Origin: Sphingomonas carotinifaciens
GTDB lineage: Bacteria > Pseudomonadota > Alphaproteobacteria > Sphingomonadales > Sphingomonadaceae
Length of the DNA stretch: 64,000 nt
Direction of reading: 5' to 3'
NCBI RefSeq assembly: GCF_009789535.1
Contig: NZ_WSUT01000005.1
Coordinates: forward strand, 2,680,001-2,744,000
Part shown: piece by piece, positions 1-64,000 of the stretch
How the letters are laid out: each line of letters opens with the position of its first letter
How positions within the stretch are numbered: the stretch's first letter is position 1
Made by a program: the position numbers and the translations under genes
Notes under the pieces: generated by a model
What the model was told of the DNA's origin: nothing
The model's input: the letters and a program-made list of their open reading frames with translations, nothing else
Database searches by the model: none

Positions 1-633
1 GAAGGCGCTGATCGGCACCGTGCTGGATCCGAGCTGCGCCTTAGACTTGCGCCCCCAGCTCCCGTCATAGCCGACCCACCGCTCGCCGTAATTGTGACAC
101 AGATCGAGGATCACCTTCAGCCCGTCCGCGTGCGCCTGGTCCAGATAATGCTTCACCAGCGATACCGGATTGCGCAGCGGATTGTTGGGATCGCCATAAT
201 GATCGAACAACTGCTCGCCCAACGGGCCGTTCAGCCGGGGCTGTAACCGTTCCCACGAACCCTCCAGCCGGATATGGTCCATCCCCTTGCCGGCATAATA
301 GGCGAAGTGCGACGTCGGCGTGACGAACACCTCTCCGTTCAGATGGCCGGGCAACGAGTCCGCCGCGCCTTCGATCGTCGAGAAGGAAACGCCGGAGCGG
401 AACGGCATGGTGAAGGCGGCTGCGGCCGGTGCGGGCGTCGGCGTCGGGCTCGGAGCGGGTATCGGGCGCCGCGCAGACGCCGATCCCGTGACCACGTCCA
501 CCGCGGCGCTGGCCGATCCGCTGCTGCCACCATCGCCGCCACAACCGGATACGAAGACGGCACTGCCCGCGGCGATCCAGCGCAACAATTCGCGCCGGCC
601 GACCGGGCCTTGATCCACCGGGCTGCGCATCAT
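1..633 (-). CDS. GH5 cellulase-like secreted lipoprotein, C-terminus cut by window edge
   Basis: The frame is open from ATG at 633 to the window edge (211 codons, no stop), so only the N-terminal part is present. A twin-arginine-like segment (GRRELLRWIAAG, about residues 12-23) is followed by a lipobox-like VSGC (Cys31), then a Ser/Ala/Pro-rich linker. The mature part begins with FRSGVSFSTIEG and has RLEGSWERLQP, then VILDLCHNYGERW, which match the first beta strands of a GH5 endoglucanase barrel. The catalytic glutamates would lie in the missing part. A second ATG at 630 could also be the start. Placed beside the EPS operon, it may trim or degrade the polymer; that role is inferred. Family call fairly sure, substrate unknown. 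Confidence 0.72.
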   Translation of the reverse strand, partial: MMRSPVDQGPVGRRELLRWIAAGSAVFVSGCGGDGGSSGSASAAVDVVTGSASARRPIPAPSPTPTPAPAAAAFTMPFRSGVSFSTIEGAADSLPGHLNGEVFVTPTSHFAYYAGKGMDHIRLEGSWERLQPRLNGPLGEQLFDHYGDPNNPLRNPVSLVKHYLDQAHADGLKVILDLCHNYGERWVGYDGSWGRKSKAQLGSSTVPISAF

Positions 634-903
634 GCATGCTCCTGGCAGGTGACGGGGCGGGATAAGCACATAATTACCATGATCAATCTCTCGGGGCACG
701 CGGCCGCCGCACGCGGCGCACGCGCTTTGCTCCGCGCCCGGTGACGTGCCGGGGCGGCTGTTACGATACAGGTGCGGAAGGGATGTGTGTGGAGCGCGGC
801 TACGCCCGGACGTCCGCCCGAGGCTCTCGCGCTCGGGGCAGCGTTCGCCCCGTGCTAATGCTGATGTTTCATATTCAGTGGCGGCAATCGCGGGGCGCGC
901 CCG

Positions 904-1050
904 TTACCGGGCCATCCAGATCACCATTCCCCAGACGATGATGTTGATGGGACATGCGAATATTACCCCCTTCAGCAGCGACGATCGCCAACGCCGTGGC
1001 CGCGTGCGTGCGAGGTCCATCGGTCCGGCAAGGGGAGACGCGTCGATCAT
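904..1050 (-). CDS. Small single-pass membrane protein (48 aa), unknown function
   Basis: The 48-residue frame has a basic N-terminal half (LARTRPRRWRSSLLKG) and then a hydrophobic helix (VIFACPINIIVWGMVIWMAR) ending in Arg, typical of a one-helix inner-membrane protein. ATG 1050 is preceded by AAGAAGG at good spacing, and a sigma70-like promoter lies just upstream. The frame is open further upstream to 1107 but without a better ribosome site. It lies downstream of the EPS operon on the same strand. I do not recognise a family. It could still be a chance frame in a GC-rich gap. Confidence 0.45.
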   Translation of the reverse strand: MIDASPLAGPMDLARTRPRRWRSSLLKGVIFACPINIIVWGMVIWMAR

Positions 1051-1077
1051 GGCCGCCCTTCTTGAGGTAACGACCGG

Positions 1078-1107
1078 ATCATACCTAATATTATTGAGCA
1101 TAAACAA
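1078..1107 (-). promoter_or_regulatory. Putative sigma70-type promoter for the small membrane protein
   Basis: Read on the minus strand, TTGTTT (1107-1102) and TATGAT (1083-1078) are separated by 18 bases in a locally AT-rich patch (CTCAATAATATTAGG). It sits 28-57 bases upstream of ATG 1050. Prediction by eye only. Confidence 0.4.
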
Positions 1108-1181
1108 GTATTCCGAAGGGAGTAGGCGCTCTACCTCCGGTTCGGGTCAACCGCTACTTAAGCAGCATTCTGTCGGTTTTT

Positions 1182-1736
1182 TTACACAATCCGGCCCCAG
1201 CACTCAATATCTTCCTGCGCGCCCACCTCCGGCCATTGCGCCAGACAGCGATGGGCCAGCCGCTTGGCGATTCGGCCGGAAGTCGACAGATGCTCGGCAT
1301 TGGCGATGCTGTCGATCCACAGCGTCCGTACCCCGAACAGCCGCGCCATCAACAGGAAGGGCAGCATCGGCGCCGATCCCGTGGTGATGAAGGCCGCCGG
1401 TCGCTCGCGGACCATCACGACCAGCGCCCGCGCGAAGATCGGCGCAAACCCCTTCAGGCTGAAGCGCGACGCGTCGGGCACCGCATAATAGCGATGCCCG
1501 GCCACCACCTCCGCATAGCTTTCGAAGGTCGAGACATAGGCCACGTCGAACCCCTCGAACGCGGCACGCAGCCGGCGCAACTCCACCCAATGCCCGCCAC
1601 CCGATGCACCGGCCAGGAGGCGCGGACGGCGTGCACCAGACGGCGCGGGCGCCGTCTTGTCGGGAACCGGGCGGGAGGGGCCGCCCTCCCCTCGCCCGCG
1701 TGCCGCCCGTGCCAGCGCGATGGAGCCCGCACCCAT
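1182..1736 (-). CDS. Alg14/PssD-like glycosyltransferase membrane subunit
   Basis: 184 residues. After a Pro/Arg-rich N-terminal extension of about 35 residues comes LLAGASGGGHWVELRRL, the Gly-rich signature of the Alg14/PssD/EpsE family; later segments FITTGSAPMLPFLLMARLFG and LWIDSIANAEHLSTSG fit the same fold. Alg14-type proteins anchor and complete an Alg13-type catalytic partner (GT28 C-terminal half) that transfers a sugar to a lipid-linked acceptor at the cytoplasmic face. The probable partner is encoded separately at 11562-12059. The start overlaps the stop of the upstream export gene (TGATG), which implies translational coupling. It is the last recognisable gene of the minus-strand EPS operon. 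Donor sugar cannot be deduced. Confidence 0.82.
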   Translation of the reverse strand: MGAGSIALARAARGRGEGGPSRPVPDKTAPAPSGARRPRLLAGASGGGHWVELRRLRAAFEGFDVAYVSTFESYAEVVAGHRYYAVPDASRFSLKGFAPIFARALVVMVRERPAAFITTGSAPMLPFLLMARLFGVRTLWIDSIANAEHLSTSGRIAKRLAHRCLAQWPEVGAQEDIECWGRIV

Positions 1737-2299
1737 CAGAAATATCGCTCCACCACGCGGATCGTGTCGCCCGGCAGCACGGGCGCGGATGCGGTGACCG
1801 GCACCGCCACCTCGGCGGGCGCGCCGGCGCGTTTGATGAACACCATCTTCTTCTTGGCGCGGTAGGTGAAGCTGCCGGCATCGGCCACCGCCTGCATCAC
1901 GGTCAGCCCGCTGGCGAAGTCGTACTTGCCGGGCCGGTTGACCTCACCGGAGATATAATAAGGGCGGTATTTGGTCACTTCCGTGCTGACTCGCGGCTGG
2001 CGCACCAGCCCCTTGGCGCCCAGCGCCGCCTCCAGCTTGCGGCTCAACTGGTCCGGGGTCACGTCGCGCACCGGCACCGTGCCCAGCATCGGCATTGCCA
2101 GCGAATCATCGGCCGCGACCATGAATTCGCCACTGAACTCCTCGAACCCGAAGGTGGTGATGCGCAGCTTGTCACCTGCGCCCAGCGTATAGGCGCTGGG
2201 CATCGCGGCGGCGCTCTCCACCGGCAGCGGCTGTGCGGCGCACCCGACCAGCAAGGCCGCTGCCGTCATCGCTCCTGCCATCATCATAGTCTTACGCAT
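1736..2299 (-). CDS. Wza/GelD-like polysaccharide export outer-membrane lipoprotein
   Basis: 187 residues. The N-terminus is a lipoprotein signal with lipobox LVGC (Cys20). A polysaccharide-export domain follows (YTLGAGDKLRITTFG through TPDQLSRKLEAAL, about residues 40-115), then one SLBB-like domain (YYISGEVNRPGKYDF to DTIRVVERYF). Proteins of this family form the outer-membrane channel for capsule or EPS. At about 190 residues it is the short, sphingan-type form lacking the C-terminal amphipathic helix region of E. coli Wza. ATG 2299 is chosen because AGGAG precedes it and because the lipobox fits; a longer upstream frame is poor. It partners with the chain-length protein at 5108-6478. Confidence 0.9.
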   Translation of the reverse strand: MRKTMMMAGAMTAAALLVGCAAQPLPVESAAAMPSAYTLGAGDKLRITTFGFEEFSGEFMVAADDSLAMPMLGTVPVRDVTPDQLSRKLEAALGAKGLVRQPRVSTEVTKYRPYYISGEVNRPGKYDFASGLTVMQAVADAGSFTYRAKKKMVFIKRAGAPAEVAVPVTASAPVLPGDTIRVVERYF

Positions 2300-2342
2300 G
2301 ACCCCACTCCTTCTCCTGACGAATGCCCCCGAACCATCGCCG

Positions 2343-3503
2343 TCACGGCACCGTCGCGACGGTCGCCTCCTGTGGCCACAATGCCGGGCGAACGCCGCCC
2401 CGGCCTCCGGTGGCGCTGCGATAGATGCGCTCGATCTCGTCGGCGATGCCGCTCCACGCAAAGCTCGCCAGCGGTGCCGCCAGTCGCTCGGCGCGGCCGG
2501 CATCGGCCTCGAACACGGCCAGCGCCTCCAGGAACACATCCACCTCACGTCCATAGTCGAACCCGATGGTCAGCCCGGTCCCCAATCGGTCCAGCGTCCG
2601 GCGAAAGGCCGGAATGCCGCTCAGCACCGGGAACAGGCCGGCCGACGCCGCCTCCACCGCGGCAAGTCCGAAGCCCTCATAGCCCGATGGACAGGCATAG
2701 ACGCTGCTGCGCGCGATCAGGTCGCACAAGGCCTCGTCGCTGGGCGACCCGTGGAATTCGACCACATCGTCCAGCGCCAGTTCGTGCGCCGCCAACCGCA
2801 GCTCGGCGATGGTCACGCCCATTTCCTTGCCCGCCACGATCAGGCGCCATGCCGGATCGACTTCGCGCAGGCCGGCGAACCAGGCGAGCAGCCGGTGGAC
2901 GCCCTTGTGCGGTGCCAGCCGTCCGAAATAGATCATCGTCTTCGTGCCCGGCTGCGCCAGTCCGGCGAACTTGGCCACGTCGACGCCATTTTCCACCGGC
3001 ACCACGCGCCCGGCCGCGATCCGGCCGAAGCTGTCCGCATCCTGCAGGCTGGAGGCAATCACCGTGTGATAGCGGGTCAGGGTCGCACGGCTGATCGTCG
3101 CGAACCACAGCCGCTTCATCCGCATGGCAAAGGGGGTGTGAAAGATGCCGCCATGCGACGTCATCACCAGCGCGGCCCGGTGCCGCCAGCGGGTCCAGCC
3201 CAGCGCCTCGGCAAAGAATTCCAGGCCATGGACATGGATGACATCGGGCCGCCCGACCGCGCCCACCACGCCCGGCGCCAGCGGATAGCGGCGGCTGCCG
3301 CGGAACGGCACGCGCACCACCTCGATGCCGTCGATCACCTCGCGCTCCGGCAACCGCGTGCCGTCGCCGTCGAAGATGCGGTCCAGCGTCACCACCCGCA
3401 CCTGATGCCCGGCCCGGCGCTGTTCCTGCGCCAGCAGCGCGACATAATTCTCCATGCCGCCGATGCCGGGGGCATATTGGCGCGTGGCATGCGTGATCCG
3501 CAT
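2343..3503 (-). CDS. Glycosyltransferase family 4
   Basis: 386 residues with a GT-B layout. The N-terminal domain opens with MRITHATRQYAPGIGGMENYV, the usual glycine-rich acceptor-side start. The C-terminal domain has MIYFGRLAPHKGVHRLL and the retaining-enzyme motif EGFGLAAVE (E-x7-E) in the nucleotide-sugar site. It should add a sugar from an NDP donor to the lipid-linked EPS repeat unit on the cytoplasmic side. ATG 3503 has AAAGGA upstream and lies only 10 bases after the sugar transferase stop, consistent with one transcript. Donor and linkage are not predictable from sequence. Confidence 0.9.
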   Translation of the reverse strand: MRITHATRQYAPGIGGMENYVALLAQEQRRAGHQVRVVTLDRIFDGDGTRLPEREVIDGIEVVRVPFRGSRRYPLAPGVVGAVGRPDVIHVHGLEFFAEALGWTRWRHRAALVMTSHGGIFHTPFAMRMKRLWFATISRATLTRYHTVIASSLQDADSFGRIAAGRVVPVENGVDVAKFAGLAQPGTKTMIYFGRLAPHKGVHRLLAWFAGLREVDPAWRLIVAGKEMGVTIAELRLAAHELALDDVVEFHGSPSDEALCDLIARSSVYACPSGYEGFGLAAVEAASAGLFPVLSGIPAFRRTLDRLGTGLTIGFDYGREVDVFLEALAVFEADAGRAERLAAPLASFAWSGIADEIERIYRSATGGRGGVRPALWPQEATVATVP

Positions 3504-3513
3504 TCGGGTCCTT

Positions 3514-4212
3514 TCAATAGGCATTGGGGTCGCGCACCATGCGGGGGATCGTCTTCAGGATGATCGCCAGGTCGAAGGCCAGGCTCCACCGCTCGATATA
3601 TTCGCAGTCGGCACGCACCCGGCGTTCCATGCACGACAGGTCGTGGATCTCGCCGCGAAGGCCCCGGATCTGCGCCAGCCCGGTGATGCCGGGCCGCACC
3701 GCAAACCGCTTCATGTAATCGGCGACCAGCAGCGCATAATGGCGATCATGCGCCAGCGCGTGCGGCCGCGGTCCGACCAGCGACATGTCGCCGCGCAGGA
3801 CGTTGAACAGCTGCGGCAGCTCGTCGATGCTGGTCGCGCGCAGCACCGCACCCAGCGGCGTCACCCGCGCATCGCGGCGCGTGGCATGGCGGATCTCCTC
3901 GCCATTCTCGGTGCAGAACATGGTGCGGAACTTCAGAACCTCGAACGCCTCGCCGTTCAGCCCGCTGCGCCGCTGGCGGAACAGGATGGGCCCGGGGCTG
4001 GTCGCCCGGATCAGCATCGACACCAGGATCAGCGCCGGGAGTACGAAGACGATCAATGCGGATGATACCGCAATATCCAGTATCCGCTTCGATATTGCCG
4101 TAGCCGGATGGTTCTCGACCGCGATGACCCCCGATGTTTGCGTGATATCGTCGGCGACGACACCATCGACATCCAGTATGTCATCGGTTGCGCAGCCATC
4201 GAGGTTCTGCAT
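3514..4212 (-). CDS. Undecaprenyl-phosphate sugar phosphotransferase (EPS priming enzyme)
   Basis: 232 residues. A single N-terminal membrane segment (ILDIAVSSALIVFVLPALIL) precedes the bacterial sugar transferase catalytic domain: SPGPILFRQ, FEVLKFRTM, SIDELPQLFNVLRGDMS and LVGPRP are all present. This is the short form, without the four extra helices and CoA-binding-like domain of WcaJ/WbaP. It transfers sugar-1-phosphate from an NDP-sugar to undecaprenyl phosphate, starting repeat-unit assembly. ATG 4212 has a GGGGG stretch upstream; a TTG at 4224 would add four residues. It is in the operon with GT4 (10-base gap) but separated from the upstream gene by 161 bases containing a hairpin. Confidence 0.92.
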   Translation of the reverse strand: MQNLDGCATDDILDVDGVVADDITQTSGVIAVENHPATAISKRILDIAVSSALIVFVLPALILVSMLIRATSPGPILFRQRRSGLNGEAFEVLKFRTMFCTENGEEIRHATRRDARVTPLGAVLRATSIDELPQLFNVLRGDMSLVGPRPHALAHDRHYALLVADYMKRFAVRPGITGLAQIRGLRGEIHDLSCMERRVRADCEYIERWSLAFDLAIILKTIPRMVRDPNAY

Positions 4213-4321
4213 GTCGACCCCCAATATTCTCAGCGTTGCGCCAAAGAATTTTGCCCCTGTTGCCTCAAGGCTACCCTACCCTGCCGCACCGCCACAAGCC
4301 GCCGGGCCGGTGCATAAGAGG

Positions 4322-4359
4322 GGGCGGCGCTACTCCCCTTGAGAAGACTCGCGCCGCCC
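4322..4359 (-). terminator. GC-rich hairpin between pseudokinase and sugar transferase genes
   Basis: GGGCGGCGC (4322-4330) and GCGCCGCCC (4351-4359) form a perfect 9-bp stem with a 20-base loop, 14 bases after the upstream stop codon. There is no T tract, so it may be an attenuating or mRNA-stabilising hairpin that sets expression ratios in the operon rather than a strong terminator. Confidence 0.45.
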
Positions 4360-4373
4360 GTCCCATATCGGGA

Positions 4374-5108
4374 TCAGGTCGCCAGCAGCGTGCCGACCAG
4401 CGCGGTGCGCATCTCGCCCAGCCGGTCGGCGACGTGGCGGATCGCCTCCACCGGCGTCGAACCACGGCGCACGATCAGGATCGCGGCATCCACTGCCTCG
4501 CACAGCGTCGGGGGATCGTTGTGGGTCATGCCGACATCGACCACCATCATGCCGAAGCTGTCGAGCAGCGGCATCGCCCTTCGGTGGAAGCGCTCGCCGT
4601 CCAGCAGCACCGCCGCGTCCGGCCCGGACCGTCCCGCCACCAGCACCGACAGGTTGCGCACCGCCGACGGCTCGACCAGCGAGCGGGCATCGTCGTCCCC
4701 GGCCAGTGCCGCGGCCAGCCCGGCGGTCTGCGGCATGCCGAGCAGGGCATGCTGCGCCGGACTGGCCAGATTGGCATCGACCAGCACCGTCGGCGTCGCC
4801 GCCTGCGCATAGGAGATGGCCAGGTTGGCCGCGACCACGGACGCCTCGAACGGCGCCCCTATCCCCAGGATCGCCACCGATCGCACCGGCATCGCATCGG
4901 CGCGGGTGGAGGCCGCGATCGACAGCCGCAGCGAGCGGGCCATGCGCGCCACCGGATCGTCCGGGTCATAGGCCGCACGGGCATAGCTGCTCAGCCGCGC
5001 ATCCTCGGGCGCCAGCACCACGTCCGGCTGTGTCCGCCGCGGCTCGTTCTCGTTGGCCTCTACCCGGTCCGCGACGAGCACGCGGTGTTCGCTCGATCGA
5101 ATGCGCAT
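4374..5108 (-). CDS. BY-kinase/GelE-like ATPase-fold protein with degenerate P-loop (probable pseudokinase)
   Basis: 244 residues. The fold resembles the cytoplasmic kinase half of Wzc/CpsD/GelE: a Walker A region (ILGIGAPFEASVVAANLAIS), a Walker A-prime region (TVLVDANLASP) and a Walker B-like strand (FGMMVVDVGM). In active BY-kinases the P-loop reads PGEGKS/T; here the corresponding residues are APFEAS, so the phosphate-binding Lys and Gly residues are gone. The second Asp of the A-prime motif is Asn, and there is no C-terminal tyrosine cluster (tail MRTALVGTLLAT). It follows the chain-length gene with a TGATG overlap, so the pair represents a split Wzc. It is likely a structural regulator of chain length rather than a tyrosine kinase. 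Confidence 0.82.
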   Translation of the reverse strand: MRIRSSEHRVLVADRVEANENEPRRTQPDVVLAPEDARLSSYARAAYDPDDPVARMARSLRLSIAASTRADAMPVRSVAILGIGAPFEASVVAANLAISYAQAATPTVLVDANLASPAQHALLGMPQTAGLAAALAGDDDARSLVEPSAVRNLSVLVAGRSGPDAAVLLDGERFHRRAMPLLDSFGMMVVDVGMTHNDPPTLCEAVDAAILIVRRGSTPVEAIRHVADRLGEMRTALVGTLLAT

Positions 5109-6478
5109 CACATCCCTCCCACGGCATGCGCCCGTCCGTGGCGGAACGGCGCGAAGTTGAAGCTGCCGACGACGGGGACGCCGGTGGCATCGATCAGCCC
5201 GCCCGCGGTACGCACCAGCGGGCGGCTCCATTCGGCCAGCATCGCCGCGATCACGCCCAGCGCCAGCCCGCCCAGCGTCGCGAACAGTAGCAGCAGCGGC
5301 ACGTTCGGGCTGGCGGGAAGCAGCGGCGCGGTGGCACGGTCGATCTGCTGCGCATTGGTGGTCGGCAGGCCGCTTTGCAGCCGCATCAGGTTCAGGCGCT
5401 GGGTGACGTTGTCATACGCCTTCTGCGCGGTGGCCACGTCGTTCTGCAACGCCTCCAACTGGCTCTGATAGCCGGTCATCTGCATCATCCGGGCACGCTG
5501 CTGCGCGACAAGGCCGCTCAGTTGCGCCTCGCGCGTCGCCGCCGCCGAACTGGCGACCCGCACCGACTGGCTGGCCGCCGACGTCTCGCTCGCCAGTCGT
5601 GCGCGCAGCACGTCCAGCTCGCTGCGCGCCGCGACGAGCAGCGGGTGGCTGTCGCCATGCGTCGCCGCCAGCTGGCTGACCTTGGCGTCATTGGCGGCGA
5701 TCTGCTGGCGCAGCATGCCGACGACTGCGGTCTGCTGCACGTCCGGCGATTCCGACACACGCGATCCGGCGCGGGAGCGAAGGTCGGCGGCGCTCGATTC
5801 GGCATTGGCCAACTGGCCCGACAGCGCGTTCAGCCGGTCGGATTCCAGCGCCAGCACATTGCCGTCGATCAGGCCGTGGCTGCGCTGGAAATCGGTCACC
5901 TTGGCTTGTGCCGCCTCCAGGTTGCGGCGCACCTCGTCGGTGCGGCTCTGGAACCAGGTGGCATATTGCTTGGCGGTATCGGTGCTGATCTGCAGCCGCA
6001 TCGTTACGAAGTTGCGGGCAAAGCTGTTCGCCATGCGCGCCGCGAAGGTCGGGTCGGACGCACGGAAGCGCACCGCCAGCACGTTGGTGTCCTTCTCCGG
6101 CGCCACCTCCAGATGGGCCAGCAGGTCGGTGACGATCCAGTTCTCGAAACTGCCCTCGCCCTTGCCTTCCTCCAGCCAGCGGGTGCGCAGTTCGGGATGG
6201 CGGACCAGCCGCTCGTTACGCGCCACGCGCCGGGCCACCGCATCGCTGCGGATGATGTCCGCCTGCGTGCCCAGCATCGACCGGTCGTCCTGTTGCTGGG
6301 GATTGTCCTGCAACGCCGGGTTCGGCCCCCGGTCGTCGAACAACAGCGACGCGGTGGCGACATAGGTGCGCTGCACCGTGGTCAGCCATATCCCCGCCAG
6401 CACCAGCGTGGCGATCAGCACCGCCACGATCAGTTTCCACCGCGCCTTCAGCGCGGCCGCCATATCGGAAGAAAACAT
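5108..6478 (-). CDS. Wzz/GelC-like polysaccharide chain-length determinant
   Basis: 456 residues. Two membrane segments flank a large periplasmic region: TM1 at about residues 15-35 (WKLIVAVLIATLVLAGIWLT) and TM2 near the C-terminus (VPLLLLFATLGGLALGVIAAM). The middle is helical with long Ala/Gln/Asp-rich coiled-coil stretches (VRRNLEAAQAKVTDFQ onward), and a Pro-rich segment (ATAPLLPASPNVP) precedes TM2, as in PCP2a proteins. It should control polymer length and contact the export channel across the periplasm. No kinase domain is attached; the kinase-like partner is the next gene (TGATG overlap). ATG 6478 has AAGGG upstream and fits the expected short cytoplasmic N-terminus. Confidence 0.9.
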   Translation of the reverse strand: MFSSDMAAALKARWKLIVAVLIATLVLAGIWLTTVQRTYVATASLLFDDRGPNPALQDNPQQQDDRSMLGTQADIIRSDAVARRVARNERLVRHPELRTRWLEEGKGEGSFENWIVTDLLAHLEVAPEKDTNVLAVRFRASDPTFAARMANSFARNFVTMRLQISTDTAKQYATWFQSRTDEVRRNLEAAQAKVTDFQRSHGLIDGNVLALESDRLNALSGQLANAESSAADLRSRAGSRVSESPDVQQTAVVGMLRQQIAANDAKVSQLAATHGDSHPLLVAARSELDVLRARLASETSAASQSVRVASSAAATREAQLSGLVAQQRARMMQMTGYQSQLEALQNDVATAQKAYDNVTQRLNLMRLQSGLPTTNAQQIDRATAPLLPASPNVPLLLLFATLGGLALGVIAAMLAEWSRPLVRTAGGLIDATGVPVVGSFNFAPFRHGRAHAVGGM

Positions 6479-6509
6479 CGCCCTTATACCCTCCCTGTTC
6501 TTGGTGCGG

Positions 6510-7838
6510 TCAGGCCGCCTCTGTCTGTCGTTCGCGCGTGGCGAGCTTCGCCAGCAGGAATTGTGGTGCCGCGCCGTCGCGGAAATGGAAGCGCGTGGCC
6601 TGCCGGTCGTCGGCGCGTACCGCCGCGCCGAAGATGGCGGCGTCCGCCTCGTCGCCGACGAAGCTGTCGTGCACCGCCGCCTCGCGTGCGATCCGCTCAA
6701 CCGCGTCGACCGGCTGCGCCGGATCGGCGACCAGCGCGTCGAAGATGTCGGCATCCTCGTGGTTCAGCATCGCCCAGATGGTGAAGGCCCGCGCCAGCCC
6801 GCGATGCGTCGCCTCCAGGTCGATCACCTCGCCGCCGCGCCGCACCGTCTCGATCGCCGCGACGTAGCAGAACAGCTGGACGTGGTAGGGCGACCCGCAC
6901 GAGATCGACGCGATTTCGGCGCGCGCCGCCTCGTCGAAGCGGACCTGCGCACGCTCCGCACCACGGTCGATCAACCGGTGGGTATCCTCGCGCGAGATGC
7001 GCCCAATCGGGATCGGGGTCAGGTGCCGGCGCAGCGAAGGGTGACACAGGATCAGCTCGTCCAGCGTCCGCGCGATGCCGACCAGCAGCACCTGTACCGG
7101 GACCCTCGCGTCCGACAGCAGCTTCATCAGCGTGGCGATCTGGCTGTTCACCGCCTCGCTCTCGACCCGGTCGAACTCGTCCAGGATCAGGATCGTCTGG
7201 CTGTCCGGCGACAGGCGGGACACCAGATCGACCACCTGCCGCGGCCCGAACTCGGCGGACAGCGCCTCGCGCTCGCGGGCGAACAGCGCCTTTTCCGCGA
7301 ACGGCACCGCCGATTCCGGGATGAACGACAGATAGGGCCGCAGCAGCTCGGCAAAGCTCGCCGTCGCCTCGCACGCGGTATAGATCACCACCGCGCCCTG
7401 GCTGTCGGCATAGTCGCCGAACACCTGCGCCAGCGACGTCTTGCCCGACCCCCGCGCACCGTGGATGATCGCGTGCTGGCGGCTGAACAGCACCGCCTCG
7501 AACAGCGTGTCCAGCTTGTCGTCGCGGCCGTGCAGGTCCTTGCGCTGGCGCACCGGATGGGCGGAATCGAACGCCTCGATGATCCGCGCGGTCGCATTCT
7601 TCGCGCCGAACCGGCCCGGCATCCGCTTGGGCGGCAACTCATCGTCCTGCGTCACCGCATCGGCCGTCGCCCGGAAGGAGGGCGACGCCGCCGTTTCCAG
7701 CACCGGCTCTACCGGCTCGGGCAGGCGGCGTGGTGGGGGCGTGCCCATCAGCCACGCCTTCAGGCGTTTCAACCAGCGCGCGGACGTCGATCGATCGTCC
7801 GGATAGGGCGCGGCCAGCATCATCTGCTTGGCCGTCAT
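6510..7838 (-). CDS. AAA-family ATPase in EPS operon
   Basis: 442 residues. An N-terminal region of about 95 residues, rich in Pro and charge, leads to an AAA_16/ExeA-like ATPase domain: Walker A GARGSGKT (residues 127-134), Walker B ILILDEFDRV, a sensor-like VLLVGIART and an arginine-containing second subdomain. The C-terminal quarter looks like a winged-helix segment. No membrane helix is evident. Its ATG overlaps the stop of the polymerase gene (ATGA), so the two are translationally coupled, and the chain-length gene follows after 31 bases. Similar ATPases occur in EPS loci with exosortase-type systems, but I do not know the biochemical role here. It may drive or gate polymer assembly in place of the P-loop-less kinase homologue; this is speculation. 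Confidence 0.8.
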   Translation of the reverse strand: MTAKQMMLAAPYPDDRSTSARWLKRLKAWLMGTPPPRRLPEPVEPVLETAASPSFRATADAVTQDDELPPKRMPGRFGAKNATARIIEAFDSAHPVRQRKDLHGRDDKLDTLFEAVLFSRQHAIIHGARGSGKTSLAQVFGDYADSQGAVVIYTACEATASFAELLRPYLSFIPESAVPFAEKALFAREREALSAEFGPRQVVDLVSRLSPDSQTILILDEFDRVESEAVNSQIATLMKLLSDARVPVQVLLVGIARTLDELILCHPSLRRHLTPIPIGRISREDTHRLIDRGAERAQVRFDEAARAEIASISCGSPYHVQLFCYVAAIETVRRGGEVIDLEATHRGLARAFTIWAMLNHEDADIFDALVADPAQPVDAVERIAREAAVHDSFVGDEADAAIFGAAVRADDRQATRFHFRDGAAPQFLLAKLATRERQTEAA

Positions 7839-9259
7839 CGCCGCAAGCCGTCTTGCATAGACCCTCCTGTCAGAAGCGGGGAAGGCGCACGGACGTGCGC
7901 GGGAAAGGAGAAACCGGTGCCGAAGCGCCGCACGGCGCGGGGCTTGGGCGGTGCGGCGGCGGGCGCGAAGCTGCCGGCGCGCATGAACCCGGCGAGCAGC
8001 CACATCATCGCGCTCACCTTGGTGCTGAACACCGCATTGCCCGCGATCAGCAGGTTGACGAACAGGAACACCCCTGTCGCCCAGGCGCAGCGCCGCTGTT
8101 CGGGCGAGCGGAACGGGATGACGAGGCCGACATACAGCCACAACAGGATCGCGCCGGCCAGCGAGCTGGAATACAGGACATAGGAATAGCCGCTGTCGAC
8201 GAAGCGGCCCGCCTCCCACACCCGCCCGCCCAGCACCGCGGCCATGTCCGTCTTTGCCAGGAAGTCGACCGACAGGCCGATGCGCCCGGCCAGGTCGTCC
8301 TCCTTGGACGGACCCAGATGCGCCGACAACGCGGTGGCCAGCCCCAGCAGGACCAGCGGGAACAGCAGCAGCCCGGCCCGCGGCAGGCGCGGGTACAGCC
8401 AGTATCCGGCCAGCGTCAGCACCGCCAGCGTCGACCCCAGCCGGGTGTTGTTCGACAACAGCGCCAGCAGCACGAACCCTGCGGTCAGCGCGCGTTCCGC
8501 CCAGCCGATCCGGTCCCACATCGCCACCACGTAGATGGCGACGACGCTGGCGAAATTCGCCATCGAGGTCTGCTCGATGAAGATGGACGAGGTGCGCGGC
8601 GTGGTGAACAGGCCGAAACTGAACCGCCCCTCGAACCCCAGCGCATTGCCGAACAACCCGATATCGCTCTGGTCGACGTCGCCCAGCCCGCGCGTGTTCT
8701 GATAATAGCTGAACGGGCTGAATATCTTGGCGTAAAGCTCGGTGGAGGCGATCTCCATCAGCATCACCGCCACCACCAGCCCGACGCCGGCGACGAAGGC
8801 GGCCCGGATCGTCGGCATGTTGCACCGCATGCCCAGCATCGTGAACAGCACGATGATCGTCACGTTGCGCAGCGCCTCGATCGCGAAGCCGCCATTGGCG
8901 AACGACAATCCGATGGCCAGCAACAGGAAGGCGACGCCCAGGCCGACCGGCGGCGTATCCTCGACCCGCAGCCCGAATGCGATCACGCTCAGCGCCACGG
9001 CCGCCAATATGCCGAATTCGGCCAGCGCGACCTGCGTGATGGTCAGCGACGGCCCATGCGCGTTCACGATCGCCAGCACGCCGTTGAACGACAATGCCGC
9101 CACGGTCAGCAGCACCGGCAACCAGGCGATCCGCAGGTTTTCCCCTACGCCTTCATGAGTATCCGCTGCTCCGGAAGGCGAGTATTCGGCGCCCGCTTCC
9201 TTAACAGGATCAATAAAACGGCTGTGCTGTCGCCCAAATGTCATGATCTTTTCCGGCAT
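7835..9259 (-). CDS. EPS polymerase, Wzy-like integral membrane protein
   Basis: About 474 residues with roughly 10-12 hydrophobic segments, from LRIAWLPVLLTVAALSFNGV to AGAILLWLYVGLVIPF, and a large periplasmic loop (about residues 180-250, with YYQNTRGLGDVDQSD). This matches Wzy/O-antigen-ligase-type polymerases, which are recognised by topology rather than strict motifs. It should polymerise flipped repeat units at the periplasmic face. Two starts are reasonable: ATG 9259 (GGGGGTGG upstream) and ATG 9244 (GGAAAAG upstream); the frame is open to 9343. It is the first gene of the minus-strand EPS operon and shares a divergent promoter region with the gene at 9440. Confidence 0.78.
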   Translation of the reverse strand: MPEKIMTFGRQHSRFIDPVKEAGAEYSPSGAADTHEGVGENLRIAWLPVLLTVAALSFNGVLAIVNAHGPSLTITQVALAEFGILAAVALSVIAFGLRVEDTPPVGLGVAFLLLAIGLSFANGGFAIEALRNVTIIVLFTMLGMRCNMPTIRAAFVAGVGLVVAVMLMEIASTELYAKIFSPFSYYQNTRGLGDVDQSDIGLFGNALGFEGRFSFGLFTTPRTSSIFIEQTSMANFASVVAIYVVAMWDRIGWAERALTAGFVLLALLSNNTRLGSTLAVLTLAGYWLYPRLPRAGLLLFPLVLLGLATALSAHLGPSKEDDLAGRIGLSVDFLAKTDMAAVLGGRVWEAGRFVDSGYSYVLYSSSLAGAILLWLYVGLVIPFRSPEQRRCAWATGVFLFVNLLIAGNAVFSTKVSAMMWLLAGFMRAGSFAPAAAPPKPRAVRRFGTGFSFPAHVRAPSPLLTGGSMQDGLRR

Positions 9260-9321
9260 CGCCGTACACCACCCCCTGGCCGGCTGTCCTTTATAGGGTC
9301 TTTCACCAATTGATTGTTTAT

Positions 9322-9436
9322 GCAAGTCCTTCGGCAACGGCACTACTTGATTGGAATGTTTGCTGATGCTGACTCACCACCATGAATATTTGCCGTACCC
9401 ATATTTGATTAGCCAGCGATCTTTGGAAGGACTTGC
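9322..9436. promoter_or_regulatory. Divergent EPS promoter region with 11-base inverted repeat
   Basis: The 180-base region between the polymerase start and ATG 9440 is AT-rich compared with its surroundings. GCAAGTCCTTC (9322-9332) and its exact reverse complement GAAGGACTTGC (9426-9436) flank it, so the same word faces each divergent gene. The right copy also supplies the GAAGGA ribosome site for ATG 9440. It may be a paired regulator site or a shared translation-control element. Confidence 0.5.
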
Positions 9437-9439
9437 CTG

Positions 9440-10396
9440 ATGGATAGGGTTCAGGTGACGGGTCTGCTCGTCCTGGACGACGGCTCGACCCGCTTTCCCA
9501 ATCTGCGTGATCCGGGCAACGCGGCGGCGACCTATATCCGCTGTGCCGCGCTGATGGCGCGTTCGGCGCTGGCCGCCGGCTATCACCCGACCATCGTCAC
9601 CAATCGCGCCGACATATTGGAACGCGACTTTGCCGAACTGGGCGTGCCGCCGGGTGTCACCTTCACCCAGCGGCAGTTCGTGTCGCGGCTCGATCCGGGC
9701 GCGCTGCACCGGGCCGCGCATCACAAGCTGGACGTGATCCGCGACCTTGCCGCGCGTCCCGCCGACGCCATAGCGTTGATCGTCGATCTCGACGCGGTGT
9801 TCCTGCGGGCGCTGGGGGACAGGGACCTGCCCGCGCCCGGCGCGATCGGCGCCTATGACATCAGCGAGGCGATGACCGCGGAGTCCGGCAACCGCGCCGC
9901 CGCCGATATCCACGCCATCGCGCCCGAGCCGATCGCAAGCCCGCGCTGGTATGGCGGCGAGCTGATCGTCGCGCGCTCCTCCGAGTTCCGGACGCTCACC
10001 ACCCTGCTCGACATGGTGGAGCCGCGCTATTGGCGGCGTCACGCCGATCTTTACCACAGCGGGGACGAGGCGCCGGTCTCCACCGCGCTCAACCTCCACG
10101 TCGCGCGCGGCGGCGCGATCTGCGAGCTTGGTGCCCGCGGTACGGTGGTGCGCTGGTGGACCGCCAAGCGCCCCTTTCCCCAGCCGCGCCTGTCCACCCT
10201 CACCGACCGCGCGGTGCTGCACCTGCCCGCCGACAAGGAGTTTCTGGCGACGCAGGCGCATCTGCCCTTCGCGCCGGACATCTTCCTTGCCCGCTACCAC
10301 GCCCATGCCCGCACCAAGCTGGCGCTGCGTCAGGTGGAGATGGTGCTGCGCCACCGGGCGCTGGGCCAGCCCCGCGCCTTCGTCGCCCGCCTGTGA
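9440..10396 (+). CDS. Putative glycosyltransferase (DxD-containing), EPS locus
   Basis: 318 residues, no signal peptide. A nucleotide-binding-like first half (PTIVTNRADILERDFAELG) leads to ALIVDLDAVFLRALG, a DxD-type metal/nucleotide-sugar motif as in GT-A enzymes such as GT8-like families. Later features are SPRWYGGELIVARSSEF and SGDEAPVSTALNLHV, resembling the acceptor-side loop and second conserved acidic position of such enzymes. I cannot assign it to a named GT family with certainty. It has GAAGGA upstream, begins the plus-strand EPS group, and is 50 bases before the Gfo/Idh gene. Confidence 0.6.
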   Translation: MDRVQVTGLLVLDDGSTRFPNLRDPGNAAATYIRCAALMARSALAAGYHPTIVTNRADILERDFAELGVPPGVTFTQRQFVSRLDPGALHRAAHHKLDVIRDLAARPADAIALIVDLDAVFLRALGDRDLPAPGAIGAYDISEAMTAESGNRAAADIHAIAPEPIASPRWYGGELIVARSSEFRTLTTLLDMVEPRYWRRHADLYHSGDEAPVSTALNLHVARGGAICELGARGTVVRWWTAKRPFPQPRLSTLTDRAVLHLPADKEFLATQAHLPFAPDIFLARYHAHARTKLALRQVEMVLRHRALGQPRAFVARL

Positions 10397-10446
10397 CGGC
10401 GCCGCGACCCTTGTTCACGACCCTTTCCGATACGGAGCCGAAGACC

Positions 10447-11565
10447 ATGACCGAACCGTTCAACGTCGCCCTTGTCGGGCTGGGCAAGATGGGCATCTCC
10501 CACCTCGCTATCGCCAACGCCACGCCGGGGATGAAGGTCGTCGCGGTGTGCGACACCTCCGCGCTGCTCGGCGGCATGGTGCAGAAATATGCCAACATCC
10601 CCTATCTGGCCCAATATGCCGATGCGCTGAGCCTGCCCGGTCTTGACGGCGTCATCGTCGCCACCCCCACCCGCTTCCATGCCGACATGATCCGGCAGGC
10701 GATGGCGCGCGGCATCCATGTCTTCTGCGAAAAGCCGATGACGCTCGATGCCGATACCAGCGGCGCCATCGCCGACGAGGCGGCGCGCGCAGGGCTTGTC
10801 GGCCAGGTTGGCTATCACAACCGCTTCGTGGGCACCTTTGGCGAGGCCAAGCGCCTTCTCGATCTCGGCGCGCTCGGCCGCCTGCGCCACATCCATGCCG
10901 AGGCCTACGGCCCCGTCGTCCTGAAGCCCGCTGCCAAGACCTGGCGCAGCCAGTCGTCGGAAGGGGGCGGCTGCCTCTACGATTATGCCGCGCATCCGGT
11001 GAACCTGATGAACTGGTATGCCGGGGCGCCGGTCACCTGCTCGGGCGCGCAGATGACGCAGCAATGGTCGACCGATGTCGATGACGCGGTGTTCGCCAAC
11101 CTGTCCTTTGACGGCGGCGTGTCGGGTCAGGTCTCGGTCAACTGGGCGGACGAGACCGCGCGCAAGATGACGACCAAGCTCTGCCTGTGGGGCGATCACG
11201 GCAAGATCACCGTCGATCGCCAGGAGATACAGGTCTTTATCGGCACCAACGGCACGCCGCCCGAGGGCTATCGCAAGGGCTGGACGATCAAATACATTAC
11301 CGAACTGACCGATCATCCCGCCTTCTATCTCCGCGGCGAGGAATATTCGGCGCAGATGGAGGGGTTCGTCGCGGCGATGCGCAATCCCGCCGGCCCTTAT
11401 GTCAACGATTTCGCCAGCGGCGCCGCCACCGACCGGACGCTGTCGATGATCCGCGACAGCGCCCGCGGCGTCGTCCCTGCCCGCGCCACCGCGGTGCTGA
11501 AGCCGGTGCCGCAGCGCCCCGCGATGCGCGCCGGCCTGTTCGGCTGGACGCTGAAGCGGGCATGA
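10447..11565 (+). CDS. Gfo/Idh/MocA-family sugar oxidoreductase, EPS locus
   Basis: 372 residues. The Rossmann fingerprint VALVGLGKMGISHLAIA opens the protein, and the family signature FCEKPMTLD follows at about residue 95; a C-terminal alpha/beta domain carries the GGGCLYDYAAHPVNLMNWY segment that includes the usual catalytic-His helix. It probably oxidises or epimerises an NDP-sugar (uronic acid or 3-keto type) used for the EPS, based only on location. ATG 10447 fits the Rossmann start; the frame is open further upstream but without support. Its stop overlaps the next start (ATGA), coupling it to the Alg13-like gene. Confidence 0.85.
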   Translation: MTEPFNVALVGLGKMGISHLAIANATPGMKVVAVCDTSALLGGMVQKYANIPYLAQYADALSLPGLDGVIVATPTRFHADMIRQAMARGIHVFCEKPMTLDADTSGAIADEAARAGLVGQVGYHNRFVGTFGEAKRLLDLGALGRLRHIHAEAYGPVVLKPAAKTWRSQSSEGGGCLYDYAAHPVNLMNWYAGAPVTCSGAQMTQQWSTDVDDAVFANLSFDGGVSGQVSVNWADETARKMTTKLCLWGDHGKITVDRQEIQVFIGTNGTPPEGYRKGWTIKYITELTDHPAFYLRGEEYSAQMEGFVAAMRNPAGPYVNDFASGAATDRTLSMIRDSARGVVPARATAVLKPVPQRPAMRAGLFGWTLKRA

Positions 11566-12059
11566 TCTTCGCCTCCGTGGGCTCAATGCTGCCCTTCGAC
11601 CGCTTCGTGGAGGCGGTCGACGGGTGGGCGGCGGCACATCCCGCCACGCCGGTCACCATCCAGATCGGCGACGGCACCTATGAGCCGCGCCACGCCGATT
11701 GGGTGCGCATCGTGCCGCATCCGCGCTACATGGCGCTGCTTGAGCGATGCTCGCTGTTCGTCGCGCATGTCGGCATCGGATCGATCGTGCAGGCGCTGGA
11801 AACCGGGCGGCCGATGGTGATGCTGCCGCGCCTCGCCTCGCTTGGCGAGCATACCACCGACCACCAGCTCCACACCGCCGCGCGGTTCCGGGACACGGCC
11901 GGCCTGACCATCGTGGACGACGTCGTCGCGCTTCACGCCGCGATCGACCACCATCTCGCCCACCCCGCGGCGCCCGCCGCCGCCATCTCCACCGCCGCAC
12001 CGCCCGCGATGACGCAGCGGATCGGCGCCTTTCTCCACGGCCTTCCGGCCGCTTCATAA
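11562..12059 (+). CDS. Alg13/PssE-like glycosyltransferase catalytic subunit
   Basis: 165 residues, the size of a lone GT28 C-terminal half. MIFASVGSMLPFDRFVEAVD matches the N-terminal VGT-x-FD motif of Alg13-type proteins, and HVGIGSIVQALETGRPMVML followed by EHTTDHQ is the nucleotide-sugar-binding signature. It has no membrane segment and would need the Alg14-like anchor encoded at 1182-1736, on the opposite strand about 10 kb away; usually the two are adjacent. Coupled to the Gfo/Idh gene by an ATGA overlap. Likely adds a hexose or uronic acid to the lipid-linked intermediate. Confidence 0.85.
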   Translation: MIFASVGSMLPFDRFVEAVDGWAAAHPATPVTIQIGDGTYEPRHADWVRIVPHPRYMALLERCSLFVAHVGIGSIVQALETGRPMVMLPRLASLGEHTTDHQLHTAARFRDTAGLTIVDDVVALHAAIDHHLAHPAAPAAAISTAAPPAMTQRIGAFLHGLPAAS

Positions 12060-12069
12060 GGATCACCCG

Positions 12070-12945
12070 ATGGATCGCATCCTGTTCGGCGACAATCAGT
12101 TCTTCGGCATCAACCACATGTCGGAGGAGAAGGCACGGCAACAGTCGATGCGCTTTGCCGACCTCGCCCCGATCATGGAAACGCTGCGGGGCGCGAAGAA
12201 TGCCGGCGTCGACGTGTTCATGTGCACCACCCATGACCGCATCGCCGAGGTGGCGGAGGTCGTCCGCGACCAGCCGGAGGAATGGGCCGGCTTCAAATTC
12301 TACCCCTGCATGCCCTATGCGCACAAATACGCCAACGCCGTCACCGAATATGGCTATTTCGACGCACTGAAGCGCTTCCTGCCCGGCGGCGGCCTGCTGG
12401 ACGCGGCGATGCGCGGTGGCAAGGCGCTGCTCACCCGCGACATGGAAAGCGTCGCCACCCTGCTGATCGATGCCGAGATGAAGCCGTTCAAGGGCCTGGA
12501 GACGCCCATCGTCTTCGTCCAGAACGTCGTCACCGACCTGATCCTCGGCCTCGGCTATTTCGAGGCGTTCAAGATCTTCGCCGACCATATCGAGAAGCGC
12601 TACAACGCCGAGGCCGGCTTCATCACCATGAACCTGCCCATGCTGCTGCCCGCGCTCGACAGCGTCGGCATCAGGAACCCGATCGTCTGCGCCAACGTCA
12701 ACAAGATCGGCTTTCGCATGTCCGGCGGGATCGAGGCATATCGCCGGGCGACGCAGGAATGGCCCGCACGTGTCATCGCCATGTCGGTGCTGGCATCGGG
12801 CGCCATCCCGCCGGCCGAGGCGATCGAATGGGTGGTGAACGAGCCTTATGTGCGCTCGATCCTGTTCGGCGCCTCCAGCGAGCGCAACATCCGCAGCACC
12901 GTTGACCTGATCCACCGCTTCGACGGCGCGCTCGCGCCGGCCTGA
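12070..12945 (+). CDS. Conserved EPS-locus protein of unknown function, TIM-barrel-like
   Basis: 291 residues, no signal peptide or membrane helix. It opens with ILFGDNQFFGINHMSEEKA and has VDVFMCTTHDRIAEVAEVV, then ends with VIAMSVLASGAIPPAEAIEW and VRSILFGASSERNI, an ending reminiscent of aldo-keto-reductase-like or other TIM barrels, where a beta strand plus FGASS forms the phosphate-binding end. I recall similar proteins annotated only as hypothetical in surface-polysaccharide loci. No catalytic residues can be assigned. It lies 10 bases after the Alg13-like gene, so it is very likely co-transcribed with it. Confidence 0.75.
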   Translation: MDRILFGDNQFFGINHMSEEKARQQSMRFADLAPIMETLRGAKNAGVDVFMCTTHDRIAEVAEVVRDQPEEWAGFKFYPCMPYAHKYANAVTEYGYFDALKRFLPGGGLLDAAMRGGKALLTRDMESVATLLIDAEMKPFKGLETPIVFVQNVVTDLILGLGYFEAFKIFADHIEKRYNAEAGFITMNLPMLLPALDSVGIRNPIVCANVNKIGFRMSGGIEAYRRATQEWPARVIAMSVLASGAIPPAEAIEWVVNEPYVRSILFGASSERNIRSTVDLIHRFDGALAPA

Positions 12946-13030
12946 TCCATCACGCCGGCATCGGGGCAAGGGTCGTTGCCGATCGGCCGCCCCGCCGCCG
13001 GGCATCCGTTATCAAAAGGGGGGAACTGCC

Positions 13031-14368
13031 ATGACGAAGACCATCCACGCCGCGCGTTCCGGGCTGCTCGCGCTCGGCCTGTCGCTGATCCCGGCGAATG
13101 CCTGGGGACAGGCCGCCACCCTGCCCCGGCTGGGCGAGATCCCGGCACTGCGCATCGACCAGGGCGCCGATCAGGGCATCGACCTCGACGTCGCCCGCCG
13201 CCGCCGACCCGCCTTCGATCCGGTCGGCGTAACCCTGGGCAACTGGCGGCTTTTCCCCAGCATCACCACCGGCATCGGGGCCGACAGCAATCCCTTCGGC
13301 GTGGAAACCAACCGCCAGGGCGACCTGTTCGTCCAGGTCGAACCCTCGCTCGTCGCCAGCGACAATTTCTCCAGTGGCGAGCTCCGGCTGGAGGCGAGCG
13401 GCCGTTTCGCGCGCTTCGCCGACGAATCCCAGGCCAACGAAACCAGCTACCGCACCGCGGCCTATGGCCGCTACGAAACCGGCACCCGCGCCGTGCTGGA
13501 GGCCGGGGCCGATTTCTCGCAACTGATCGAACGACGCGACTCCAGCGGCTTTCCCAACGGCCGGGTCGGCCCCGTCCGCTATCTCCAGACGCTTGGCTGG
13601 GCGCGCGGTCGTTACGAGATCGGCCGAGTGCGTGCACTGGCGCAGGTCGATTACATCAACCTCAACTTCCGCGACAGCAACGCCTTGTCGATCACCGGTG
13701 CGCCCATCGGTCGCATCGACCAGGACGTGCGCGACTCCCATAGCTGGCGCGGAACCCTGCGCGGAGAATATGAAATCGGCCCCGACCTCGCCGTTTTCGC
13801 GCAAGGGGTGCGCGGATCGATCGACTATCGGCGCGAGAATATCGCCCCCGGCGTCCCCAACCTCACCGGCACCACCACCACCGCGCTGGCCGGCATCGCC
13901 TTTGGCGCGAACCGGCTGATCCAGGGGTCGGTCGGCGCCGGCTATGTCTGGCGCGATTACGACCGCGCCGCGATCGGCCAGATCAAGGGCTTCGCGCTGA
14001 ACGGCGACCTGCGCTATTTCATCACCCCCGTCCTTACCTTGTCGGCGCAGGCATCGCGTACCGTCGAGGAAGCCGTGCTTCAGAACGCGTCCGGCTATAT
14101 CAGCACCGCCTTGTCCGGCCGTGCCGATTTCGAGCTGCTGCGCGAGCTTATCCTCAATGTCGGTGCCGGCTATCGCTACAACGACTTCCGCGACAATCCG
14201 CGTCGCGACAAGGTGTGGGAGATGTCGGCGGGCGCGCGCTACAGCGTCAACCGCAACTTCGCGCTGGAAGGCGATGTCAGCTATCTGGACCGCTCCGTCC
14301 GGAACGACGCCTTCGCCCCCAGCTTCGATCAGGTCCGCATCTTCGTGCGCACCCGCTTCACCCTCTAG
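13031..14368 (+). CDS. BBP2/GelF-like outer-membrane beta-barrel protein, EPS locus
   Basis: 445 residues. A signal peptide (cleavage probably after NAWGQA, about residue 28) precedes repeated amphipathic beta strands and ends with the aromatic outer-membrane terminus RIFVRTRFTL. The pattern VTLGNWRLFPSITTGIGADSNPF near residue 65 is the start of the BBP2_2 type of barrel (formerly DUF2320) found in sphingan loci as GelF. It may help polymer cross the outer membrane together with the Wza-like lipoprotein. GGGGGAA precedes ATG 13031. It converges on the flippase gene with only three bases between the stops. Confidence 0.85.
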   Translation: MTKTIHAARSGLLALGLSLIPANAWGQAATLPRLGEIPALRIDQGADQGIDLDVARRRRPAFDPVGVTLGNWRLFPSITTGIGADSNPFGVETNRQGDLFVQVEPSLVASDNFSSGELRLEASGRFARFADESQANETSYRTAAYGRYETGTRAVLEAGADFSQLIERRDSSGFPNGRVGPVRYLQTLGWARGRYEIGRVRALAQVDYINLNFRDSNALSITGAPIGRIDQDVRDSHSWRGTLRGEYEIGPDLAVFAQGVRGSIDYRRENIAPGVPNLTGTTTTALAGIAFGANRLIQGSVGAGYVWRDYDRAAIGQIKGFALNGDLRYFITPVLTLSAQASRTVEEAVLQNASGYISTALSGRADFELLRELILNVGAGYRYNDFRDNPRRDKVWEMSAGARYSVNRNFALEGDVSYLDRSVRNDAFAPSFDQVRIFVRTRFTL

Positions 14369-14371
14369 CCA

Positions 14372-15832
14372 TCACGCCTCCACCGGCCGCTTGCCGCGGC
14401 CGGCCATTTCCAGCGCGGTGGCAAAGGTCGTGCGGAACAGTTGCGGCGCCACCATGCGCAGCAACCCGCCATAGAGCAGCATGCCCGCCGGGATCATCAC
14501 CATCAGCACCACCGGCCCCGGCAGCACCGCCGCCAGCACCGGCCGCATCGCGAATAGCGCGACCATCATCGCGACCGCCGCCGCCACCGACGGCAACAGC
14601 GCCGTGCCGATCGTCCGCCACCCCAGCCCCATCGCATGCATCGCAAAGCGCAGGCGCAGCGGCAGTACGATCAGCGTCGCCATCGACACCCCCGCCGCCA
14701 GCGCCACCGGTCCATGCGGCGCCGCGATCCACAGCATCGCCACGTTCACCCCCGCCGCCACCCCGGACGTCAACGCATCATGATGCGATCGCTGCTCCAC
14801 CAGCAGCGCGGAGCTGGCGAACTGCCCCAGCGCGGCCAGATACCCGCTTGCCGCCAGCGCGGTCAGGATCGGCGCGGACGCCTCCCACCGCGCGCCGAGC
14901 AGCAGGTGAACAAGGAACGGCGAGGCGGCGGCCAGCCCGGCAAAGGCCGGGGCCACCGCCAGGCTCATCATCGTGAGCCCGGCGGCAAAGGCGCGCGCGC
15001 GTGCCCGGTCGTCGGCGATCCCGGCGAGCGCGGGCAGCGTGACCGAGGAAATCGCGTTGACCAGCATCATGTTGGCGGACAGCATGATCCGCTTGGCCGC
15101 GTTGTAGATGCCCGCCGCCGCCGGCCCGAACCATGCGGACGCAAAGAACAGGTCGGCATCGGTCGCCACCGCATTCCATGCCGCGCCCAGCGAGATATGC
15201 CGCGCCCGCCTCCACAGGTCGCGCAAACCCGCCCATGGCAGCCAGGGCCGCGGCCGATAGGGCGCGCTGACCCACAAGGTGATGATATTGAACAGGTTGA
15301 TGGTCAGTTGCTGGCCGACGAGGCTCCACAGGTCGAACCCGGCGAACGCCATGCCCAGCCCCACCACGCCGCCCGCGACCACCGACAGCGTTGATCGCAC
15401 GGCCAGCGCCCGGAAACGCATCTGCCGGGCCAGCCACGCGCCGTGCGTGCCCGCCAGCCCCATCACCAGCAGGATCACCGACAGCACGCGTAGCACCGGC
15501 GCCGCTTCCGGCGAGCCGATCAGCCGGGTCAGCTCCGCCGCGCTCAACGCGACGACGCCCGCGCTCAGGCCACCCAGGATCAGGATGACGTTGAAGCACA
15601 GGTCGTAATCGCGGTTGCTGACCTCGGTGCGCGCATTGGTGGCGTTGGTGACCGGGTCGATCAATAGACGCCGCACCACCTCCACCACCGCCAGGCTGAC
15701 CGCGACCAGCCCGAAACTGGCCTGCGACACGAACCGCGCGATGACCAGAAAGACCAGCAGCGACAACATCTGCCCCGCCCCCTGGCCCAGCACGGCCCAG
15801 GCGGCGTGGCCGCCCATACGCGCACGGCTCAT
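14372..15832 (-). CDS. Wzx-type lipid-linked oligosaccharide flippase
   Basis: 486 residues and about 12-14 membrane segments across the full length, starting HAAWAVLGQGAGQMLSLLVF and ending VLMVMIPAGMLLYGGLLRM, with a polysaccharide-synthase/MATE-like organisation. It would move undecaprenyl-linked repeat units to the periplasm for the polymerase. The ATG overlaps the stop of the GT2 gene by four bases (ATGA), so the two are translationally coupled in a small separate minus-strand operon. The family is sure; specificity is unknown. Confidence 0.88.
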   Translation of the reverse strand: MSRARMGGHAAWAVLGQGAGQMLSLLVFLVIARFVSQASFGLVAVSLAVVEVVRRLLIDPVTNATNARTEVSNRDYDLCFNVILILGGLSAGVVALSAAELTRLIGSPEAAPVLRVLSVILLVMGLAGTHGAWLARQMRFRALAVRSTLSVVAGGVVGLGMAFAGFDLWSLVGQQLTINLFNIITLWVSAPYRPRPWLPWAGLRDLWRRARHISLGAAWNAVATDADLFFASAWFGPAAAGIYNAAKRIMLSANMMLVNAISSVTLPALAGIADDRARARAFAAGLTMMSLAVAPAFAGLAAASPFLVHLLLGARWEASAPILTALAASGYLAALGQFASSALLVEQRSHHDALTSGVAAGVNVAMLWIAAPHGPVALAAGVSMATLIVLPLRLRFAMHAMGLGWRTIGTALLPSVAAAVAMMVALFAMRPVLAAVLPGPVVLMVMIPAGMLLYGGLLRMVAPQLFRTTFATALEMAGRGKRPVEA

Positions 15833-16722
15833 GTGGCGGGCTGGAACAGGAAGCCGTGCAACAGGCCGCGCAGGATCAGCGCCGCGCCGTGCCAGCGGCC
15901 GCGCGTCGCCATCCCGGCGGCAAGCCGCGTCTGCCGGATCAGCAGGTAGATCAACTGCCGCTTGCGCTCGTACCGCCGGGTGGTGAAGGTCGTGTTGCGC
16001 ACCATGAAATAATGGTAGCGGATACGCTCCGGATTGCGCTCGGTGCGGATGTCCAGCTGGCCCTCCGTCGCGCGGGCGTGCAGCACGGTGCTGCCCCCCA
16101 CCAGGAAACCGGGCCGCTCGCGGCTGATCCGCACGGTATATTCGCGGTCCTCGCCCCACATGAACATGTCCGCCAGCGGCAGGCCATGTTCCTCGACCGT
16201 GGCGCGCGGCAGCAGGATCGACACGAACGTCGCACCCCTGGTCGGCACCATGCCATGGTCCAGCAGCAGCGGCCAGTTCTGGAAGCCGATCGCGTTGGCC
16301 CGCCGGTCCAGGTCGGGCACGTCGGTCAGCGCGCCGCTCCGGCCGCGCGCGCGCGACACCAGATAGCTGGGGCTCACCCCCTGCCCCGCCAGCGTCTCGT
16401 CCGCCGCCAGCAACCGCTCCAGCGCGTCACGGTCCGGCAACACGTCGTCGTCCATCATCCAGACGTGATCGGCATCCGTCTCGAACGCATCGTGCAGGGC
16501 GGCGCGAAAGCCGCCGGCCGCGCCGACATTGCGGGGCAGCGACACCAGTTGCACCCGTTCGCCCCATTCGCGGCGGATGAACGGCGCGGTGCCGTCGGTG
16601 CTGGCATTGTCCAGCACCAGGATACGGTCCGGCACGCGCGACTGCCCGACCAGCGCGGTCAGGCACTGGTCGAGCATCGACCGCCGATTATAGGTCAGCA
16701 CCACGGCACAGACGATCGACAT
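15829..16722 (-). CDS. Glycosyltransferase family 2
   Basis: About 297 residues. GT-A fold: VCAVVLTYNRRSMLDQCL at the N-terminus, ILVLDNASTDGT, then the DxD region VWMMDDDVLPD; further on FMWGEDREYTVR is the ED motif carrying the catalytic base in inverting GT2 enzymes. It resembles rhamnosyl- and galactofuranosyl-transferase-type GT2 proteins. ATG 16722 is chosen because AAGGGGA lies at proper spacing; an ATG at 16728 would be too close to it. Acts in the cytoplasm on the lipid-linked EPS intermediate. Confidence 0.9.
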   Translation of the reverse strand: MSIVCAVVLTYNRRSMLDQCLTALVGQSRVPDRILVLDNASTDGTAPFIRREWGERVQLVSLPRNVGAAGGFRAALHDAFETDADHVWMMDDDVLPDRDALERLLAADETLAGQGVSPSYLVSRARGRSGALTDVPDLDRRANAIGFQNWPLLLDHGMVPTRGATFVSILLPRATVEEHGLPLADMFMWGEDREYTVRISRERPGFLVGGSTVLHARATEGQLDIRTERNPERIRYHYFMVRNTTFTTRRYERKRQLIYLLIRQTRLAAGMATRGRWHGAALILRGLLHGFLFQPAT

Positions 16723-16822
16723 GCGCATTCCCCTTCGCCTCCGCTCCGATGGCGGGCCCCCTGATCGGGCGCGTCTTCAGGATAAGGCCATGCTGCACTG
16801 CGTCGCGCGCTATTCCGATATA

Positions 16823-16845
16823 CCCCGGCCGGCTGACCGGCGGGG
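16823..16845 (-). terminator. Hairpin after the LuxR-type regulator
   Basis: CCCCGGCCGG, loop CTGA, then CCGGCGGGG forms a near-perfect stem with one bulged G, about ten bases past the regulator stop codon on the minus strand, followed by TATATCGG in that direction. Plausible terminator with a weak U tract. Confidence 0.4.
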
Positions 16846-16853
16846 TTCGCCCC

Positions 16854-17579
16854 TTATTGCAGCTGCTGTCCGATGCGCTGCTGGATCAGTTGGCGGGCAT
16901 GATGGCTCGGATGACCATCAGCCGTCGGCGCGTTTCCCCGCTCGCCCAGCGCCCAGATCGCCGCCTGGGTACGGTTCTGCACGCCGATCTTGCGCAGGAT
17001 CGCCTTGACGTGGACCTTCACCGTCGCCTCACTGATGCCCAGCTCGCGCGAGATGATCTTGTTGGGATTGCCCGACACCAGACAGGTCAGGATCTGCACC
17101 TCGCGCGTGGACAGCCCGGCCGCCTGGATCGATGCGGTGCTGCCCACCGGCTCGCTCTGCCCGATATGATGACGCAGCGTCTCGGCCAGGTTGCTGGGCA
17201 TCACCTTCTCGCCGTCCGCCACCAGGTTCAGCAGCTTGATGAGCGAGGTCGATGCGATCCGCTTGACGATATAGCCATAGGCGCCCTGGTCGAAATTGCG
17301 CGCCATCACGTCGAAATCGAACTGGTCCGCAAGGATCACGATCCGCGCGGCCGGCGATGCTTCCAGCAGGTCCTGGGTCAGCGTCCGGTCGGGCGTCGCC
17401 AGCCCGTCCACCACCACCAGATTGCAGTCGTCGGGGTGCAGGGCCACCGCCTGCGCCACATCGTCCGGATCGGACACCAAGGCGGTGATACGGAACCCCT
17501 GCTCCCTCAGCACGCGGTCCAGCCCTTCAAGGGCGATGGGATTGCTCCCCAGCAGTGTAACCCGAATGTCCGATATCAT
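16854..17579 (-). CDS. NarL/LuxR-type regulator with atypical receiver domain
   Basis: 241 residues. The receiver-like domain (1-120) keeps the phospho-acceptor position (LVVVDGL, Asp58) and a Lys (YIVKR) but has GSNP where active receivers have an acidic pair after beta-1, so Mg-dependent phosphorylation may be lost. The C-terminal LuxR HTH (about 155-200) is complete: LSTREVQILTCLVSGNPNKI followed by ISEATVKVHVKAIL. GAGGGGGA precedes ATG 17579. It lies between the EPS genes and the divergent sugar-nucleotide operon, so it probably controls one or both; the 445-base gap is the obvious target. No histidine kinase is encoded nearby. Confidence 0.87.
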   Translation of the reverse strand: MISDIRVTLLGSNPIALEGLDRVLREQGFRITALVSDPDDVAQAVALHPDDCNLVVVDGLATPDRTLTQDLLEASPAARIVILADQFDFDVMARNFDQGAYGYIVKRIASTSLIKLLNLVADGEKVMPSNLAETLRHHIGQSEPVGSTASIQAAGLSTREVQILTCLVSGNPNKIISRELGISEATVKVHVKAILRKIGVQNRTQAAIWALGERGNAPTADGHPSHHARQLIQQRIGQQLQ

Positions 17580-18024
17580 GATGGTCCCCCTCGTTGCGTG
17601 GCTTAACCCCTCAAGTCACGTTGCATGTTCCAACCGGGTCGCACCCTATACTCAGGCTGCCTCCCTCGCCGTCCGAATTCGCAGACGATGTAACCGGAAA
17701 GTCAGTCAACAGCAGTCATTATGCATTAAAGCACGTTAACCTGCCCAAGGCACAAAATGGTTACTACGTCGGTAATTAGAAGTCACCATTAACATCTTGC
17801 CAAAAATGGGACTCGCAACAACTTGGTCAATTTCAGGAATAAAATCACATTCATTATGCTGTGCCCGAATAACATGTAAGAATCTCTATGTACGCCCCTG
17901 GGATGATGTCCCGATGATCGGGGCGACACGGGGCCTAGCTTCGGGAATGTTGCACCTGCTGCCGAATGAGCCCGCATCAACGGGCGGCAGTTTTTGGAAC
18001 AGTCATCCACGAAGGGGTGCGTCG
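17580..18024. promoter_or_regulatory. 445-base divergent regulatory region and long 5-prime leader
   Basis: This gap is distinctly AT-richer than its neighbours between about 17690 and 17890 and holds no convincing gene. It carries AT-rich stretches that could be promoters in both directions, a CCCGAT-G-ATCGGG palindrome (17910-17922), and the intrinsic-terminator-like hairpin at 17959-17995. The frame of the downstream SDR stays open to 17797, but SDR homology starts only at MKILITGNMGY, so this upstream stretch is taken as leader. Confidence 0.6.
17959..17995 (+). terminator. Intrinsic terminator/attenuator in leader of the CDP-sugar operon
   Basis: CTGCC (17959-17963), a GAATGA bulge, and GCCCG (17970-17974) pair with CGGGC (17981-17985) and GGCAG (17986-17990) around a six-base loop, directly followed by TTTTT (17991-17995). 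This is the classic shape of a rho-independent terminator, placed 30 bases before the first start codon of the operon and not after a gene on that strand. Upstream CGGGGC at 17919-17924 could pair with part of the stem as an anti-terminator. Confidence 0.55.
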
Positions 18025-19110
18025 ATGAAGATCCTCATCACCGGCAATATGGGCTATGTCGGGCCCGCGGTGGTCCGTCACTTGCGTAGCCGGTTTCCTG
18101 ACGCCGTCCTCGACGGCTTCGACGCGGGCTTTTTCGCGCATTGCCTGACGACGCGGAACGGCCTACCGGAACGCGACCTGAACCGCCAGAGCTTCGGCGA
18201 TGCGCGCGCGCTGCGTGCCGGCGACCTTCAGGGCTATGACGCGGTGGTCATCCTGGCGGCGGTGTCGAACGACCCGATGGGAGAGCGGTTCGCCGGCGTC
18301 ACCGATGCCATCAACCGCGAGGCGGCGGTGTCGCTCGCCCGGGCGGCCTCGGATGCCGGCGTGCGAAACGTCGTCTTCGCCTCCAGCTGCAGCGTATACG
18401 GCATCGCCCAGGGCGGGCCGCGGCGCGAGGATGATCCGGTCAACCCGATCACCGCCTATGCCGCCTCCAAGATCGGCACCGAACAGGCGCTGGCCACGAT
18501 CGGCGGCGACACCGTCATCACCAGCCTGCGCTTCGCCACCGCCTGCGGCATGTCGGCGCGCCTGCGCCTCGACCTCGTCCTCAACGATTTTGTCGCCAGC
18601 GCCCTCGCCACCGGCCGCATCACCATCCTTTCCGACGGCACCCCCTGGCGCCCGCTGATCGACGTGGCCGACATGGCGCGCGCGATCGAATGGGCCGCGA
18701 CGCGCACCGCCGATCATGGCGGCCGCAACCTCGTCGTCAATGCCGGGGCCACCACCGCCAATTACCAGGTCCGCGATCTGGCGCAGGCGGTGGGTCGTCT
18801 CGTCCCCGGTTGCACTGTGTCCATCAACCATGATGCGCCGGTCGACTCCCGCTCCTACCAGGTCGATTTCAGCCGCTTTGCGCAATTGGCGCCGGCGCAC
18901 CGTCCGCAACTATCGCTCGATGACTCCATCCAGGGCCTGATCGCAGGTCTTCAGGGGATCGACTTCGCCGACCCGGATTTCCGCACCTCCTCGCTGATCC
19001 GGCTTCAGGTCCTGAAAGGCCTGATCGCCGATGGCTTCCTCAGCGAAGACCTCCACTGGTCGAAGCCGGACGCCCCCCACTGGACGCCCGAAATCGAGGA
19101 GGCGGCATGA
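18025..19110 (+). CDS. SDR-family NAD-dependent sugar epimerase/reductase
   Basis: 361 residues of extended-SDR type. NAD site MKILITGNMGYVG (TGxxGxxG), catalytic VFASSCSVYG and the YAASK motif (Y-x3-K) are intact. The serine segment reads SSCSVYG rather than the T-D-E pattern of sugar 4,6-dehydratases, so it is more likely an epimerase or reductase. GAAGGGG precedes ATG 18025. It is followed by RfbF with an ATGA overlap, so it likely acts on a CDP-activated sugar. C-terminal residues (DFADPDFRTSSLIRLQVLK) resemble SDRs found in rfbF-linked operons of unknown product. Confidence 0.85.
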   Translation: MKILITGNMGYVGPAVVRHLRSRFPDAVLDGFDAGFFAHCLTTRNGLPERDLNRQSFGDARALRAGDLQGYDAVVILAAVSNDPMGERFAGVTDAINREAAVSLARAASDAGVRNVVFASSCSVYGIAQGGPRREDDPVNPITAYAASKIGTEQALATIGGDTVITSLRFATACGMSARLRLDLVLNDFVASALATGRITILSDGTPWRPLIDVADMARAIEWAATRTADHGGRNLVVNAGATTANYQVRDLAQAVGRLVPGCTVSINHDAPVDSRSYQVDFSRFAQLAPAHRPQLSLDDSIQGLIAGLQGIDFADPDFRTSSLIRLQVLKGLIADGFLSEDLHWSKPDAPHWTPEIEEAA

Positions 19111-19925
19111 TGAAGGCTGTTCTGCTGGCCGGCGGCTTCGGCACCCGCCTCGCCGAGGAAACTACCGTCACCCCCAAGCCGATGGTGGAGATCGGCGGCA
19201 AGCCGATCATGTGGCACATCATGAAGATCTATGCCCATTACGGCATCACCGATTTCGTGGTGCTGGGCGGCTACAAGGTCGATTATATCCGCAGCTACTT
19301 CCTGAACTATCAGGCGCGCAACTGCGACATGGTGGTCAATCTGGGCACCGGTGCCGTCGAATGGCTGAGCTGCGCGACCGAGGACTGGCGTGTCACCATC
19401 CTCGATACCGGGCTGGATTCGATGACCGGCGGCCGTCTGCGCCGCGCCCGTCATCTGCTTCAGGACGGGCCCTTCTGCCTGACCTATGGCGACGGCGTCA
19501 GCGACGTCGATATCCCCGCGCTGGTCCAGCAGCACAAGGACAGCGGCGCCTGGTGCACGCTGACCGCCGTGTCGCAACCGGGTCGCTACGGCGCGCTGCG
19601 CATCGATGGCGGCACGCAGGTGCAGGGCTTCAGCGAGAAGGGCAAGTCGGACGGGGGCATGATCAATGGCGGCTTCTTCGTGTGTTCGCCCGAGATGCTC
19701 GACCTGATCGACAATGACGACACGGTGCTGGAAAATGAGCCGATGGACCGGCTGATCGCCGCCGGCCGGCTCGGTGCCTATCGTCATGACGGCTTCTGGC
19801 AGAGCATGGACACGCTGCGCGACAAGCATCTGCTCGAAAGCCTGTGGCAGGGGGGCAGCCCGCCCTGGAAGGTCTGGCACGACACCGCACCCGCCAGCGT
19901 CACGCCACTGAGGCGCACGGCATGA
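19107..19925 (+). CDS. rfbF: Glucose-1-phosphate cytidylyltransferase
   Basis: 272 residues, the normal length for RfbF. MKAVLLAGGFGTRLAEET is the nucleotidyltransferase G-x-G-T-R loop, TPKPMVEIGGKPIMWHIM the sugar-phosphate side, and YGDGVSDVDI the metal-binding Asp region; the family-typical ending FWQSMDTLRDK is also present. It makes CDP-glucose from CTP and glucose-1-phosphate in the cytoplasm. ATG 19107 overlaps the SDR stop. In classic dideoxyhexose pathways rfbF is followed by the CDP-glucose 4,6-dehydratase rfbG; here that gene is absent and the next gene encodes a SAF-domain oxidoreductase. Confidence 0.95.
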   Translation: MMKAVLLAGGFGTRLAEETTVTPKPMVEIGGKPIMWHIMKIYAHYGITDFVVLGGYKVDYIRSYFLNYQARNCDMVVNLGTGAVEWLSCATEDWRVTILDTGLDSMTGGRLRRARHLLQDGPFCLTYGDGVSDVDIPALVQQHKDSGAWCTLTAVSQPGRYGALRIDGGTQVQGFSEKGKSDGGMINGGFFVCSPEMLDLIDNDDTVLENEPMDRLIAAGRLGAYRHDGFWQSMDTLRDKHLLESLWQGGSPPWKVWHDTAPASVTPLRRTA

Positions 19926-21247
19926 TCCTCGTCGATACCGCGCTTGCCGCGCGCGAAGCGGCCGGCAACCCGATCCGCGTCGGCATCGTCGGCGCCGGCT
20001 TCCAGGGTGCCGCCATCGTCCGCCAGATCGTGCGATCCACCAAGGGGATGCGCGTCGTCGCGGTCGCCAACCGCAACCTTGCCACCGCGGTCGCCGCGGT
20101 CGAGGTACTCGGCATCGCACCTCTGGTCTGCGACGACCGTCCTGCGATCGAACGCGCGATCGCCACCGGCCGTATCGCGGTCACCGACGATGCGGTGGGG
20201 CTTGCACAGGCGGACGGCATCGATGTCGTGGTCGAGGTGACGGGCTCGGTCGACTATGCCGCCACCGTCGTCCTCGCCGCGATCGAGGCGGGCAAGCACG
20301 TCGTGCAGATGAACGCCGAACTGGACGGCACCGTCGGCCCGGTGCTCAAGGCGCGTGCCGATGCGGCCGGCGTCATCTACACCTTCTCCGACGGCGATCA
20401 GCCGGGGGTGCAGATGAACCTCGTCCGCTTCGTCCGCGGCCTCGGGGTCACGCCCGTCCTGTGCGGCAATATCAAGGGGTTGCAGGACCCGTATCGCAAT
20501 CCGACCACCCAGGCCGGCTTTGCCGAGAAATGGGGGCAGAAGCCCGCCATGGTCGCCTCCTTCGCCGATGGCACCAAGATCTCCTATGAACAGGCGGTGG
20601 TCGCCAACGGCACCGGCTTTCGCGTCGCGCAGCGCGGCATGGTCGGCCCCGATCCCACGGGTCGCGATCCCACCGTGCCGCTGCAACCGCTGGAGGACAT
20701 CATCGCGCCGCTGGCCGATGCGCTCGACACGCATGGGCCCGGTCTGGTCGATTATGTCGTCGGCGCCCGCCCCGGCCCCGGCGTCTTCGTGCTGGGCACG
20801 CATGACGACCCGCGCCAGCAGCATTTCCTCAACCTCTACAAGCTTGGCGCCGGCCCCTATTACCTGTTCTACACCCCCTATCATCTCTGCCATTTCGAGG
20901 TGCCGACCTCGATCGCGCGCGCCGCGCTGTTCGGCGACGCAGTGCTCGCCCCCTCGGGCGGGCCGCAGGTGGGCGTGGTCGCCGCCGCCAAGAAGGACCT
21001 CCATCCCGGCGACCGCATTGCCGAGTTCGGCGGCTATGAATGCTACGGCGTGGCGGAGAATTATCCGGTGATCGAACATGACCGCCTGTTGCCGCTCGGC
21101 CTTGCGCTCGACTGCACCGTCACCCGCTTCGTCGCCCGGGACAGCATCCTCACCTACGCCGATGTCGCCATCCCCGAAGGCCGCCTCGTCGATCGCCTCT
21201 ACGCCGAACAGGCCGCCCTGTTCTCCACCAGGAGCCTAGCCGCATGA
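19922..21247 (+). CDS. Homoserine-dehydrogenase-like SAF-domain oxidoreductase
   Basis: 441 residues. A Rossmann domain (RVGIVGAGFQGAAIVRQIV) with VVVEVTGSVDYAA and GKHVVQMNAELDGTVGP, then a central domain (FSDGDQPGVQMNLVRF) and a C-terminal SAF domain (APSGGPQVGVVAAAKKDL to the end). This is the COG4091-type oxidoreductase. SAF domains also occur in sialic-acid synthase and altronate dehydratase. It is coupled by ATGA overlaps on both sides to rfbF and to the cupin epimerase, so a role in modifying a CDP-sugar or its precursor is the simplest reading; the substrate is not known to me. Confidence 0.82.
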   Translation: MILVDTALAAREAAGNPIRVGIVGAGFQGAAIVRQIVRSTKGMRVVAVANRNLATAVAAVEVLGIAPLVCDDRPAIERAIATGRIAVTDDAVGLAQADGIDVVVEVTGSVDYAATVVLAAIEAGKHVVQMNAELDGTVGPVLKARADAAGVIYTFSDGDQPGVQMNLVRFVRGLGVTPVLCGNIKGLQDPYRNPTTQAGFAEKWGQKPAMVASFADGTKISYEQAVVANGTGFRVAQRGMVGPDPTGRDPTVPLQPLEDIIAPLADALDTHGPGLVDYVVGARPGPGVFVLGTHDDPRQQHFLNLYKLGAGPYYLFYTPYHLCHFEVPTSIARAALFGDAVLAPSGGPQVGVVAAAKKDLHPGDRIAEFGGYECYGVAENYPVIEHDRLLPLGLALDCTVTRFVARDSILTYADVAIPEGRLVDRLYAEQAALFSTRSLAA

Positions 21248-21792
21248 AATTCCACAAGACCGATCTCCAGGACGCCCTGCTGATCGAACTGGAGGAGCGC
21301 GGCGACGAACGCGGCTTCTTTGCCCGGTCGATGTGTCAGGACGAGTTCACCGCCGCCGGCATGATCCCGGCCTATGTGCAGCAGAACGTGTCGATGTCCG
21401 CGCACAAGGGCACGGTGCGCGGCATGCATTTCCAGCGCGCACCGCATAGCGAGGCCAAGCTGATCCGCTGCGTGCGCGGCGCGATCCTGGACGTGATCGT
21501 CGATCTGCGCCCCGCCTCGCCCAGCTATATGCGCTCCGAGGCCTTTCTGCTCGACGATCGCGACCGTCGCCAGCTCTACGTGCCGCCGGGCTTCGCGCAC
21601 GGCTTCCAGACGCTGACCGACGATGTCGAGGTGACCTATCTGGTTTCCGCCCTGTATACGCCGTCATCGGAAGGCGGACTTCGCCACGACGATCCCGAAC
21701 TCGGCATCGCATGGCCGCTCGTCGCCACCGTCGTCTCGCCCAAAGATGCCGCCTGGCCGCTGATCGACCGCGCCGCGCTGCCGGCGCTCTGA
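21244..21792 (+). CDS. RmlC-like NDP-4-keto-sugar 3,5-epimerase
   Basis: 182 residues, standard RmlC length. The cupin fold keeps the catalytic set of dTDP-4-dehydrorhamnose 3,5-epimerases: His62 (RGMHFQ), Lys72 (EAKLIRC) and Tyr132 (VTYLVSALYTP), with YVPPGFAHGF as the central cupin strand. It acts on a 4-keto nucleotide sugar. No rmlA, rmlB or rmlD is adjacent, so the natural substrate is probably the CDP-linked intermediate made by this operon rather than dTDP-sugar. The start overlaps the preceding stop by four bases. Confidence 0.88.
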   Translation: MKFHKTDLQDALLIELEERGDERGFFARSMCQDEFTAAGMIPAYVQQNVSMSAHKGTVRGMHFQRAPHSEAKLIRCVRGAILDVIVDLRPASPSYMRSEAFLLDDRDRRQLYVPPGFAHGFQTLTDDVEVTYLVSALYTPSSEGGLRHDDPELGIAWPLVATVVSPKDAAWPLIDRAALPAL

Positions 21793-21797
21793 CCCAA

Positions 21798-22886
21798 ATG
21801 GCCGATATCGATGCGGTGGTGGTGGGCGCAGGCGTCATCGGCCTCGCCATCGCCCGGCGGCTCGCCACCGCCGGCCTGTCCACGATCCTCGTGGAGGGGG
21901 ACGCCGTGGTCGGCAACGGCACCAGCTCGCGCAACAGCGAGGTGATCCATGCCGGCCTCTATTACGGCGCGACGCCCCGCAAGCGGGCCATGTGCATCGC
22001 CGGGCGCGAACATCTCTACGCCTATGCGCGGATGCGCGGCGTCGCCCATCGCCGCATCGGCAAGCTGATCGTCGCGTTCGAGGCTGCCGAGCTCGCCACC
22101 CTGTCGCGCATCATGGACGATGCGCGCGCCGCCGGCGTCGACGATCTGGTGGCACTCACCGGCGCGGACGCGCGCGCGCTCGAACCGGAACTTCGCTGCG
22201 CCGGAGCCCTGCTGTCGCCATCGACCGGGATCATCGACAGCCACGGACTGATGCAGGCGCTGCTCGCCGATGCCGAGGATGCCGGCGCTGTCCTCGCCTG
22301 CCGCACGCGCGTGTCGGGGCTGGTGCCGGGGCGCGGCGGCTGGACCGTCATGGTGGACGGCGAGCCCGCGCTGACCGCCACCCGCATCGTCAACGCCGCC
22401 GGCCTGGGCGCCGCCGCACTCGCCGCGGCGACCGAGGGGTTGGAACACGTCCCAACGCTCCGCTACGCGCGCGGTCATTATTTCACCTATGCCGGCCGGG
22501 TGCCCTTCACGCGCCTCATCTATCCGGTGCCCGTGCCCGGAGGCCTCGGCACGCACCTCACCCTCGACCTGTCGGGCAACGCCCGCTTCGGCCCCGACGT
22601 CGAATGGATCGACACTATCGACTACCGCGTCGACCCCGCCCGCGGCGACAGCTTCCGCGCGGCCGCCGCCCGCATCTGGCCCGCGCTCGACCCCAGCCGG
22701 ATCGCCCCCGGCTATGCCGGCATCCGCCCCAAGCTCGGCGGTCCTGGCGACCCCGCCGCCGACTTCGCGATCGACGGTCCCACCGAACACGGCCTCGCCG
22801 GTCTGGTCAACCTCTACGGCATCGAATCCCCCGGCCTCACCGCCTCGCTCGCCATCGCCGACGACGTCGCCCTCCGCATCGCCTGA
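21798..22886 (+). CDS. FAD-dependent oxidoreductase, L-2-hydroxyglutarate-oxidase-like
   Basis: 362 residues. The FAD-binding start AVVVGAGVIGLAIARRLA is followed by TSSRNSEVIHAGLYY, the DAO-superfamily loop typical of LhgO-type enzymes, and near the C-terminus GYAGIRPKLGGPG and VNLYGIESPGLTAS, all matching that group. LhgO oxidises L-2-hydroxyglutarate to 2-oxoglutarate. It starts five bases after the epimerase stop, so it is the last gene of the operon; either it regenerates 2-oxoglutarate for an aminotransferase or it acts on another 2-hydroxy acid in the sugar pathway. No aminotransferase is present in the window. Confidence 0.82.
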   Translation: MADIDAVVVGAGVIGLAIARRLATAGLSTILVEGDAVVGNGTSSRNSEVIHAGLYYGATPRKRAMCIAGREHLYAYARMRGVAHRRIGKLIVAFEAAELATLSRIMDDARAAGVDDLVALTGADARALEPELRCAGALLSPSTGIIDSHGLMQALLADAEDAGAVLACRTRVSGLVPGRGGWTVMVDGEPALTATRIVNAAGLGAAALAAATEGLEHVPTLRYARGHYFTYAGRVPFTRLIYPVPVPGGLGTHLTLDLSGNARFGPDVEWIDTIDYRVDPARGDSFRAAAARIWPALDPSRIAPGYAGIRPKLGGPGDPAADFAIDGPTEHGLAGLVNLYGIESPGLTASLAIADDVALRIA

Positions 22887-23279
22887 GGCACAACCCGTCT
22901 CGCCTGGCCGCCGAGCGGCTGTACCGGACCCGTATCGGGGGCGGTATATCGCGGAACAGGTCGGCTTGCGCCGTGCATAGGGAAATTCCGGCACGGCGAC
23001 GGGGGCCGCCGGGGGTGGGTCGGGGCCGCCGCCGTGCACGTTTCGGAAGGTAGCCTTGGCGGCCCGCCCTGCCTCTGTCGGGCCATGCGGCACGGGGCAG
23101 CCGATCGCCCCGCCGTCCCCATCCTACGCTTTTGGCAGGCCAGCCCAATCGCCAGCACGGTGGTCATACCTCTGCCCCCGAACACTCCTTCCGAGATGGC
23201 GGCCTGCCGGAATTGCCGATCGCAAGCGCGCCTCTACCGATTATCTTCAAGGGACCAACATCATGCAGGGAGGATCGCC
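22887..23279. other. Non-coding gap with no recognised feature
   Basis: About 390 very GC-rich bases. Open frames here are fragmentary and without ribosome sites. I see no tRNA, convincing terminator or repeat. The last 20 bases hold the strong ribosome site of the next small gene. Confidence 0.5.
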
Positions 23280-23450
23280 ATGCCCGTGAGCCACCGGCCT
23301 TTGCCCGTTCGCCTCTCCGATCTGCACGGCGATGCGCGACTGGCGGCGCTGCACGACCGTGCGGCACGTGCAACGGCGGAATGGCGGCGGCGCGAGGCAC
23401 GCGCTCGCCAGTTCGGCATCTTCGCCCGGTTGCTGCCGCCCGGCTGGTAG
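23280..23450 (+). CDS. Small basic protein (56 aa), unknown function
   Basis: The frame is MPVSHRPLPVRLSDLHGDAR through ARQFGIFARLLPPGW, rich in Arg and Ala and helix-forming, with no membrane segment. ATG 23280 is preceded by AGGGAGGA at ideal spacing, the strongest ribosome site in this part of the window; the longer upstream frame is not needed. It ends four bases before the convergent Lrp regulator gene. I do not recognise a family. Confidence 0.6.
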   Translation: MPVSHRPLPVRLSDLHGDARLAALHDRAARATAEWRRREARARQFGIFARLLPPGW

Positions 23451-23454
23451 GGAC

Positions 23455-23931
23455 TTATCCGTCCCGCCCCGGCAACGGGATGGCGGTGCTGCACTTGATC
23501 TCCTCCATCGCGAACGCCGCACTCACATCGGTCAGGCGGACCCGCTCGATCAGCCGCTTGTACGCCCGGTCATAGGCCTGGATGTCGGCCACCCGTATCT
23601 TGATCAGATAATCGGTCTCGCCCGCCATCCGATAGAATTCCACCACCTCGGGCAGGTCGCGGACCGCCGCCGAAAACTCCGCCAGCCACGCCGCCGAATG
23701 CTCCGCGGTACGCACGCTGACGAACACGGTCATCCCTGCATTCAGCTTCGCTGGATCGAGCAGCGCGACGCGTGCGCGTATATAGCCCTCGTCCTCCAGC
23801 CGCTTGATCCGCCGCCAGCAGGCATTGTGCGACAGGTGCACCCGGTTGGCGACCTCCGCCACCGACAGCGTCGCGTCCCGCTGCACCTCGTCGAGAATGG
23901 CGAAGTCGATTTTGTCGAGATTGGCCGTCAT
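23455..23931 (-). CDS. Lrp/AsnC-family transcriptional regulator
   Basis: 158 residues. N-terminal HTH (IDFAILDEVQRDATLSVAEV, LSHNACWRRIKRLEDEGYI) and C-terminal RAM/ligand domain (MTVFVSVRTAEHSAAW, AGETDYLIKIRVADIQAYD). Lrp-type proteins sense amino acids and usually control a neighbouring divergent gene. The divergent gene is a PLP-dependent cysteine-synthase-like enzyme 84 bases away, and the gap holds inverted repeats that could be its operator. Confidence 0.93.
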   Translation of the reverse strand: MTANLDKIDFAILDEVQRDATLSVAEVANRVHLSHNACWRRIKRLEDEGYIRARVALLDPAKLNAGMTVFVSVRTAEHSAAWLAEFSAAVRDLPEVVEFYRMAGETDYLIKIRVADIQAYDRAYKRLIERVRLTDVSAAFAMEEIKCSTAIPLPGRDG

Positions 23932-23950
23932 GACGGTAAGATTATCCCAA

Positions 23951-23979
23951 TGCTCGGCCCAAATCGAGCAAAGTTTGGG
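23951..23979. promoter_or_regulatory. Overlapping inverted repeats, candidate Lrp operator
   Basis: TGCTCG-N8-CGAGCA (23951-23970) overlaps CCCAAA-N10-TTTGGG (23958-23979), both exact, in the 84-base gap between the Lrp gene and the PLP enzyme. Lrp octamers bind such degenerate dyads near divergent promoters. Confidence 0.5.
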
Positions 23980-24015
23980 AGGTTTTTACGGTGCAATCGA
24001 GATACCCTTTGGCGC

Positions 24016-25149
24016 ATGCTGATGCCCCTCGCCACGCTGCCCCCCTCCTGCCCGCTCGCCGAAACGCTGGGCGTCATCGCCACCGAACGCCCGGACGATC
24101 GCGACTTCGTCGATGCCGCACTCGCCATCATCGACCGCGACCGGCGGCGCTGCCCGGAAACGCCGCTGCTCACGCTGCACCTGCCCGCGACCCCGGGCAT
24201 CGACCTGTATCTGAAGGACGAATCCGCCCACCCGACGGGCAGCCTCAAGCATCGTCTGGCCCGGTCGCTGTTCACCGCCGGCCTTGTCGCCGGGGTCATC
24301 CGCTGCGACACGCCGTTGGTCGAGGCGTCATCGGGCTCGACCGCGGTGTCGGAGGCCTATTTCGCCCGTCTTCTCGGCCTGCCCTTCCATGCCGTCATGC
24401 CGGTCGGCACCTCGGTGGCAAAGGTCCGCGCGATCGAGGCGCAGGGGGGCCTGTGTCACCTCGTCGCGCCCCATGCGCTCTATGCCGAGGCCGCATCGCT
24501 GGCCCGGGCGCAGGGCGGCGTCTATCTCGATCAGTTCACCAACGCGGCCCGCGCCACCGACTGGCGCTGCGACAACATCGGCTCGGCCATCCTTCAGCAG
24601 ATGGCGGGCGAACCCCATGCGCTCCCCGCCTGGATCGTGGCCGGTGCCGGCACCGGCGGCACCGCCGCCACCATCGGCCGCCACCTGCGCTATCGCGGCC
24701 TTTCCACCCGGCTGTGCGTCGCCGATGTCGAACACAGCGCCTTTTTCGAGGGGTATCGCGACGCCGATCCCGATGCCACCGCCGATCGCCCGTCGCGGAT
24801 CGAAGGGGTCGGGCGCCCCCGCGTCGAACCCTCCTTCCTGCCCGGCACCGTCGACCGGATGATGAAGCTGCCCGATGCCGTCTCGATCGCGGGCATGCGT
24901 ATCGCGGGTGATCTGCTCGGCCGCCACGTCGGTCCCTCGACCGGGCTCAATTTCGTCGCCACCGCCCTGCTTGCCACCCAGATGCACGCCGCCGGGCAAT
25001 CGGGATCGATCGCCACCATCCTGTGCGATGCAGGCGATCGCTACGCCGAATGTCATCAGGATCGCGACTGGTTGGCCCGACAAGGCCTTGCCACGGCGGT
25101 CGACACTGCCGAAGTTCAACTGCGCAACGCCCTGCTGCGGCGGCCCTAA
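24016..25149 (+). CDS. PLP-dependent cysteine-synthase-family enzyme
   Basis: 377 residues of fold-type II PLP family. The PLP lysine lies in DESAHPTGSLKHRLARS, the substrate loop is EASSGSTAVSEAYFARL, and the phosphate-binding loop is VAGAGTGGTAATIGRHL. It differs from true CysK/CysM in the C-terminal third (SRIEGVGRPRVEPSFLPG). It may act as a cysteine or other amino-acid lyase under Lrp control, which would suit a degradative role, but the reaction is uncertain. ATG 24016 or ATG 24022 could be the start; no strong ribosome site is visible. The M3 peptidase follows after nine bases. Confidence 0.82.
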   Translation: MLMPLATLPPSCPLAETLGVIATERPDDRDFVDAALAIIDRDRRRCPETPLLTLHLPATPGIDLYLKDESAHPTGSLKHRLARSLFTAGLVAGVIRCDTPLVEASSGSTAVSEAYFARLLGLPFHAVMPVGTSVAKVRAIEAQGGLCHLVAPHALYAEAASLARAQGGVYLDQFTNAARATDWRCDNIGSAILQQMAGEPHALPAWIVAGAGTGGTAATIGRHLRYRGLSTRLCVADVEHSAFFEGYRDADPDATADRPSRIEGVGRPRVEPSFLPGTVDRMMKLPDAVSIAGMRIAGDLLGRHVGPSTGLNFVATALLATQMHAAGQSGSIATILCDAGDRYAECHQDRDWLARQGLATAVDTAEVQLRNALLRRP

Positions 25150-25158
25150 GGAGCCTTC

Positions 25159-27174
25159 ATGTCCCCCAATCCCCTGCTTGCCGACCATGATCTGCCCGAC
25201 TTCGCCGCGATCCGCCCCGAACATCTCGTTCCCGCTGTCACCGGTCTGATCGAACAGGGCCGCGCCGCCGCCGATGCGATAGCCGGCTCCAACATCCGTG
25301 ACTTCGACAGCGTCGTTCTCGCCAGCGAGCGGGCGGGCTTTGCCCTGGCGCGCGGCTGGTCGCCCGCCGGGCATCTCCATGCCGTCGCCGACACGCCCGA
25401 ATACCGCGCCGCCTATGCGCAGGCGCAGACCATGCTCGCCGAATATGGCATGGAAGCCGCGCAGGACGCCCGCCTCTATGCGGCCTATGCGCTGGTCGAT
25501 GCGACCGGCCAGTCCCCTGCCGCCGAACGGGCGGTCGAGTTGGCGCTGCGCGATTTCCGTCTCGCCGGTGTCGCGCTGGAGGACGAGGCCAAGGCGCGGT
25601 ACCGCCAGATCGGCGTCGAGCTGAACCAGTTGGCCACCGAGTTCAGCAACGCCGTGCTGGACGCCACGGAGGCGTGGAGCGAGCACGTCACCGACGAGGC
25701 ACTGCTGGACGGCCTGCCTGACACCGCCAAGGCGATCCTCGCCGGCTATGCCGCGGAAAAGGATCTGGACGGCTGGCTCGTCACCTTGCGCGAACCCAGC
25801 GTGCAGGCGGTTTTGACCCATGCCCGCAACCGCGACCTGCGCGCCCGCCTGTACCGCGCCTACACCACCCGCGCATCCGACCAGGCGGCCGATACCAGCC
25901 TCGACAACGGCCCCCGGATCGAGCGTATCATGGCGCTGCGTCATGAGGCGGCGCAACTGCTCGGCTTCTCCGATGCCGCGGCGCGTTCGGTGGAAACCAA
26001 GATGACGCAGTCGGCGGACGAGGCGCTCGCCTTTCTTGCCGATCTCGCCCGCCGTGCCCGCCCGCTGGCCGAGGCCGAACTGGCCGAAGCACGCGAGTTC
26101 GCCGCCGAGCGGTTCGGCATCGCCGAGTTGATGCCATGGGATACCGGCTTCGTTGCCGAGGCGCTGCGCCGCGAGCGCTACGGCGTCGACCGGGAGGCGA
26201 TCCGCGCCTATTTCCCGCTGCCCCGCGTGATGCAGGGCACCCGCGCCTTGATACGCCGCCTCTTCAATGTCGAACTGGTCGAGCGGGATGACGTATCGAC
26301 CTGGCACGCCGATGTCCGCTTCTACGATGTGGTGGATGCCGCCGGTGCGGTCGTCGCCGGCGTCTATCTGGATCTCCACGCCCGCGCCGGCAAGCGTGGC
26401 GGCGCCTGGATGGACGTGTGCCGCCCGCGCTTCCGCGATGCCGACCGCTTCCACCGACCCGTCGCCTATCTCACCTGCAACTTCCCGCCCGCCACCGCCG
26501 ATGGCTCCGCCCTGCTCGCGCACGGCGACGTGGTGACGCTGCTCCATGAATTCGGCCACGTTCTCCATCATCTGCTGACCGAGGTCGATCTGCCCTCGAT
26601 CGGCGGCATTTCCAGCGTGGAATGGGACGCAGTCGAACTGCCCAGCCAGTTCATGGAGAATTTCGCCTGGGACCGCGCCACTCTGGCGGAGCTTTCCGGC
26701 CATGTCGCCACCGGCGAGCCGTTGCCGGACGCCATGTTCGCGCAAATGCTGGCCGCGCGCCGTTTCCAGGCCGGGCTGTTCCTGCTGCGTCAGGTCGAAT
26801 TCGCCACCTTTGACCTGCGACTCCACCGCGATTACGATCCGGCCCGGGGCGCGCGGGTCATGGAGGTGCTGGACGCCGTGCGTTCCGAGGTGGCGGTGAT
26901 CGTGCCCCCCGCCTGGAACCGCTTCCCCCACGGCTTCTCGCACATCTTCGCCGGAGGCTATGCCGCCGGCTATTACAGCTATCTCTGGGCCGAGCTGCTC
27001 TCGGCGGACGCCTTCGCCGCCTTTGCCGCAGAGGGTCAGCCGGCCGGCGAACGCTTCCGTCGCGAGGTGCTCGCACGGGGTGCAAGCCGTAGCGCCAGCG
27101 ACAATTTCCGCGCTTTCCGCGGCCGCGCGCCGGAGCCGGATGCGCTGCTCCGCCACCACGGCTTGGCCGCCTGA
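25159..27174 (+). CDS. M3-family oligopeptidase (PrlC/Dcp type)
   Basis: 671 residues, usual length for the family. The zinc motif LLHEFGHVLHHLL (HExxH) at about residues 463-467 is followed by VEWDAVELPSQFMEN, which carries the third zinc ligand Glu. The C-terminal PHGFSHIFAGGYAAGYYSYLW segment with its substrate-binding His and Tyr residues is intact. It degrades short peptides in the cytoplasm. AAGGAG precedes ATG 25159. Co-transcribed with the PLP enzyme, it suggests peptide and amino-acid turnover under Lrp. Confidence 0.95.
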   Translation: MSPNPLLADHDLPDFAAIRPEHLVPAVTGLIEQGRAAADAIAGSNIRDFDSVVLASERAGFALARGWSPAGHLHAVADTPEYRAAYAQAQTMLAEYGMEAAQDARLYAAYALVDATGQSPAAERAVELALRDFRLAGVALEDEAKARYRQIGVELNQLATEFSNAVLDATEAWSEHVTDEALLDGLPDTAKAILAGYAAEKDLDGWLVTLREPSVQAVLTHARNRDLRARLYRAYTTRASDQAADTSLDNGPRIERIMALRHEAAQLLGFSDAAARSVETKMTQSADEALAFLADLARRARPLAEAELAEAREFAAERFGIAELMPWDTGFVAEALRRERYGVDREAIRAYFPLPRVMQGTRALIRRLFNVELVERDDVSTWHADVRFYDVVDAAGAVVAGVYLDLHARAGKRGGAWMDVCRPRFRDADRFHRPVAYLTCNFPPATADGSALLAHGDVVTLLHEFGHVLHHLLTEVDLPSIGGISSVEWDAVELPSQFMENFAWDRATLAELSGHVATGEPLPDAMFAQMLAARRFQAGLFLLRQVEFATFDLRLHRDYDPARGARVMEVLDAVRSEVAVIVPPAWNRFPHGFSHIFAGGYAAGYYSYLWAELLSADAFAAFAAEGQPAGERFRREVLARGASRSASDNFRAFRGRAPEPDALLRHHGLAA

Positions 27175-27185
27175 TCGCGGGGCAA

Positions 27186-27212
27186 CGGGGCAGGCGATCG
27201 ACGCCTGCCCCG
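27186..27212. terminator. Bidirectional terminator hairpin between convergent genes
   Basis: CGGGGCAGGCG (27186-27196) and CGCCTGCCCCG (27202-27212) form a perfect 11-bp stem with a five-base loop between the M3 peptidase and the convergent pirin gene. No T tract on either side. Confidence 0.6.
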
Positions 27213-27218
27213 CTTCGC

Positions 27219-28093
27219 TCAGGCCCCGACGTCCAGCAACGGCCCCGTCCCGTTGAACCGCCCCGCCTGGTAATCGCGGATCGCGTCCGAAATCTCCTCG
27301 CGCGTCGTCATCACGAACGGTCCATGCGCCACCACCGGCTCGTCGATCGGATCGGCATGCCCGAACAACAGCACCGCACCCGCCGCGCTGCGCACCGTGA
27401 TTACCTCGCCATCATCGGCAAAGGTCGCCAATTGCCACGGCGCCACCGTGTCGCCGCCGACCTCGACCGATCCCGCCACCGTGTAGAACAGCACGCTGCG
27501 CGCCCTCGGCGCCGGCAACGTGATCGCCGCCCCCGCCGCCAGCCTCACCACCGCCAGCATCACGCTCGTCAGCGACCTAATCGGCCCCTCGGCCCCCCAT
27601 ACGCGCCGGACACCAGCGCCACACTGCCGCCCTCCACCGTCAGCACCGGGATCGCATCGCCCTGCAACCCGGTATAGCGCGGCGCCGTCATCTTCAGCCG
27701 CGACGGCAGGTTCACCCAAAGCTGCAATATCTCCAGTGCTCCGCCCTCGCGCTTGAACGCCGGCGGCGACACCTCCGCATGGATCAGCCCGGACCCCGCC
27801 GTCATCCACTGCACCCCGCCCGCCTCGATCACGCTCTGGTGCCCGCCCGTATCGTGATGCGCCAGACTGCCCGACAGGATGAAGGTCACCGTCTCGAACC
27901 CGCGATGCGGATGCGGTCCGAACGGCAATCCGCCATTATTCGGTGCATAGACCTGCGGTCCGTGATGATTGAGGAACAGGAAGGGATCGACCTGTGCCAG
28001 TCCGGGTCCCGGCACCGGCCGCCGGGTGACGAGGTCGCCGATATCGTCGCGCAGCGCGGAATGGGTGGCGGTCAGCGACCGATCATGGGTCAT
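27219..28093 (-). pseudogene. Pirin-family protein interrupted by a one-base frameshift
   Basis: Two overlapping frames together make one full-length pirin. The upstream part (from ATG 28093, GGAG before it) holds the N-terminal cupin with FGPHPHRGFETVTFILSG, including the metal-binding His residues, and runs to ...SGAYGGPRGRLGR then stop at 27569. The downstream frame resumes the family sequence as AEGPIRSLTSVMLAVVRL and runs to 27219. The switch falls in a run of six C (27593-27598; six G in the gene): a seventh would restore YGGAEGPIRS. Pirins are cupin quercetinase-like or regulatory proteins. It is either a real inactivation, a phase-variable tract or a sequencing error; the conserved sequence on both sides argues for a recent event or error. 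Confidence 0.85.
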
Positions 28094-28694
28094 GGGCAAA
28101 CTCCTTGGGGGGGGGCGGAGCTACTGCGCCGCCGGCCGCGCGGTGCGCCAAGTCGTCGGCCCTGGCCTGCGCCGCGTCGCGCACCATGCACCAGCGCGCC
28201 CGTTCGTCCTCGGCATCGGCCAGCGCCCGGTGGCGCGGCGGCCCTTCCCGGCGCACCTCGACCAGCGTCATCACATCGTACACCGCCTGATCGAGCGCGG
28301 GTTGCGCCAGTACCGGCGCTAGGATCGCCCGCGCCGTTTCGCCCTGCGCCTCCTCGGTATCGCGCAGCCGCAACGTGTGCCGCGGCAGGCCGGCGGCCCG
28401 CAACAGCGCGCTCAACCATTTGCCATCCCAGGACGGCGCACTCGCGAGCAGGTCATGCCCCGCCAGCACCGCCACCATCCGCTGCGCCACGACATCGTGG
28501 GCCGTACCCTCGGCGGCAAGCATCGCGCGCGAGATGTGATGGATCGCCTCGGCCTCGTCGTCCCAGTCATCCCAGCCGGGCGCAGGCCGGATCAGATGCG
28601 CCTCGCTGCCGCCATCCTCGAACACCCATCCGACCTCGATCGGATAGCCATGCTTGTTCAGCGAGGATGCCTCGAAATCCAGAAACACCAACAT
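28083..28694 (-). CDS. DEDDh-type 3-prime-5-prime exonuclease (RNase T/DnaQ-like)
   Basis: 203 residues. MLVFLDFEASSLNKHGYP gives the first Asp-x-Glu, SAPSWDGKWLSALL the second Asp, and HRALADAEDE the His and final Asp of the DEDDh signature. It probably trims RNA or single-stranded DNA in the cytoplasm. ATG 28694 puts the first catalytic motif at residues 6-8 as usual. The C-terminal tail (APPPPKEFAHDP) is encoded by a nine-G tract (28107-28115, plus strand) and reads through the ribosome site and start of the downstream pirin gene, overlapping it by 11 bases. Confidence 0.82.
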   Translation of the reverse strand: MLVFLDFEASSLNKHGYPIEVGWVFEDGGSEAHLIRPAPGWDDWDDEAEAIHHISRAMLAAEGTAHDVVAQRMVAVLAGHDLLASAPSWDGKWLSALLRAAGLPRHTLRLRDTEEAQGETARAILAPVLAQPALDQAVYDVMTLVEVRREGPPRHRALADAEDERARWCMVRDAAQARADDLAHRAAGGAVAPPPPKEFAHDP

Positions 28695-28732
28695 GGCCGG
28701 TTCAACGCACCGGCAGGCCATTCGGCGCCGCG

Positions 28733-29170
28733 TCAGGCGGCGGCGGGCACCTCTGCGATCACCAGCCCGGTATTGGCGCCGCGCGCGGTGCGCCCGGCAT
28801 TGATGCTGTCGACCATCAATTCATACTGATCGGCCGAATAGCCCGCCGCCAGGAACCGGCGTACCTCATGCGGGGCCACGGTATAGCCATGGTGCCAGCT
28901 CAGCACCGCCATCCGGCGCAGCGCCTCGAGCTGCGGGTCGGCCAGCCGCGGATTGTGCCGCTCGCCGAACAGCGCACCCATCGCCATCGCCAGCCGGCCG
29001 GGCGACCGCAGCGTCGCGATCCGGTCCTTCTGGGCCAGCGCCACCACCTGCCATTCCAGCGCCGACAGGCTCGCTGCACGCGGGGCCGGCGCAGGCGCCT
29101 TTACCGGCCGCGTCACCGCCGCACGCGCCATTGCCGGGCCGCCCAGTTCGGAAAAGCCGAGATATGCCAT
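28733..29170 (-). CDS. Hypothetical protein (145 aa)
   Basis: Starts MAYLGFSELGGPAMARAAV, has a Pro/Ala linker (KAPAPAPRAAS), and then a helical domain (LSALEWQVVALAQKDRIATL to VRRFLAAGYSADQYELMVDS). No signal peptide or membrane helix. AGGGAG precedes ATG 29170; an ATG at 29188 would add six residues. Two TetR-type palindromes lie 120-180 bases upstream, so it may be coregulated with the sugar transporter. I know no function for it. Confidence 0.65.
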   Translation of the reverse strand: MAYLGFSELGGPAMARAAVTRPVKAPAPAPRAASLSALEWQVVALAQKDRIATLRSPGRLAMAMGALFGERHNPRLADPQLEALRRMAVLSWHHGYTVAPHEVRRFLAAGYSADQYELMVDSINAGRTARGANTGLVIAEVPAAA

Positions 29171-29291
29171 GCCCATCACTCCCTGCACATGGCCGGCCGC
29201 ACCCGCCGAGCCGCAGCCCGGCGGCGTCCGTCACGCCGACCGTTGACCAAAATCCCAAGATGGTCCGCCGCGATCGGCTGCGACCATCTTC

Positions 29292-29307
29292 TATACCAGC
29301 CGGTATA
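29292..29307. promoter_or_regulatory. Candidate TetR operator 1
   Basis: TATACC-AGCC-GGTATA is a perfect 6+6 palindrome with four central bases, between the MFS gene and the hypothetical protein. It shares the TATACC/GGTATA half-site with a sequence just upstream of the TetR gene (about 31455-31463). Confidence 0.55.
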
Positions 29308-29340
29308 AAAGCGGCTGGCGGACCCGTCAACGGCTTTCTG

Positions 29341-29352
29341 TACCGAACGGTA
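29341..29352. promoter_or_regulatory. Candidate TetR operator 2
   Basis: TACCG-AA-CGGTA is a perfect palindrome 34 bases from operator 1, with the same TACC core. Paired, regularly spaced sites suggest cooperative binding by the TetR protein encoded 1.5 kb away. Confidence 0.5.
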
Positions 29353-29376
29353 TTTTTGTTGGAAAGGCCCCCTGCG

Positions 29377-30762
29377 TCAGGCTGCGCCGATGCCTAGCTT
29401 CCGCTCCATTTCCTCCAGCGGCACGCCCTTGGTCTCCGGGAAATAGACCAGCACCACCACGAACTGCAGCGCCATCATCACGGCAAAGAACAGGAAGGGC
29501 AGGCTTGCCGACATCGCCGCCACCACCGGGAAGCCCGCCGCGATCACCGCGTCCAGCCCCCAATGGGTGGAGGCACCGACCGCGCTGCCCCGCCCGCGCA
29601 CGCCGGTCGGGAACACCTCGCTGATATATACCCAGATCACCGCCCCCGTGCTCGGCGCGAAGAAGGCGATGAAGCCGATCAGCGCCCACAGCACCAGATG
29701 CGCCGGCAGCATCCCGCCCATCGCCAGTCCGGCGACGCTCAGGCACACCGCCATCCCCGCCGATCCGATCAACAAGAGCGTCCGCCGCCCCAGCCGGTCG
29801 ATCAGCAGCATCCCGACCACGGTAAACAGCGCATTGACCAGCCCGATGATCACCGCCTGCATATCCGCGGACAGCGATCCCCCCGCCGCCGCAAAGATGT
29901 CGTTCAGATAATAAAGCAGTGCGTTGATGCCCGACAGCTGGTTGAACCCGGCGACCAGGATCGCCAGCATGATCGGCTTGGAATGCCGCCGCCACGACAG
30001 GCGCTCGCCCCCCGGCTGTTCGGTCGCCGCCTGTTCGCCCGCCCGTTCAATGGCGTCGATCTCGCGGTCCACCTGCGCCGCGTTCATGCCGATCCGCCCC
30101 AGCGCATCGCGCGCCTCCGCTGTCGCGCCGCGTCCGACCAGCCAGCGCGGGCTGTTGGGGATGCGCAGCAACAACAGCAGGAAGACGACCGCGGGCACCG
30201 CACTCACCCCGAACTTCCACCGCCAGTCGCTCAGGCCCAGGTCCATCGACGCGATGATTGCGTTCGACACATAGGCGAGCAGGATGCCCAGGATGATGTT
30301 GAACTGGAACGCCGCGACCAGTCCGCCGCGTTTGCTGGGCGGCGCGATCTCGGAGATATAAACGGGTGCCAGCACGGACGATCCACCGACCGCCAGTCCC
30401 GCGATCACCCGGAACAGCACCAGCGATCCCCAGTCCCAGGCGAGCCCGCAGCCGAGCCCCCCGACGACATAGAAGACCGCCAGCACGCGCAGCGTATTGC
30501 GGCTGCCGAACCGGTCGCCCGGGATCCCGGCGGTCAACGCGCCGACCAGCGTCCCCCACAATGCCGCCGACACGGTGATGCCCAGCCAGAAGGGATCGAG
30601 CCGGAAGGTCCGCACCATCGCCTCGGTGGTGCCGGAGATGACCGCGGTGTCGAACCCGAACAACAGGCCCGCAAGCGCCGCGGTGGCGATACAGGCGATC
30701 AGTCCGGGGTTCAGCAGCGATGGTTCGTCGGCCGAACCGCCGGTCGTTCGCACCACCTGCAT
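29377..30762 (-). CDS. MFS sugar porter (sugar:H+ symporter type)
   Basis: 461 residues and 12 membrane segments. Sugar-porter signatures are present: GFDTAVISGTTEAM in TM1, GDRFGSRNTLR (loop 2-3), NSPRWLVGRG before the central loop, GFNQLSGINALLYY in TM7 (the sugar-binding QLSGIN), DRLGRRTLLL, and PETKGVPLEEME at the C-terminus. It imports a hexose or pentose across the inner membrane. GGGAG precedes ATG 30762. It follows the TetR gene by 64 bases on the same strand, so both are probably co-expressed and controlled by that regulator. Confidence 0.93.
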   Translation of the reverse strand: MQVVRTTGGSADEPSLLNPGLIACIATAALAGLLFGFDTAVISGTTEAMVRTFRLDPFWLGITVSAALWGTLVGALTAGIPGDRFGSRNTLRVLAVFYVVGGLGCGLAWDWGSLVLFRVIAGLAVGGSSVLAPVYISEIAPPSKRGGLVAAFQFNIILGILLAYVSNAIIASMDLGLSDWRWKFGVSAVPAVVFLLLLLRIPNSPRWLVGRGATAEARDALGRIGMNAAQVDREIDAIERAGEQAATEQPGGERLSWRRHSKPIMLAILVAGFNQLSGINALLYYLNDIFAAAGGSLSADMQAVIIGLVNALFTVVGMLLIDRLGRRTLLLIGSAGMAVCLSVAGLAMGGMLPAHLVLWALIGFIAFFAPSTGAVIWVYISEVFPTGVRGRGSAVGASTHWGLDAVIAAGFPVVAAMSASLPFLFFAVMMALQFVVVLVYFPETKGVPLEEMERKLGIGAA

Positions 30763-30825
30763 GCACTTAGTCTCCCGCTTCCACGCGCGTCCCGCCCGTG
30801 CGTCGCAGGCTTTTCTAGAGGCGGA

Positions 30826-31449
30826 TCAGCGGCTCGGCCAGAGTGCCAGACTCGTTTCGACCAGACGGTCCAGCGCCTCGCGCGGCGCGCCCGATCCGGC
30901 CTGCACCGCCATGCCCTGCAGGATCGCATACAGATGGCTGGTCAACCCTTCCGGGTCGATATGCGGCGGCAGGTCGCCGTCGCTGCGTGCGCGTTCGAAC
31001 CGTTCCAGCAACATGCGGTGGGACGAGGCGCGCCGCGCCACCACCGCCTCGCGGATCGACTCCGCCTCGGGGCCGCAGGCAACGCTGCTGATCACGCCCA
31101 GACAGCCATGGGGCTCGTCGCACCGCGTCTGCGCATCCACCGCTCCGCGCAGCAGCGCTTCCGCGACGCCCCGCGCCGTCGGCTGGTCCAGCGCGGCGCG
31201 GACATAGGCCATCTTCTCGGCCTCATACAGGTCCAGCGCCTTGTGGAACAACGCTTCCTTGTTGCCGAACGCGGCATACAGGCTGGGCTTGGTGATCCCC
31301 ATCGCGCCGGTCAGATCGGCCAGCGACGCCCCGTCATATCCCTTGCTCCAGAACACGCGCAGCGCCTTGGCCAGGGCGGCGTCGACGCAGAATTCGCGCG
31401 GCCGGCCCTTGGTCACGGTGCAGTCGGGAACGTCGGTCACAGTTTCCAT
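30826..31449 (-). CDS. TetR-family transcriptional regulator
   Basis: 207 residues. HTH: ALRVFWSKGYDGASLADLTG then ITKPSLYAAFGNKEALFHKA, the standard TetR DNA-binding domain. The C-terminal ligand domain has a CDEPHGCLG segment with two nearby Cys residues, as in several TetR proteins sensing electrophiles or small sugars. It is divergent from a Gfo/Idh oxidoreductase (122-base gap) and upstream of the MFS gene. A TATACCGCTCGTTA half-site overlaps its own promoter region, so autoregulation is likely. Confidence 0.9.
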   Translation of the reverse strand: METVTDVPDCTVTKGRPREFCVDAALAKALRVFWSKGYDGASLADLTGAMGITKPSLYAAFGNKEALFHKALDLYEAEKMAYVRAALDQPTARGVAEALLRGAVDAQTRCDEPHGCLGVISSVACGPEAESIREAVVARRASSHRMLLERFERARSDGDLPPHIDPEGLTSHLYAILQGMAVQAGSGAPREALDRLVETSLALWPSR

Positions 31450-31571
31450 AACGAGCGGTATATAAGTCTGCCCGGCGCCAAGTCCACCCACCGGCTTTTT
31501 TGCGGCGGCCGGGGGAACGCGGCGCACGCCGTTCGTTCCTGCCGCGACTGCAAACGAAAACGGAGATCAGC

Positions 31572-32702
31572 ATGAGCCTCGCATCGGCACTCGGACTGGG
31601 TGGCAAGAAGGTCCGCTACGCCATGGTCGGCCTGGGCGACATCACCCAGTCGGCGATGCTGCCCGGCGTCAAGCACACCGGCAATTCGGAGGTGACCGCG
31701 CTCGTCTCCAGCGACGCGGAAAAGCTCGCCAAGGTCGGCGACGCGTACGGCGTGGAGGGGCGGTATCGCTACGACCAGTTCGATGCGTTGATCGCGTCGG
31801 GCACGATCGACGCGATCTATATCGGCACCCCCAATTGGCGCCATGCCGAGTTCGCGGTCCCGGCGCTGAACGCCGGCATCCACGTTCTTTGCGAAAAGCC
31901 GCTGGAGGTTTCCGCCGAACAGGCCCGCGCGATCCTGGCGGCGGAAAAGGCGGGCAAGGCGAAGTTGATGACCGCCTACCGCCTTCATTTCGAACCCGCG
32001 ACGCTGGATGCCATCCGCCGCATCCGCGCGGGCGAACTGGGCGACGTCCTCGCCTTCACCTCCTGCTTCGGCCAGATGCTCGACCCCGCCAACCACCGCG
32101 CCCATCACGGTATCGAGGCGGGCCCGCTGTTCGACATGGGCGCCTATCCGATCAACGCGATCCGCTATCTGTTCGGGGCGGAGCCGGTCGAGGTCGTCTC
32201 GGCGGTCGGCACCCGTCATCCGGAGGCCGGCTTCGGCGATCTGGACGACACGATCACCGTCACGTTGCGCCTGCCGGGCGACCGCTTCGCGCAGTTCGTT
32301 GTCAGCTATTATCTGAACGGCGTCGAGACGCTGACCATCGCCGGCACCAAGGGGTCGATCACGCTCAACCCGGCCTATACCTTTGGCAAGTCGCTCGAAC
32401 AGATCCGCACCATCGGCCAGGATACCGAGCATCAGGTGTTCAACGCGACCGACCAGTTCGGCGGCGAGATGAAATATTTCTCCGACTGCATCCTGGAGGA
32501 CCGCACGCCCGAGCCGGACGGCGAGGAGGGTCTTGCCGACATTCTGGTGATCGAGGCGGTCGTGAAGGCGCTGAAATCGGGCGGCCCGGTCGCGGTCGAG
32601 CCCCTCGCCCGCAGCCGCCGCATCGATCCGGACGCACAGGAACAGCGCCTGTCCCCCGTCTCGCCCCCCGAGACGGTCAACGCCGACAGCCCGACGCGCT
32701 GA
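31572..32702 (+). CDS. Gfo/Idh/MocA-family sugar dehydrogenase (glucose-fructose-oxidoreductase-like)
   Basis: 376 residues. Rossmann start VRYAMVGLGDITQSAMLPGV, signature VLCEKPLEVSAEQAR, and the catalytic region AGPLFDMGAYPINAIRYLFG. The arrangement is close to glucose-fructose oxidoreductases and related NADP sugar dehydrogenases, but there is no export signal, so it is cytoplasmic. GGAG precedes ATG 31572. Divergent from the TetR gene; likely acts on the sugar imported by the neighbouring MFS porter. A strong GC hairpin follows the gene. Confidence 0.85.
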   Translation: MSLASALGLGGKKVRYAMVGLGDITQSAMLPGVKHTGNSEVTALVSSDAEKLAKVGDAYGVEGRYRYDQFDALIASGTIDAIYIGTPNWRHAEFAVPALNAGIHVLCEKPLEVSAEQARAILAAEKAGKAKLMTAYRLHFEPATLDAIRRIRAGELGDVLAFTSCFGQMLDPANHRAHHGIEAGPLFDMGAYPINAIRYLFGAEPVEVVSAVGTRHPEAGFGDLDDTITVTLRLPGDRFAQFVVSYYLNGVETLTIAGTKGSITLNPAYTFGKSLEQIRTIGQDTEHQVFNATDQFGGEMKYFSDCILEDRTPEPDGEEGLADILVIEAVVKALKSGGPVAVEPLARSRRIDPDAQEQRLSPVSPPETVNADSPTR

Positions 32703-32709
32703 CCCACCT

Positions 32710-32739
32710 GCCCGGCGCCGCCCCTGCGCGGCGCCGGGC
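32710..32739 (+). terminator. GC-rich terminator hairpin after Gfo/Idh gene
   Basis: GCCCGGCGCCGC (32710-32721) pairs exactly with GCGGCGCCGGGC (32728-32739) around a six-base loop: a 12-bp stem starting seven bases after the stop codon. No T tract follows, common for high-GC genomes. Confidence 0.55.
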
Positions 32740-32772
32740 TCGCTCCTATATGGCTTGGCCGAGAAGGAGTGA

Positions 32773-33546
32773 ATGATGACCGGCGACCCGCGGACCAAGA
32801 CGGCCACCCTGTACCGCATGGTCATGCCCCAACATATCTGCCCGTTCGGCATCAAGGCGCTCGACCTGCTCCGCCGCCGCGGCTTCACCGTCGAGGATCG
32901 CTGGCTGACCACCCGCGCCGAGCAGGACGCGTTCAAGGCCGAGCACGACGTGAAGACCACGCCGCAAATCTTCATCGATGGCCGGCGGATCGGCGGCTAT
33001 GACGATCTGCGACGCCATTTCGCGCTGAAGGTCCGCGATCCCCAGGCGACGAGCTACACCCCGGTCATCGCGGTGTTCGCAGTCGCCGCGCTCATCGCGC
33101 TGGCGATCAACATGCTCACCGCCACCCCGCTGATCGGCCTCGTCGGGGCCGGTCGCTTTATCGCAATATCGATGATGCTGCTCGCCATGCTGAAGCTGCA
33201 GGATATCGAGCGGTTCGCGACCATGTTCATCGGCTATGACCTGCTCGCCCGCCGCTACCTGCCCTATGCGCATGCCTATCCGTTTCTGGAACTGGGCGCG
33301 GGCGCGCTGATGCTCGCCGGGGTGCTGCCGATCGTCTCGATCCCCGTCGCCCTCGTCATTGGCGGCATCGGCGCCGTCTCGGTGTTCCGGGCGGTCTATG
33401 TCGAGCGCCGCACGCTGAAATGTGCCTGTGTCGGCGGCAGCGGCAATGTGCCGCTCGGCTTCGTGTCACTCACCGAAAACGTGATGATGGTGGTGATGGC
33501 ACTGGCGATGACGCTCGCGATCTCGGGCACTATTTCAATGAATTGA
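32773..33546 (+). CDS. Glutaredoxin-MauE fusion membrane protein
   Basis: 257 residues. The first 90 are a glutaredoxin domain with active site HICPFG (Cys23; the second Cys of CxxC is Gly, so monothiol type) and the cis-Pro segment KTTPQIFIDGRRIGGYDDL that binds glutathione. The rest has four membrane helices of the MauE/DoxX type (YTPVIAVFAVAALIALAINM onward) and a KCACVGG cysteine pair on a loop. MauE-type proteins pass electrons or disulfides across the membrane. The fusion suggests glutathione-linked thiol transfer to the membrane module. AAGGAG precedes ATG 32773/32776. Confidence 0.85.
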   Translation: MMTGDPRTKTATLYRMVMPQHICPFGIKALDLLRRRGFTVEDRWLTTRAEQDAFKAEHDVKTTPQIFIDGRRIGGYDDLRRHFALKVRDPQATSYTPVIAVFAVAALIALAINMLTATPLIGLVGAGRFIAISMMLLAMLKLQDIERFATMFIGYDLLARRYLPYAHAYPFLELGAGALMLAGVLPIVSIPVALVIGGIGAVSVFRAVYVERRTLKCACVGGSGNVPLGFVSLTENVMMVVMALAMTLAISGTISMN

Positions 33547-33627
33547 ACGACTTGTCCGCCCGGCCTGTTCGATCCGCCCCGGCCGTAATATAGCCGCCGC
33601 GATATCGCCCGATTATTGGAGGAACAG

Positions 33628-34134
33628 ATGCTCGCAATGCTGGCCCATGCCGCAGCGCTCGCTGCCGCGCAGGCGGCGGCATCTGCGCCCTGTCCCACGC
33701 CGCCCGCACCATTGCCCGCCATGCTGTCCGGCTGGCGACAGAGCGCGCCGATCGCGGCGGCGGAAAGCACGCGCGGCGTATCGCGTGCCATGTTGCCGAT
33801 CGGCACCTCGGTTCGCGCCACGCTGCATCCGCTCGCCGATCTCGCCTTCACCGTGCCACCGCCGCAAAAGGCGTCTCCCCCCACCACCCAGGGCGGGCTG
33901 TTCGCCTTTGCCGTCACCCGCCCCGGCCGCTACCGCGTCGCGCTCGGCACCCCCGCCTGGGTCGATGTCGTCGCCGCGGGCCGCACCGCGACCGCCGTCG
34001 CGCACGGCCATGGCCCCGCCTGCTCGGGCATCCGCAAGATAGTGGATTTCGACCTGCGCGCCGGCCGCTACCTGCTCCAGGTCGCCGGCCATGAAGGCCC
34101 CGCGCTGACCCTGATGGTCACCCCCACGGCCTGA
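33628..34134 (+). CDS. Exported hypothetical protein (168 aa)
   Basis: An Ala-rich signal peptide (MLAMLAHAAALAAAQAAASA) is followed by a compact beta-rich domain with FAFAVTRPGRYRVALGTPAW and GRYLLQVAGHEGPALTLMV, resembling a small periplasmic beta-sandwich. ATG 33628 has GGAGGAACAG upstream. The last 17 bases overlap the 3-prime end of the convergent mannanase gene. I do not know its function. Confidence 0.7.
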   Translation: MLAMLAHAAALAAAQAAASAPCPTPPAPLPAMLSGWRQSAPIAAAESTRGVSRAMLPIGTSVRATLHPLADLAFTVPPPQKASPPTTQGGLFAFAVTRPGRYRVALGTPAWVDVVAAGRTATAVAHGHGPACSGIRKIVDFDLRAGRYLLQVAGHEGPALTLMVTPTA

Positions 34135-35152
34135 CCCTGGGCAGTTCGTCCTTGGTCAGGTAGCGCGCCGACCGGTAATAGTCGCGCAGCAACGCGGGCG
34201 GGTTCTGCGCCGGATCGGTCAGCCAGCGCGTATGCCAGGTCATGAACCACAGCCAGTCCGCCTGCGGCCCGAGGGTCGCCGGGTCCGGGATCGGCCCGTT
34301 CTCGTGCAGACAGATCGGCACGCTGGTCCCGACGATCGCCTTCACCTGCCCGAACATCGGCGCCAGGTTGCCGTGATCGTCGACATAAAGGTCGGCGCCC
34401 GCCACGTCGACGCAGTCGCGCCCCGGATAATAGGCGGCATCGACATTCTGCCCGGCCCAGCCCAGCACCCAGATCAGATTGTCCAGCTTCCGCTCGGTCG
34501 TGAAATACCGGTACATCAGCCGCCACAGCGCCTTGAACCCATCCGGCCCATGCTGCCCCCACCAGAACCAGGTGCCGCTGAACTCGTGAAAGGGTCGCCA
34601 CAGCACCGGCACACGCGCATCGCGCAATTGCGTCAACAGATCGGCGACGCCGGCCATCTGGGCCATCATCGCCCGGTTCTGCGGCGTGCCCGCGACCAGC
34701 GCCTGTTCGACGCCGAACGCCTTTTTGGAGTTCTCATAACCCGTGCCGATATCCGGCGCCCCCCAATGCCAGCAGATCGATACGATCCCGCCCGCCTTGT
34801 GCCAGGCCAGGGCCCGCGCATTGGTCGCCGCCTGATCCTCCGGGTCCATATAGTCGAACCCCAGCAGCGCCGGTGCCTTGCCGGTCACCCGCCGAATATG
34901 GTTCAGCTCCAGCCCCGCCCCGGCCGATTTGAAATTCTGCTCCTGCTGTCCGGTCAGCGTTTTGGTGCCATAGATCGACCATAGCCATGCATAGAGCGCC
35001 CGCGCCTCCGCCGACGCCGCCGGATTGCTCAGCGACCGCGCCGCAGCGTGTGCCCATGCCCGTCCGGTCGCCAGTCCCGACGCCGCGACAATCGCCGCCG
35101 CCCCCGCCAGCGTCGCGCGCCGGCTCCATCCATCCCGCTGTTGCATTGTCAT
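34118..35152 (-). CDS. GH26 beta-mannanase-like enzyme, Tat-type signal
   Basis: About 344 residues. A twin-arginine leader (SRRATLAGAAAIVAASG) predicts export. The catalytic barrel shows GH26 hallmarks: LTGQQEQNFKSAG at the start, SICWHWGAPDI, the acid/base motif WRPFHEFSGTWFWW and the nucleophile region PICLHENGPIPD, then WLWFMTWHTRWL. GH26 enzymes cleave beta-1,4-mannan or mixed-linkage glucans. Start: ATG 35152 has AGAGG at good spacing; ATG 35158 and 35146 are alternatives. Divergent from a CE2-type esterase, so the pair probably deconstructs acetylated mannan. Confidence 0.88.
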   Translation of the reverse strand: MTMQQRDGWSRRATLAGAAAIVAASGLATGRAWAHAAARSLSNPAASAEARALYAWLWSIYGTKTLTGQQEQNFKSAGAGLELNHIRRVTGKAPALLGFDYMDPEDQAATNARALAWHKAGGIVSICWHWGAPDIGTGYENSKKAFGVEQALVAGTPQNRAMMAQMAGVADLLTQLRDARVPVLWRPFHEFSGTWFWWGQHGPDGFKALWRLMYRYFTTERKLDNLIWVLGWAGQNVDAAYYPGRDCVDVAGADLYVDDHGNLAPMFGQVKAIVGTSVPICLHENGPIPDPATLGPQADWLWFMTWHTRWLTDPAQNPPALLRDYYRSARYLTKDELPRVRPWG

Positions 35153-35225
35153 GGTCATCCTCTGCCAGAACGCTATGCTTGCCCGAACAGAGCATTAAAG
35201 AAAATTGTCTTATTTGGGGATCGTG

Positions 35226-36329
35226 ATGCGGTTCATGATGTTGGCGGTGGGACTTGGCCTGGTTGCGGCGTCCGCCTTTACGCAGGCGCCGCCACTCGCC
35301 ATCACCCGGATCGCGGACACACCCGCCACCTTGCGCGCGCTGCCGATGCAAGTCGGTGGCCGCACCGTGGAGGACGGCGCGCAACTGCTCCGCCAATGGC
35401 CCGGCACCTATTTCGAGAGCGCCTTTCATGGCTCCACCATCGCCTTTGCGGTCGGCAAGGGTCGCGTCCACCTCACCGCGCGCGTGGACAACGGCACTCC
35501 GGCGTCGCTGGTCGAACCCAAGCCCGGCCTCTACCGCATCGCCGGCCTGACGCCGGGCAACCACCGCCTGCGCATCGACGTGGTCAGCGAAAGTCAGGCG
35601 GAGGCGACCGCCTTTGGCGGCATCTTCGCGCCCGCCGGTACCACGGCGCGGCCGTTGCGCGCACGCGCCCGCCGCATCGAATTCATCGGCGACTCGCATA
35701 CCGTCGGCTATGGCAACACCGCCACTTCGAACACCTGCACGCAGGATCAGGTCTGGTCGACCACCGACACTGCCCGGGGCCTGCCGGGCCTGCTCGGTGC
35801 GCGCTACGATGCCGATTACCGGGTCAATGCGATCTCCGGCCGCGGCATCGTGCGCAATTATGACGGGTTCGCCGCCGACACCCTGCCCCAGGCCTATCCT
35901 TATGCGACGCTCGACCACGCGCATCCCGCCGACGATCGCGGCTGGTCGCCGCAGGTGATCGTTATCGCGCTCGGCACCAACGACTTTTCCACCCCGCTGC
36001 GCCCGACGGAACGATGGAAGACGCGGGACGCTCTCCATGCGGATTATCAGCAGACCTATGTCCGCTTCGTGCAGACGCTGCGCGCCCGCCATCCCGCGGC
36101 ACGGATCATCCTCTGGTCCACCGACCTCGCCGATGGCGAGATTGCGGCGCAGATCGCGCAGGTCCATGCCCGCCTGCGCGCGGCCGGCGACACCCGCCTG
36201 TCCTACGCTCCCGTGCACAAGCTGGGCTTCACCGGCTGCCACGCCCATCCCGATACCGCGGACGATGCCGCCATCGCCGATGCCGTTGCCAGGGCGATCG
36301 ATGCTGACCCCGCCGCCTGGAAGGGGTGA
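35226..36329 (+). CDS. Secreted SGNH esterase, CE2-type carbohydrate deacetylase
   Basis: 367 residues. A signal peptide (MRFMMLAVGLGLVAASAFTQA) precedes an N-terminal jelly-roll-like domain of about 125 residues (WPGTYFESAFHGSTIAFAVG), then the SGNH catalytic domain: IEFIGDSHTVGYGN (Ser of GDSH), IVIALGTNDFSTPL (Asn block) and CHAHPDTADDAAIA (catalytic His region). This two-domain order is that of CE2 acetyl-xylan/glucomannan esterases. It lies back-to-back with the GH26 gene (73-base gap), consistent with removal of acetyl groups from mannan. Confidence 0.85.
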   Translation: MRFMMLAVGLGLVAASAFTQAPPLAITRIADTPATLRALPMQVGGRTVEDGAQLLRQWPGTYFESAFHGSTIAFAVGKGRVHLTARVDNGTPASLVEPKPGLYRIAGLTPGNHRLRIDVVSESQAEATAFGGIFAPAGTTARPLRARARRIEFIGDSHTVGYGNTATSNTCTQDQVWSTTDTARGLPGLLGARYDADYRVNAISGRGIVRNYDGFAADTLPQAYPYATLDHAHPADDRGWSPQVIVIALGTNDFSTPLRPTERWKTRDALHADYQQTYVRFVQTLRARHPAARIILWSTDLADGEIAAQIAQVHARLRAAGDTRLSYAPVHKLGFTGCHAHPDTADDAAIADAVARAIDADPAAWKG

Positions 36330-36360
36330 CACCCCCCGCCCCGAACCCCATCTCCCGTCC

Positions 36361-36792
36361 ATGCAGATCTTCACCATCGGCTATGAGGGCGCCACCCAGG
36401 CGGACCTGATCGCCGCCCTCCAGTCCGCCGGCGTCACGCTTCTGGCCGATGTCCGGGCGGTGCCGCTGTCACGCCGCCCCGGCTTTTCCAAGAACATCCT
36501 GGCGAACGGCCTGCGCGAGGCCGGCATCGACTATATCGGGCTGAAGGCGCTCGGCACCCCGCCCGAGGGGCGCGAGGCGGCGCGCAAGCTCGACCATGCC
36601 CGCCTCGCCACCATCTATGCCGGCCAGCTCGAACTGCCGGAGGCGATCTTTCAGGGCGCGCAGCTTCGCGATCTGGCGCAGGAGCGGCCCACCGCGCTGC
36701 TCTGCTTCGAGCGGCAACCCCATGGCTGCCACCGCTCGCTGCTGGTGGAGGCGGTGATGCCCGATGCCACCGTCACCCATCTGTTTCCATAA
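36361..36792 (+). CDS. DUF488-family protein
   Basis: 143 residues. IFTIGYEGATQADLIAAL at the N-terminus, LADVRAVPLSRRPGFSK in the middle and LLCFERQPHGCHRSLLVEAV at the end are the DUF488 hallmarks, including the conserved Cys-His pair. Small cytoplasmic protein of unknown biochemical role, sometimes linked to nucleic-acid repair. It begins 31 bases after the esterase gene on the same strand. Confidence 0.9.
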   Translation: MQIFTIGYEGATQADLIAALQSAGVTLLADVRAVPLSRRPGFSKNILANGLREAGIDYIGLKALGTPPEGREAARKLDHARLATIYAGQLELPEAIFQGAQLRDLAQERPTALLCFERQPHGCHRSLLVEAVMPDATVTHLFP

Positions 36793-36854
36793 GGGATCGC
36801 GGATCCCCGTCGCCGTGTTGTAGCCGCTGGTAAAGGCAACCGGGATAGCACAGC

Positions 36855-37655
36855 ATGACCAAACTCGACGGGGCAAGCGCGATCGTCACCGGTGCCAGTT
36901 CGGGCATCGGCTTTGCCGTGGCGCGCCACCTCGCCGCCTGCGGGGCGAAGGTCGCGGTCAACTATCACGGCGACGCGGAGTCCGCCGAGGCTCTGGTGGC
37001 GGAGATCAAACAGGCCGGTGGCGAGGCTTTCGCGCACCGGGCCGACGTCGCGGTGGAGGAGGAGGTGACGGCGATGTTCGACCGCACCGTCGAACGCTTC
37101 GGCCGCGTCGATATCCTTGTCGCCAATGCCGGAATCCAGAAGGATGCGACGATCGGCGAGATGACGCTGGCCGACTGGAACGCGGTGATCTCGCTAAACC
37201 TCACCGGCCAGTTCCTGTGCAGCCGCGAGGCGATCCGCCGCTTCCGATCGCAGGACCGTGCCGCCGCCCCGACCCGCGCGGCCGGCGCCATCGTGTCGAT
37301 GAGTTCGGTGCACGATATCATCCCCTGGGCCGGCCACGTCAATTATGCCGCGACCAAGGGCGGGGTCGCCATGCTGATGAAGTCGCTGGCGCAGGAGGTC
37401 GCGCCCGAGAATATTCGCGTCAACGCCATCTCGCCCGGCGCCATCCGTACCCCGATCAACCGCGAGGCATGGGAGGAAAAGGACGCGCTGGAAAAGCTGC
37501 TCCGCCTCATCCCCTATGGTCGCATCGGCGAGCCGGAGGATGTCGCCCGCGCCGTCGCCTGGCTCGTCTCTGACGAAGCGGACTATATCACCGGCACCAC
37601 CCTCTATGTCGATGGCGGCATGACGCTCTATCCCGGCTTCAGCGACAACGGATAG
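36855..37655 (+). CDS. Classical SDR, glucose 1-dehydrogenase-like
   Basis: 266 residues. TGxxxGxG site (AIVTGASSGIGFAVARHL), NAG motif (ILVANAGIQ), catalytic Ser (IVSMSSVHDIIP) and Y-x3-K (NYAATKGG) are all intact; the ending ITGTTLYVDGGMTLYP is typical of glucose 1-dehydrogenases and related reductases. It has 266 residues, slightly long because of an insert (RSQDRAAAPTRAAG). Probably oxidises a sugar or polyol with NAD(P). It stands alone on the plus strand. Confidence 0.88.
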   Translation: MTKLDGASAIVTGASSGIGFAVARHLAACGAKVAVNYHGDAESAEALVAEIKQAGGEAFAHRADVAVEEEVTAMFDRTVERFGRVDILVANAGIQKDATIGEMTLADWNAVISLNLTGQFLCSREAIRRFRSQDRAAAPTRAAGAIVSMSSVHDIIPWAGHVNYAATKGGVAMLMKSLAQEVAPENIRVNAISPGAIRTPINREAWEEKDALEKLLRLIPYGRIGEPEDVARAVAWLVSDEADYITGTTLYVDGGMTLYPGFSDNG

Positions 37656-37683
37656 AGCGGGGGCGATGCAGGCGCGGCCGCGG

Positions 37684-38571
37684 TCAGCGCGGCCGCATCG
37701 GCATCCGCCGCAGCCACACCGGCACCTTGATCCGCTCACGCGCCCAGGTCAGCAGCCCGGCCGCGACGATGATCGCGATGCCGACGAAAGTCGCCTCGTC
37801 CACCGACTGCCCGAACAGCCAGTAGCTCAGGCCCACGGCCCAGATCATCTGGCTGTATTGCGGCGGCGCGATCCGGCTGGCGGGCGAGGCTTGCGCGGCG
37901 AACATCAGCAGCACATTGCCCAGCGCCGCGAGCAGGCCATAGCTCGTCATGAACGCCATCTGCCTTGGCGTGGGCATGGCAAGGCCGGGGATCATCAGCA
38001 ACCCGTTCAGCACCAGCGGCCCGATCAACCCGGCGCCGTACAATGCAATCCGCTTCTCGCCCGGCCCCGCGACCCGGAACATCACGATCGCGATCGCCGC
38101 GGTGACGCCGGCCGACAGCGCCGCCAGATGCCCCAGATGGAGCGCGCGAAAGCCGGGTCGCAGCACCACCAGCACGCCCACGAACCCCAGCACCACCGCG
38201 CCCCACCGCCAGACGCCTACCTCCTCCTTCAACAGCACGACCGACAGGATCGTGACAAAGATCGGCATCAGGAAGATCAGCGAGAACGCCTCCGGCATCG
38301 GCAGGCGCGTGAACGCCACCACGCTCGACACCGCGCAGATGCCCGACGCCACCGCCCGCACGAACCACGGCCCCGGACGGCTGGACCGCACCAGATCGCT
38401 CCACCGCTCCCCCTTGCGCCGTGCGAACGGCACCGCGGCAAAGCCCAGCACCGCGCCGGTAAATGCAAGCTGGAACGGATTGATCGTCCCTTCCAGCAGC
38501 TTGATCGACGCATCGCTCAGCGCAAAGGCGCTATACGACAGAAAGGCCAGCAGCACGCCATGTTGCAGCAT
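37684..38571 (-). CDS. EamA/DMT-family transporter
   Basis: 295 residues, ten membrane segments in two EamA repeats: LLAFLSYSAFALSDASIKLL opens the first and GLIGPLVLNGLLMIP / SQMIWAVGLSYWLFGQ lie in the second. The family exports or imports small metabolites such as amino acids or nucleotide derivatives; no substrate can be deduced. It ends with a basic cytoplasmic tail (WLRRMPMRPR). No strong ribosome site is seen before ATG 38571. Confidence 0.88.
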   Translation of the reverse strand: MLQHGVLLAFLSYSAFALSDASIKLLEGTINPFQLAFTGAVLGFAAVPFARRKGERWSDLVRSSRPGPWFVRAVASGICAVSSVVAFTRLPMPEAFSLIFLMPIFVTILSVVLLKEEVGVWRWGAVVLGFVGVLVVLRPGFRALHLGHLAALSAGVTAAIAIVMFRVAGPGEKRIALYGAGLIGPLVLNGLLMIPGLAMPTPRQMAFMTSYGLLAALGNVLLMFAAQASPASRIAPPQYSQMIWAVGLSYWLFGQSVDEATFVGIAIIVAAGLLTWARERIKVPVWLRRMPMRPR

Positions 38572-38596
38572 GGTTGGAAATTCCTTGGACGGGGTA

Positions 38597-39037
38597 TCAT
38601 CGAATGGGCGTCAGCCGCGCCGACATGATGTGCCAGCGCAACTGTTCGGCGGTCGCACCGGGGACATCGTTCACGCGGCGCAGCACGTAGCGTCCGGCAA
38701 AGCGTTGGCGCAAGCCGCTTTTCAATCGCGCCTCGACCCGCACCGGCACCGTGACGAACACCGATCCGGCAGCGGCATCGCCGTTCACCGGCGGGGCGGT
38801 GAACACCCGCGTATCCGCCGTCTGCGTGAACCCACGGGTAAAGCCGTGCAACGTCTTGCCGCTTGCGCGGCCATTGTCGCTCCACAACCGGTAGGCGCGG
38901 CCGAAATCCCTGTGGGCGATCGCCGCATAATACCGCTCGACCACCGCCCTTGCCGCCGCCGGCGTCTTCTCGGCCGGGGCGACCGAAGCGGCCGCCAGCA
39001 CCGTCGTCACCGCAAACAGCATCCGCACCTCCATCAT
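38597..39037 (-). CDS. Exported hypothetical protein, NTF2/DUF4019-like size
   Basis: About 146 residues. A signal peptide (MLFAVTTVLAAASVAPA after a short charged start) leads to AVVERYYAAIAHRDFGRAYRLW, a helix pattern seen in periplasmic SnoaL/NTF2-like and DUF4019 proteins, and then a beta-sheet half (GSVFVTVPVRVEARL, RFAGRYVLRRVN). ATG 39037, 39034 and 39022 are all possible; the last has GGAGG at good spacing but would leave no basic residue before the hydrophobic core. Upstream of the transporter gene, 25 bases from it. Function unknown. Confidence 0.6.
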   Translation of the reverse strand: MMEVRMLFAVTTVLAAASVAPAEKTPAAARAVVERYYAAIAHRDFGRAYRLWSDNGRASGKTLHGFTRGFTQTADTRVFTAPPVNGDAAAGSVFVTVPVRVEARLKSGLRQRFAGRYVLRRVNDVPGATAEQLRWHIMSARLTPIR

Positions 39038-39120
39038 CGCTGTCGCCTCAACGCGCCGTCGCAGTGGAAGTCCCCGGCCGTCTCTGCCAAGACGATCGCG
39101 CAACAACGGAGTGTGGGACG

Positions 39121-40314
39121 ATGGCAGGTATCGGCGGTTCGACGGCGGCAGCGGAACTGGGCGCCTTGCACCCCTGGGCGACCCCTGCCCCCGCCATCAC
39201 CCGCGACGAACGCCGCGCTCGCATCGCCCGCGCCCGCACGCTGATGGCCGGGGCGGGCGCCGACATACTGATCGTCGGTGCGGGCGCCAGCCTGCGCTAT
39301 TTCGCCGGCCTCGCCTGGGGCGCAACCGAGCGGCTGGTCGCAATGCTGCTGCCGATCGCGGGCGACCCGATCTTCATCTGCCCCGCCTTCGAACTCGGCT
39401 CATTCGAAGCGGGCATCGGCATCGATGGTGATGTCTGTTTGTGGGAAGAGGATGAACGTCCCTCCGCTCTGGTTGCCGACGCCCTGCGCGCCGCGAACGC
39501 CACCACCCTCGCCATCGACCCCGCCCTCGCCTTCCTCTTCGTCGACCGCATCCGCCGCGACGCTCCCCACGTCACCCTGATCGACGCCAGCCCCGTCATC
39601 GACGGCTGCCGCATGATCAAATCTCCCGCCGAACTGGCCCTCCTGTCCCAGGCCAAGGCGATGACGCTGGAGGTGCACCGCCGCACCGCACGCATCCTCG
39701 ACGAAGGCATCCGCGCGTCGGAAGTCATCCGCTTCATCGACGCCGCCCACCGCGCGCTCGGCTCGACCGGCAGCACCTTTTGCGCCGTCCAATTCGGCCG
39801 CTCCACCGCCTTCCCCCACGGACTGCCCCAAGACGACATCCTGCGCGACGGCGACCTCGTGCTGGTCGACACCGGCTGCCTTGCCGATGGCTATCATTCG
39901 GACATCACCCGCACCTACGCGTTCGGCGACGTCGGCGACGACATCCGCGCCATCTGGACCATCGAACACGAGGCACAGGCCGCCGCCTTCGACGCAGTCC
40001 GCCCCGGTGAGCCCTGCGAAGCGGTGGACGCCGCCGCGCGCCGCGTGCTGGAACGGGCCGGCCTCGGCCCCGACTACCGCCTGCCCGGCCTGCCGCACCG
40101 CACCGGCCACGGCATCGGCCTCAGCATCCACGAACCCGCCTATCTGGTGCGCGGCGACACCACCCCGCTGGCGCCCGGCATGTGCTTTTCGAATGAGCCG
40201 ATGATCGTCGTCCCCGACCGCTTCGGCGTTCGTCTGGAAGATCATTTCCACGTCACCGAAACCGGCGCCGCCTGGTTCACCGCGCCCCAGCCCGCGATCG
40301 ACGATCTCGGCTGA
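39121..40314 (+). CDS. M24 Xaa-Pro dipeptidase/aminopeptidase-like metallopeptidase
   Basis: 397 residues. N-terminal creatinase-type domain (about 1-160), then the pita-bread catalytic domain with metal ligands in LVLVDTGCLADGYHSDITRT (Asp, Asp), HRTGHGIGLSIHEP (His) and CFSNEPMIVVPDRFGVRLED (Glu, Glu). The AFPHGLPQDDILRDGD loop fits prolidase-like members. It would release proline or hydroxyproline from dipeptides or peptides. Being next to the hydroxyproline module, it may supply that pathway with free imino acid. GGAG precedes ATG 39121. Confidence 0.9.
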   Translation: MAGIGGSTAAAELGALHPWATPAPAITRDERRARIARARTLMAGAGADILIVGAGASLRYFAGLAWGATERLVAMLLPIAGDPIFICPAFELGSFEAGIGIDGDVCLWEEDERPSALVADALRAANATTLAIDPALAFLFVDRIRRDAPHVTLIDASPVIDGCRMIKSPAELALLSQAKAMTLEVHRRTARILDEGIRASEVIRFIDAAHRALGSTGSTFCAVQFGRSTAFPHGLPQDDILRDGDLVLVDTGCLADGYHSDITRTYAFGDVGDDIRAIWTIEHEAQAAAFDAVRPGEPCEAVDAAARRVLERAGLGPDYRLPGLPHRTGHGIGLSIHEPAYLVRGDTTPLAPGMCFSNEPMIVVPDRFGVRLEDHFHVTETGAAWFTAPQPAIDDLG

Positions 40315-40531
40315 TATTTTCACGCGAAGGCGCGAAGACGCGAAGAAGAAGGTTTGTTCGCGCGGAGACGCGGAGGTGTTGCGTCGGCCGCGCCCGCGTG
40401 CGCCCCTTCCGATCGGAAGACAAGCCGCCACCCGTAGGTGAGGAATGAGCCTTCGGCTCGGTGCTACTCTCCGCGCCTCCGCGCCTCCGCGTGAACAAAA
40501 ATCTTCGCGCCTTCGCGCCTTCGCGTGAAAA
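40315..40531. repeat. Nested long inverted-repeat element filling a convergent gap
   Basis: Outer arms: a 29-base sequence at 40317-40345 matches the reverse complement of 40503-40531 at 28 of 29 positions (core CACGCGAAGGCGCGAAG). Inner arms: 40356-40376 and 40476-40496 match at 19 of 21 (core CGCGGAG). The element begins right after the M24 stop codon and its right arm abuts the epimerase stop codon. The words GCGAAGGC and GCGGAGGC recur within the arms. Such short GC-rich palindromic elements are interspersed in many proteobacteria; transcribed either way it forms a long double hairpin that could terminate or protect both mRNAs. Confidence 0.8.
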
Positions 40532-41530
40532 TCAGACCACGCTGAACCCAGCCCAGAACGGATCCTCGCGATCGATCCAGATCGTATTGAACCCGGTGGA
40601 AATCGCCGATCCCTCGATGGACGGGATGATCGCCTCCCGCTCCCCCAGGGAGGTCGCCGCCTCTACCCGCCCGGTAAACCGGCTGCGAATATAGCTTTCA
40701 TGAACGAAGCGGTCGCCGACCTGCAGCCGCCCCTTCGCCGCCAGATGGGCAAGCCGTGCCGACGTTCCCGTGCCGCAAGGGGAACGGTCGATCGCACGCT
40801 CGCCATAGAATACCGCATTGCGGCCATCCGCCCCGTCGCTGGAGGGCACATCCGCCCACAGCACATGGCTGACCCCGCGGATCGAGGGCTCCAGCGGATG
40901 CACCGGCTCGAACTTGGCGCGCACCAGCTCGCGGATCGTGCGGCTCAACTCCACCAGCCGCGACGCACCCAGATCGTCCAGCGACGTGTACGCCCCCTGC
41001 GGCTCCACGATCGCATAATAATTGCCGCCATAGGCGACATCGACGCTGAGTGGCCCGAAGCCCGGCACGTCGATAGCGATCCCCTCCGCCGCCAGATAGG
41101 CGGGGACGTTGCGGATACGCACCGAGGTGACCTTGGGTCCCGCCACCGCATAGTCGATGTCGATCACCCCCGCCGGCACCTCCACCCGCAACCGCCCCGG
41201 CTCGCGCGGGGTGATCAGGCCATGTTCCAGCCCGAAGGTGATCATCCCGATCGTGCCGTGCCCGCACATCGGCAGGCATCCGCTCGTCTCGATGAACAGG
41301 ATCGCGGCATCGCTGTCGGGCAGGCAGGGCGGGTAGAGGAACCCGCCCGACATCATGTCATGCCCCCGCGGCTCGAAGCACAGCCCGGTGCGGATCCAGT
41401 CGAACCGCTCCAGGAAATCCAGCCGCCGCTCCGCCATGGAGGCGCCGCGCAGCAGCGGCGCCCCTCCCGCCACCAGGCGTACCGGGTTACCCGCGGTATG
41501 CCCGTCGATGCAGAAAAAGGTGTGGCGCAT
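40532..41530 (-). CDS. 4-hydroxyproline 2-epimerase (proline racemase superfamily)
   Basis: 332 residues. Both catalytic thiols of the two-base mechanism are present: Cys89 (LPMCGHGTIG) and Cys252 (RSPCGTGTSA), which separates epimerases/racemases from the Cys-to-Thr dehydratase variants. FFCIDGHTAGNPVRLV at the start and FVHESYIRSRFTGRV near the end are family-typical. It converts trans-4-hydroxy-L-proline to cis-4-hydroxy-D-proline. It is eight bases downstream of the DapA-family gene, in one operon, and divergent from the matching FAD dehydrogenase. Confidence 0.93.
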   Translation of the reverse strand: MRHTFFCIDGHTAGNPVRLVAGGAPLLRGASMAERRLDFLERFDWIRTGLCFEPRGHDMMSGGFLYPPCLPDSDAAILFIETSGCLPMCGHGTIGMITFGLEHGLITPREPGRLRVEVPAGVIDIDYAVAGPKVTSVRIRNVPAYLAAEGIAIDVPGFGPLSVDVAYGGNYYAIVEPQGAYTSLDDLGASRLVELSRTIRELVRAKFEPVHPLEPSIRGVSHVLWADVPSSDGADGRNAVFYGERAIDRSPCGTGTSARLAHLAAKGRLQVGDRFVHESYIRSRFTGRVEAATSLGEREAIIPSIEGSAISTGFNTIWIDREDPFWAGFSVV

Positions 41531-41538
41531 CGTGGCCG

Positions 41539-42453
41539 TCAGGCGCCGGCCAGCGTCGGCCGCGTCGCCGCCGCCTTTTCCACCATCGCGATCACTTCGG
41601 CCCGGCGATCGCCTTCCAGCGGCAGGCGCGGCATGCGCACCCGCTCCGAACCACGGCCCATGATCTGCTCGGCCAGCTTGATCGACTGCACCAGATCATG
41701 CTCGGCATCCAGGTGGAGCAGCGGCATGAACCAGCGATAGATCTCGCGTGCCGCGGTCCAGTCGCCGCGGTCCACCGCCGCAACCAGCGCGACGGACTCC
41801 TGCGGAAACGCGCTCGTCAGGCCCGAGACCCAGCCGGTCGCGCCCAGCAGCAATCCTTCCAGCGCCACATCGTCCAGTCCCGCCATCAGCGTGTAACGGT
41901 CGCCATAGCGGTTGAACACGTCGGTGAAACGGCGCGGATCGGGCGCGCTTTCCTTTACCGCGACCACGCCCGGCACGTCGACCAGCGCGTCCAGCGTCTC
42001 CCAGTCGAACGACACGCGATAGGCCGGCGGGTTGTTGTAGAGCATGATCGGCAGGCCCGTCGCCCCCGCCACCGCGCGGCAATGCGCGACCAGCTCGGCG
42101 GGCTTGGGCACATAGACCATCGCCGGCAGCAGCATCAGCGCGTCGACGCCGATCGCCTCCGCATCGCGGGCGAACGCCACCGCTCGCGCCGTGGTCAACT
42201 CCGATACGCCCGCGACCAGCGGCACGCGGCCGTTCACCGCTTCCTTGGCGCCCTTCAGCACCGCGCGCTTTTCGTCCGGTTCCAGCGAGTTGTTCTCGCC
42301 ACAGGTGCCCAGGATGATCAGGCCGGTCACCCCGTCGTCCACCAGCGCGCTCTGCACGCCCTGCGTGGCGTCGTGATCGATGTCCAGCGCTTCGGTGAAC
42401 TGGGTGGTGGCGGCCGGATAAACGCCGTGCCAAAGCTTAGGTGATGCGTTCAC
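41539..42453 (-). CDS. DapA-family pyrroline-4-hydroxy-2-carboxylate deaminase-like enzyme
   Basis: 304 residues of the class I aldolase DHDPS/NAL fold. Schiff-base Lys167 (GVVAVKESAPD), Tyr139 (IMLYNNPPAYR) and a GTCGENNSL loop in place of the DapA GTTGE are visible. The loop difference and its neighbours (hydroxyproline epimerase, D-amino-acid dehydrogenase) indicate the deaminase that turns 1-pyrroline-4-hydroxy-2-carboxylate into 2-oxoglutarate semialdehyde, rather than lysine synthesis. The start is GTG 42453 with a strong AAGGAG. Coding ends eight bases before the epimerase. Confidence 0.87.
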   Translation of the reverse strand: MNASPKLWHGVYPAATTQFTEALDIDHDATQGVQSALVDDGVTGLIILGTCGENNSLEPDEKRAVLKGAKEAVNGRVPLVAGVSELTTARAVAFARDAEAIGVDALMLLPAMVYVPKPAELVAHCRAVAGATGLPIMLYNNPPAYRVSFDWETLDALVDVPGVVAVKESAPDPRRFTDVFNRYGDRYTLMAGLDDVALEGLLLGATGWVSGLTSAFPQESVALVAAVDRGDWTAAREIYRWFMPLLHLDAEHDLVQSIKLAEQIMGRGSERVRMPRLPLEGDRRAEVIAMVEKAAATRPTLAGA

Positions 42454-42477
42454 GTCTTACTCCTTGAATGCCATCTG

Positions 42478-42488
42478 TATACGGTATA
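42478..42488. promoter_or_regulatory. Palindrome in divergent hydroxyproline promoter
   Basis: TATAC-G-GTATA lies in the 44-base gap between the deaminase and the FAD dehydrogenase starts. A gap this small means one bound regulator would control both directions. The binding protein is not evident; GntR or TetR types bind such sites. Confidence 0.5.
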
Positions 42489-42497
42489 ACCCGCGGC

Positions 42498-43748
42498 ATG
42501 CGCAACCATTCTGTTGAAGCACCCCGAACGATTCTGGTCATCGGCGGCGGCGTGATCGGCCTCAGCTCTGCGCTTGCATTGCAACGGCTTGGGCTGGAGG
42601 TGACGCTGGTCGAGGCGTCCACCGACGTGCGGGCGGCCTCCTGGGGCAATGCCGGGCACATCGCCACCGAACAGGCCGAACCCATCGCTTCGCCGCGCAT
42701 AGTGCGCAGCGCTGCCCGGCGCCTGTTCCTGCGTGGCGGTGCGCTGGCCCTTCCGCCACGCCAGATCGCCCATTGGCTGCCTTTCGCGCTTCGCCTTACC
42801 CGCGCCGCGACGCCGACGCGCTTCGAACGGGGCCGGGCCGCCCTTTCCGGCTTGCTGGCTCAGGCGATGCCGGCATGGCGGCGCTATGTCGATGCCATCG
42901 CCGCGCCGGATCTGTTGCGCGAAAACGGCCATGTCGTTGTCTGGGAAACGCCCGAAACCGCCGCCGCCGGTCTTGCCGCATGGCGCGCCGCCGATATCGG
43001 CACCACCCGGTTCGTACCGCTCGAACGGCATGAACTGGATGCGCTGCGCCACCGCATCGCCACCCCGCTTGCCGGGGGCATCCGCTTCACCGGCACGGGC
43101 CAGATCGCCGACCCCGGCCGGCTCGCACACGCGACGCGCGCGGCCTTTCTGGCGGCGGGCGGTACCGAGCGGATCGCCACCGTCACCGCGATCGACGCCC
43201 GTTCCGCCACGCTCGCCGACGGCGCCCGCCTGACTGCCGACCGCGTCGTCCTTGCCGCCGGTACCGGTTCGGCGGCGCTGCTCCGCCCGCACGGACTGAA
43301 GGTGCCGATCATCGCCGAACGCGGCTACCACCTCCAGTCGCCCCCCGAACCGGACTGGCCCGCCGACCTTCCCCCGATCGTGTTCGAAGACCGGTCGATG
43401 ATCGTCACCCGCTTCGAAAGCGGGCTGCGCGCCGCCAGCTTCGTCGAGTTCGCCGGCCATGCCGCGCCGCCCGATCCGCGCAAATGGGCCCGCCTGCACC
43501 GGCATGCCGCCGCGCTCGGCCTGCCCATGGCGGATGCGGAGGGCTGGATGGGTGCCCGCCCCACCCTGCCCGACTATCTTCCCGCCATCGGCCAGGCAGC
43601 GGGAATCCTGTGTGCCTTCGGTCACAACCATCTCGGCCTCACCCTTGCCCCCATCACCGCCGAGGCGATCGCGGCGCTGGCGCTGGGGGAGCGGCCGCCC
43701 GTCGACCTGACCCGCCTCGCCCCCGATCGCTTTTCCCGCGGCTTGTAA
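42498..43748 (+). CDS. FAD-dependent D-amino-acid (cis-4-hydroxy-D-proline) dehydrogenase
   Basis: 416 residues of the DAO/DadA superfamily. FAD site TILVIGGGVIGLSSALAL, the second flavin segment ASWGNAGHIATEQ, and the C-terminal GARPTLPDYLPAIGQ plus FGHNHLGLTLAP are all as in hydroxyproline/D-amino-acid dehydrogenases. It oxidises cis-4-hydroxy-D-proline to the pyrroline used by the deaminase. ATG 42498 is chosen since the promoter palindrome covers the upstream alternative at 42468, though no strong ribosome site precedes either. Only the final 2-oxoglutarate-semialdehyde dehydrogenase of the pathway is not in the window. Confidence 0.88.
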   Translation: MRNHSVEAPRTILVIGGGVIGLSSALALQRLGLEVTLVEASTDVRAASWGNAGHIATEQAEPIASPRIVRSAARRLFLRGGALALPPRQIAHWLPFALRLTRAATPTRFERGRAALSGLLAQAMPAWRRYVDAIAAPDLLRENGHVVVWETPETAAAGLAAWRAADIGTTRFVPLERHELDALRHRIATPLAGGIRFTGTGQIADPGRLAHATRAAFLAAGGTERIATVTAIDARSATLADGARLTADRVVLAAGTGSAALLRPHGLKVPIIAERGYHLQSPPEPDWPADLPPIVFEDRSMIVTRFESGLRAASFVEFAGHAAPPDPRKWARLHRHAAALGLPMADAEGWMGARPTLPDYLPAIGQAAGILCAFGHNHLGLTLAPITAEAIAALALGERPPVDLTRLAPDRFSRGL

Positions 43749-43803
43749 ATACCGCCGTCGCAGCTACCTCCGGACAGCGTTTTGCTTTGCGGAGACCTTG
43801 GTG

Positions 43804-44664
43804 ATGACCGATTACGTGCCGCCCCGCGTGTGGGAATGGAACAAGGACAATGGCGGCCGCTTCGCCAGCATCAACCGCCCCGTCGCCGGCGCCACCCACG
43901 AACAGGCGCTGCCGGTCGGGCAACATCCGCTGCAACTCTATTCGCTCGCCACGCCCAACGGCGTGAAGGTGACGATCATGCTGGAGGAGTTGCTCGCGCT
44001 CGGCCATGCCGGGGCCGAGTATGACGCCTGGCCGATCCGCATCAACGATGGCGACCAGTTCGGCAGCGGCTTCGTCGCGGTGAACCCCAATTCCAAGATC
44101 CCCGCGCTGATGGACCGCAGCGCTGCAGAGCCCGTCCGCCTGTTCGAATCCGGCGCGATCCTCACCTATCTTGCCGAAAAGTTCGGCGCCTTCCTGCCCG
44201 CCTCCGGTGCCGCGCGCGCCGAATGCCTGTCCTGGCTGTTCTGGCAGGTCGGCAGCGGCCCGTTCGTCGGCGGCGGCTTCGGCCATTTCTACGCCTATGC
44301 CCCGACCAAGATCGCCTATGCGATCGACCGCTTTGCGATGGAGGCCAAGCGCCAGCTCGACGTGCTCGACCGCCGTCTCGCCGAAACCCGCTTCCTCGCC
44401 GGTGACGACTATACCATCGCCGATATGGCCGCCTGGCCCTGGTATGGCGGCCTCGTCCTCGGCCAGTTGTACGACGCCGCCGAGTTCCTGTCCGTCGGCG
44501 ACTACGCCCATGTCCGTCGCTGGGCGGACGAGATCGCCGCGCGCCCTGCCGTCATCCGCGGCCGCATGGTCAACCGCCTGTTCGGCGACCCCACCGAGCA
44601 GTTGCACGAACGCCATGACGCCAAGGATTTCGACACCCGCACCCAGGACAAGCTGGGCGAGTGA
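43804..44664 (+). CDS. yghU: YghU-type glutathione S-transferase
   Basis: 286 residues, long for a GST but right for YghU/Ure2-like Nu-class enzymes. The start PPRVWEWNKDNGGRFASINR and HPLQLYSLATPNGVKVTIMLEE are the characteristic YghU N-terminal extension and thioredoxin-fold beta-alpha unit; FESGAILTYLAEKFG holds the glutathione gamma-Glu site, and the all-helical C-terminal domain ends with GDPTEQLHERHDAKDFDT. These enzymes show disulfide-bond reductase and peroxidase activity with glutathione. GGAG precedes ATG 43804. Confidence 0.93.
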   Translation: MTDYVPPRVWEWNKDNGGRFASINRPVAGATHEQALPVGQHPLQLYSLATPNGVKVTIMLEELLALGHAGAEYDAWPIRINDGDQFGSGFVAVNPNSKIPALMDRSAAEPVRLFESGAILTYLAEKFGAFLPASGAARAECLSWLFWQVGSGPFVGGGFGHFYAYAPTKIAYAIDRFAMEAKRQLDVLDRRLAETRFLAGDDYTIADMAAWPWYGGLVLGQLYDAAEFLSVGDYAHVRRWADEIAARPAVIRGRMVNRLFGDPTEQLHERHDAKDFDTRTQDKLGE

Positions 44665-44749
44665 GCCGCTAAAGGACGGCACCGGTTTGACTTATCCGGC
44701 CCCGACGCGCACGTCCGCAGTCGATGGGCCGGACCCGATGGGAGAGCGA

Positions 44750-45463
44750 ATGCTGAGAGAAGAACGACGCGGCCCCGCACATTCGCTGATCGCGCGGGAA
44801 ATCGGGATCGCGATCGTCACCGGCCAGCACCCGCCCGGCAGCACCCTGCCCGGCGAAGTGGAGATCGCCGAGCGTCGCGGCGTCTCGCGCAGCGTGGTGC
44901 GCGAGGCAATCCGCATGCTCGCCGCCAAGGGCCTCGTCTTGAGCAAGCCCAAGACCGGCACCCGCGTGCGCGAACGCCAGACCTGGAACCTGCTCGATCC
45001 CGATCTGCTCGCCTGGATGTTCGAGGGCGAGCCCCCCGCCGGCTTCGTGCGCAGCCTGTTCCAGTTGCGCATGATCGTCGAGCCCGCCGCCGCCGAACTC
45101 GCCGCGATCGGCCGCGATGCGCGCCAGTTGGGCCGCATGGGCCATGCGCTGGAAACCATGGCGCAGCACGGGCTGGGCAACGCGACCGGCCAGGCCGCCG
45201 ACCAGGATTTCCACAACATCATCCTGGAGGCGACGCATAACGAACTGCTGGTCAGCCTTGCCGGCAGCATCGGCGCCGCGGTGCGCTGGACCACCCTGTT
45301 CAAGCATCGCGGCAGCCACCGCCCCCGCGATTCCATGCCGCAGCACCGCCTGCTGTTCGAGGCGATCGCCAACCGCGACACCGCCGCCGCGCGCGATGCC
45401 ACGATCAAGCTGATCGATCAGGCGCACGAGGATACCGAAAGGCTGCTTTCCCACTCGGCCTGA
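44750..45463 (+). CDS. FadR/FCD-type GntR regulator of the galactose/galactonate module
   Basis: 237 residues. Winged HTH: AREIGIAIVTGQHPPGSTLP, VSRSVVREAIRMLAAKGLV, SKPKTGTRV; then an FCD ligand domain with LFQLRMIVEPAAAELAA, DQDFHNIILEATHNE and HRLLFEAIANRD, including the Asp and His metal-binding positions. It resembles DgoR-type regulators of galactonate use. GGGAGAG precedes ATG 44750; ATG 44738 is an alternative. It is directly upstream of dgoK, with its probable operator in the 58-base gap. Confidence 0.9.
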   Translation: MLREERRGPAHSLIAREIGIAIVTGQHPPGSTLPGEVEIAERRGVSRSVVREAIRMLAAKGLVLSKPKTGTRVRERQTWNLLDPDLLAWMFEGEPPAGFVRSLFQLRMIVEPAAAELAAIGRDARQLGRMGHALETMAQHGLGNATGQAADQDFHNIILEATHNELLVSLAGSIGAAVRWTTLFKHRGSHRPRDSMPQHRLLFEAIANRDTAAARDATIKLIDQAHEDTERLLSHSA

Positions 45464-45481
45464 CTTGCGGGCGGCGCGCTA

Positions 45482-45492
45482 TTGTCTTACAA
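45482..45492. promoter_or_regulatory. FadR-family GntR operator upstream of dgoK
   Basis: TTGTCTTACAA exactly fits the FadR/FCD GntR consensus TNGTNNNACNA and is symmetric (TTGT-N3-ACAA). It lies between the regulator stop and the dgoK start, where repressor binding would block transcription of the dgoK-dgoA-dehydrogenase operon. Confidence 0.7.
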
Positions 45493-45521
45493 ATCACCCC
45501 ATTCCAAAAAGGGTCTTCGAT

Positions 45522-46430
45522 TTGTCGCCTGCTCCCCCACACGTCGTTCCCGCCGACGGCGCCTATATCGCGATCGACTGGGGCACGACCAATCGCCGCG
45601 CCTATCTGATCGCCGCTGACGGCTGCATGCTCGCCACCGAGCGGGACGATCGCGGCGTGCTGGCGATGGGCGCGGGCGACTATCCCGCCGCCATCGCCGC
45701 CATCCGTACCCGCTTCGGCACCCTGCCGGTGATCGCCGCCGGCATGGTCGGCTCGACGCGTGGCTGGCGCGAGGCACCCTATGTCCCTGCCCCCGCCGAC
45801 CTGCCCACGCTGGCGACACAGGCGACCCGCATTGCGGAGGAGGATGTCGCCATCGTCCCCGGCGTCTCGCTCGCCACCGGCCCGCGCGCGGACGTGATGC
45901 GGGGCGAGGAGGTGCAGGTGCTGGGCGCCATCGCCGCCGGCCTTGCGCCGGCCGATGCGCTGTTCTGCCAGCCGGGGACCCACAATAAATGGGTGTTCAC
46001 GAAGGGCGCGCGCATCACCGACTTCGCGACCGCAATGACCGGCGAGCTGTTCGCGCTGCTTCGCGGCCACGGCATCCTCGCCGGCATGCTCGACGGCCCC
46101 GTCGAGGACGGCCCCGCCTTTCGCGAAGGGCTCGCCCGGGGCAGCGGCGCCTGCGACCTGCCCGCCGCCCTCTTCGAGATCCGCGCCGGCGTCCTTCTCG
46201 GCCGCCGCGCTCCGGAGGACGCCGCCGCCTTTGCCAGCGGCCTGCTGATCGGCGCCGATGTCGGCGCGGTCGCCGGCATTCCCGGCGGCACCGTCCATCT
46301 TCTCGCCGGCGGTGCGCTGGGCGACCTGTACGCGATCGCGATCGCGCAGCGCGGCGGCACCGCCGTTGCCGTCGACAGCCACGCCGCCTTTCTTGCCGGT
46401 ATCCATCAGATCCAGGAGCATCTTGCATGA
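45522..46430 (+). CDS. dgoK: 2-dehydro-3-deoxygalactonokinase
   Basis: 302 residues. YIAIDWGTTNRRAYLI is the phosphate-1 loop of the sugar-kinase/actin fold used by DgoK, VIAAGMVGSTRGWREAPYV and CQPGTHNKWVFTKG the substrate segments, and the C-terminal ADVGAVAGIPGGTVHLL the adenine-side motif. It phosphorylates 2-dehydro-3-deoxygalactonate at O6. The best start is TTG 45522 with AAGGG upstream; a TTG at 45465 would place the operator inside the gene. It is coupled to dgoA by an ATGA overlap. Confidence 0.93.
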   Translation: MSPAPPHVVPADGAYIAIDWGTTNRRAYLIAADGCMLATERDDRGVLAMGAGDYPAAIAAIRTRFGTLPVIAAGMVGSTRGWREAPYVPAPADLPTLATQATRIAEEDVAIVPGVSLATGPRADVMRGEEVQVLGAIAAGLAPADALFCQPGTHNKWVFTKGARITDFATAMTGELFALLRGHGILAGMLDGPVEDGPAFREGLARGSGACDLPAALFEIRAGVLLGRRAPEDAAAFASGLLIGADVGAVAGIPGGTVHLLAGGALGDLYAIAIAQRGGTAVAVDSHAAFLAGIHQIQEHLA

Positions 46431-47065
46431 CCGACCCCGCCGCGCAGTTCGCGCAACGCTTCGCTGCCTGCCCGCTCGTCGCGATACTCCGCGGCCTGAC
46501 CCCGGACGAGGCGCTGCCCGTCGCCGGTGCGCTGGTCGATGCCGGCTTCACCCTGATCGAGGTGCCGCTGAACTCGCCCGATCCGTTCACCAGCATCGAA
46601 AAGATCGTCAAGGCTTACGGCGACCGCGCGATCATCGGTGCGGGCACCGTTCTGCGCACCACCCAGGTCACCGATGTCGCCAATGCCGGCGGCACCCTGA
46701 TCGTGTCGCCCAATACCGACACCGCGGTGATCGAGGCGAGCGTGGCCGCCGGCCTGATCTCGCTTCCCGGCTATTTCACCCCTAGCGAGGGCTTTGCCGC
46801 GGTCGCCGCGGGCGCACATGGCCTGAAGCTGTTCCCCGCCGACGGCACGACGCCTGCCATGCTGAAGGCGCAGCGCGCCGTGCTGCCGCGTGACCTGCCG
46901 GTCCTGGCGGTCGGCGGCATCACGCCCGATACCATGGCGCAGTGGGTCGCGGCCGGTGCCAACGGCTTCGGCCTCGGCTCCAACCTCTACCGCGTGGGCA
47001 AGCCTGCCGCCGAGATCGCGGCCGACGCGCAACGCTTCGTCACCGCCGTGAAGGCCGTGCTGTGA
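46427..47065 (+). CDS. dgoA: 2-dehydro-3-deoxy-6-phosphogalactonate aldolase
   Basis: 212 residues, standard for class I KDPGal/KDPG aldolases. LVAILRGLTPDEALPVAGAL, FTLIEVPLNSPDPF (catalytic Glu), HGLKLFPADG (Schiff-base Lys) and GFGLGSNLYR are all present. GLGSNLYR and the LNSP segment favour the galactonate over the gluconate branch. It splits KDPGal into pyruvate and glyceraldehyde-3-phosphate. Overlaps dgoK (ATGA) and the galactose dehydrogenase (GTGA). Confidence 0.93.
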   Translation: MTDPAAQFAQRFAACPLVAILRGLTPDEALPVAGALVDAGFTLIEVPLNSPDPFTSIEKIVKAYGDRAIIGAGTVLRTTQVTDVANAGGTLIVSPNTDTAVIEASVAAGLISLPGYFTPSEGFAAVAAGAHGLKLFPADGTTPAMLKAQRAVLPRDLPVLAVGGITPDTMAQWVAAGANGFGLGSNLYRVGKPAAEIAADAQRFVTAVKAVL

Positions 47066-48003
47066 CCGCGCCCATCCGTCTGGCGCTTGTCGGCATCGGC
47101 AAGATCGCGCGCGACCAGCACGTCCCCGCGATCGCCGCCAATCCCGACATCACCCTGGTCGCCTGCGTCAGCCGCAGCGGCGAAACGGTGGACGACCTGC
47201 CCAGCGTCCCCGATCTCGCCGCGCTCGCCGCCAGCGGGATCGACGTGGACGCGGTCGCGCTGTGCACCCCGCCCCAGGTCCGCTACTCCGCCGCCGCCGA
47301 GGCCATCGCCAACGGCTGGCACGTCTTCCTCGAAAAGCCCCCCGGCGCCACCCTTGCCGAGGTCGCGGCGCTTGCCGATGCGGCGGACGCCGCGGGCATC
47401 AGCCTGTTCGCAAGCTGGCACTCCCGCTACGCCCCCGGCGTTGCGCCGGCCCGCGACTGGCTGGCAGCGCGCACCATCGGCCGCGTGACGATCACCTGGC
47501 GCGAGGATGTTCGCGTCTGGCATCCGGGTCAGGCATGGATCTGGGAGGCCGGCGGCTTCGGCGTGTTCGATCCCGGCATCAACGCGCTGTCGATCGCGAC
47601 GCATATCCTGCCCTGCCCCTTCTTGATCGAACGGGCGGTGCTGGATTTCCCTGCCAACCGCGACGCCCCTATCGCCGCGCGCGTCGACTTCCGCGATACC
47701 GCCGGTGCCCCCGTCGCCATGGACCTGGACTGGCGGCAGGAAGGCCCGCAAAGCTGGGACATCGTGGTCGAAACGGACCAGGGCACGCTGCGTCTCGCCA
47801 AGGGCGGTGCCGAACTCACCTTCCCGGACGGCAGCACGCCGATGAGTCACGAAGGGCTGCACGGCGAATATCCCGGCCTCTATGCCCGCTTTGCCGAAAT
47901 CGTGCAGGCCGGAACCTCCGATGTCGATGTCGCTCCCTTGCGCCACGTCGCCGACGCCTTCCTGCGCGGCCGGCGGGTCACGGTGGAGGCGTTCGACGAG
48001 TAA
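47062..48003 (+). CDS. D-galactose 1-dehydrogenase-like Gfo/Idh/MocA oxidoreductase
   Basis: 313 residues. IRLALVGIGKIARDQHVPAI is the NADP Rossmann loop, HVFLEKPPGATLAEV the EKP signature, and EAGGFGVFDPGINALSIATH the catalytic helix of the Gal80-like galactose dehydrogenases of the Caulobacter/Azospirillum type. It oxidises galactose to galactonolactone, the first step of the DeLey-Doudoroff route completed by dgoK and dgoA. Starts at GTG 47062, overlapping dgoA. The lactonase and galactonate dehydratase are not in the window. Confidence 0.88.
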   Translation: MTAPIRLALVGIGKIARDQHVPAIAANPDITLVACVSRSGETVDDLPSVPDLAALAASGIDVDAVALCTPPQVRYSAAAEAIANGWHVFLEKPPGATLAEVAALADAADAAGISLFASWHSRYAPGVAPARDWLAARTIGRVTITWREDVRVWHPGQAWIWEAGGFGVFDPGINALSIATHILPCPFLIERAVLDFPANRDAPIAARVDFRDTAGAPVAMDLDWRQEGPQSWDIVVETDQGTLRLAKGGAELTFPDGSTPMSHEGLHGEYPGLYARFAEIVQAGTSDVDVAPLRHVADAFLRGRRVTVEAFDE

Positions 48004-48009
48004 GGACCT

Positions 48010-48109
48010 ATCACCCTCACCCTTCCCTCCAGATTGCATCGGGCGGGCCCCCTCCCTCTCCCATTGGGAAAGGAAGGGAGGCGCAAAGCGCCGGAAGGGT
48101 GTGGGTGAT
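48010..48109. repeat. Palindromic intergenic repeat between convergent genes
   Basis: ATCACCCTCACCCTTCC (48010-48026) and the reverse complement of 48093-48109 match at 16 of 17 positions. Inside, CCCTCCCTCTCCCA and TGGGAAAGGAAGGGAGG (about 48049-48081) form a second imperfect stem, and GGCGC-AAA-GCGCC a third small hairpin. It fills the gap between two convergent genes; such elements are multicopy in many proteobacterial genomes and may act as bidirectional terminators. Confidence 0.75.
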
Positions 48110-48120
48110 TTGAGCGGAAC

Positions 48121-49020
48121 TCACACCAACGGCGTCACCAGCGGCCGCCCCGCAAAGAACGCTTCGAGATTATCCACCACCAGCCCCGCCATCGCGGCCC
48201 GCGTTTCCACCGTCGCGCTTGCCTGATGCGGTGCCAGCACCACCTGATCCATCCCGAGCAATGCCTCGGGCACGTGCGGTTCTTCGGCGAACACGTCCAG
48301 CCCCGCCCCCGCAATCGTGCCGTCACGCAGCGCATCGACCAGCGCCGCCTCATCCACCAGCGACCCGCGCGCTACATTCACCAGCACGCCGCCGCTGCCC
48401 AGCGCACGCAGCACGCCGGCATCCACCACCCGTTCGGTTTCGCCCGTCGCCGCCGCCGCCAGGATCAGCACGTCGCTCGCCGTCGCCAGCGCCGCGATAT
48501 CCGCCACATGCCGCCACGGCACGTCGTCATGCACCCGCCGGCTGGCATAGATCACCTTGCCGCCAAATGGCGCGGCGCGCGCCGCAATGGCCCGTCCGAT
48601 CCGCCCCAGCCCGAAGATGCCCACGGTTCGCCCGCTTGCCCGCCGGGCCAGCGGCACCGACCACCGCCCGTCCCGCACCGCCCGGTCGTTCGCGGCGATC
48701 CGCCGCTGCGCCGCCAGCATCAGCGCGATCGCCTGATCCGCGACATCGTCGGTCAGTACGTCGGGCGTCGTCGTCACCGCAACGCCGCGCGTCCGCGCCG
48801 CGCCCAGATCGACCCCGTCATAGCCCACGCCGTTGATCGCGATCAGCCCAAGCTTCGGCAGGGCCTCGATCAACGCAGCGGGGATGCGGCTCATGCCCGT
48901 TCCCACCACCGCCCGCACATCGGCTTGGGGCTCCCGCACCACGTCGAAACGGTCGGATACCATCCGGCCCACGGTGGACTCCGGATCGGCGAGCAGCAGC
49001 ACGAGGGGGCGTTGGGTCAT
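48121..49020 (-). CDS. D-2-hydroxyacid dehydrogenase (glyoxylate/hydroxypyruvate reductase type)
   Basis: 299 residues. NAD site TVGIFGLGRIGRAIAARA, catalytic Arg in NVARGSLVDEAALV, Glu in AGAGLDVFAEEPHVP and His in VLAPHQASATVETR form the usual R-E-H triad. It reduces 2-oxo acids such as glyoxylate or hydroxypyruvate. It lies 13 bases beyond the stop of the HlyD-type gene on the same strand, so it may be a passenger on the adhesin transcript, though metabolically it fits the neighbouring sugar-acid genes. Confidence 0.9.
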   Translation of the reverse strand: MTQRPLVLLLADPESTVGRMVSDRFDVVREPQADVRAVVGTGMSRIPAALIEALPKLGLIAINGVGYDGVDLGAARTRGVAVTTTPDVLTDDVADQAIALMLAAQRRIAANDRAVRDGRWSVPLARRASGRTVGIFGLGRIGRAIAARAAPFGGKVIYASRRVHDDVPWRHVADIAALATASDVLILAAAATGETERVVDAGVLRALGSGGVLVNVARGSLVDEAALVDALRDGTIAGAGLDVFAEEPHVPEALLGMDQVVLAPHQASATVETRAAMAGLVVDNLEAFFAGRPLVTPLV

Positions 49021-49033
49021 GCCCCCAGCATAG

Positions 49034-50215
49034 CTACACCAGCCGCGCCTTCAACAAGGGGCGCAGCAGGTAGTTCAGCACGCTGCGCTTGCCGCTCAGG
49101 ATATCCACCTCCGCCACCATGCCGGGAATGATCGGCAACACCTCGCTGCCCCGCCGCAACTGGCTGCCGTCCGTGCGGATCAGCACCTTGTAATAGGGCT
49201 CCTTGCCGTGCGGCGTGTCTTCCTCGATCGTATCGGCGCTGATCTGTTCCACCTTGCCGGCCAGATCGCCGTAGATGGTATAGTCATATGCGGTCAGCTT
49301 CACCTTGGCCGACATGCCCGGCACCAGGAACGCCACGTCGCGCGGCTTCACCTTGGCCTCCACCAGCAACCGGTCCTCGATCGGCACCACCTCCATGATC
49401 GGCTCGGCCGGCTGGATCACGCCGCCGCGCGTGGTGATCAGGATCTTGTTCACCCGGCCCGTCACCGGCGACAGGATCTGCGTCCGGCGCAACTGGTCCT
49501 GCCGCTGTGCCACGATCGGCTCCAGCGGGCTCAGCTCGGCCTTTCTTTGCGACAATTCGGTGTAGGCTTCCTGCGCATAGCTGCTTTTCACCTCGATCAG
49601 CTTGCCGTTCAGCGTCGCGATCTCCTGCCCCAGCTTCAGCGCCTCCATCTCGCTCACCACCTGCCTGGCGACGAGCGGCCGGATCAGCGCCAACTGGTTC
49701 TGCGCGATGCCGATCTGCTTGCCGATCGAGGCGACGCTTTCGCGCAGCTTCTCGCGCCGCGACTGGAACAGCGCCATCTCGGACCGCTGTATGGATGGTT
49801 CGATTCCAGTCGGAAACGCCACCGTGCCGCGCCCCAACACCTCCGCCTCCAGCCGCGCGATCGATGCGCGCAAACCCGCCGCCTGGTTCGAGGACTCGGC
49901 GAACGATGTCTCGAACCGGGTCGGGTCCAGCCGGACAAGCGGCTGGCCGGCGCGGACCAGATCGCCCTCCTTGACCAGCAATTCGCCCAGAATGCCGCCC
50001 TCAAGGCTCTGGATCTTCTGGATGCGGCTATAGGGTACCACGCGCCCGTCGCCGCGCGTGACCACATCCAGTTGCGCCCAGGTCGCCCAGCCGACGAAGA
50101 TCGCCACGCAGGCGATCACCGTCCACAGCATCATGCGCGACCGCGGGTGCACATCGGTCAACAGCGGGTCGGCCAGTTCGCGCCGCATCCGCTCGGCGGG
50201 CGTCAGGCTAAGCAC
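49034..50215 (-). CDS. HlyD-family type I secretion periplasmic adaptor
   Basis: 393 residues. One N-terminal membrane helix (MMLWTVIACVAIFVGWATWA), a barrel-sandwich/lipoyl domain (QSLEGGILGELLVKEGDLV), a long coiled coil (about 110-235, from NQAAGLRASIARLEAEV) and the C-terminal beta domain with SPVTGRVNKILITTRGGVI and the LNYLLRPLLKARL end. The RTX adaptor signature VLPIIPGMVAEVDILSG is present. It bridges the ABC exporter and the TolC-type protein. Starts at GTG 50215 with GGAGGGG, overlapping the ABC gene stop by eight bases. Confidence 0.95.
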   Translation of the reverse strand: MLSLTPAERMRRELADPLLTDVHPRSRMMLWTVIACVAIFVGWATWAQLDVVTRGDGRVVPYSRIQKIQSLEGGILGELLVKEGDLVRAGQPLVRLDPTRFETSFAESSNQAAGLRASIARLEAEVLGRGTVAFPTGIEPSIQRSEMALFQSRREKLRESVASIGKQIGIAQNQLALIRPLVARQVVSEMEALKLGQEIATLNGKLIEVKSSYAQEAYTELSQRKAELSPLEPIVAQRQDQLRRTQILSPVTGRVNKILITTRGGVIQPAEPIMEVVPIEDRLLVEAKVKPRDVAFLVPGMSAKVKLTAYDYTIYGDLAGKVEQISADTIEEDTPHGKEPYYKVLIRTDGSQLRRGSEVLPIIPGMVAEVDILSGKRSVLNYLLRPLLKARLV

Positions 50216-52343
50216 GAACCGTCCCCTCCTTCGACACCAGCCCGGCCACCGGACCGTCCATCACCACCTTGCCCTGGCGCAGCACCACGGCGCGGGCCAC
50301 CAGATCCAGCACGCTGCGCTTGTGCGTCGTGACCACCAGGGTCCGGTTGCCCAGCCAATGCTGAAGATACTGGATTATCTGCATTTCATTCGCCTGGTCG
50401 AAGAACGCGGTCGGCTCGTCGAGCAGCACCACCCGTGGATCCTGCAACAGAACGCGCGCCAGCCCCACCGCTTGCCGCTGCCCCCCCGAAAAGCTCGCAC
50501 TGCTCTGGATCGCCATGTCCAGTCCACGCGGGTGCGAACGCACGAACGGCCCCAGCCCCACCGCGTCCAGCGCCTCGAACATCTCCGCATCGCTCACCGC
50601 CAACCCACCAAGGTTGAGGTTGTCGCGAAGCGTTCCGTGCAGCAGTGCCACGTCCTGCGGCAGATATCCGATCGCCCGCCGCCGGTCGCCCGGATCGATC
50701 GCGCCGATCGCCACCTCGTCCAGCAGGATGCGGCCGCCACTGGCATCGCCGAACCCCGACAACAACCGCAGCAGCGATGACTTGCCCGCGCCGTTGCCAC
50801 CCAGCAGTGCGACGCGCTCGCCCGCTCCGATGCTCAGCGCGGCGACATCGACCACCAGCGGCCCGTCGCCATGCTGCAGGCGCACCTCCTCCAGCCGGTA
50901 CGCGCCCTCGGTGCGCTCGTGCGCGACGAACACCTTGGCCGTGGGCCGCTCGGCGGGGGCCGCCATCAACTGGTCCAGACCCTCCATCGCCACCCGGATA
51001 TGCTGCCACCGTCCCAGCATGCCGGCGGCCTGCGACATCGGCGCGATGCCGCGCGACGCCAGGATCGAACAGGCGACCAGCGCGCCCATTGACATCTCGC
51101 CGGTACTGATCCGGTACACCCCGAACACGACCACCCCGACATAGCCGAGCTGCTGCACCATCGACGCACTGTACGCGAGTCCGGTCGCCAACAGGCTCGT
51201 CCGCGCCGAACTCCCCGCCAGTTCCGCGGTCAGCGTCTCCCATTGGTGGAGCGCCCGCCCCTCGCCACGCCCCGCCTTCACCGTCTCCAGATGCTCGATC
51301 GATTCCAGCAGGATGGCGTTCTTGACCGCCCCTTCCCGCAAGTTCCGCCGCGACAGGTCCCCCAACCGCTTCTGCGTCGCCAGCCCCGGCAACAGGATCA
51401 ACACCACCGCCGCCACCGGCACCCACACGATCGGCCCGCCGATCAGCGCGATCAGCCCCAGGAAGATCAACACGAACGGCAGGTCGCTGATGATCGCCGC
51501 GCTGGTCGAGGTGAAGAATTCGCGCACGCTCTCGAACTCGCGAATCTGCGTGCTGAACGCCCCCAGCGACGGCGGCTTGGCGGCCAGCCGCGTGTCCAGC
51601 ACCCGCGCGAAAAGCTGCGACGACAGCTTCAGGTCCAGCCGCTTGCCCATCGTATCGAGCAGGTGCGCGCGCATCACCCGGAGCAGGCTTTCCAGCACGA
51701 TCGCAAGGCCGACGCCGCTCGCCAGGATCCACAGCGTATCGAACGCCGCATTGGGCACCACCCGGTCATAGACCTGCATCGCGAACAGCGCCGACCCGAT
51801 CGCCAGCAGGTTCGCGGTCATCGCCGCCAGCGCCACCTCTGCATAATCGCGCCGCAACCGCTTCAGCGTCCCGAAGAACCAGTGTTCGCCCACGGCCGCA
51901 TGATGCCGCAGCGCGCGTCCGTCCGGCCGGTACCGCGGCTTGGCGAACACGGCGGTGCCCGAATACCGCGCCTGCACCTCGGCGATCGCCAGCGTCTGCG
52001 CGCCGCCACCGGTGGCGGGCGACACCAGGTCGATCGTGCCGTCGCCGAGCCCGGTCGCCACCACCGTCTCGCCGCCGGTCAGCACCAGGAGCGCGGGCAG
52101 CAGCATCGCATCCAGATCGGCCAGCCGGAAGTCCGCCACCCTGCCCGCGACATCGACCCGGCGCAGCGCACGCGGCGCCATCGCGATCGGCAGCCGCCCG
52201 TCCTTCAGCGGCAGGCCGTCGCCCAGTTCCGCCACGCTGGTCGGCCGGCCCAGCAATTGCGCGAGCAGCACCAGCCCCTCGCGCAGCGGATCGACCGGCG
52301 GCGCCGGCGGCACGTCCGGCACCAGCGAAAGTGCGGTCGCCAT
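50208..52343 (-). CDS. Type I secretion ABC transporter (LapB/AprD-like, with inactive C39-like domain)
   Basis: 711 residues in three parts: an N-terminal C39-peptidase-like domain without the catalytic Cys (about 15-140), six membrane helices (about 165-430, EVALAAMTANLLAIGSALFA onward), and an ATPase with Walker A LLGGNGAGKSSLL, Q-loop YLPQDV, signature FSGGQRQAVGLA, Walker B VVLLDEPTAFFD and H-loop VVTTHKR. Such exporters of giant adhesins use the inactive C39-like domain to hold the unfolded substrate. Coupled to the TolC gene by a TGATG overlap and to the HlyD gene; the substrate is surely the adjacent adhesin. Confidence 0.95.
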   Translation of the reverse strand: MATALSLVPDVPPAPPVDPLREGLVLLAQLLGRPTSVAELGDGLPLKDGRLPIAMAPRALRRVDVAGRVADFRLADLDAMLLPALLVLTGGETVVATGLGDGTIDLVSPATGGGAQTLAIAEVQARYSGTAVFAKPRYRPDGRALRHHAAVGEHWFFGTLKRLRRDYAEVALAAMTANLLAIGSALFAMQVYDRVVPNAAFDTLWILASGVGLAIVLESLLRVMRAHLLDTMGKRLDLKLSSQLFARVLDTRLAAKPPSLGAFSTQIREFESVREFFTSTSAAIISDLPFVLIFLGLIALIGGPIVWVPVAAVVLILLPGLATQKRLGDLSRRNLREGAVKNAILLESIEHLETVKAGRGEGRALHQWETLTAELAGSSARTSLLATGLAYSASMVQQLGYVGVVVFGVYRISTGEMSMGALVACSILASRGIAPMSQAAGMLGRWQHIRVAMEGLDQLMAAPAERPTAKVFVAHERTEGAYRLEEVRLQHGDGPLVVDVAALSIGAGERVALLGGNGAGKSSLLRLLSGFGDASGGRILLDEVAIGAIDPGDRRRAIGYLPQDVALLHGTLRDNLNLGGLAVSDAEMFEALDAVGLGPFVRSHPRGLDMAIQSSASFSGGQRQAVGLARVLLQDPRVVLLDEPTAFFDQANEMQIIQYLQHWLGNRTLVVTTHKRSVLDLVARAVVLRQGKVVMDGPVAGLVSKEGTVRA

Positions 52344-53620
52344 CAGGATAGCCCCCCTTCGATCAACGGCCCGATCAAGCCCAGCCGGGCCGCGGCGCGA
52401 AATTGCACGCGCAGCCGGTCGATATGGATGTTGGTCAGTTGCCGCTGCGCCTCGAACTGCTCGCGCCGCGTGTTGAGGATGTCGATCAGGTCGCGGCGCC
52501 CGACGGTGAACTGGTCGAGATAGGTCTGACCCACCGCGTCCGCCGTTCCCACTTGCGTCTGCAACGCCTGTTCGCGCGCCGCCATCATCGCGGCATTGTC
52601 GATCAGGGTGCGCACCTCGCGGCGCTGCTGCCGGTCCACCGCCCCCTGGTTCAGGATCGCCGCCTGCACCCGCTGCGCCTCGCCCTGCGGACGCAGGAAG
52701 GCGGAAAAGCCCTGCATCGTCGACATGCGGAAACGGATGCCGACGATCGTGTCGGACCGCGCGATGCCGCCGATCGGCCGGCGCAGCGTCGTCGCCTCGG
52801 CATTGATCTGCGGCAGGAGCTGCGCCTTTGCCCCGCGCAGGTCCGCCTCCGCGGTACGCGTATCCGCCACCGCGCTGCGATAAAGCGGCGAATCCGCGAT
52901 CAACTCGCCCAGGTCCTTGGCCGCGATATGCTCGGTAAAGGCCATCGGCCGCGGCTCGGCCAGATCGGCCGCCTCCTCGCCCACCAGCAGGCGATACCGG
53001 TTGCGCGCATCGACCAGCGTTCCCTGCTCGATCGCCAGTTGCTCTCGCGCCCGTGCCAGTTCCAGCCGCACCCGTTCCGGCTCCGACCGGTCGGCGAAAT
53101 GCCCCTCGAACCGCGCCGCCGTCATCGCCTCGATGCCGCTCAGGGCCGCGATGAACGCCTCGACATTGGCGACCTGCCGCTCGGTGACCAGGATGTCGCA
53201 GTACGCTTCGGCGATATCCAGCGCGATCTCGTCGCGCCGCACCAGCGCCTGCTCGCCCAGCCGGCCCTGCTGCGCCTTGGCCCGGTCGACGCTGCTGCGC
53301 ACCCGGCCCCAGTCGTGCAGCGCCTGCGCGGCCGTCACTTCATAGCCCAGCCCGTCCAGGTCGAACGATTGCGGCCCGCCGGATACCGATACCGAGGGCA
53401 GATAGCCGCTTTTGGCGATCCGCACATCGGTTTCGGCCGCCGCCTCGCTGGCCCGCGCAGCCTTGACCTCCGGGCTGATCGCCAGTCCCATGCGCACCGC
53501 CTCCGCCAGCGTGCGGGCCTCGGCAGGCATGATCCAGAGCGGCGACAACAGGATGGGCAGCATGGCGGCTGCCCATCCAAGGCGCTTACACAACGACGGT
53601 GACGGTGTTCTGTTCGACAT
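52343..53620 (-). CDS. TolC-family outer-membrane factor of the adhesin exporter
   Basis: 425 residues. After a signal peptide (WAAAMLPILLSPLWIMPAEA, cleavage near residue 35) comes the TolC repeat structure: LAEAVRMGLAISPEVKAARA, the outer-membrane strands, long helices with AYCDILVTERQVANVEAFI, and the second half ending QLTNIHIDRLRVQFRAAARL. LDQFTVGRRDLIDILNTRRE is the standard C-terminal helix motif. The start lies inside the 3-prime end of the adhesin gene (35-base overlap) and lacks a clear ribosome site, so translation probably depends on ribosomes ending the adhesin. Followed directly by the ABC gene. Confidence 0.93.
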   Translation of the reverse strand: MSNRTPSPSLCKRLGWAAAMLPILLSPLWIMPAEARTLAEAVRMGLAISPEVKAARASEAAAETDVRIAKSGYLPSVSVSGGPQSFDLDGLGYEVTAAQALHDWGRVRSSVDRAKAQQGRLGEQALVRRDEIALDIAEAYCDILVTERQVANVEAFIAALSGIEAMTAARFEGHFADRSEPERVRLELARAREQLAIEQGTLVDARNRYRLLVGEEAADLAEPRPMAFTEHIAAKDLGELIADSPLYRSAVADTRTAEADLRGAKAQLLPQINAEATTLRRPIGGIARSDTIVGIRFRMSTMQGFSAFLRPQGEAQRVQAAILNQGAVDRQQRREVRTLIDNAAMMAAREQALQTQVGTADAVGQTYLDQFTVGRRDLIDILNTRREQFEAQRQLTNIHIDRLRVQFRAAARLGLIGPLIEGGLS

Positions 53621-56600
53621 GCAGTGTCGTGCCGTTGAAGCTGTAGACGTCGTACACCGTCCCCTGGATCGTCACGTCGGTGCCCGTATCCGTCGCCCCG
53701 CGCACCACCAGCCGATCCTCGGCATCGCCGGTGATCTGCAGGGTGTTGCCGGTGCTGGTCACCGCGTTCACCTCGGCCGCGGTCAGCGTCAGCACGCTGG
53801 ATCCGTCGCCGTGGCCCAGGTCGATCCGCTCGATATTGGCGATCGTGCCCGACGTTCCTGGCCCATAGTCCAGGTCGATGCCATTGCTCAGCAACAGCGT
53901 GTCGAACCCGGCCCCCCCATCCACCGAGCGGAAGTTGGTAGCGGTGAGCTGGATCGAATCGTCACCCGCCCCGGCGAACACCGCATCGCCGCTGTGAACG
54001 CCCAGGATCAGGTCCGCCCCGGCACCACCGTAGAAGACCTCGCTGGTGCCCGTCACGCCGGTCAGCACGTCGGACCCGTCCGTCCCGTTTACCGAGATCT
54101 CACCCAGGCTAAGCAGCGATCCGTTGCCCAGCAGCGACACGCCGTAGCGCGCACTGTCGTTGCCGAACTGATCGGTGGCGATGATGTTGACCGACAGGCC
54201 GGCACCCAGGTTCAGCAATCCGAAGACGCTCAGCCCCAATTGCCCCAGCAGGTTCAGGTCGAGCAGGTTCAACCCGAAATTGCCGTTCGCATCGACCGGC
54301 GGCGCCAGCCGCACCGTCGCCGCCGGCGTCACCACCTCCAGCCGGACGGTCGTCCCCGGCTCGGTCTGCGCGACCAGGCCGATGGACAGCGGGATCAGCG
54401 ACGTGTTCAGGCGGATGCCACTCACCGTCAGCAGGTCGCCGGTCAGCGCGTCTTCCAGCCCCAGTGCGGCGACGTTGCTGACATTGCCCGCCCGGTCGGT
54501 GGCGCGTGCACTGACCGACGCGTCCAGCAAATCCGCCAGCGACAGGCCGACGTTCAGGCCGCCGATCAGGTCCAGCGACCCCAGGCCGCGATTGTCGAGC
54601 TGCACCGTTGCGGTCGCCGTCGTGCCCAGCGCAGACACGTCGACGGTCACGATCGAATTGGGCTCGCCCGATACGCTCAGCAGGTTGCCGACCAGCGACA
54701 GCACCGGCGTCTGCGGCGCGATCGTGTCGATCACGAACGTCGCCGGTGGCGACACCAGCCCACCGTCGATCTGCGCGGTGACCTGCGCCGGGCCGTCCGC
54801 TGCGTTGCCGATCACCGGCACCGTCACGCCCACCGATCGTGCCGCCACGTCCGCGGCGGTCAGCGTCGCGGTCGTCTGTACGACATAGCCGTTCTGCGAG
54901 GTCAGGGTGACCAGCACCGTGTCACCCGCGGTCGCGCCGGGGGTCAGCCCCACCGCCACCTGGATGCCGCCGCCGCTGCGCGCTTCGACATTGTTGACGA
55001 AGCCGTCGGCCGCCTCGATCACGCTCACCACCGGCACGCCCAGATCGGGCGCGATGACGGTTGCGGGGTTGCCGACATTCTGCGCGGCATCGATCGCCAC
55101 CACGCTCACCAACTGACCGTCGACCAGCGGCACCGGCAGCGTCACGCTGAACGTGCCGTCTGCCGCCACCGGGGCGATGATCGGCATGGTCGATCCGCGC
55201 ACGGTCACCTGCACTTGTGCACCCGGCTCGGCGAGGCCGGTCAGCACGGTACCGCCTGCCGAAATCGCCAGCCCGGTCGGGACTGCCGGCGCCACGCTGT
55301 CGACCAGCGCGGTGGCGACGGGGCCGATATTGCCCGCCGCATCCTGCGCCTGTGCGGTGACCGCGACGCCATTGGCCAGTGCGGTGCCCGGCACGAACCG
55401 CCAGTTGCCGGCGCCGTCGGCCACGACGGTGGCAAGGGGCGCACCGCCCGCCGTCAGCGTCACCGTCGATCCCGCCTCGGCGGTCCCGATCAAGGCCGTG
55501 CCGTTGCTCGGCCGGATCGTCGGCACGCCGGGCGGCAGGGCATCGATCGTCACGCTCGCCGCCGCGCCGGTATTGCCGGCCGCATCGGTCGCGGTGACGG
55601 ACACCACCGCACCGTTCGCCGGCGCCGTACCCGGCGTGAACTGCCAGCGACCATCGGCTCCGGCGGTCGTGGTGCCCAGCGGCACACCACCCACGGTCAG
55701 CGTCACCAGCGCCCCCGCCTCGGTCGTGCCGGACAGGATGGTGCCATTGCTCGGGGCGATGTCCGGCACGGCCGGCGCCAGTGCATCGACGATGCCCAGG
55801 CCCGTACCGCTCGGCGTGTTGGCCGCATTAGTGGCCACCGCGCTCAGCGAGGTGCCATCGGGCAGCGGCGTGCCGTTGGGCAGCGTCCACACGCCCGTAG
55901 CATCGGTCTGCACCGTGCCCAGCACGGTCCCGTTCGCGCTTACCGTCACCAGCGTGCCAGCGTCGGCGGTGCCGGTGATGGTCACGCCATTGGTCGGCGC
56001 GATCGTCGGCGTCGCCGGCAACGATGCGTCGATCGTCACGCTGCCGGGGCCGCTGACATTGCCCGCCGCATCGGTCGCGGTCACCGCGACCGCCAGGCCG
56101 TTGCCGATCGGCGTCGTCGGCCGCGCGCTGTAGGCGCCATTGGCATCGGCGACCGCCGTCGCCACCGGCACACCGCCCAGCGTGATGGTGACGGTGGCAC
56201 CCGCCTCCGCGATGCCGGACACCACGGTGCCGTTGCTCGGATTGACGCTCGGCGCTGACGGCGCGGCGGCATCGATCACGCCGGTCGCGATACCGCTGAC
56301 ATTGCCGACCGCGTCACGCGCGCTTGCTTCGATCGTGGTCAGGTCGGCCAGCGACGTGGTCGCGGTCAGCGTCCAGCGGCCATCCGCGCCCACCGTCGCC
56401 GTACCGACCGGCACGCCACCGGCGGTGACGGTCACGATCGATCCGATCTCGCCGCTGCCACGGATGGTGGTCGCGTTGCTCGGATCGATGGTCGGCGTCG
56501 CCGGCGGCAGGGCATCGACCAGCACGCCCGCCGGCCCGCTGACATTGCCCGCCGCATCGGTCGCGCGGGCCACCACCACCGTGCCATCGGCCAGCGGCTG

Positions 56601-59600
56601 GGCTGGCGTCACCGTCCAGCGGCCATCGATGCCCGCCGTCACCGGCGTGCCGATCGGCTGTCCTTGCGCATCGGTCAGCGACACCAGCGCACCCACCTCT
56701 GCCGTTCCGGTCACGCTGACGCCGTTGGTCGCTGCAATGATCGGCGCGTCGGGTGCGATCTGATCGACCACGCCCAGGCCGGCATCACTGACATTGCCCG
56801 CGATATCCCGCGCCGTCGCGCTCAGCGTCGTGCCATTGGCCAGTGTCGCGGCCGGCGCCAGGGCCCATGATCCGTCCGCCTGCACAGTCGCGGTGCCGAC
56901 CGGCGTACCGCTGCCGTCCACGACGGTGACCACCGTACCCGGCTCGCCACGTCCCGTCACGATCGTGCCGCGCGTCGGGTCGATCACCGGTGCCGGCGGC
57001 GCCACGGCGTCGATCGTCACGCTGGCGACGTCGCTGGTGTTGCCAGCGGCATCGATCGCCACCGCGCGCACCACCTGCCCGTCGGGAAGCGGCGTTGCCG
57101 GCGTCGACGTCCAGTTGCCGTTGCCGTCCACCGTCACCCGGTCGATCAGCGCACCGTTCGCGTCGCGCAATTCCACCGTCGCGCCGGCCTCTGCCGTGCC
57201 GGTGATCGCCACGCCGCGGCTCGGATCGATATCGGGTAGCGGCGGCGCCACCGCATCCACCACCGAACGCGCCGGCCCGCTGGCATTGCCCGCCGCATCG
57301 CTGGCGACGGCATTGACCACCGTGCCATCGACCAGCGGCGTGGTGGGCCGGAACGACCAGCTTCCGTCCGCCCCCACGACCGTGGTTCCGATCGGGGCCC
57401 CGCCCTGCTCGCTCAGCGTGATCGTCGCGCCCAGTTCGCCCGTACCGGTCAGCAGCGTGCCGTTGCCCGCCACCACCGTGGGCACGTTCGGTGCGACCGC
57501 GTCGACCGTCACCGTCGCCGCCCCGCTGCTATTGCCGGCCGCGTCGACCGCGACCGCGCGCACCTGGGTGCCGTCCGCCAGCGCCGGGATCGGGCCGAAC
57601 TGCCAGTTGCCGTCGGCATCGACGGTCGCTGTTCCGATCGCGCCGCCCGCGCCATCGGTCAGGACGACGCTCGACAGCGGCTCGGCGGTGCCCGTCAGGA
57701 TCGCGCCGTTGCTCGGGTTCACCGCCGGCACCGCAGGGGCGATGGCATCCACCGTCACGCCCGCCGGGCCGCTGGTGTTGCCCGCCGCGTCGCTGACGGT
57801 CGCCACGATGCCCGTGCCATCGGGTAGCGGCGCGCCCGGCGTCACCACCCAGCGCCCGTCGGCGCCCACCACAGCGCTGCCGATCGGGTTACCCGCGGCA
57901 TCGGTCACCGCGACCGTCGCGCCGACCTCGGCGCTGCCGGCGATCGTCTGTCCGTTGGAGGGATCGATCACCGGCGCGGCCGGCGCGACCGCGTCGATGA
58001 CGATGGTGGTCGGTGTGCTGACATTGCCCGCCGCGTCGCGCGCCGTGACCGACAGCGCGGTGCCGTCGCCCGGGACCACCCCCGGCGTCACCGCCCAGGC
58101 GCCGCCGGCATCGGCGACCGTGGTCGCGATGACGCCGTTCGCGTCGCTGATCGTGATCGTCGCGCCCGCCTCGGCCGTGCCTGCCAGCACGCTGCCGTTG
58201 CTGGGGGCGACCACCGGCGCATCGGGCGCCACCGAGTCGACGATGGTCACGCCTGCGACGCTGGGATTGCCCGCCGCATCGGTCGACACCGCCGCCAGCG
58301 GCGTACCGTTGGCCAGCGTCGTGCCCGGCGTGATGCTCCACCGGCCATCGGCGCCCACCACGACACTGCCGATCACCGCACCGGTGGCGCCGTCGGTCAG
58401 CACCAGCGTGGTGCCGGCCTCCGCAGTGCCGGTGACGATCGCACCCGCGCTCGGGTCGATCACCGGCGTGACCGGCACGGTCGCATCGACGATGCCCTGC
58501 CCGGCCGCGCTGACATTGCCCGCGGCATCGGTGGCGGTCGCACTCAGCACCGTGCCGTCCGCCACCGGCGTACCCGGCACGATCCGCCAGCGGCCATCGG
58601 CGCCGGCCTGCACCGTGCCGATCGTGGCACCCGCCGCACTCAGCACCGTGACCAGCGATCCCGGCTCGGCGGTGCCGGTCAGCACCGCACCCGTGCTCGG
58701 CGCGATCACCGGGGCACCCGGCGCCACCGCGTCCACCACCGTCGACGCTGGCGCGCTCGCATTGCCCGCCGCATCGATCGCCACCGCGCTCACCGCCGTG
58801 CCGTCCGCCACCGCCGCGCCCGCGCTCAACACCCAGCGACCATCCGCACCCGCAGTCACCGTGCCCAGCACCGCGCCGCCCGCCGCGGTCACCGTCACGC
58901 TGGCCCCCGCCTCGGTCACCCCGGCAAAGGTCACGCCCGCACTCGGCGCGATCGTCACGCCCGGCGCCACCGCGTCGACCGTCGCGGCCGCCGGCGTGCT
59001 GCGATTGCCCGCCGCATCGATCGCCACCGCGCGCACCACCGTGCCATCGCCCAGCGTCGCTGCCACCGACCACGACCCATCGGCCGCCGCCACCGTCTGC
59101 CCGATCACCGCGCCACCCGCGCTCACCACCACCGTGGCGCCCGCCTCGGCCGTTCCCGCGACTCCCGCTGCATTGCTCTGGGCGATCACCGCCGCGCCCG
59201 GTGCCACCGCATCGATCACCGCCGTCGCCGGCGCGCTCGCATTGCCGGACGCATCGGTCGCCACCGCATTCACCACCGCGCCGTCACCCAGCGGCACCCC
59301 CGGCGCGATCTGCCACCGGCCATCGGCCTGCACCACCGCGCTGCCCAGCACCGTGCCGGCCGCATCGGTCAGCGTCACCCGCGCACCCGCCTCGGCACTG
59401 CCGGTCACGACCACACCGTTGCCGGCATCGATCACCGGCACGCCCGGCGCCACGGCATCCACCGTCACGCTGCCCGGCGCACTGGCATTGCCCGCAGCAT
59501 CCGTCGCCACCACGACAACGGCCGCGCCATCCGCCAGCGGCGCCGCCAGCGTCACGCTGAAGGCTCCCGTGCCATCCGCCACGCCGGTGCCGATCTCGAC

Positions 59601-62600
59601 ACCGGCCGCGTCACGCACGCTGATCGCCGCGCCCGCCTCGGCCAGCCCGGCCACCGCCGTGCCGTCGCTCGGCGCCAGCACCGGCGCACCCGGCGCCACC
59701 GCGTCCACCGTCGCCCGGCCGATGCCGCTGACGCTGCCCACGCCGTTCGTCGCCACCGCGCTGAGGCCCGTGCCGTCGCCCAGCGGTGCCGCCGGCGTCA
59801 CGCTCCACGTGCCGCTGGCATCCACCACCGCGCTGCCGATCGTCGCGCCCGCCGCATCGGTCACCGTCACCGTGGTGCCCGCATCCGCCGTACCGGCGAT
59901 CACCGTGCCGTTCGTCGGCGCGATCACCGGCGTGGAGGGCAGGCTGGCGTCGATCACCAGCGTGGCCGGCTGGCTGGCATTGCCCGCCGCATCGGTGGCG
60001 ACCACGGTCACCACCGCGTCGTCCGCGACCGGGGGCGTCACCACCAGCTGGAAATTGCCATCGTCATCGGTTGTGACTTGGCCCAGCGCCACCCCGCCGG
60101 CGCTCAGCGTCACGCTGCTGCCCGGCTCGGCGGTACCGCTCAGCACGGCGCCGTTGCTCGGCTCCAGTACCGGCACCGCCGGCGGCACCGCATCCACCGT
60201 CACCACCGCGGCCGGCCCGGCATTGCCCGCGGCATCGGTCGCCACGACCGTCAGCACCGCGCCGTCGCCGATCGGCGCGGCCGGCGTGATCGCGAAGCTG
60301 CCATCGGCGCCCGCCACCACCTGGCCCAGCGAAGCGCCCGTGCCATCGGTCACGCTGACCGTGGCACCCGCCTCCGCGGTGCCGGTGATCGCCGTGCCGT
60401 TCGTCGGGTCGAGCACCGGCGCGACCGGGGCCGCCGCATCGACGCGCACCGCGCTTGCCGGCCCGGCATTGCCGGCCGCATCGCTGGCCGCGACCAGCAC
60501 GATCGTCCCATCGGCCAGCGGCACGGTCGGCGTGACGGCAAAGCCGCCATCCGCACCCGCCGTTCCCGTTCCGATCACCGTCCCGTCACGCGTAGTCAGC
60601 GTCACCGTGGCTCCCGGCTCGGCGGTACCGGACACGACGGTGCCGTTGCTCGGCACCGTCACCGGTGCACCCGGCGCGACCGCATCCACCGTCCCCGTGC
60701 CGGCGTCGCTGACATTGCCCGCCGCGTCGCGGGCCTCGACCCGCACCGTTGTCCCATCGGCCAGCGGGGCCGCCGGCACCACCGACCATTGCCCGTCCGC
60801 CCCGACCACGTCGCTGCCGATCACCGTGCCGTCCGGCCCGGTCGCCACCACCGTGCTGCCGATCTCGGCCGTGCCGGTCAGCACCGTGCCGTTGCTGGGC
60901 GCGATCACCGGTACCGCCGGCGCCGCCGCATCCACCGTCACGCCGGCCGGCGCGCTGACATTGCCAGAGGCATCGCGCGCCACCACGCTGACCGCCACGC
61001 CGTCGCCGACCGGCGCCGCCGGGGTCAGCGCCCAGGCGCCATCCGCGCCGGCCGTCGTCGTGCCGATCACCGTGCCGGCGGCATCGCTCAGCGTGATCGT
61101 CGCCCCCGCCTCGGCCGTGCCCGTAAAGGCCGTGCCGTCGCTCACCGCCACCGTCGGCACATCGGGCGCCACCGCGTCGACGACCACCGCCGCCGCCGGC
61201 CCGCGCTCGCCCTGCCCGTTGGTGGCATAGGCGCGTACCACCGTGCCATCCGCCAGCGGCGTTGTCGGCGTCAGGCTCCACGTGCCGTCGGCGCGCACCG
61301 GCGCGGTGCCGATCGTCGCGCCCGTCTCGTCCACCAGGATCAGGATCGCATAGCCCGGCTGCGACGTGCCCGTCACCACCGTGCCGTTGGTCGGATCGAT
61401 CGTCGGTGCCGGCGGGATCGCGATGGTATCGGGCGCGGTGACGGTTGCCGGCACGCTGCTGTTGCCCGCCGCGTCGGTCACCACCACGCTCACCACCTGC
61501 GCATCGAGCAGCGCCGGCGACAGCGGCACGGTGAAGCTGCCGTCATCCGCCGCAACGGCGGTCCGATCGGTGACGCCGTCGCCATCGATGTCGATCCCGA
61601 CGGTCGCACCCGCCTCGGCCACGCCCGAAAGGCTCGCCCCGTCCGCCGCGATCACCAGTCCGGACGCCGCCGCCGGGGCAGTCGTGTCGGCCGCGACCAC
61701 CGTGGCCGGCGCGCCGAGATTGCCCGCGGCATCGGTCACCGTCACCGTCACCGTCTCGCCATTGGTCAGCGCCGGCACCAGTGCGATCACGAACGTCCCG
61801 TCCGCACCGACCGTGCCCGTCGCATCCGCGACCCCGTCGCCATTGGTGTCGACCGACACCGCGGCGCCCGCCTCGGCAGAGCCGGAGATGCTGGCACCAC
61901 CCTCGGCGATCACCAGCCCGGTCGCCGCCGCCGGCGCGGTCGTGTCGGCCGCGACCACCGTGGCCGGCGCGCCGACATTGCCCGCGGCATCGGTCACCGT
62001 CACCGTCACCGTCTCACCATTGGTCAACGCCGGCACCAGTGCGATCACGAAGGTCCCATCCGCACCGACCGTGCCCGTCGCATCCGCAACCCCGTCGCCA
62101 TTGGTGTCGACCGACACCGCGGCGCCCGCCTCGGCAGAGCCGGAGATGCTGGCACCACCCTCGGCGATCACCAGCCCGGTCACCGCCGCCGGTGCGGTCG
62201 TATCGGACGCGACCACCGTGGCCGGGGCGCCTACATTGCCGGCGGCATCGGTTACCGTCACCGTCACCGTCTCACCATTGGTCAACGCCGGCACCAGTGC
62301 GATCACGAACGTCCCGTCCGCACCGGCCGTACCCGTCGCATCCGCAACCCCGTCGCCATTGGTATCGACCGACACCGCGGCGCCCGCCTCGGCAGAGCCG
62401 GAGATGCTGGCACCCCCCTCGGCGATCACCAGCCCGGTCACCGCCGCCGGCGCGGTCGTGTCGACCGCCACCACCGTGGCCGGCGCGCCGACATTGCCAG
62501 CGGCATCGGTCACCGTCACCGTGACCGTCTCGCCATTGGTCAGCGCCGGCACCAGCGGGATCACGAACGTGCCGTCCGGTCCGGCCGTGCCGGTCGCGTC

Positions 62601-63743
62601 CGCAACGCCGTCACCATTGGTGTCGACCGACACGATGGCATCCGGCTCCGCCTGGCCCGACACGCTCCTTCCGCCGTCCGCGATCACCAGCCCGGTCGCC
62701 GGCTCGGGAGCGGTCACGTCGGGCGCGGCGACCATCACCGGCGGCGCGATATTGCCGGCCGGATCCTGCACCGTGACCATCACCATCTCGCCATTGGTCA
62801 GCGGCGTCGGCAGGTCGATGATGAAGCGGCCATCGGCCCCCGCGACCCCAGTGATGTCGGGAATGCCGTCGCCATCGATGTCGATCTGCACCGTCGCGCC
62901 CGGCTCCGTGGTCCCGGTCACCGTCGTGCCGTCCGGCGACAGCGTCACCCCCTGGGCAGAGGCGGGCGGCGTCGTATCGGGCGAGGCGACCGTTGCCGCC
63001 GGACCGACATTGCCCGCCGTGTCGCGCACCGTCACGCTGACCGTCCGCCCGTCGGCCACCGCCGGCGACAGGGTGGCGGTAAAGCGGCCATCGGCCCCCG
63101 CCGTCACGGTGAAATCCGCCGTGCCATCGGCATTGACGTCGATCAGCACCGTCGCGCCCGCCTCGGCCTGCCCGGTCAACTGCGTACCGGCCGCGTTGAA
63201 GCTCAACCCCGTCGCGGCGGTCGGCGGCGTCGTGTCGGCGACCGGCGGGGGCGGCGTGCTGCCGCCACGATCGTCGTCATCCCCGCCGCTGCTCAGCGCG
63301 GCGATGCCGCCGCCGGCCAGCGCCAATCCACCCAATATGCCCGCGATCCCCAGGCCACCGCCGCCCCCGGTCGCCGCTGCGCCCGCCGCACCCAGGCTGG
63401 CAAAATCCGCGGCCACGCCCTGCGGGACATAGGCCGCCGCCACCGTGCCGTCCGCCGCCGCGGGGGACAGTTCGGCCAGCACCAGCTCCTGCTCTCCGTC
63501 CAGCAGATACAGGTGGCTCGGCTTGTCCGCTGCGGCGTAGAAGTTGACGACGCGCACCGTCTGCCCGTCCTTCAGCGTCAGCACCAGGTCGGCGCCATCG
63601 CGCGTCAGGCTGGCGACATCCTGCGCATTCACCGCCAGCGCGACATTGTCGCCCGGCTGAACGGTGACGGATCCGGTGACGGTCTGCTCCGCCCCGGTGG
63701 AAACGGGCGTGTTGGCGGGCGTGATCTTGGCCTGGATGCTCAT
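53586..63743 (-). CDS. BapA-like giant repeat adhesin, type I secreted
   Basis: 3,385 residues. Residues 1 to about 115 are a BapA-type prefix domain (VTVQPGDNVALAVNAQDVAS, VRVVNFYAAADKPSHLYLLD); a Gly/Ala-rich linker and GGDDDDRGGSTPPPPVAD follow. From about residue 168 there are roughly 33 Ig-like repeats of 80-88 residues by my hand count. The first seven carry a Ca-type DxNGDGxxD loop (VDTNGDGVADATG); the rest share the PSNGTVLTGTAEAGATVTLT theme. Later regions lead to a C-terminal RTX-like block (SDVLTGVTGTSEVFYGGAGA, VFAGAGDDSI) and a type I secretion tail. GGAGGA precedes ATG 63743. It should mediate surface adhesion and biofilm; no LapD/LapG release system is present in the window. 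Confidence 0.94.
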   Translation of the reverse strand: MSIQAKITPANTPVSTGAEQTVTGSVTVQPGDNVALAVNAQDVASLTRDGADLVLTLKDGQTVRVVNFYAAADKPSHLYLLDGEQELVLAELSPAAADGTVAAAYVPQGVAADFASLGAAGAAATGGGGGLGIAGILGGLALAGGGIAALSSGGDDDDRGGSTPPPPVADTTPPTAATGLSFNAAGTQLTGQAEAGATVLIDVNADGTADFTVTAGADGRFTATLSPAVADGRTVSVTVRDTAGNVGPAATVASPDTTPPASAQGVTLSPDGTTVTGTTEPGATVQIDIDGDGIPDITGVAGADGRFIIDLPTPLTNGEMVMVTVQDPAGNIAPPVMVAAPDVTAPEPATGLVIADGGRSVSGQAEPDAIVSVDTNGDGVADATGTAGPDGTFVIPLVPALTNGETVTVTVTDAAGNVGAPATVVAVDTTAPAAVTGLVIAEGGASISGSAEAGAAVSVDTNGDGVADATGTAGADGTFVIALVPALTNGETVTVTVTDAAGNVGAPATVVASDTTAPAAVTGLVIAEGGASISGSAEAGAAVSVDTNGDGVADATGTVGADGTFVIALVPALTNGETVTVTVTDAAGNVGAPATVVAADTTAPAAATGLVIAEGGASISGSAEAGAAVSVDTNGDGVADATGTVGADGTFVIALVPALTNGETVTVTVTDAAGNLGAPATVVAADTTAPAAASGLVIAADGASLSGVAEAGATVGIDIDGDGVTDRTAVAADDGSFTVPLSPALLDAQVVSVVVTDAAGNSSVPATVTAPDTIAIPPAPTIDPTNGTVVTGTSQPGYAILILVDETGATIGTAPVRADGTWSLTPTTPLADGTVVRAYATNGQGERGPAAAVVVDAVAPDVPTVAVSDGTAFTGTAEAGATITLSDAAGTVIGTTTAGADGAWALTPAAPVGDGVAVSVVARDASGNVSAPAGVTVDAAAPAVPVIAPSNGTVLTGTAEIGSTVVATGPDGTVIGSDVVGADGQWSVVPAAPLADGTTVRVEARDAAGNVSDAGTGTVDAVAPGAPVTVPSNGTVVSGTAEPGATVTLTTRDGTVIGTGTAGADGGFAVTPTVPLADGTIVLVAASDAAGNAGPASAVRVDAAAPVAPVLDPTNGTAITGTAEAGATVSVTDGTGASLGQVVAGADGSFAITPAAPIGDGAVLTVVATDAAGNAGPAAVVTVDAVPPAVPVLEPSNGAVLSGTAEPGSSVTLSAGGVALGQVTTDDDGNFQLVVTPPVADDAVVTVVATDAAGNASQPATLVIDASLPSTPVIAPTNGTVIAGTADAGTTVTVTDAAGATIGSAVVDASGTWSVTPAAPLGDGTGLSAVATNGVGSVSGIGRATVDAVAPGAPVLAPSDGTAVAGLAEAGAAISVRDAAGVEIGTGVADGTGAFSVTLAAPLADGAAVVVVATDAAGNASAPGSVTVDAVAPGVPVIDAGNGVVVTGSAEAGARVTLTDAAGTVLGSAVVQADGRWQIAPGVPLGDGAVVNAVATDASGNASAPATAVIDAVAPGAAVIAQSNAAGVAGTAEAGATVVVSAGGAVIGQTVAAADGSWSVAATLGDGTVVRAVAIDAAGNRSTPAAATVDAVAPGVTIAPSAGVTFAGVTEAGASVTVTAAGGAVLGTVTAGADGRWVLSAGAAVADGTAVSAVAIDAAGNASAPASTVVDAVAPGAPVIAPSTGAVLTGTAEPGSLVTVLSAAGATIGTVQAGADGRWRIVPGTPVADGTVLSATATDAAGNVSAAGQGIVDATVPVTPVIDPSAGAIVTGTAEAGTTLVLTDGATGAVIGSVVVGADGRWSITPGTTLANGTPLAAVSTDAAGNPSVAGVTIVDSVAPDAPVVAPSNGSVLAGTAEAGATITISDANGVIATTVADAGGAWAVTPGVVPGDGTALSVTARDAAGNVSTPTTIVIDAVAPAAPVIDPSNGQTIAGSAEVGATVAVTDAAGNPIGSAVVGADGRWVVTPGAPLPDGTGIVATVSDAAGNTSGPAGVTVDAIAPAVPAVNPSNGAILTGTAEPLSSVVLTDGAGGAIGTATVDADGNWQFGPIPALADGTQVRAVAVDAAGNSSGAATVTVDAVAPNVPTVVAGNGTLLTGTGELGATITLSEQGGAPIGTTVVGADGSWSFRPTTPLVDGTVVNAVASDAAGNASGPARSVVDAVAPPLPDIDPSRGVAITGTAEAGATVELRDANGALIDRVTVDGNGNWTSTPATPLPDGQVVRAVAIDAAGNTSDVASVTIDAVAPPAPVIDPTRGTIVTGRGEPGTVVTVVDGSGTPVGTATVQADGSWALAPAATLANGTTLSATARDIAGNVSDAGLGVVDQIAPDAPIIAATNGVSVTGTAEVGALVSLTDAQGQPIGTPVTAGIDGRWTVTPAQPLADGTVVVARATDAAGNVSGPAGVLVDALPPATPTIDPSNATTIRGSGEIGSIVTVTAGGVPVGTATVGADGRWTLTATTSLADLTTIEASARDAVGNVSGIATGVIDAAAPSAPSVNPSNGTVVSGIAEAGATVTITLGGVPVATAVADANGAYSARPTTPIGNGLAVAVTATDAAGNVSGPGSVTIDASLPATPTIAPTNGVTITGTADAGTLVTVSANGTVLGTVQTDATGVWTLPNGTPLPDGTSLSAVATNAANTPSGTGLGIVDALAPAVPDIAPSNGTILSGTTEAGALVTLTVGGVPLGTTTAGADGRWQFTPGTAPANGAVVSVTATDAAGNTGAAASVTIDALPPGVPTIRPSNGTALIGTAEAGSTVTLTAGGAPLATVVADGAGNWRFVPGTALANGVAVTAQAQDAAGNIGPVATALVDSVAPAVPTGLAISAGGTVLTGLAEPGAQVQVTVRGSTMPIIAPVAADGTFSVTLPVPLVDGQLVSVVAIDAAQNVGNPATVIAPDLGVPVVSVIEAADGFVNNVEARSGGGIQVAVGLTPGATAGDTVLVTLTSQNGYVVQTTATLTAADVAARSVGVTVPVIGNAADGPAQVTAQIDGGLVSPPATFVIDTIAPQTPVLSLVGNLLSVSGEPNSIVTVDVSALGTTATATVQLDNRGLGSLDLIGGLNVGLSLADLLDASVSARATDRAGNVSNVAALGLEDALTGDLLTVSGIRLNTSLIPLSIGLVAQTEPGTTVRLEVVTPAATVRLAPPVDANGNFGLNLLDLNLLGQLGLSVFGLLNLGAGLSVNIIATDQFGNDSARYGVSLLGNGSLLSLGEISVNGTDGSDVLTGVTGTSEVFYGGAGADLILGVHSGDAVFAGAGDDSIQLTATNFRSVDGGAGFDTLLLSNGIDLDYGPGTSGTIANIERIDLGHGDGSSVLTLTAAEVNAVTSTGNTLQITGDAEDRLVVRGATDTGTDVTIQGTVYDVYSFNGTTLHVEQNTVTVVV
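61692..62723 (-). repeat. Four near-identical 258-bp tandem repeats inside the adhesin
   Basis: Repeats 3-6 of the adhesin are almost the same at DNA level; the landmark GCGGCGCCCGCCTCGGCAGA recurs at 61861, 62119 and 62377, exactly 258 bases (86 codons) apart. The fourth, outermost unit is more diverged. The rest of the Ig repeats are similar only as protein. Homogenised units suggest recent recombination and possible copy-number variation. Confidence 0.9.
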
Positions 63744-63923
63744 GGAAATCCTCCTCTTCGGCTCCCCCCGAAAGGTGGTGGGCGATACGCGCCCGGCATC
63801 GTCACACGGCGCGGTGGCGCCGATGCGAAAACGCCGGACATGTCGCGGATCGCGTCATCCTCATCCCCTTCGAAACGCGGGCACTTTCACCCGCGTCAGG
63901 CACCCAGAACGCCGCCTCAATAG

Positions 63924-63938
63924 TTAACGCTGCGTTAA
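63924..63938 (-). promoter_or_regulatory. CtrA-type box upstream of the adhesin
   Basis: TTAACGC-T-GCGTTAA is a perfect palindrome. On the minus strand, in gene orientation, it reads TTAA-CGCAGCG-TTAAC, the full alphaproteobacterial CtrA consensus TTAA-N7-TTAAC. It lies about 180 bases before the adhesin start codon. Confidence 0.6.
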
Positions 63939-63958
63939 AAGGGGACGAATTTCGACTA

Positions 63959-63973
63959 TCAAAACCGTTTTGA
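63959..63973. promoter_or_regulatory. Second palindrome upstream of the adhesin
   Basis: TCAAAAC-C-GTTTTGA is a perfect 7+7 palindrome 20 bases beyond the CtrA-type box, in the AT-rich stretch 63920-64000. It may be an operator; the binding protein is unknown. The rest of 63744-64000 shows no gene I would support. Confidence 0.45.
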
Positions 63974-64000
63974 AACAACACGTTGTGGTGGTTATTTGGA

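What the first reader, a model, noticed from the sequence alone, without database searches (positions are those of the whole stretch)
18025..22886. Five-gene coupled CDP-sugar operon lacking a CDP-glucose 4,6-dehydratase
SDR, RfbF, SAF-domain oxidoreductase, RmlC-like cupin and LhgO-like FAD enzyme are joined by three ATGA overlaps and a five-base gap. RfbF makes CDP-glucose, and an RmlC-like enzyme needs a 4-keto sugar, but no rfbG-type dehydratase is here and the SDR has the SSCSVYG pattern of epimerases. The SAF-domain oxidoreductase may supply an unusual oxidation or branching step. The operon borders an EPS locus, so it may make a rare or branched EPS sugar.
Basis: partly seen in the sequence, partly recalled or inferred. 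Interest (0 to 1): 0.75.

Follow-up and report, generated by a model that had tools for sequence, protein, structure and literature searches.

The report
CDP branched-sugar operon without dehydratase
A five-gene bacterial operon, found in several distant bacterial phyla, probably makes an unusual ring-contracted, branched sugar for the cell-surface polysaccharide by a route that does not need the usual dehydratase, and it offers a candidate for the unidentified enzyme behind streptose-type sugars.

Summary
SDR-RfbF-DRL-RmlC-FAD enzyme lie at 18025-22886 with three ATGA overlaps and a 5-base gap, beside an EPS locus; no CDP-glucose 4,6-dehydratase (RfbG) reaches its cut-off in the genome. The 'SAF oxidoreductase' belongs to the DXR-II-like (DRL) family, whose solved member is a C-branching reductoisomerase. 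The genes form a conserved cassette: of 80 loci kept by DRL similarity, 76 hold RfbF, 79 RmlC and 78 an SDR of one of two related types. RfbG passes in 2 of 46 cassette genomes searched. In one of them, and on two Persicobacter plasmids, RfbG is present and the SDR missing. So the SDR probably supplies the 4-keto group without dehydration. Its nearest solved relative, Cj1427, makes L-2-hydroxyglutarate from 2-oxoglutarate. Four of four Deinococcus plasmids carry rfbF-lhgO-SDR-rfbC-DRL, with annotated L-2-hydroxyglutarate oxidase. My reading: CDP-glucose is oxidised at C4, epimerised, then ring-contracted and reduced by DRL to a CDP-dihydrohydroxystreptose-type furanose, while LhgO recycles 2-oxoglutarate. 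The published DLO1 clade lists both known makers of streptose-type sugars. All activities are inferred; none was measured.

The parts
18025..19110 (+). Extended SDR; proposed NAD-dependent, non-dehydrating CDP-glucose 4-dehydrogenase (Cj1427-like)
   Evidence: PF01370; nearest solved sequence Cj1427 6vo6, E 1.8e-19; Foldseek rows 1-5 all Cj1427, but VIA-align ties it with epimerases; SSCSVYG, Y145, K149 conserved in 69 aligned SDRs, one X at S123
19107..19925 (+). RfbF, glucose-1-phosphate cytidylyltransferase (makes CDP-glucose)
   Evidence: TIGR02623 363.3 bits, over cut-off; aligns over residues 3-257 with 1tzf; six chosen conserved residues in 77/77
19922..21247 (+). DRL/DXR-II-like oxidoreductase (DLO1 type); proposed ring-contracting reductoisomerase
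21244..21792 (+). RmlC-like 3,5-epimerase
   Evidence: TIGR01221 177 bits, over cut-off; H62, K72, Y132, Y138, D150 in 80/80; matches 7pvi E 3e-37 (that 7pvi is the C. burnetii epimerase CBU1838 is recalled)
21798..22886 (+). FAD-dependent DAO-family enzyme, LhgO-like; proposed L-2-hydroxyglutarate oxidation
   Evidence: PF01266; NF008726 160.8 bits, below cut-off 299; 3dme E 1e-117; next NF008726 match in the genome only 21.9 bits
15829..16728 (-). GT2 glycosyltransferase, possible partner that transfers the sugar
   Evidence: Homologue (41-63% identity, 94% in L013) in 35 of 80 cassette loci, on either strand; best NCBIfam match GlfT1 galactofuranosyltransferase 71.5 bits, below cut-off 330
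14372..15835 (-). Polysaccharide flippase (Polysacc_synt_3); start position approximate
   Evidence: PF13440 177.5 bits
16854..17579 (-). LuxR/GerE-type response regulator between the EPS genes and the operon
   Evidence: PF00196 73.9 bits; PF00072 26.2 bits, below its cut-off

Best explanation
The operon encodes a complete, dehydratase-free route from glucose-1-phosphate to a CDP-activated, ring-contracted, C-branched sugar that keeps its 6-hydroxyl: a CDP-3-C-(hydroxymethyl)-pentofuranose of the dihydrohydroxystreptose (DHHS) type. (1) RfbF makes CDP-glucose (family membership shown; activity inferred). (2) The SDR oxidises C4 with bound NAD+ and, as in Cj1427, is reset by reducing 2-oxoglutarate to L-2-hydroxyglutarate, so the 4-keto sugar arises without 4,6-dehydration (inferred from context and homology). 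(3) The LhgO-like flavoenzyme reoxidises L-2-hydroxyglutarate to 2-oxoglutarate and pulls step 2 forward (inferred). (4) The RmlC-like enzyme epimerises C5, possibly also C3 (active-site residues shown, activity inferred). (5) The DRL-family enzyme carries out a DXR-type reductoisomerisation: the bond beta to the 4-ketone breaks, a C2-C4 bond forms, C3 becomes an aldehyde branch and is reduced to CH2OH (inferred; the atom mapping is mine). (6) A GlfT1-like GT2 encoded next door may transfer the furanose into EPS (inferred). Cassettes with RfbG in place of the SDR would make the 5-deoxy analogue (dihydrostreptose type).
Against: No activity, substrate or sugar was measured. Four DLO1/DLO2 proteins tested by others did not complement a DXR mutant (PMC3847144), and the second fosmidomycin lysine and Thr229 are replaced, so a reductoisomerase reaction is not assured. 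The window's FAD enzyme is below the LhgO cut-off. L086 carries RfbG, type-2 SDR and LhgO together, so SDR and RfbG are not strictly exclusive. 61 of 80 loci show no LhgO-type gene within the fetched DNA (some loci end at a contig end). VIA-align does not separate Cj1427 from epimerases. Cross et al. favour an RmlD paralogue for the ring contraction. L062 is a metagenome-assembled genome with a duplicated DRL fragment, so its gene order may be an artefact; the Persicobacter stretches also lack RfbF, so there the CDP link is not shown.
Confidence: 0.5

Rival explanations
1. Same first three steps, but the DRL-family enzyme is a plain NAD(P)H-dependent 4-ketoreductase. The product is an unbranched CDP-hexose with a changed C3/C5 configuration (for example a CDP-L-hexose), as in the GDP-heptose pathway of Campylobacter jejuni (C4-dehydrogenase, C3/C5-epimerase, C4-reductase).
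For: The dehydrogenase-epimerase-reductase logic is experimentally known for GDP-heptoses (passages of PMC10680097). DRL is also related to homoserine dehydrogenase, a simple oxidoreductase. DLO representatives failed as DXR.
Against: The closest solved relative is a reductoisomerase over nearly its whole length; both known makers of streptose-type sugars are listed with DLO1 genes; the recurrent neighbour GT2 resembles a furanosyl transferase, below cut-off.
Confidence: 0.27
2. The SDR is an ordinary epimerase, the FAD enzyme oxidises the sugar or a sugar-derived hydroxy acid directly, and the 4-keto substrate of RmlC arises in another way.
For: SSCSVYG pattern and PF01370; VIA-align places several 4-epimerases level with Cj1427; galE is the best, though sub-threshold, NCBIfam match.
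Against: RfbG, a 4-keto-producing enzyme, is present where the SDR is missing in three loci; lhgO genes passing the equivalog cut-off or so named in the record occupy cassette positions; no other 4-keto source stands out in the 80 neighbourhoods: the next SDR-like cluster, judged by eye, is in 9 of 80.
Confidence: 0.15
3. Classical CDP-dideoxyhexose pathway with rfbG elsewhere in the genome.
For: RfbF and an RmlC-like enzyme also occur in such pathways (established knowledge).
Against: No RfbG over cut-off in the own genome and in 44 of 46 cassette genomes.
Confidence: 0.03
4. The DRL gene is a second DXP reductoisomerase for isoprenoids and its place in the operon is incidental.
For: Family membership with DXR-II.
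Against: Thr229 of DXR-II is Ile in 81/81 sequences; a standard Dxr is present; at least one cassette partner is linked in each of the 80 loci.
Confidence: 0.02

Closest known systems
Campylobacter jejuni Cj1427-Cj1430-Cj1428 GDP-heptose route (C4-dehydrogenase using 2-oxoglutarate, C3/C5-epimerase, C4-reductase)
   Same: Non-dehydrating 4-oxidation by an extended SDR followed by an RmlC-like epimerase; SDR nearest to Cj1427 by sequence and Foldseek
   Different: CDP and presumably glucose instead of GDP-heptose; SDR only about 25% identical to Cj1427; last enzyme is a DRL-family reductoisomerase homologue; LhgO-type gene in the operon
Proposed streptose (Streptomyces griseus) and dihydrohydroxystreptose (Coxiella burnetii) pathways
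   Same: Cross et al. predict C4 oxidation, RmlC epimerisation and a ring contraction by an unidentified enzyme (PMC9095892, part 1 of section 2); both organisms are listed with DLO1 genes
   Different: TDP-linked there, CDP-linked here; the ring-contracting enzyme there is guessed to be an RmlD paralogue, here a DRL-family enzyme
[quoted passage not shown]
   Same: Near whole-length homology, 34-35% identity, same fold
   Different: Substrate-anchoring Lys193 and Thr229 replaced by Leu187 and Ile220; sugar-nucleotide operon instead of isoprenoid role
RfbF-RfbG CDP-3,6-dideoxyhexose and yersiniose pathways (recalled)
   Same: RfbF and CDP-glucose entry
   Different: No 4,6-dehydratase over cut-off in 44 of 46 cassette genomes; product expected to keep its 6-hydroxyl

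Membership tests
Glucose-1-phosphate cytidylyltransferase (RfbF, TIGR02623) | Equivalog score cut-off 300.25 bits | tested here: met
   363.3 bits; six chosen conserved residues in 77/77 (their catalytic role is recalled)
RmlC 3,5-epimerase (TIGR01221) | Score cut-off and catalytic His/Lys/Tyr/Asp | tested here: met
   177 vs 155.75 bits; residues in 80/80 (a catalytic His and Tyr are named, the exact positions and the rest recalled)
CDP-glucose 4,6-dehydratase (RfbG, TIGR02622) | Score cut-off 278.45 bits anywhere in the genome | tested here: not met
   Best 82.3 bits in the own genome; the SDR has no TIGR02622 match at E 0.01
DXR-II | Thr229 (Brucella numbering), absolutely conserved in DXR-II (PMC3847144, section 6) | tested here: not met
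   Ile in 81/81 (window and 80 loci); Thr in two homologues at 34-35% identity, L102 (S. fredii NGR234, a strain listed under DXR-II) and L103
DLO1 (DXR-II-like oxidoreductase 1) | Leu/Ile/Val at position 229 | tested here: met
   Ile220
DLO1 (DXR-II-like oxidoreductase 1) | Placement in the published DLO1 clade | not tested
   No tree with the paper's sequences was built; the paper lists Sphingomonas wittichii, Rhodobacter sphaeroides, Chloroflexus aggregans and Deinococcus maricopensis as DLO1, relatives of cassette hosts
Cj1427-type ping-pong C4-dehydrogenase | Closest structure and sequence | tested here: inconclusive
Cj1427-type ping-pong C4-dehydrogenase | Tightly bound NADH reoxidised by 2-oxoglutarate | not testable with these tools
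   Needs purified enzyme
L-2-hydroxyglutarate oxidase (NF008726) | Equivalog cut-off 299 bits | tested here: not met
   Window protein 160.8 bits; of the cassette neighbours tested, L085, L086 and L089 pass
SAF domain (PF08666) | Pfam match at E 0.01 | tested here: not met
   Absent from the table; listed for some homologues
GlfT1 galactofuranosyltransferase (NF050113) | Equivalog cut-off 330 bits | tested here: not met
   71.5 bits, yet the best NCBIfam match: resemblance only

The most novel reading that the evidence does not exclude
The cassette DRL proteins (DLO1 type, function unknown in the literature seen) are the unidentified ring-contracting reductoisomerases that make streptose-type branched sugars. 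CDP-linked dihydrohydroxystreptose-type furanoses, described as unique to Coxiella burnetii, would then be made by many environmental bacteria in at least five phyla through a dehydratase-free, 2-oxoglutarate-driven pathway with built-in L-2-hydroxyglutarate recycling.
Probability: 0.45. Interest if true: 0.9.

Novelty: new variant of a known kind. Interest (0 to 1): 0.8.

Why it matters
If true, it explains how CDP-sugar operons work without RfbG, gives a function to an unassigned branch of the DXR-II family, and makes the open question of the streptose/dihydrohydroxystreptose ring contraction testable with enzymes from harmless bacteria. It would also be a clear case in which the by-product of a ping-pong sugar dehydrogenase (L-2-hydroxyglutarate) is cleaned up by a gene of the same operon, and it predicts branched furanoses in the surface polysaccharides of many bacteria in which, as far as I know, nobody has looked.

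Tried and rejected
Rejected: a hidden RfbG elsewhere in the genome; DRL as a second DXR; SDR as a 4,6-dehydratase (no dehydratase family over its cut-off; SSCSVYG in place of the dehydratase motif, which I recall as STDEVYG-like).

Led nowhere: literature searches for glucose-1-phosphate cytidylyltransferase with SAF domain and oxidoreductase (0 papers), for CDP-glucose with homoserine dehydrogenase and three further terms, for streptose with reductoisomerase; a search for CBU_1833/CBU_1837 found only the virenose paper; a broad search on CDP-glucose 4-keto dehydrogenases listed 10 papers, none opened beyond the one already in hand. These cover only the held open-access library. I could not confirm from a call where the DLO1 genes of S. 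griseus and C. burnetii lie. From recalled accession offsets YP_001827426 would be about SGR_5914, next to strV (SGR_5915 per a passage of PMC6804068), and NP_820815 about CBU_183x; both are unconfirmed. VIA-align did not separate Cj1427 from other SDRs. Archaeal homologues at 33-37% (L108, L109) lack the signature and the annotated one, L108, lies among genes of catabolic look, so they were set aside. Rhizobium L106/L107 have only RmlC-DRL locally; RfbF and SDR lie about 14-18 kb away. The promoter scan gave no + strand promoter before the operon.

Papers seen: PMC3847144 outline with abstract, sections 5 and 6 whole; PMC9095892 passages and part 1 of section 2; PMC10680097, PMC5843353, PMC3539893, PMC12498427, PMC6804068 passages only; all others in search listings only.

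Full report
What is there. The window holds five + strand genes, 18025-22886, joined by ATGA overlaps at 19107, 19922 and 21244 and by a five-base gap before 21798. They encode an extended SDR, RfbF, a DRL_cat (PF21135) oxidoreductase, an RmlC-like epimerase and a DAO-family flavoenzyme. RfbF and RmlC pass their NCBIfam equivalog cut-offs. Upstream on the - strand lie a LuxR-type regulator, a GT2 glycosyltransferase and a flippase, and further EPS genes including a Wzz-like protein.

The missing dehydratase is really missing. The own genome (4.09 Mb, completeness given as 100) has no CDP-glucose 4,6-dehydratase over cut-off (best 82.3 bits, cut-off 278.45). Of the 80 cassette loci, 47 were given to a genome search; 46 genomes were held, and 2 had RfbG over cut-off.

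The cassette is conserved. Among these 80, chosen without regard to context, tblastn finds RmlC in 79 (not L070), RfbF in 76, an SDR like the window's in 71 and a second SDR type, 33-39% identical to it, in 7 more: L068, L069, L074, L082, L086, L091, L092. Where all four are co-directional and of SDR type 1, the order is SDR-RfbF-DRL-RmlC in 54 and RfbF-SDR-RmlC-DRL in 10. L014, L074, L083 and L086 lack linked RfbF, but their genomes have one over cut-off. L014's SDR is elsewhere in its genome. By record titles (phyla partly recalled) the loci span Pseudomonadota, Bacteroidota, Chloroflexota and Acidobacteriota; plasmid records add Deinococcota. In the own family the DRL gene is rare: 4 of 199 genomes drawn, the own one included; the two other listed genomes of the own genus lack it.

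What the SDR does. Three loci act as natural experiments. In L062 (a metagenome-assembled Sphingomonas) RfbG (478 bits) sits inside the cassette, no SDR is found in that genome at E<=1e-20, and the LhgO-like gene is only a partial 40% match, with no match at E<=1e-25 in the genome. On two Persicobacter plasmids RfbG-RmlC-RmlC-DRL stand together without SDR or LhgO in the 13 and 15 kb fetched; RfbF is not there either. So a 4-keto-producing enzyme can stand in where the SDR is missing. Against strict exclusivity, L086 (Anaerolineae) has RfbG, type-2 SDR and LhgO together. The SDR's nearest solved relative is Cj1427 (E 1.8e-19; Foldseek rows 1-5), although VIA-align ties it with epimerases. Cj1427 holds NADH tightly and is reset by 2-oxoglutarate, giving L-2-hydroxyglutarate (passages of PMC10680097).

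What the flavoenzyme does. LhgO-type genes lie within the fetched DNA of 19 of 80 loci (15 of the window's type, the partial L062 one included, and 4 of a second type), in nine classes of type, strand and neighbours. Of the second type, L085, L086 and L089 pass the L-2-hydroxyglutarate oxidase cut-off (L078 was not given to that call). In L089 the gene lies between RfbF and SDR. In all four Deinococcus plasmid records of the collection with a match (D. ficus, D. aquaticus, D. aetherius, D. taeanensis) the order is rfbF-lhgO-SDR-rfbC-DRL, with lhgO so named in the record and the SDR of the second type. In the own genome the operon's gene is the only LhgO-like one above 22 bits. A count by hand gives 27 genomes, the own one left out, with a copy of at least 50% identity (G030 has a second one at 48%); in 9 the copy lies in the cassette locus. 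Random placement in an assumed 4.9 Mb genome would give a probability of 2.4e-15, a figure that ignores shared ancestry. Against this: the window protein itself is below the LhgO cut-off (160.8 vs 299 bits), and 61 of 80 loci show no such gene in the fetched DNA.

What the DRL enzyme does. DXR turns a ketone with alpha- and beta-hydroxyls into a branched aldehyde and reduces it (established knowledge). A hexos-4-ulose has the same arrangement (ketone C4, hydroxyls at C3 and C2), and the same reaction would contract the ring to a 3-C-(hydroxymethyl)-pentofuranose. This mapping is mine; Cross et al. describe the broken bond of streptose formation as C3-C4. They state that a path to DHHS would need a C4 oxidase, an RmlC-type epimerase and a streptose-synthase-like enzyme, and think an RmlD paralogue most likely for the ring contraction (PMC9095892, part 1 of section 2 read; passages). 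The DLO1 table lists Streptomyces griseus NBRC 13350 and five C. burnetii strains, while two other Streptomyces appear under DLO2. S. griseus makes streptose and C. burnetii makes DHHS. Where these two genes lie was not confirmed. The neighbouring GT2 recurs in 35 of 80 loci on both strands, and the three members tested score best, though below cut-off, with the galactofuranosyltransferase GlfT1. This suits a furanose but is weak.

Verdict. Shown: the operon, the absent RfbG, the conserved cassette, RfbG in place of a missing SDR in three loci, the LhgO linkage and DRL family membership. Inferred: every activity and the product. I give 0.75 to the non-dehydrating, 2-oxoglutarate-linked 4-oxidation, 0.5 to ring contraction by the DRL enzyme, and 0.5 to the statement as a whole read loosely (stereochemistry and exact electron acceptor open). 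No paper in the held open-access library joined streptose and reductoisomerase, or glucose-1-phosphate cytidylyltransferase, SAF domain and oxidoreductase; subscription papers were not searched.

Noticed in passing
window 17970-17995: A short GC stem followed by GGCAGTTTTT lies about 30-55 bases before the SDR start; it could be an attenuator or an ops/JUMPstart-like element (recalled motif). The terminator scan found 1 against 1.9 expected, so it may be chance.
   Followed up: no
L062:9208-14752: RfbG has entered the cassette together with a duplicated C-terminal fragment of DRL, as if by recombination (or misassembly of a metagenome bin).
   Followed up: partly
L106:13490-17283 (Rhizobium etli 8C-3 plasmid): By eye, between RmlC-DRL and the distant RfbF-SDR lie genes that look like an aminotransferase of the glutamate-1-semialdehyde type and a sugar C-methyltransferase, suggesting further modification of the CDP-sugar.
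   Followed up: no
L103 (Aminobacter plasmid): A DXR-II-type gene with the K-K-T signature sits directly before genes annotated as an alpha-ketoacid/acetoin dehydrogenase complex, a context that does not look like isoprenoid synthesis.
   Followed up: no
window 6513-8825 (-): ORF with an AAA/STAND-type ATPase domain inside the EPS region; role and true start unknown.
   Followed up: no
L101 and L114 (Persicobacter plasmids): Two RmlC-like genes in tandem before DRL, perhaps separate C3- and C5-epimerases.
   Followed up: no
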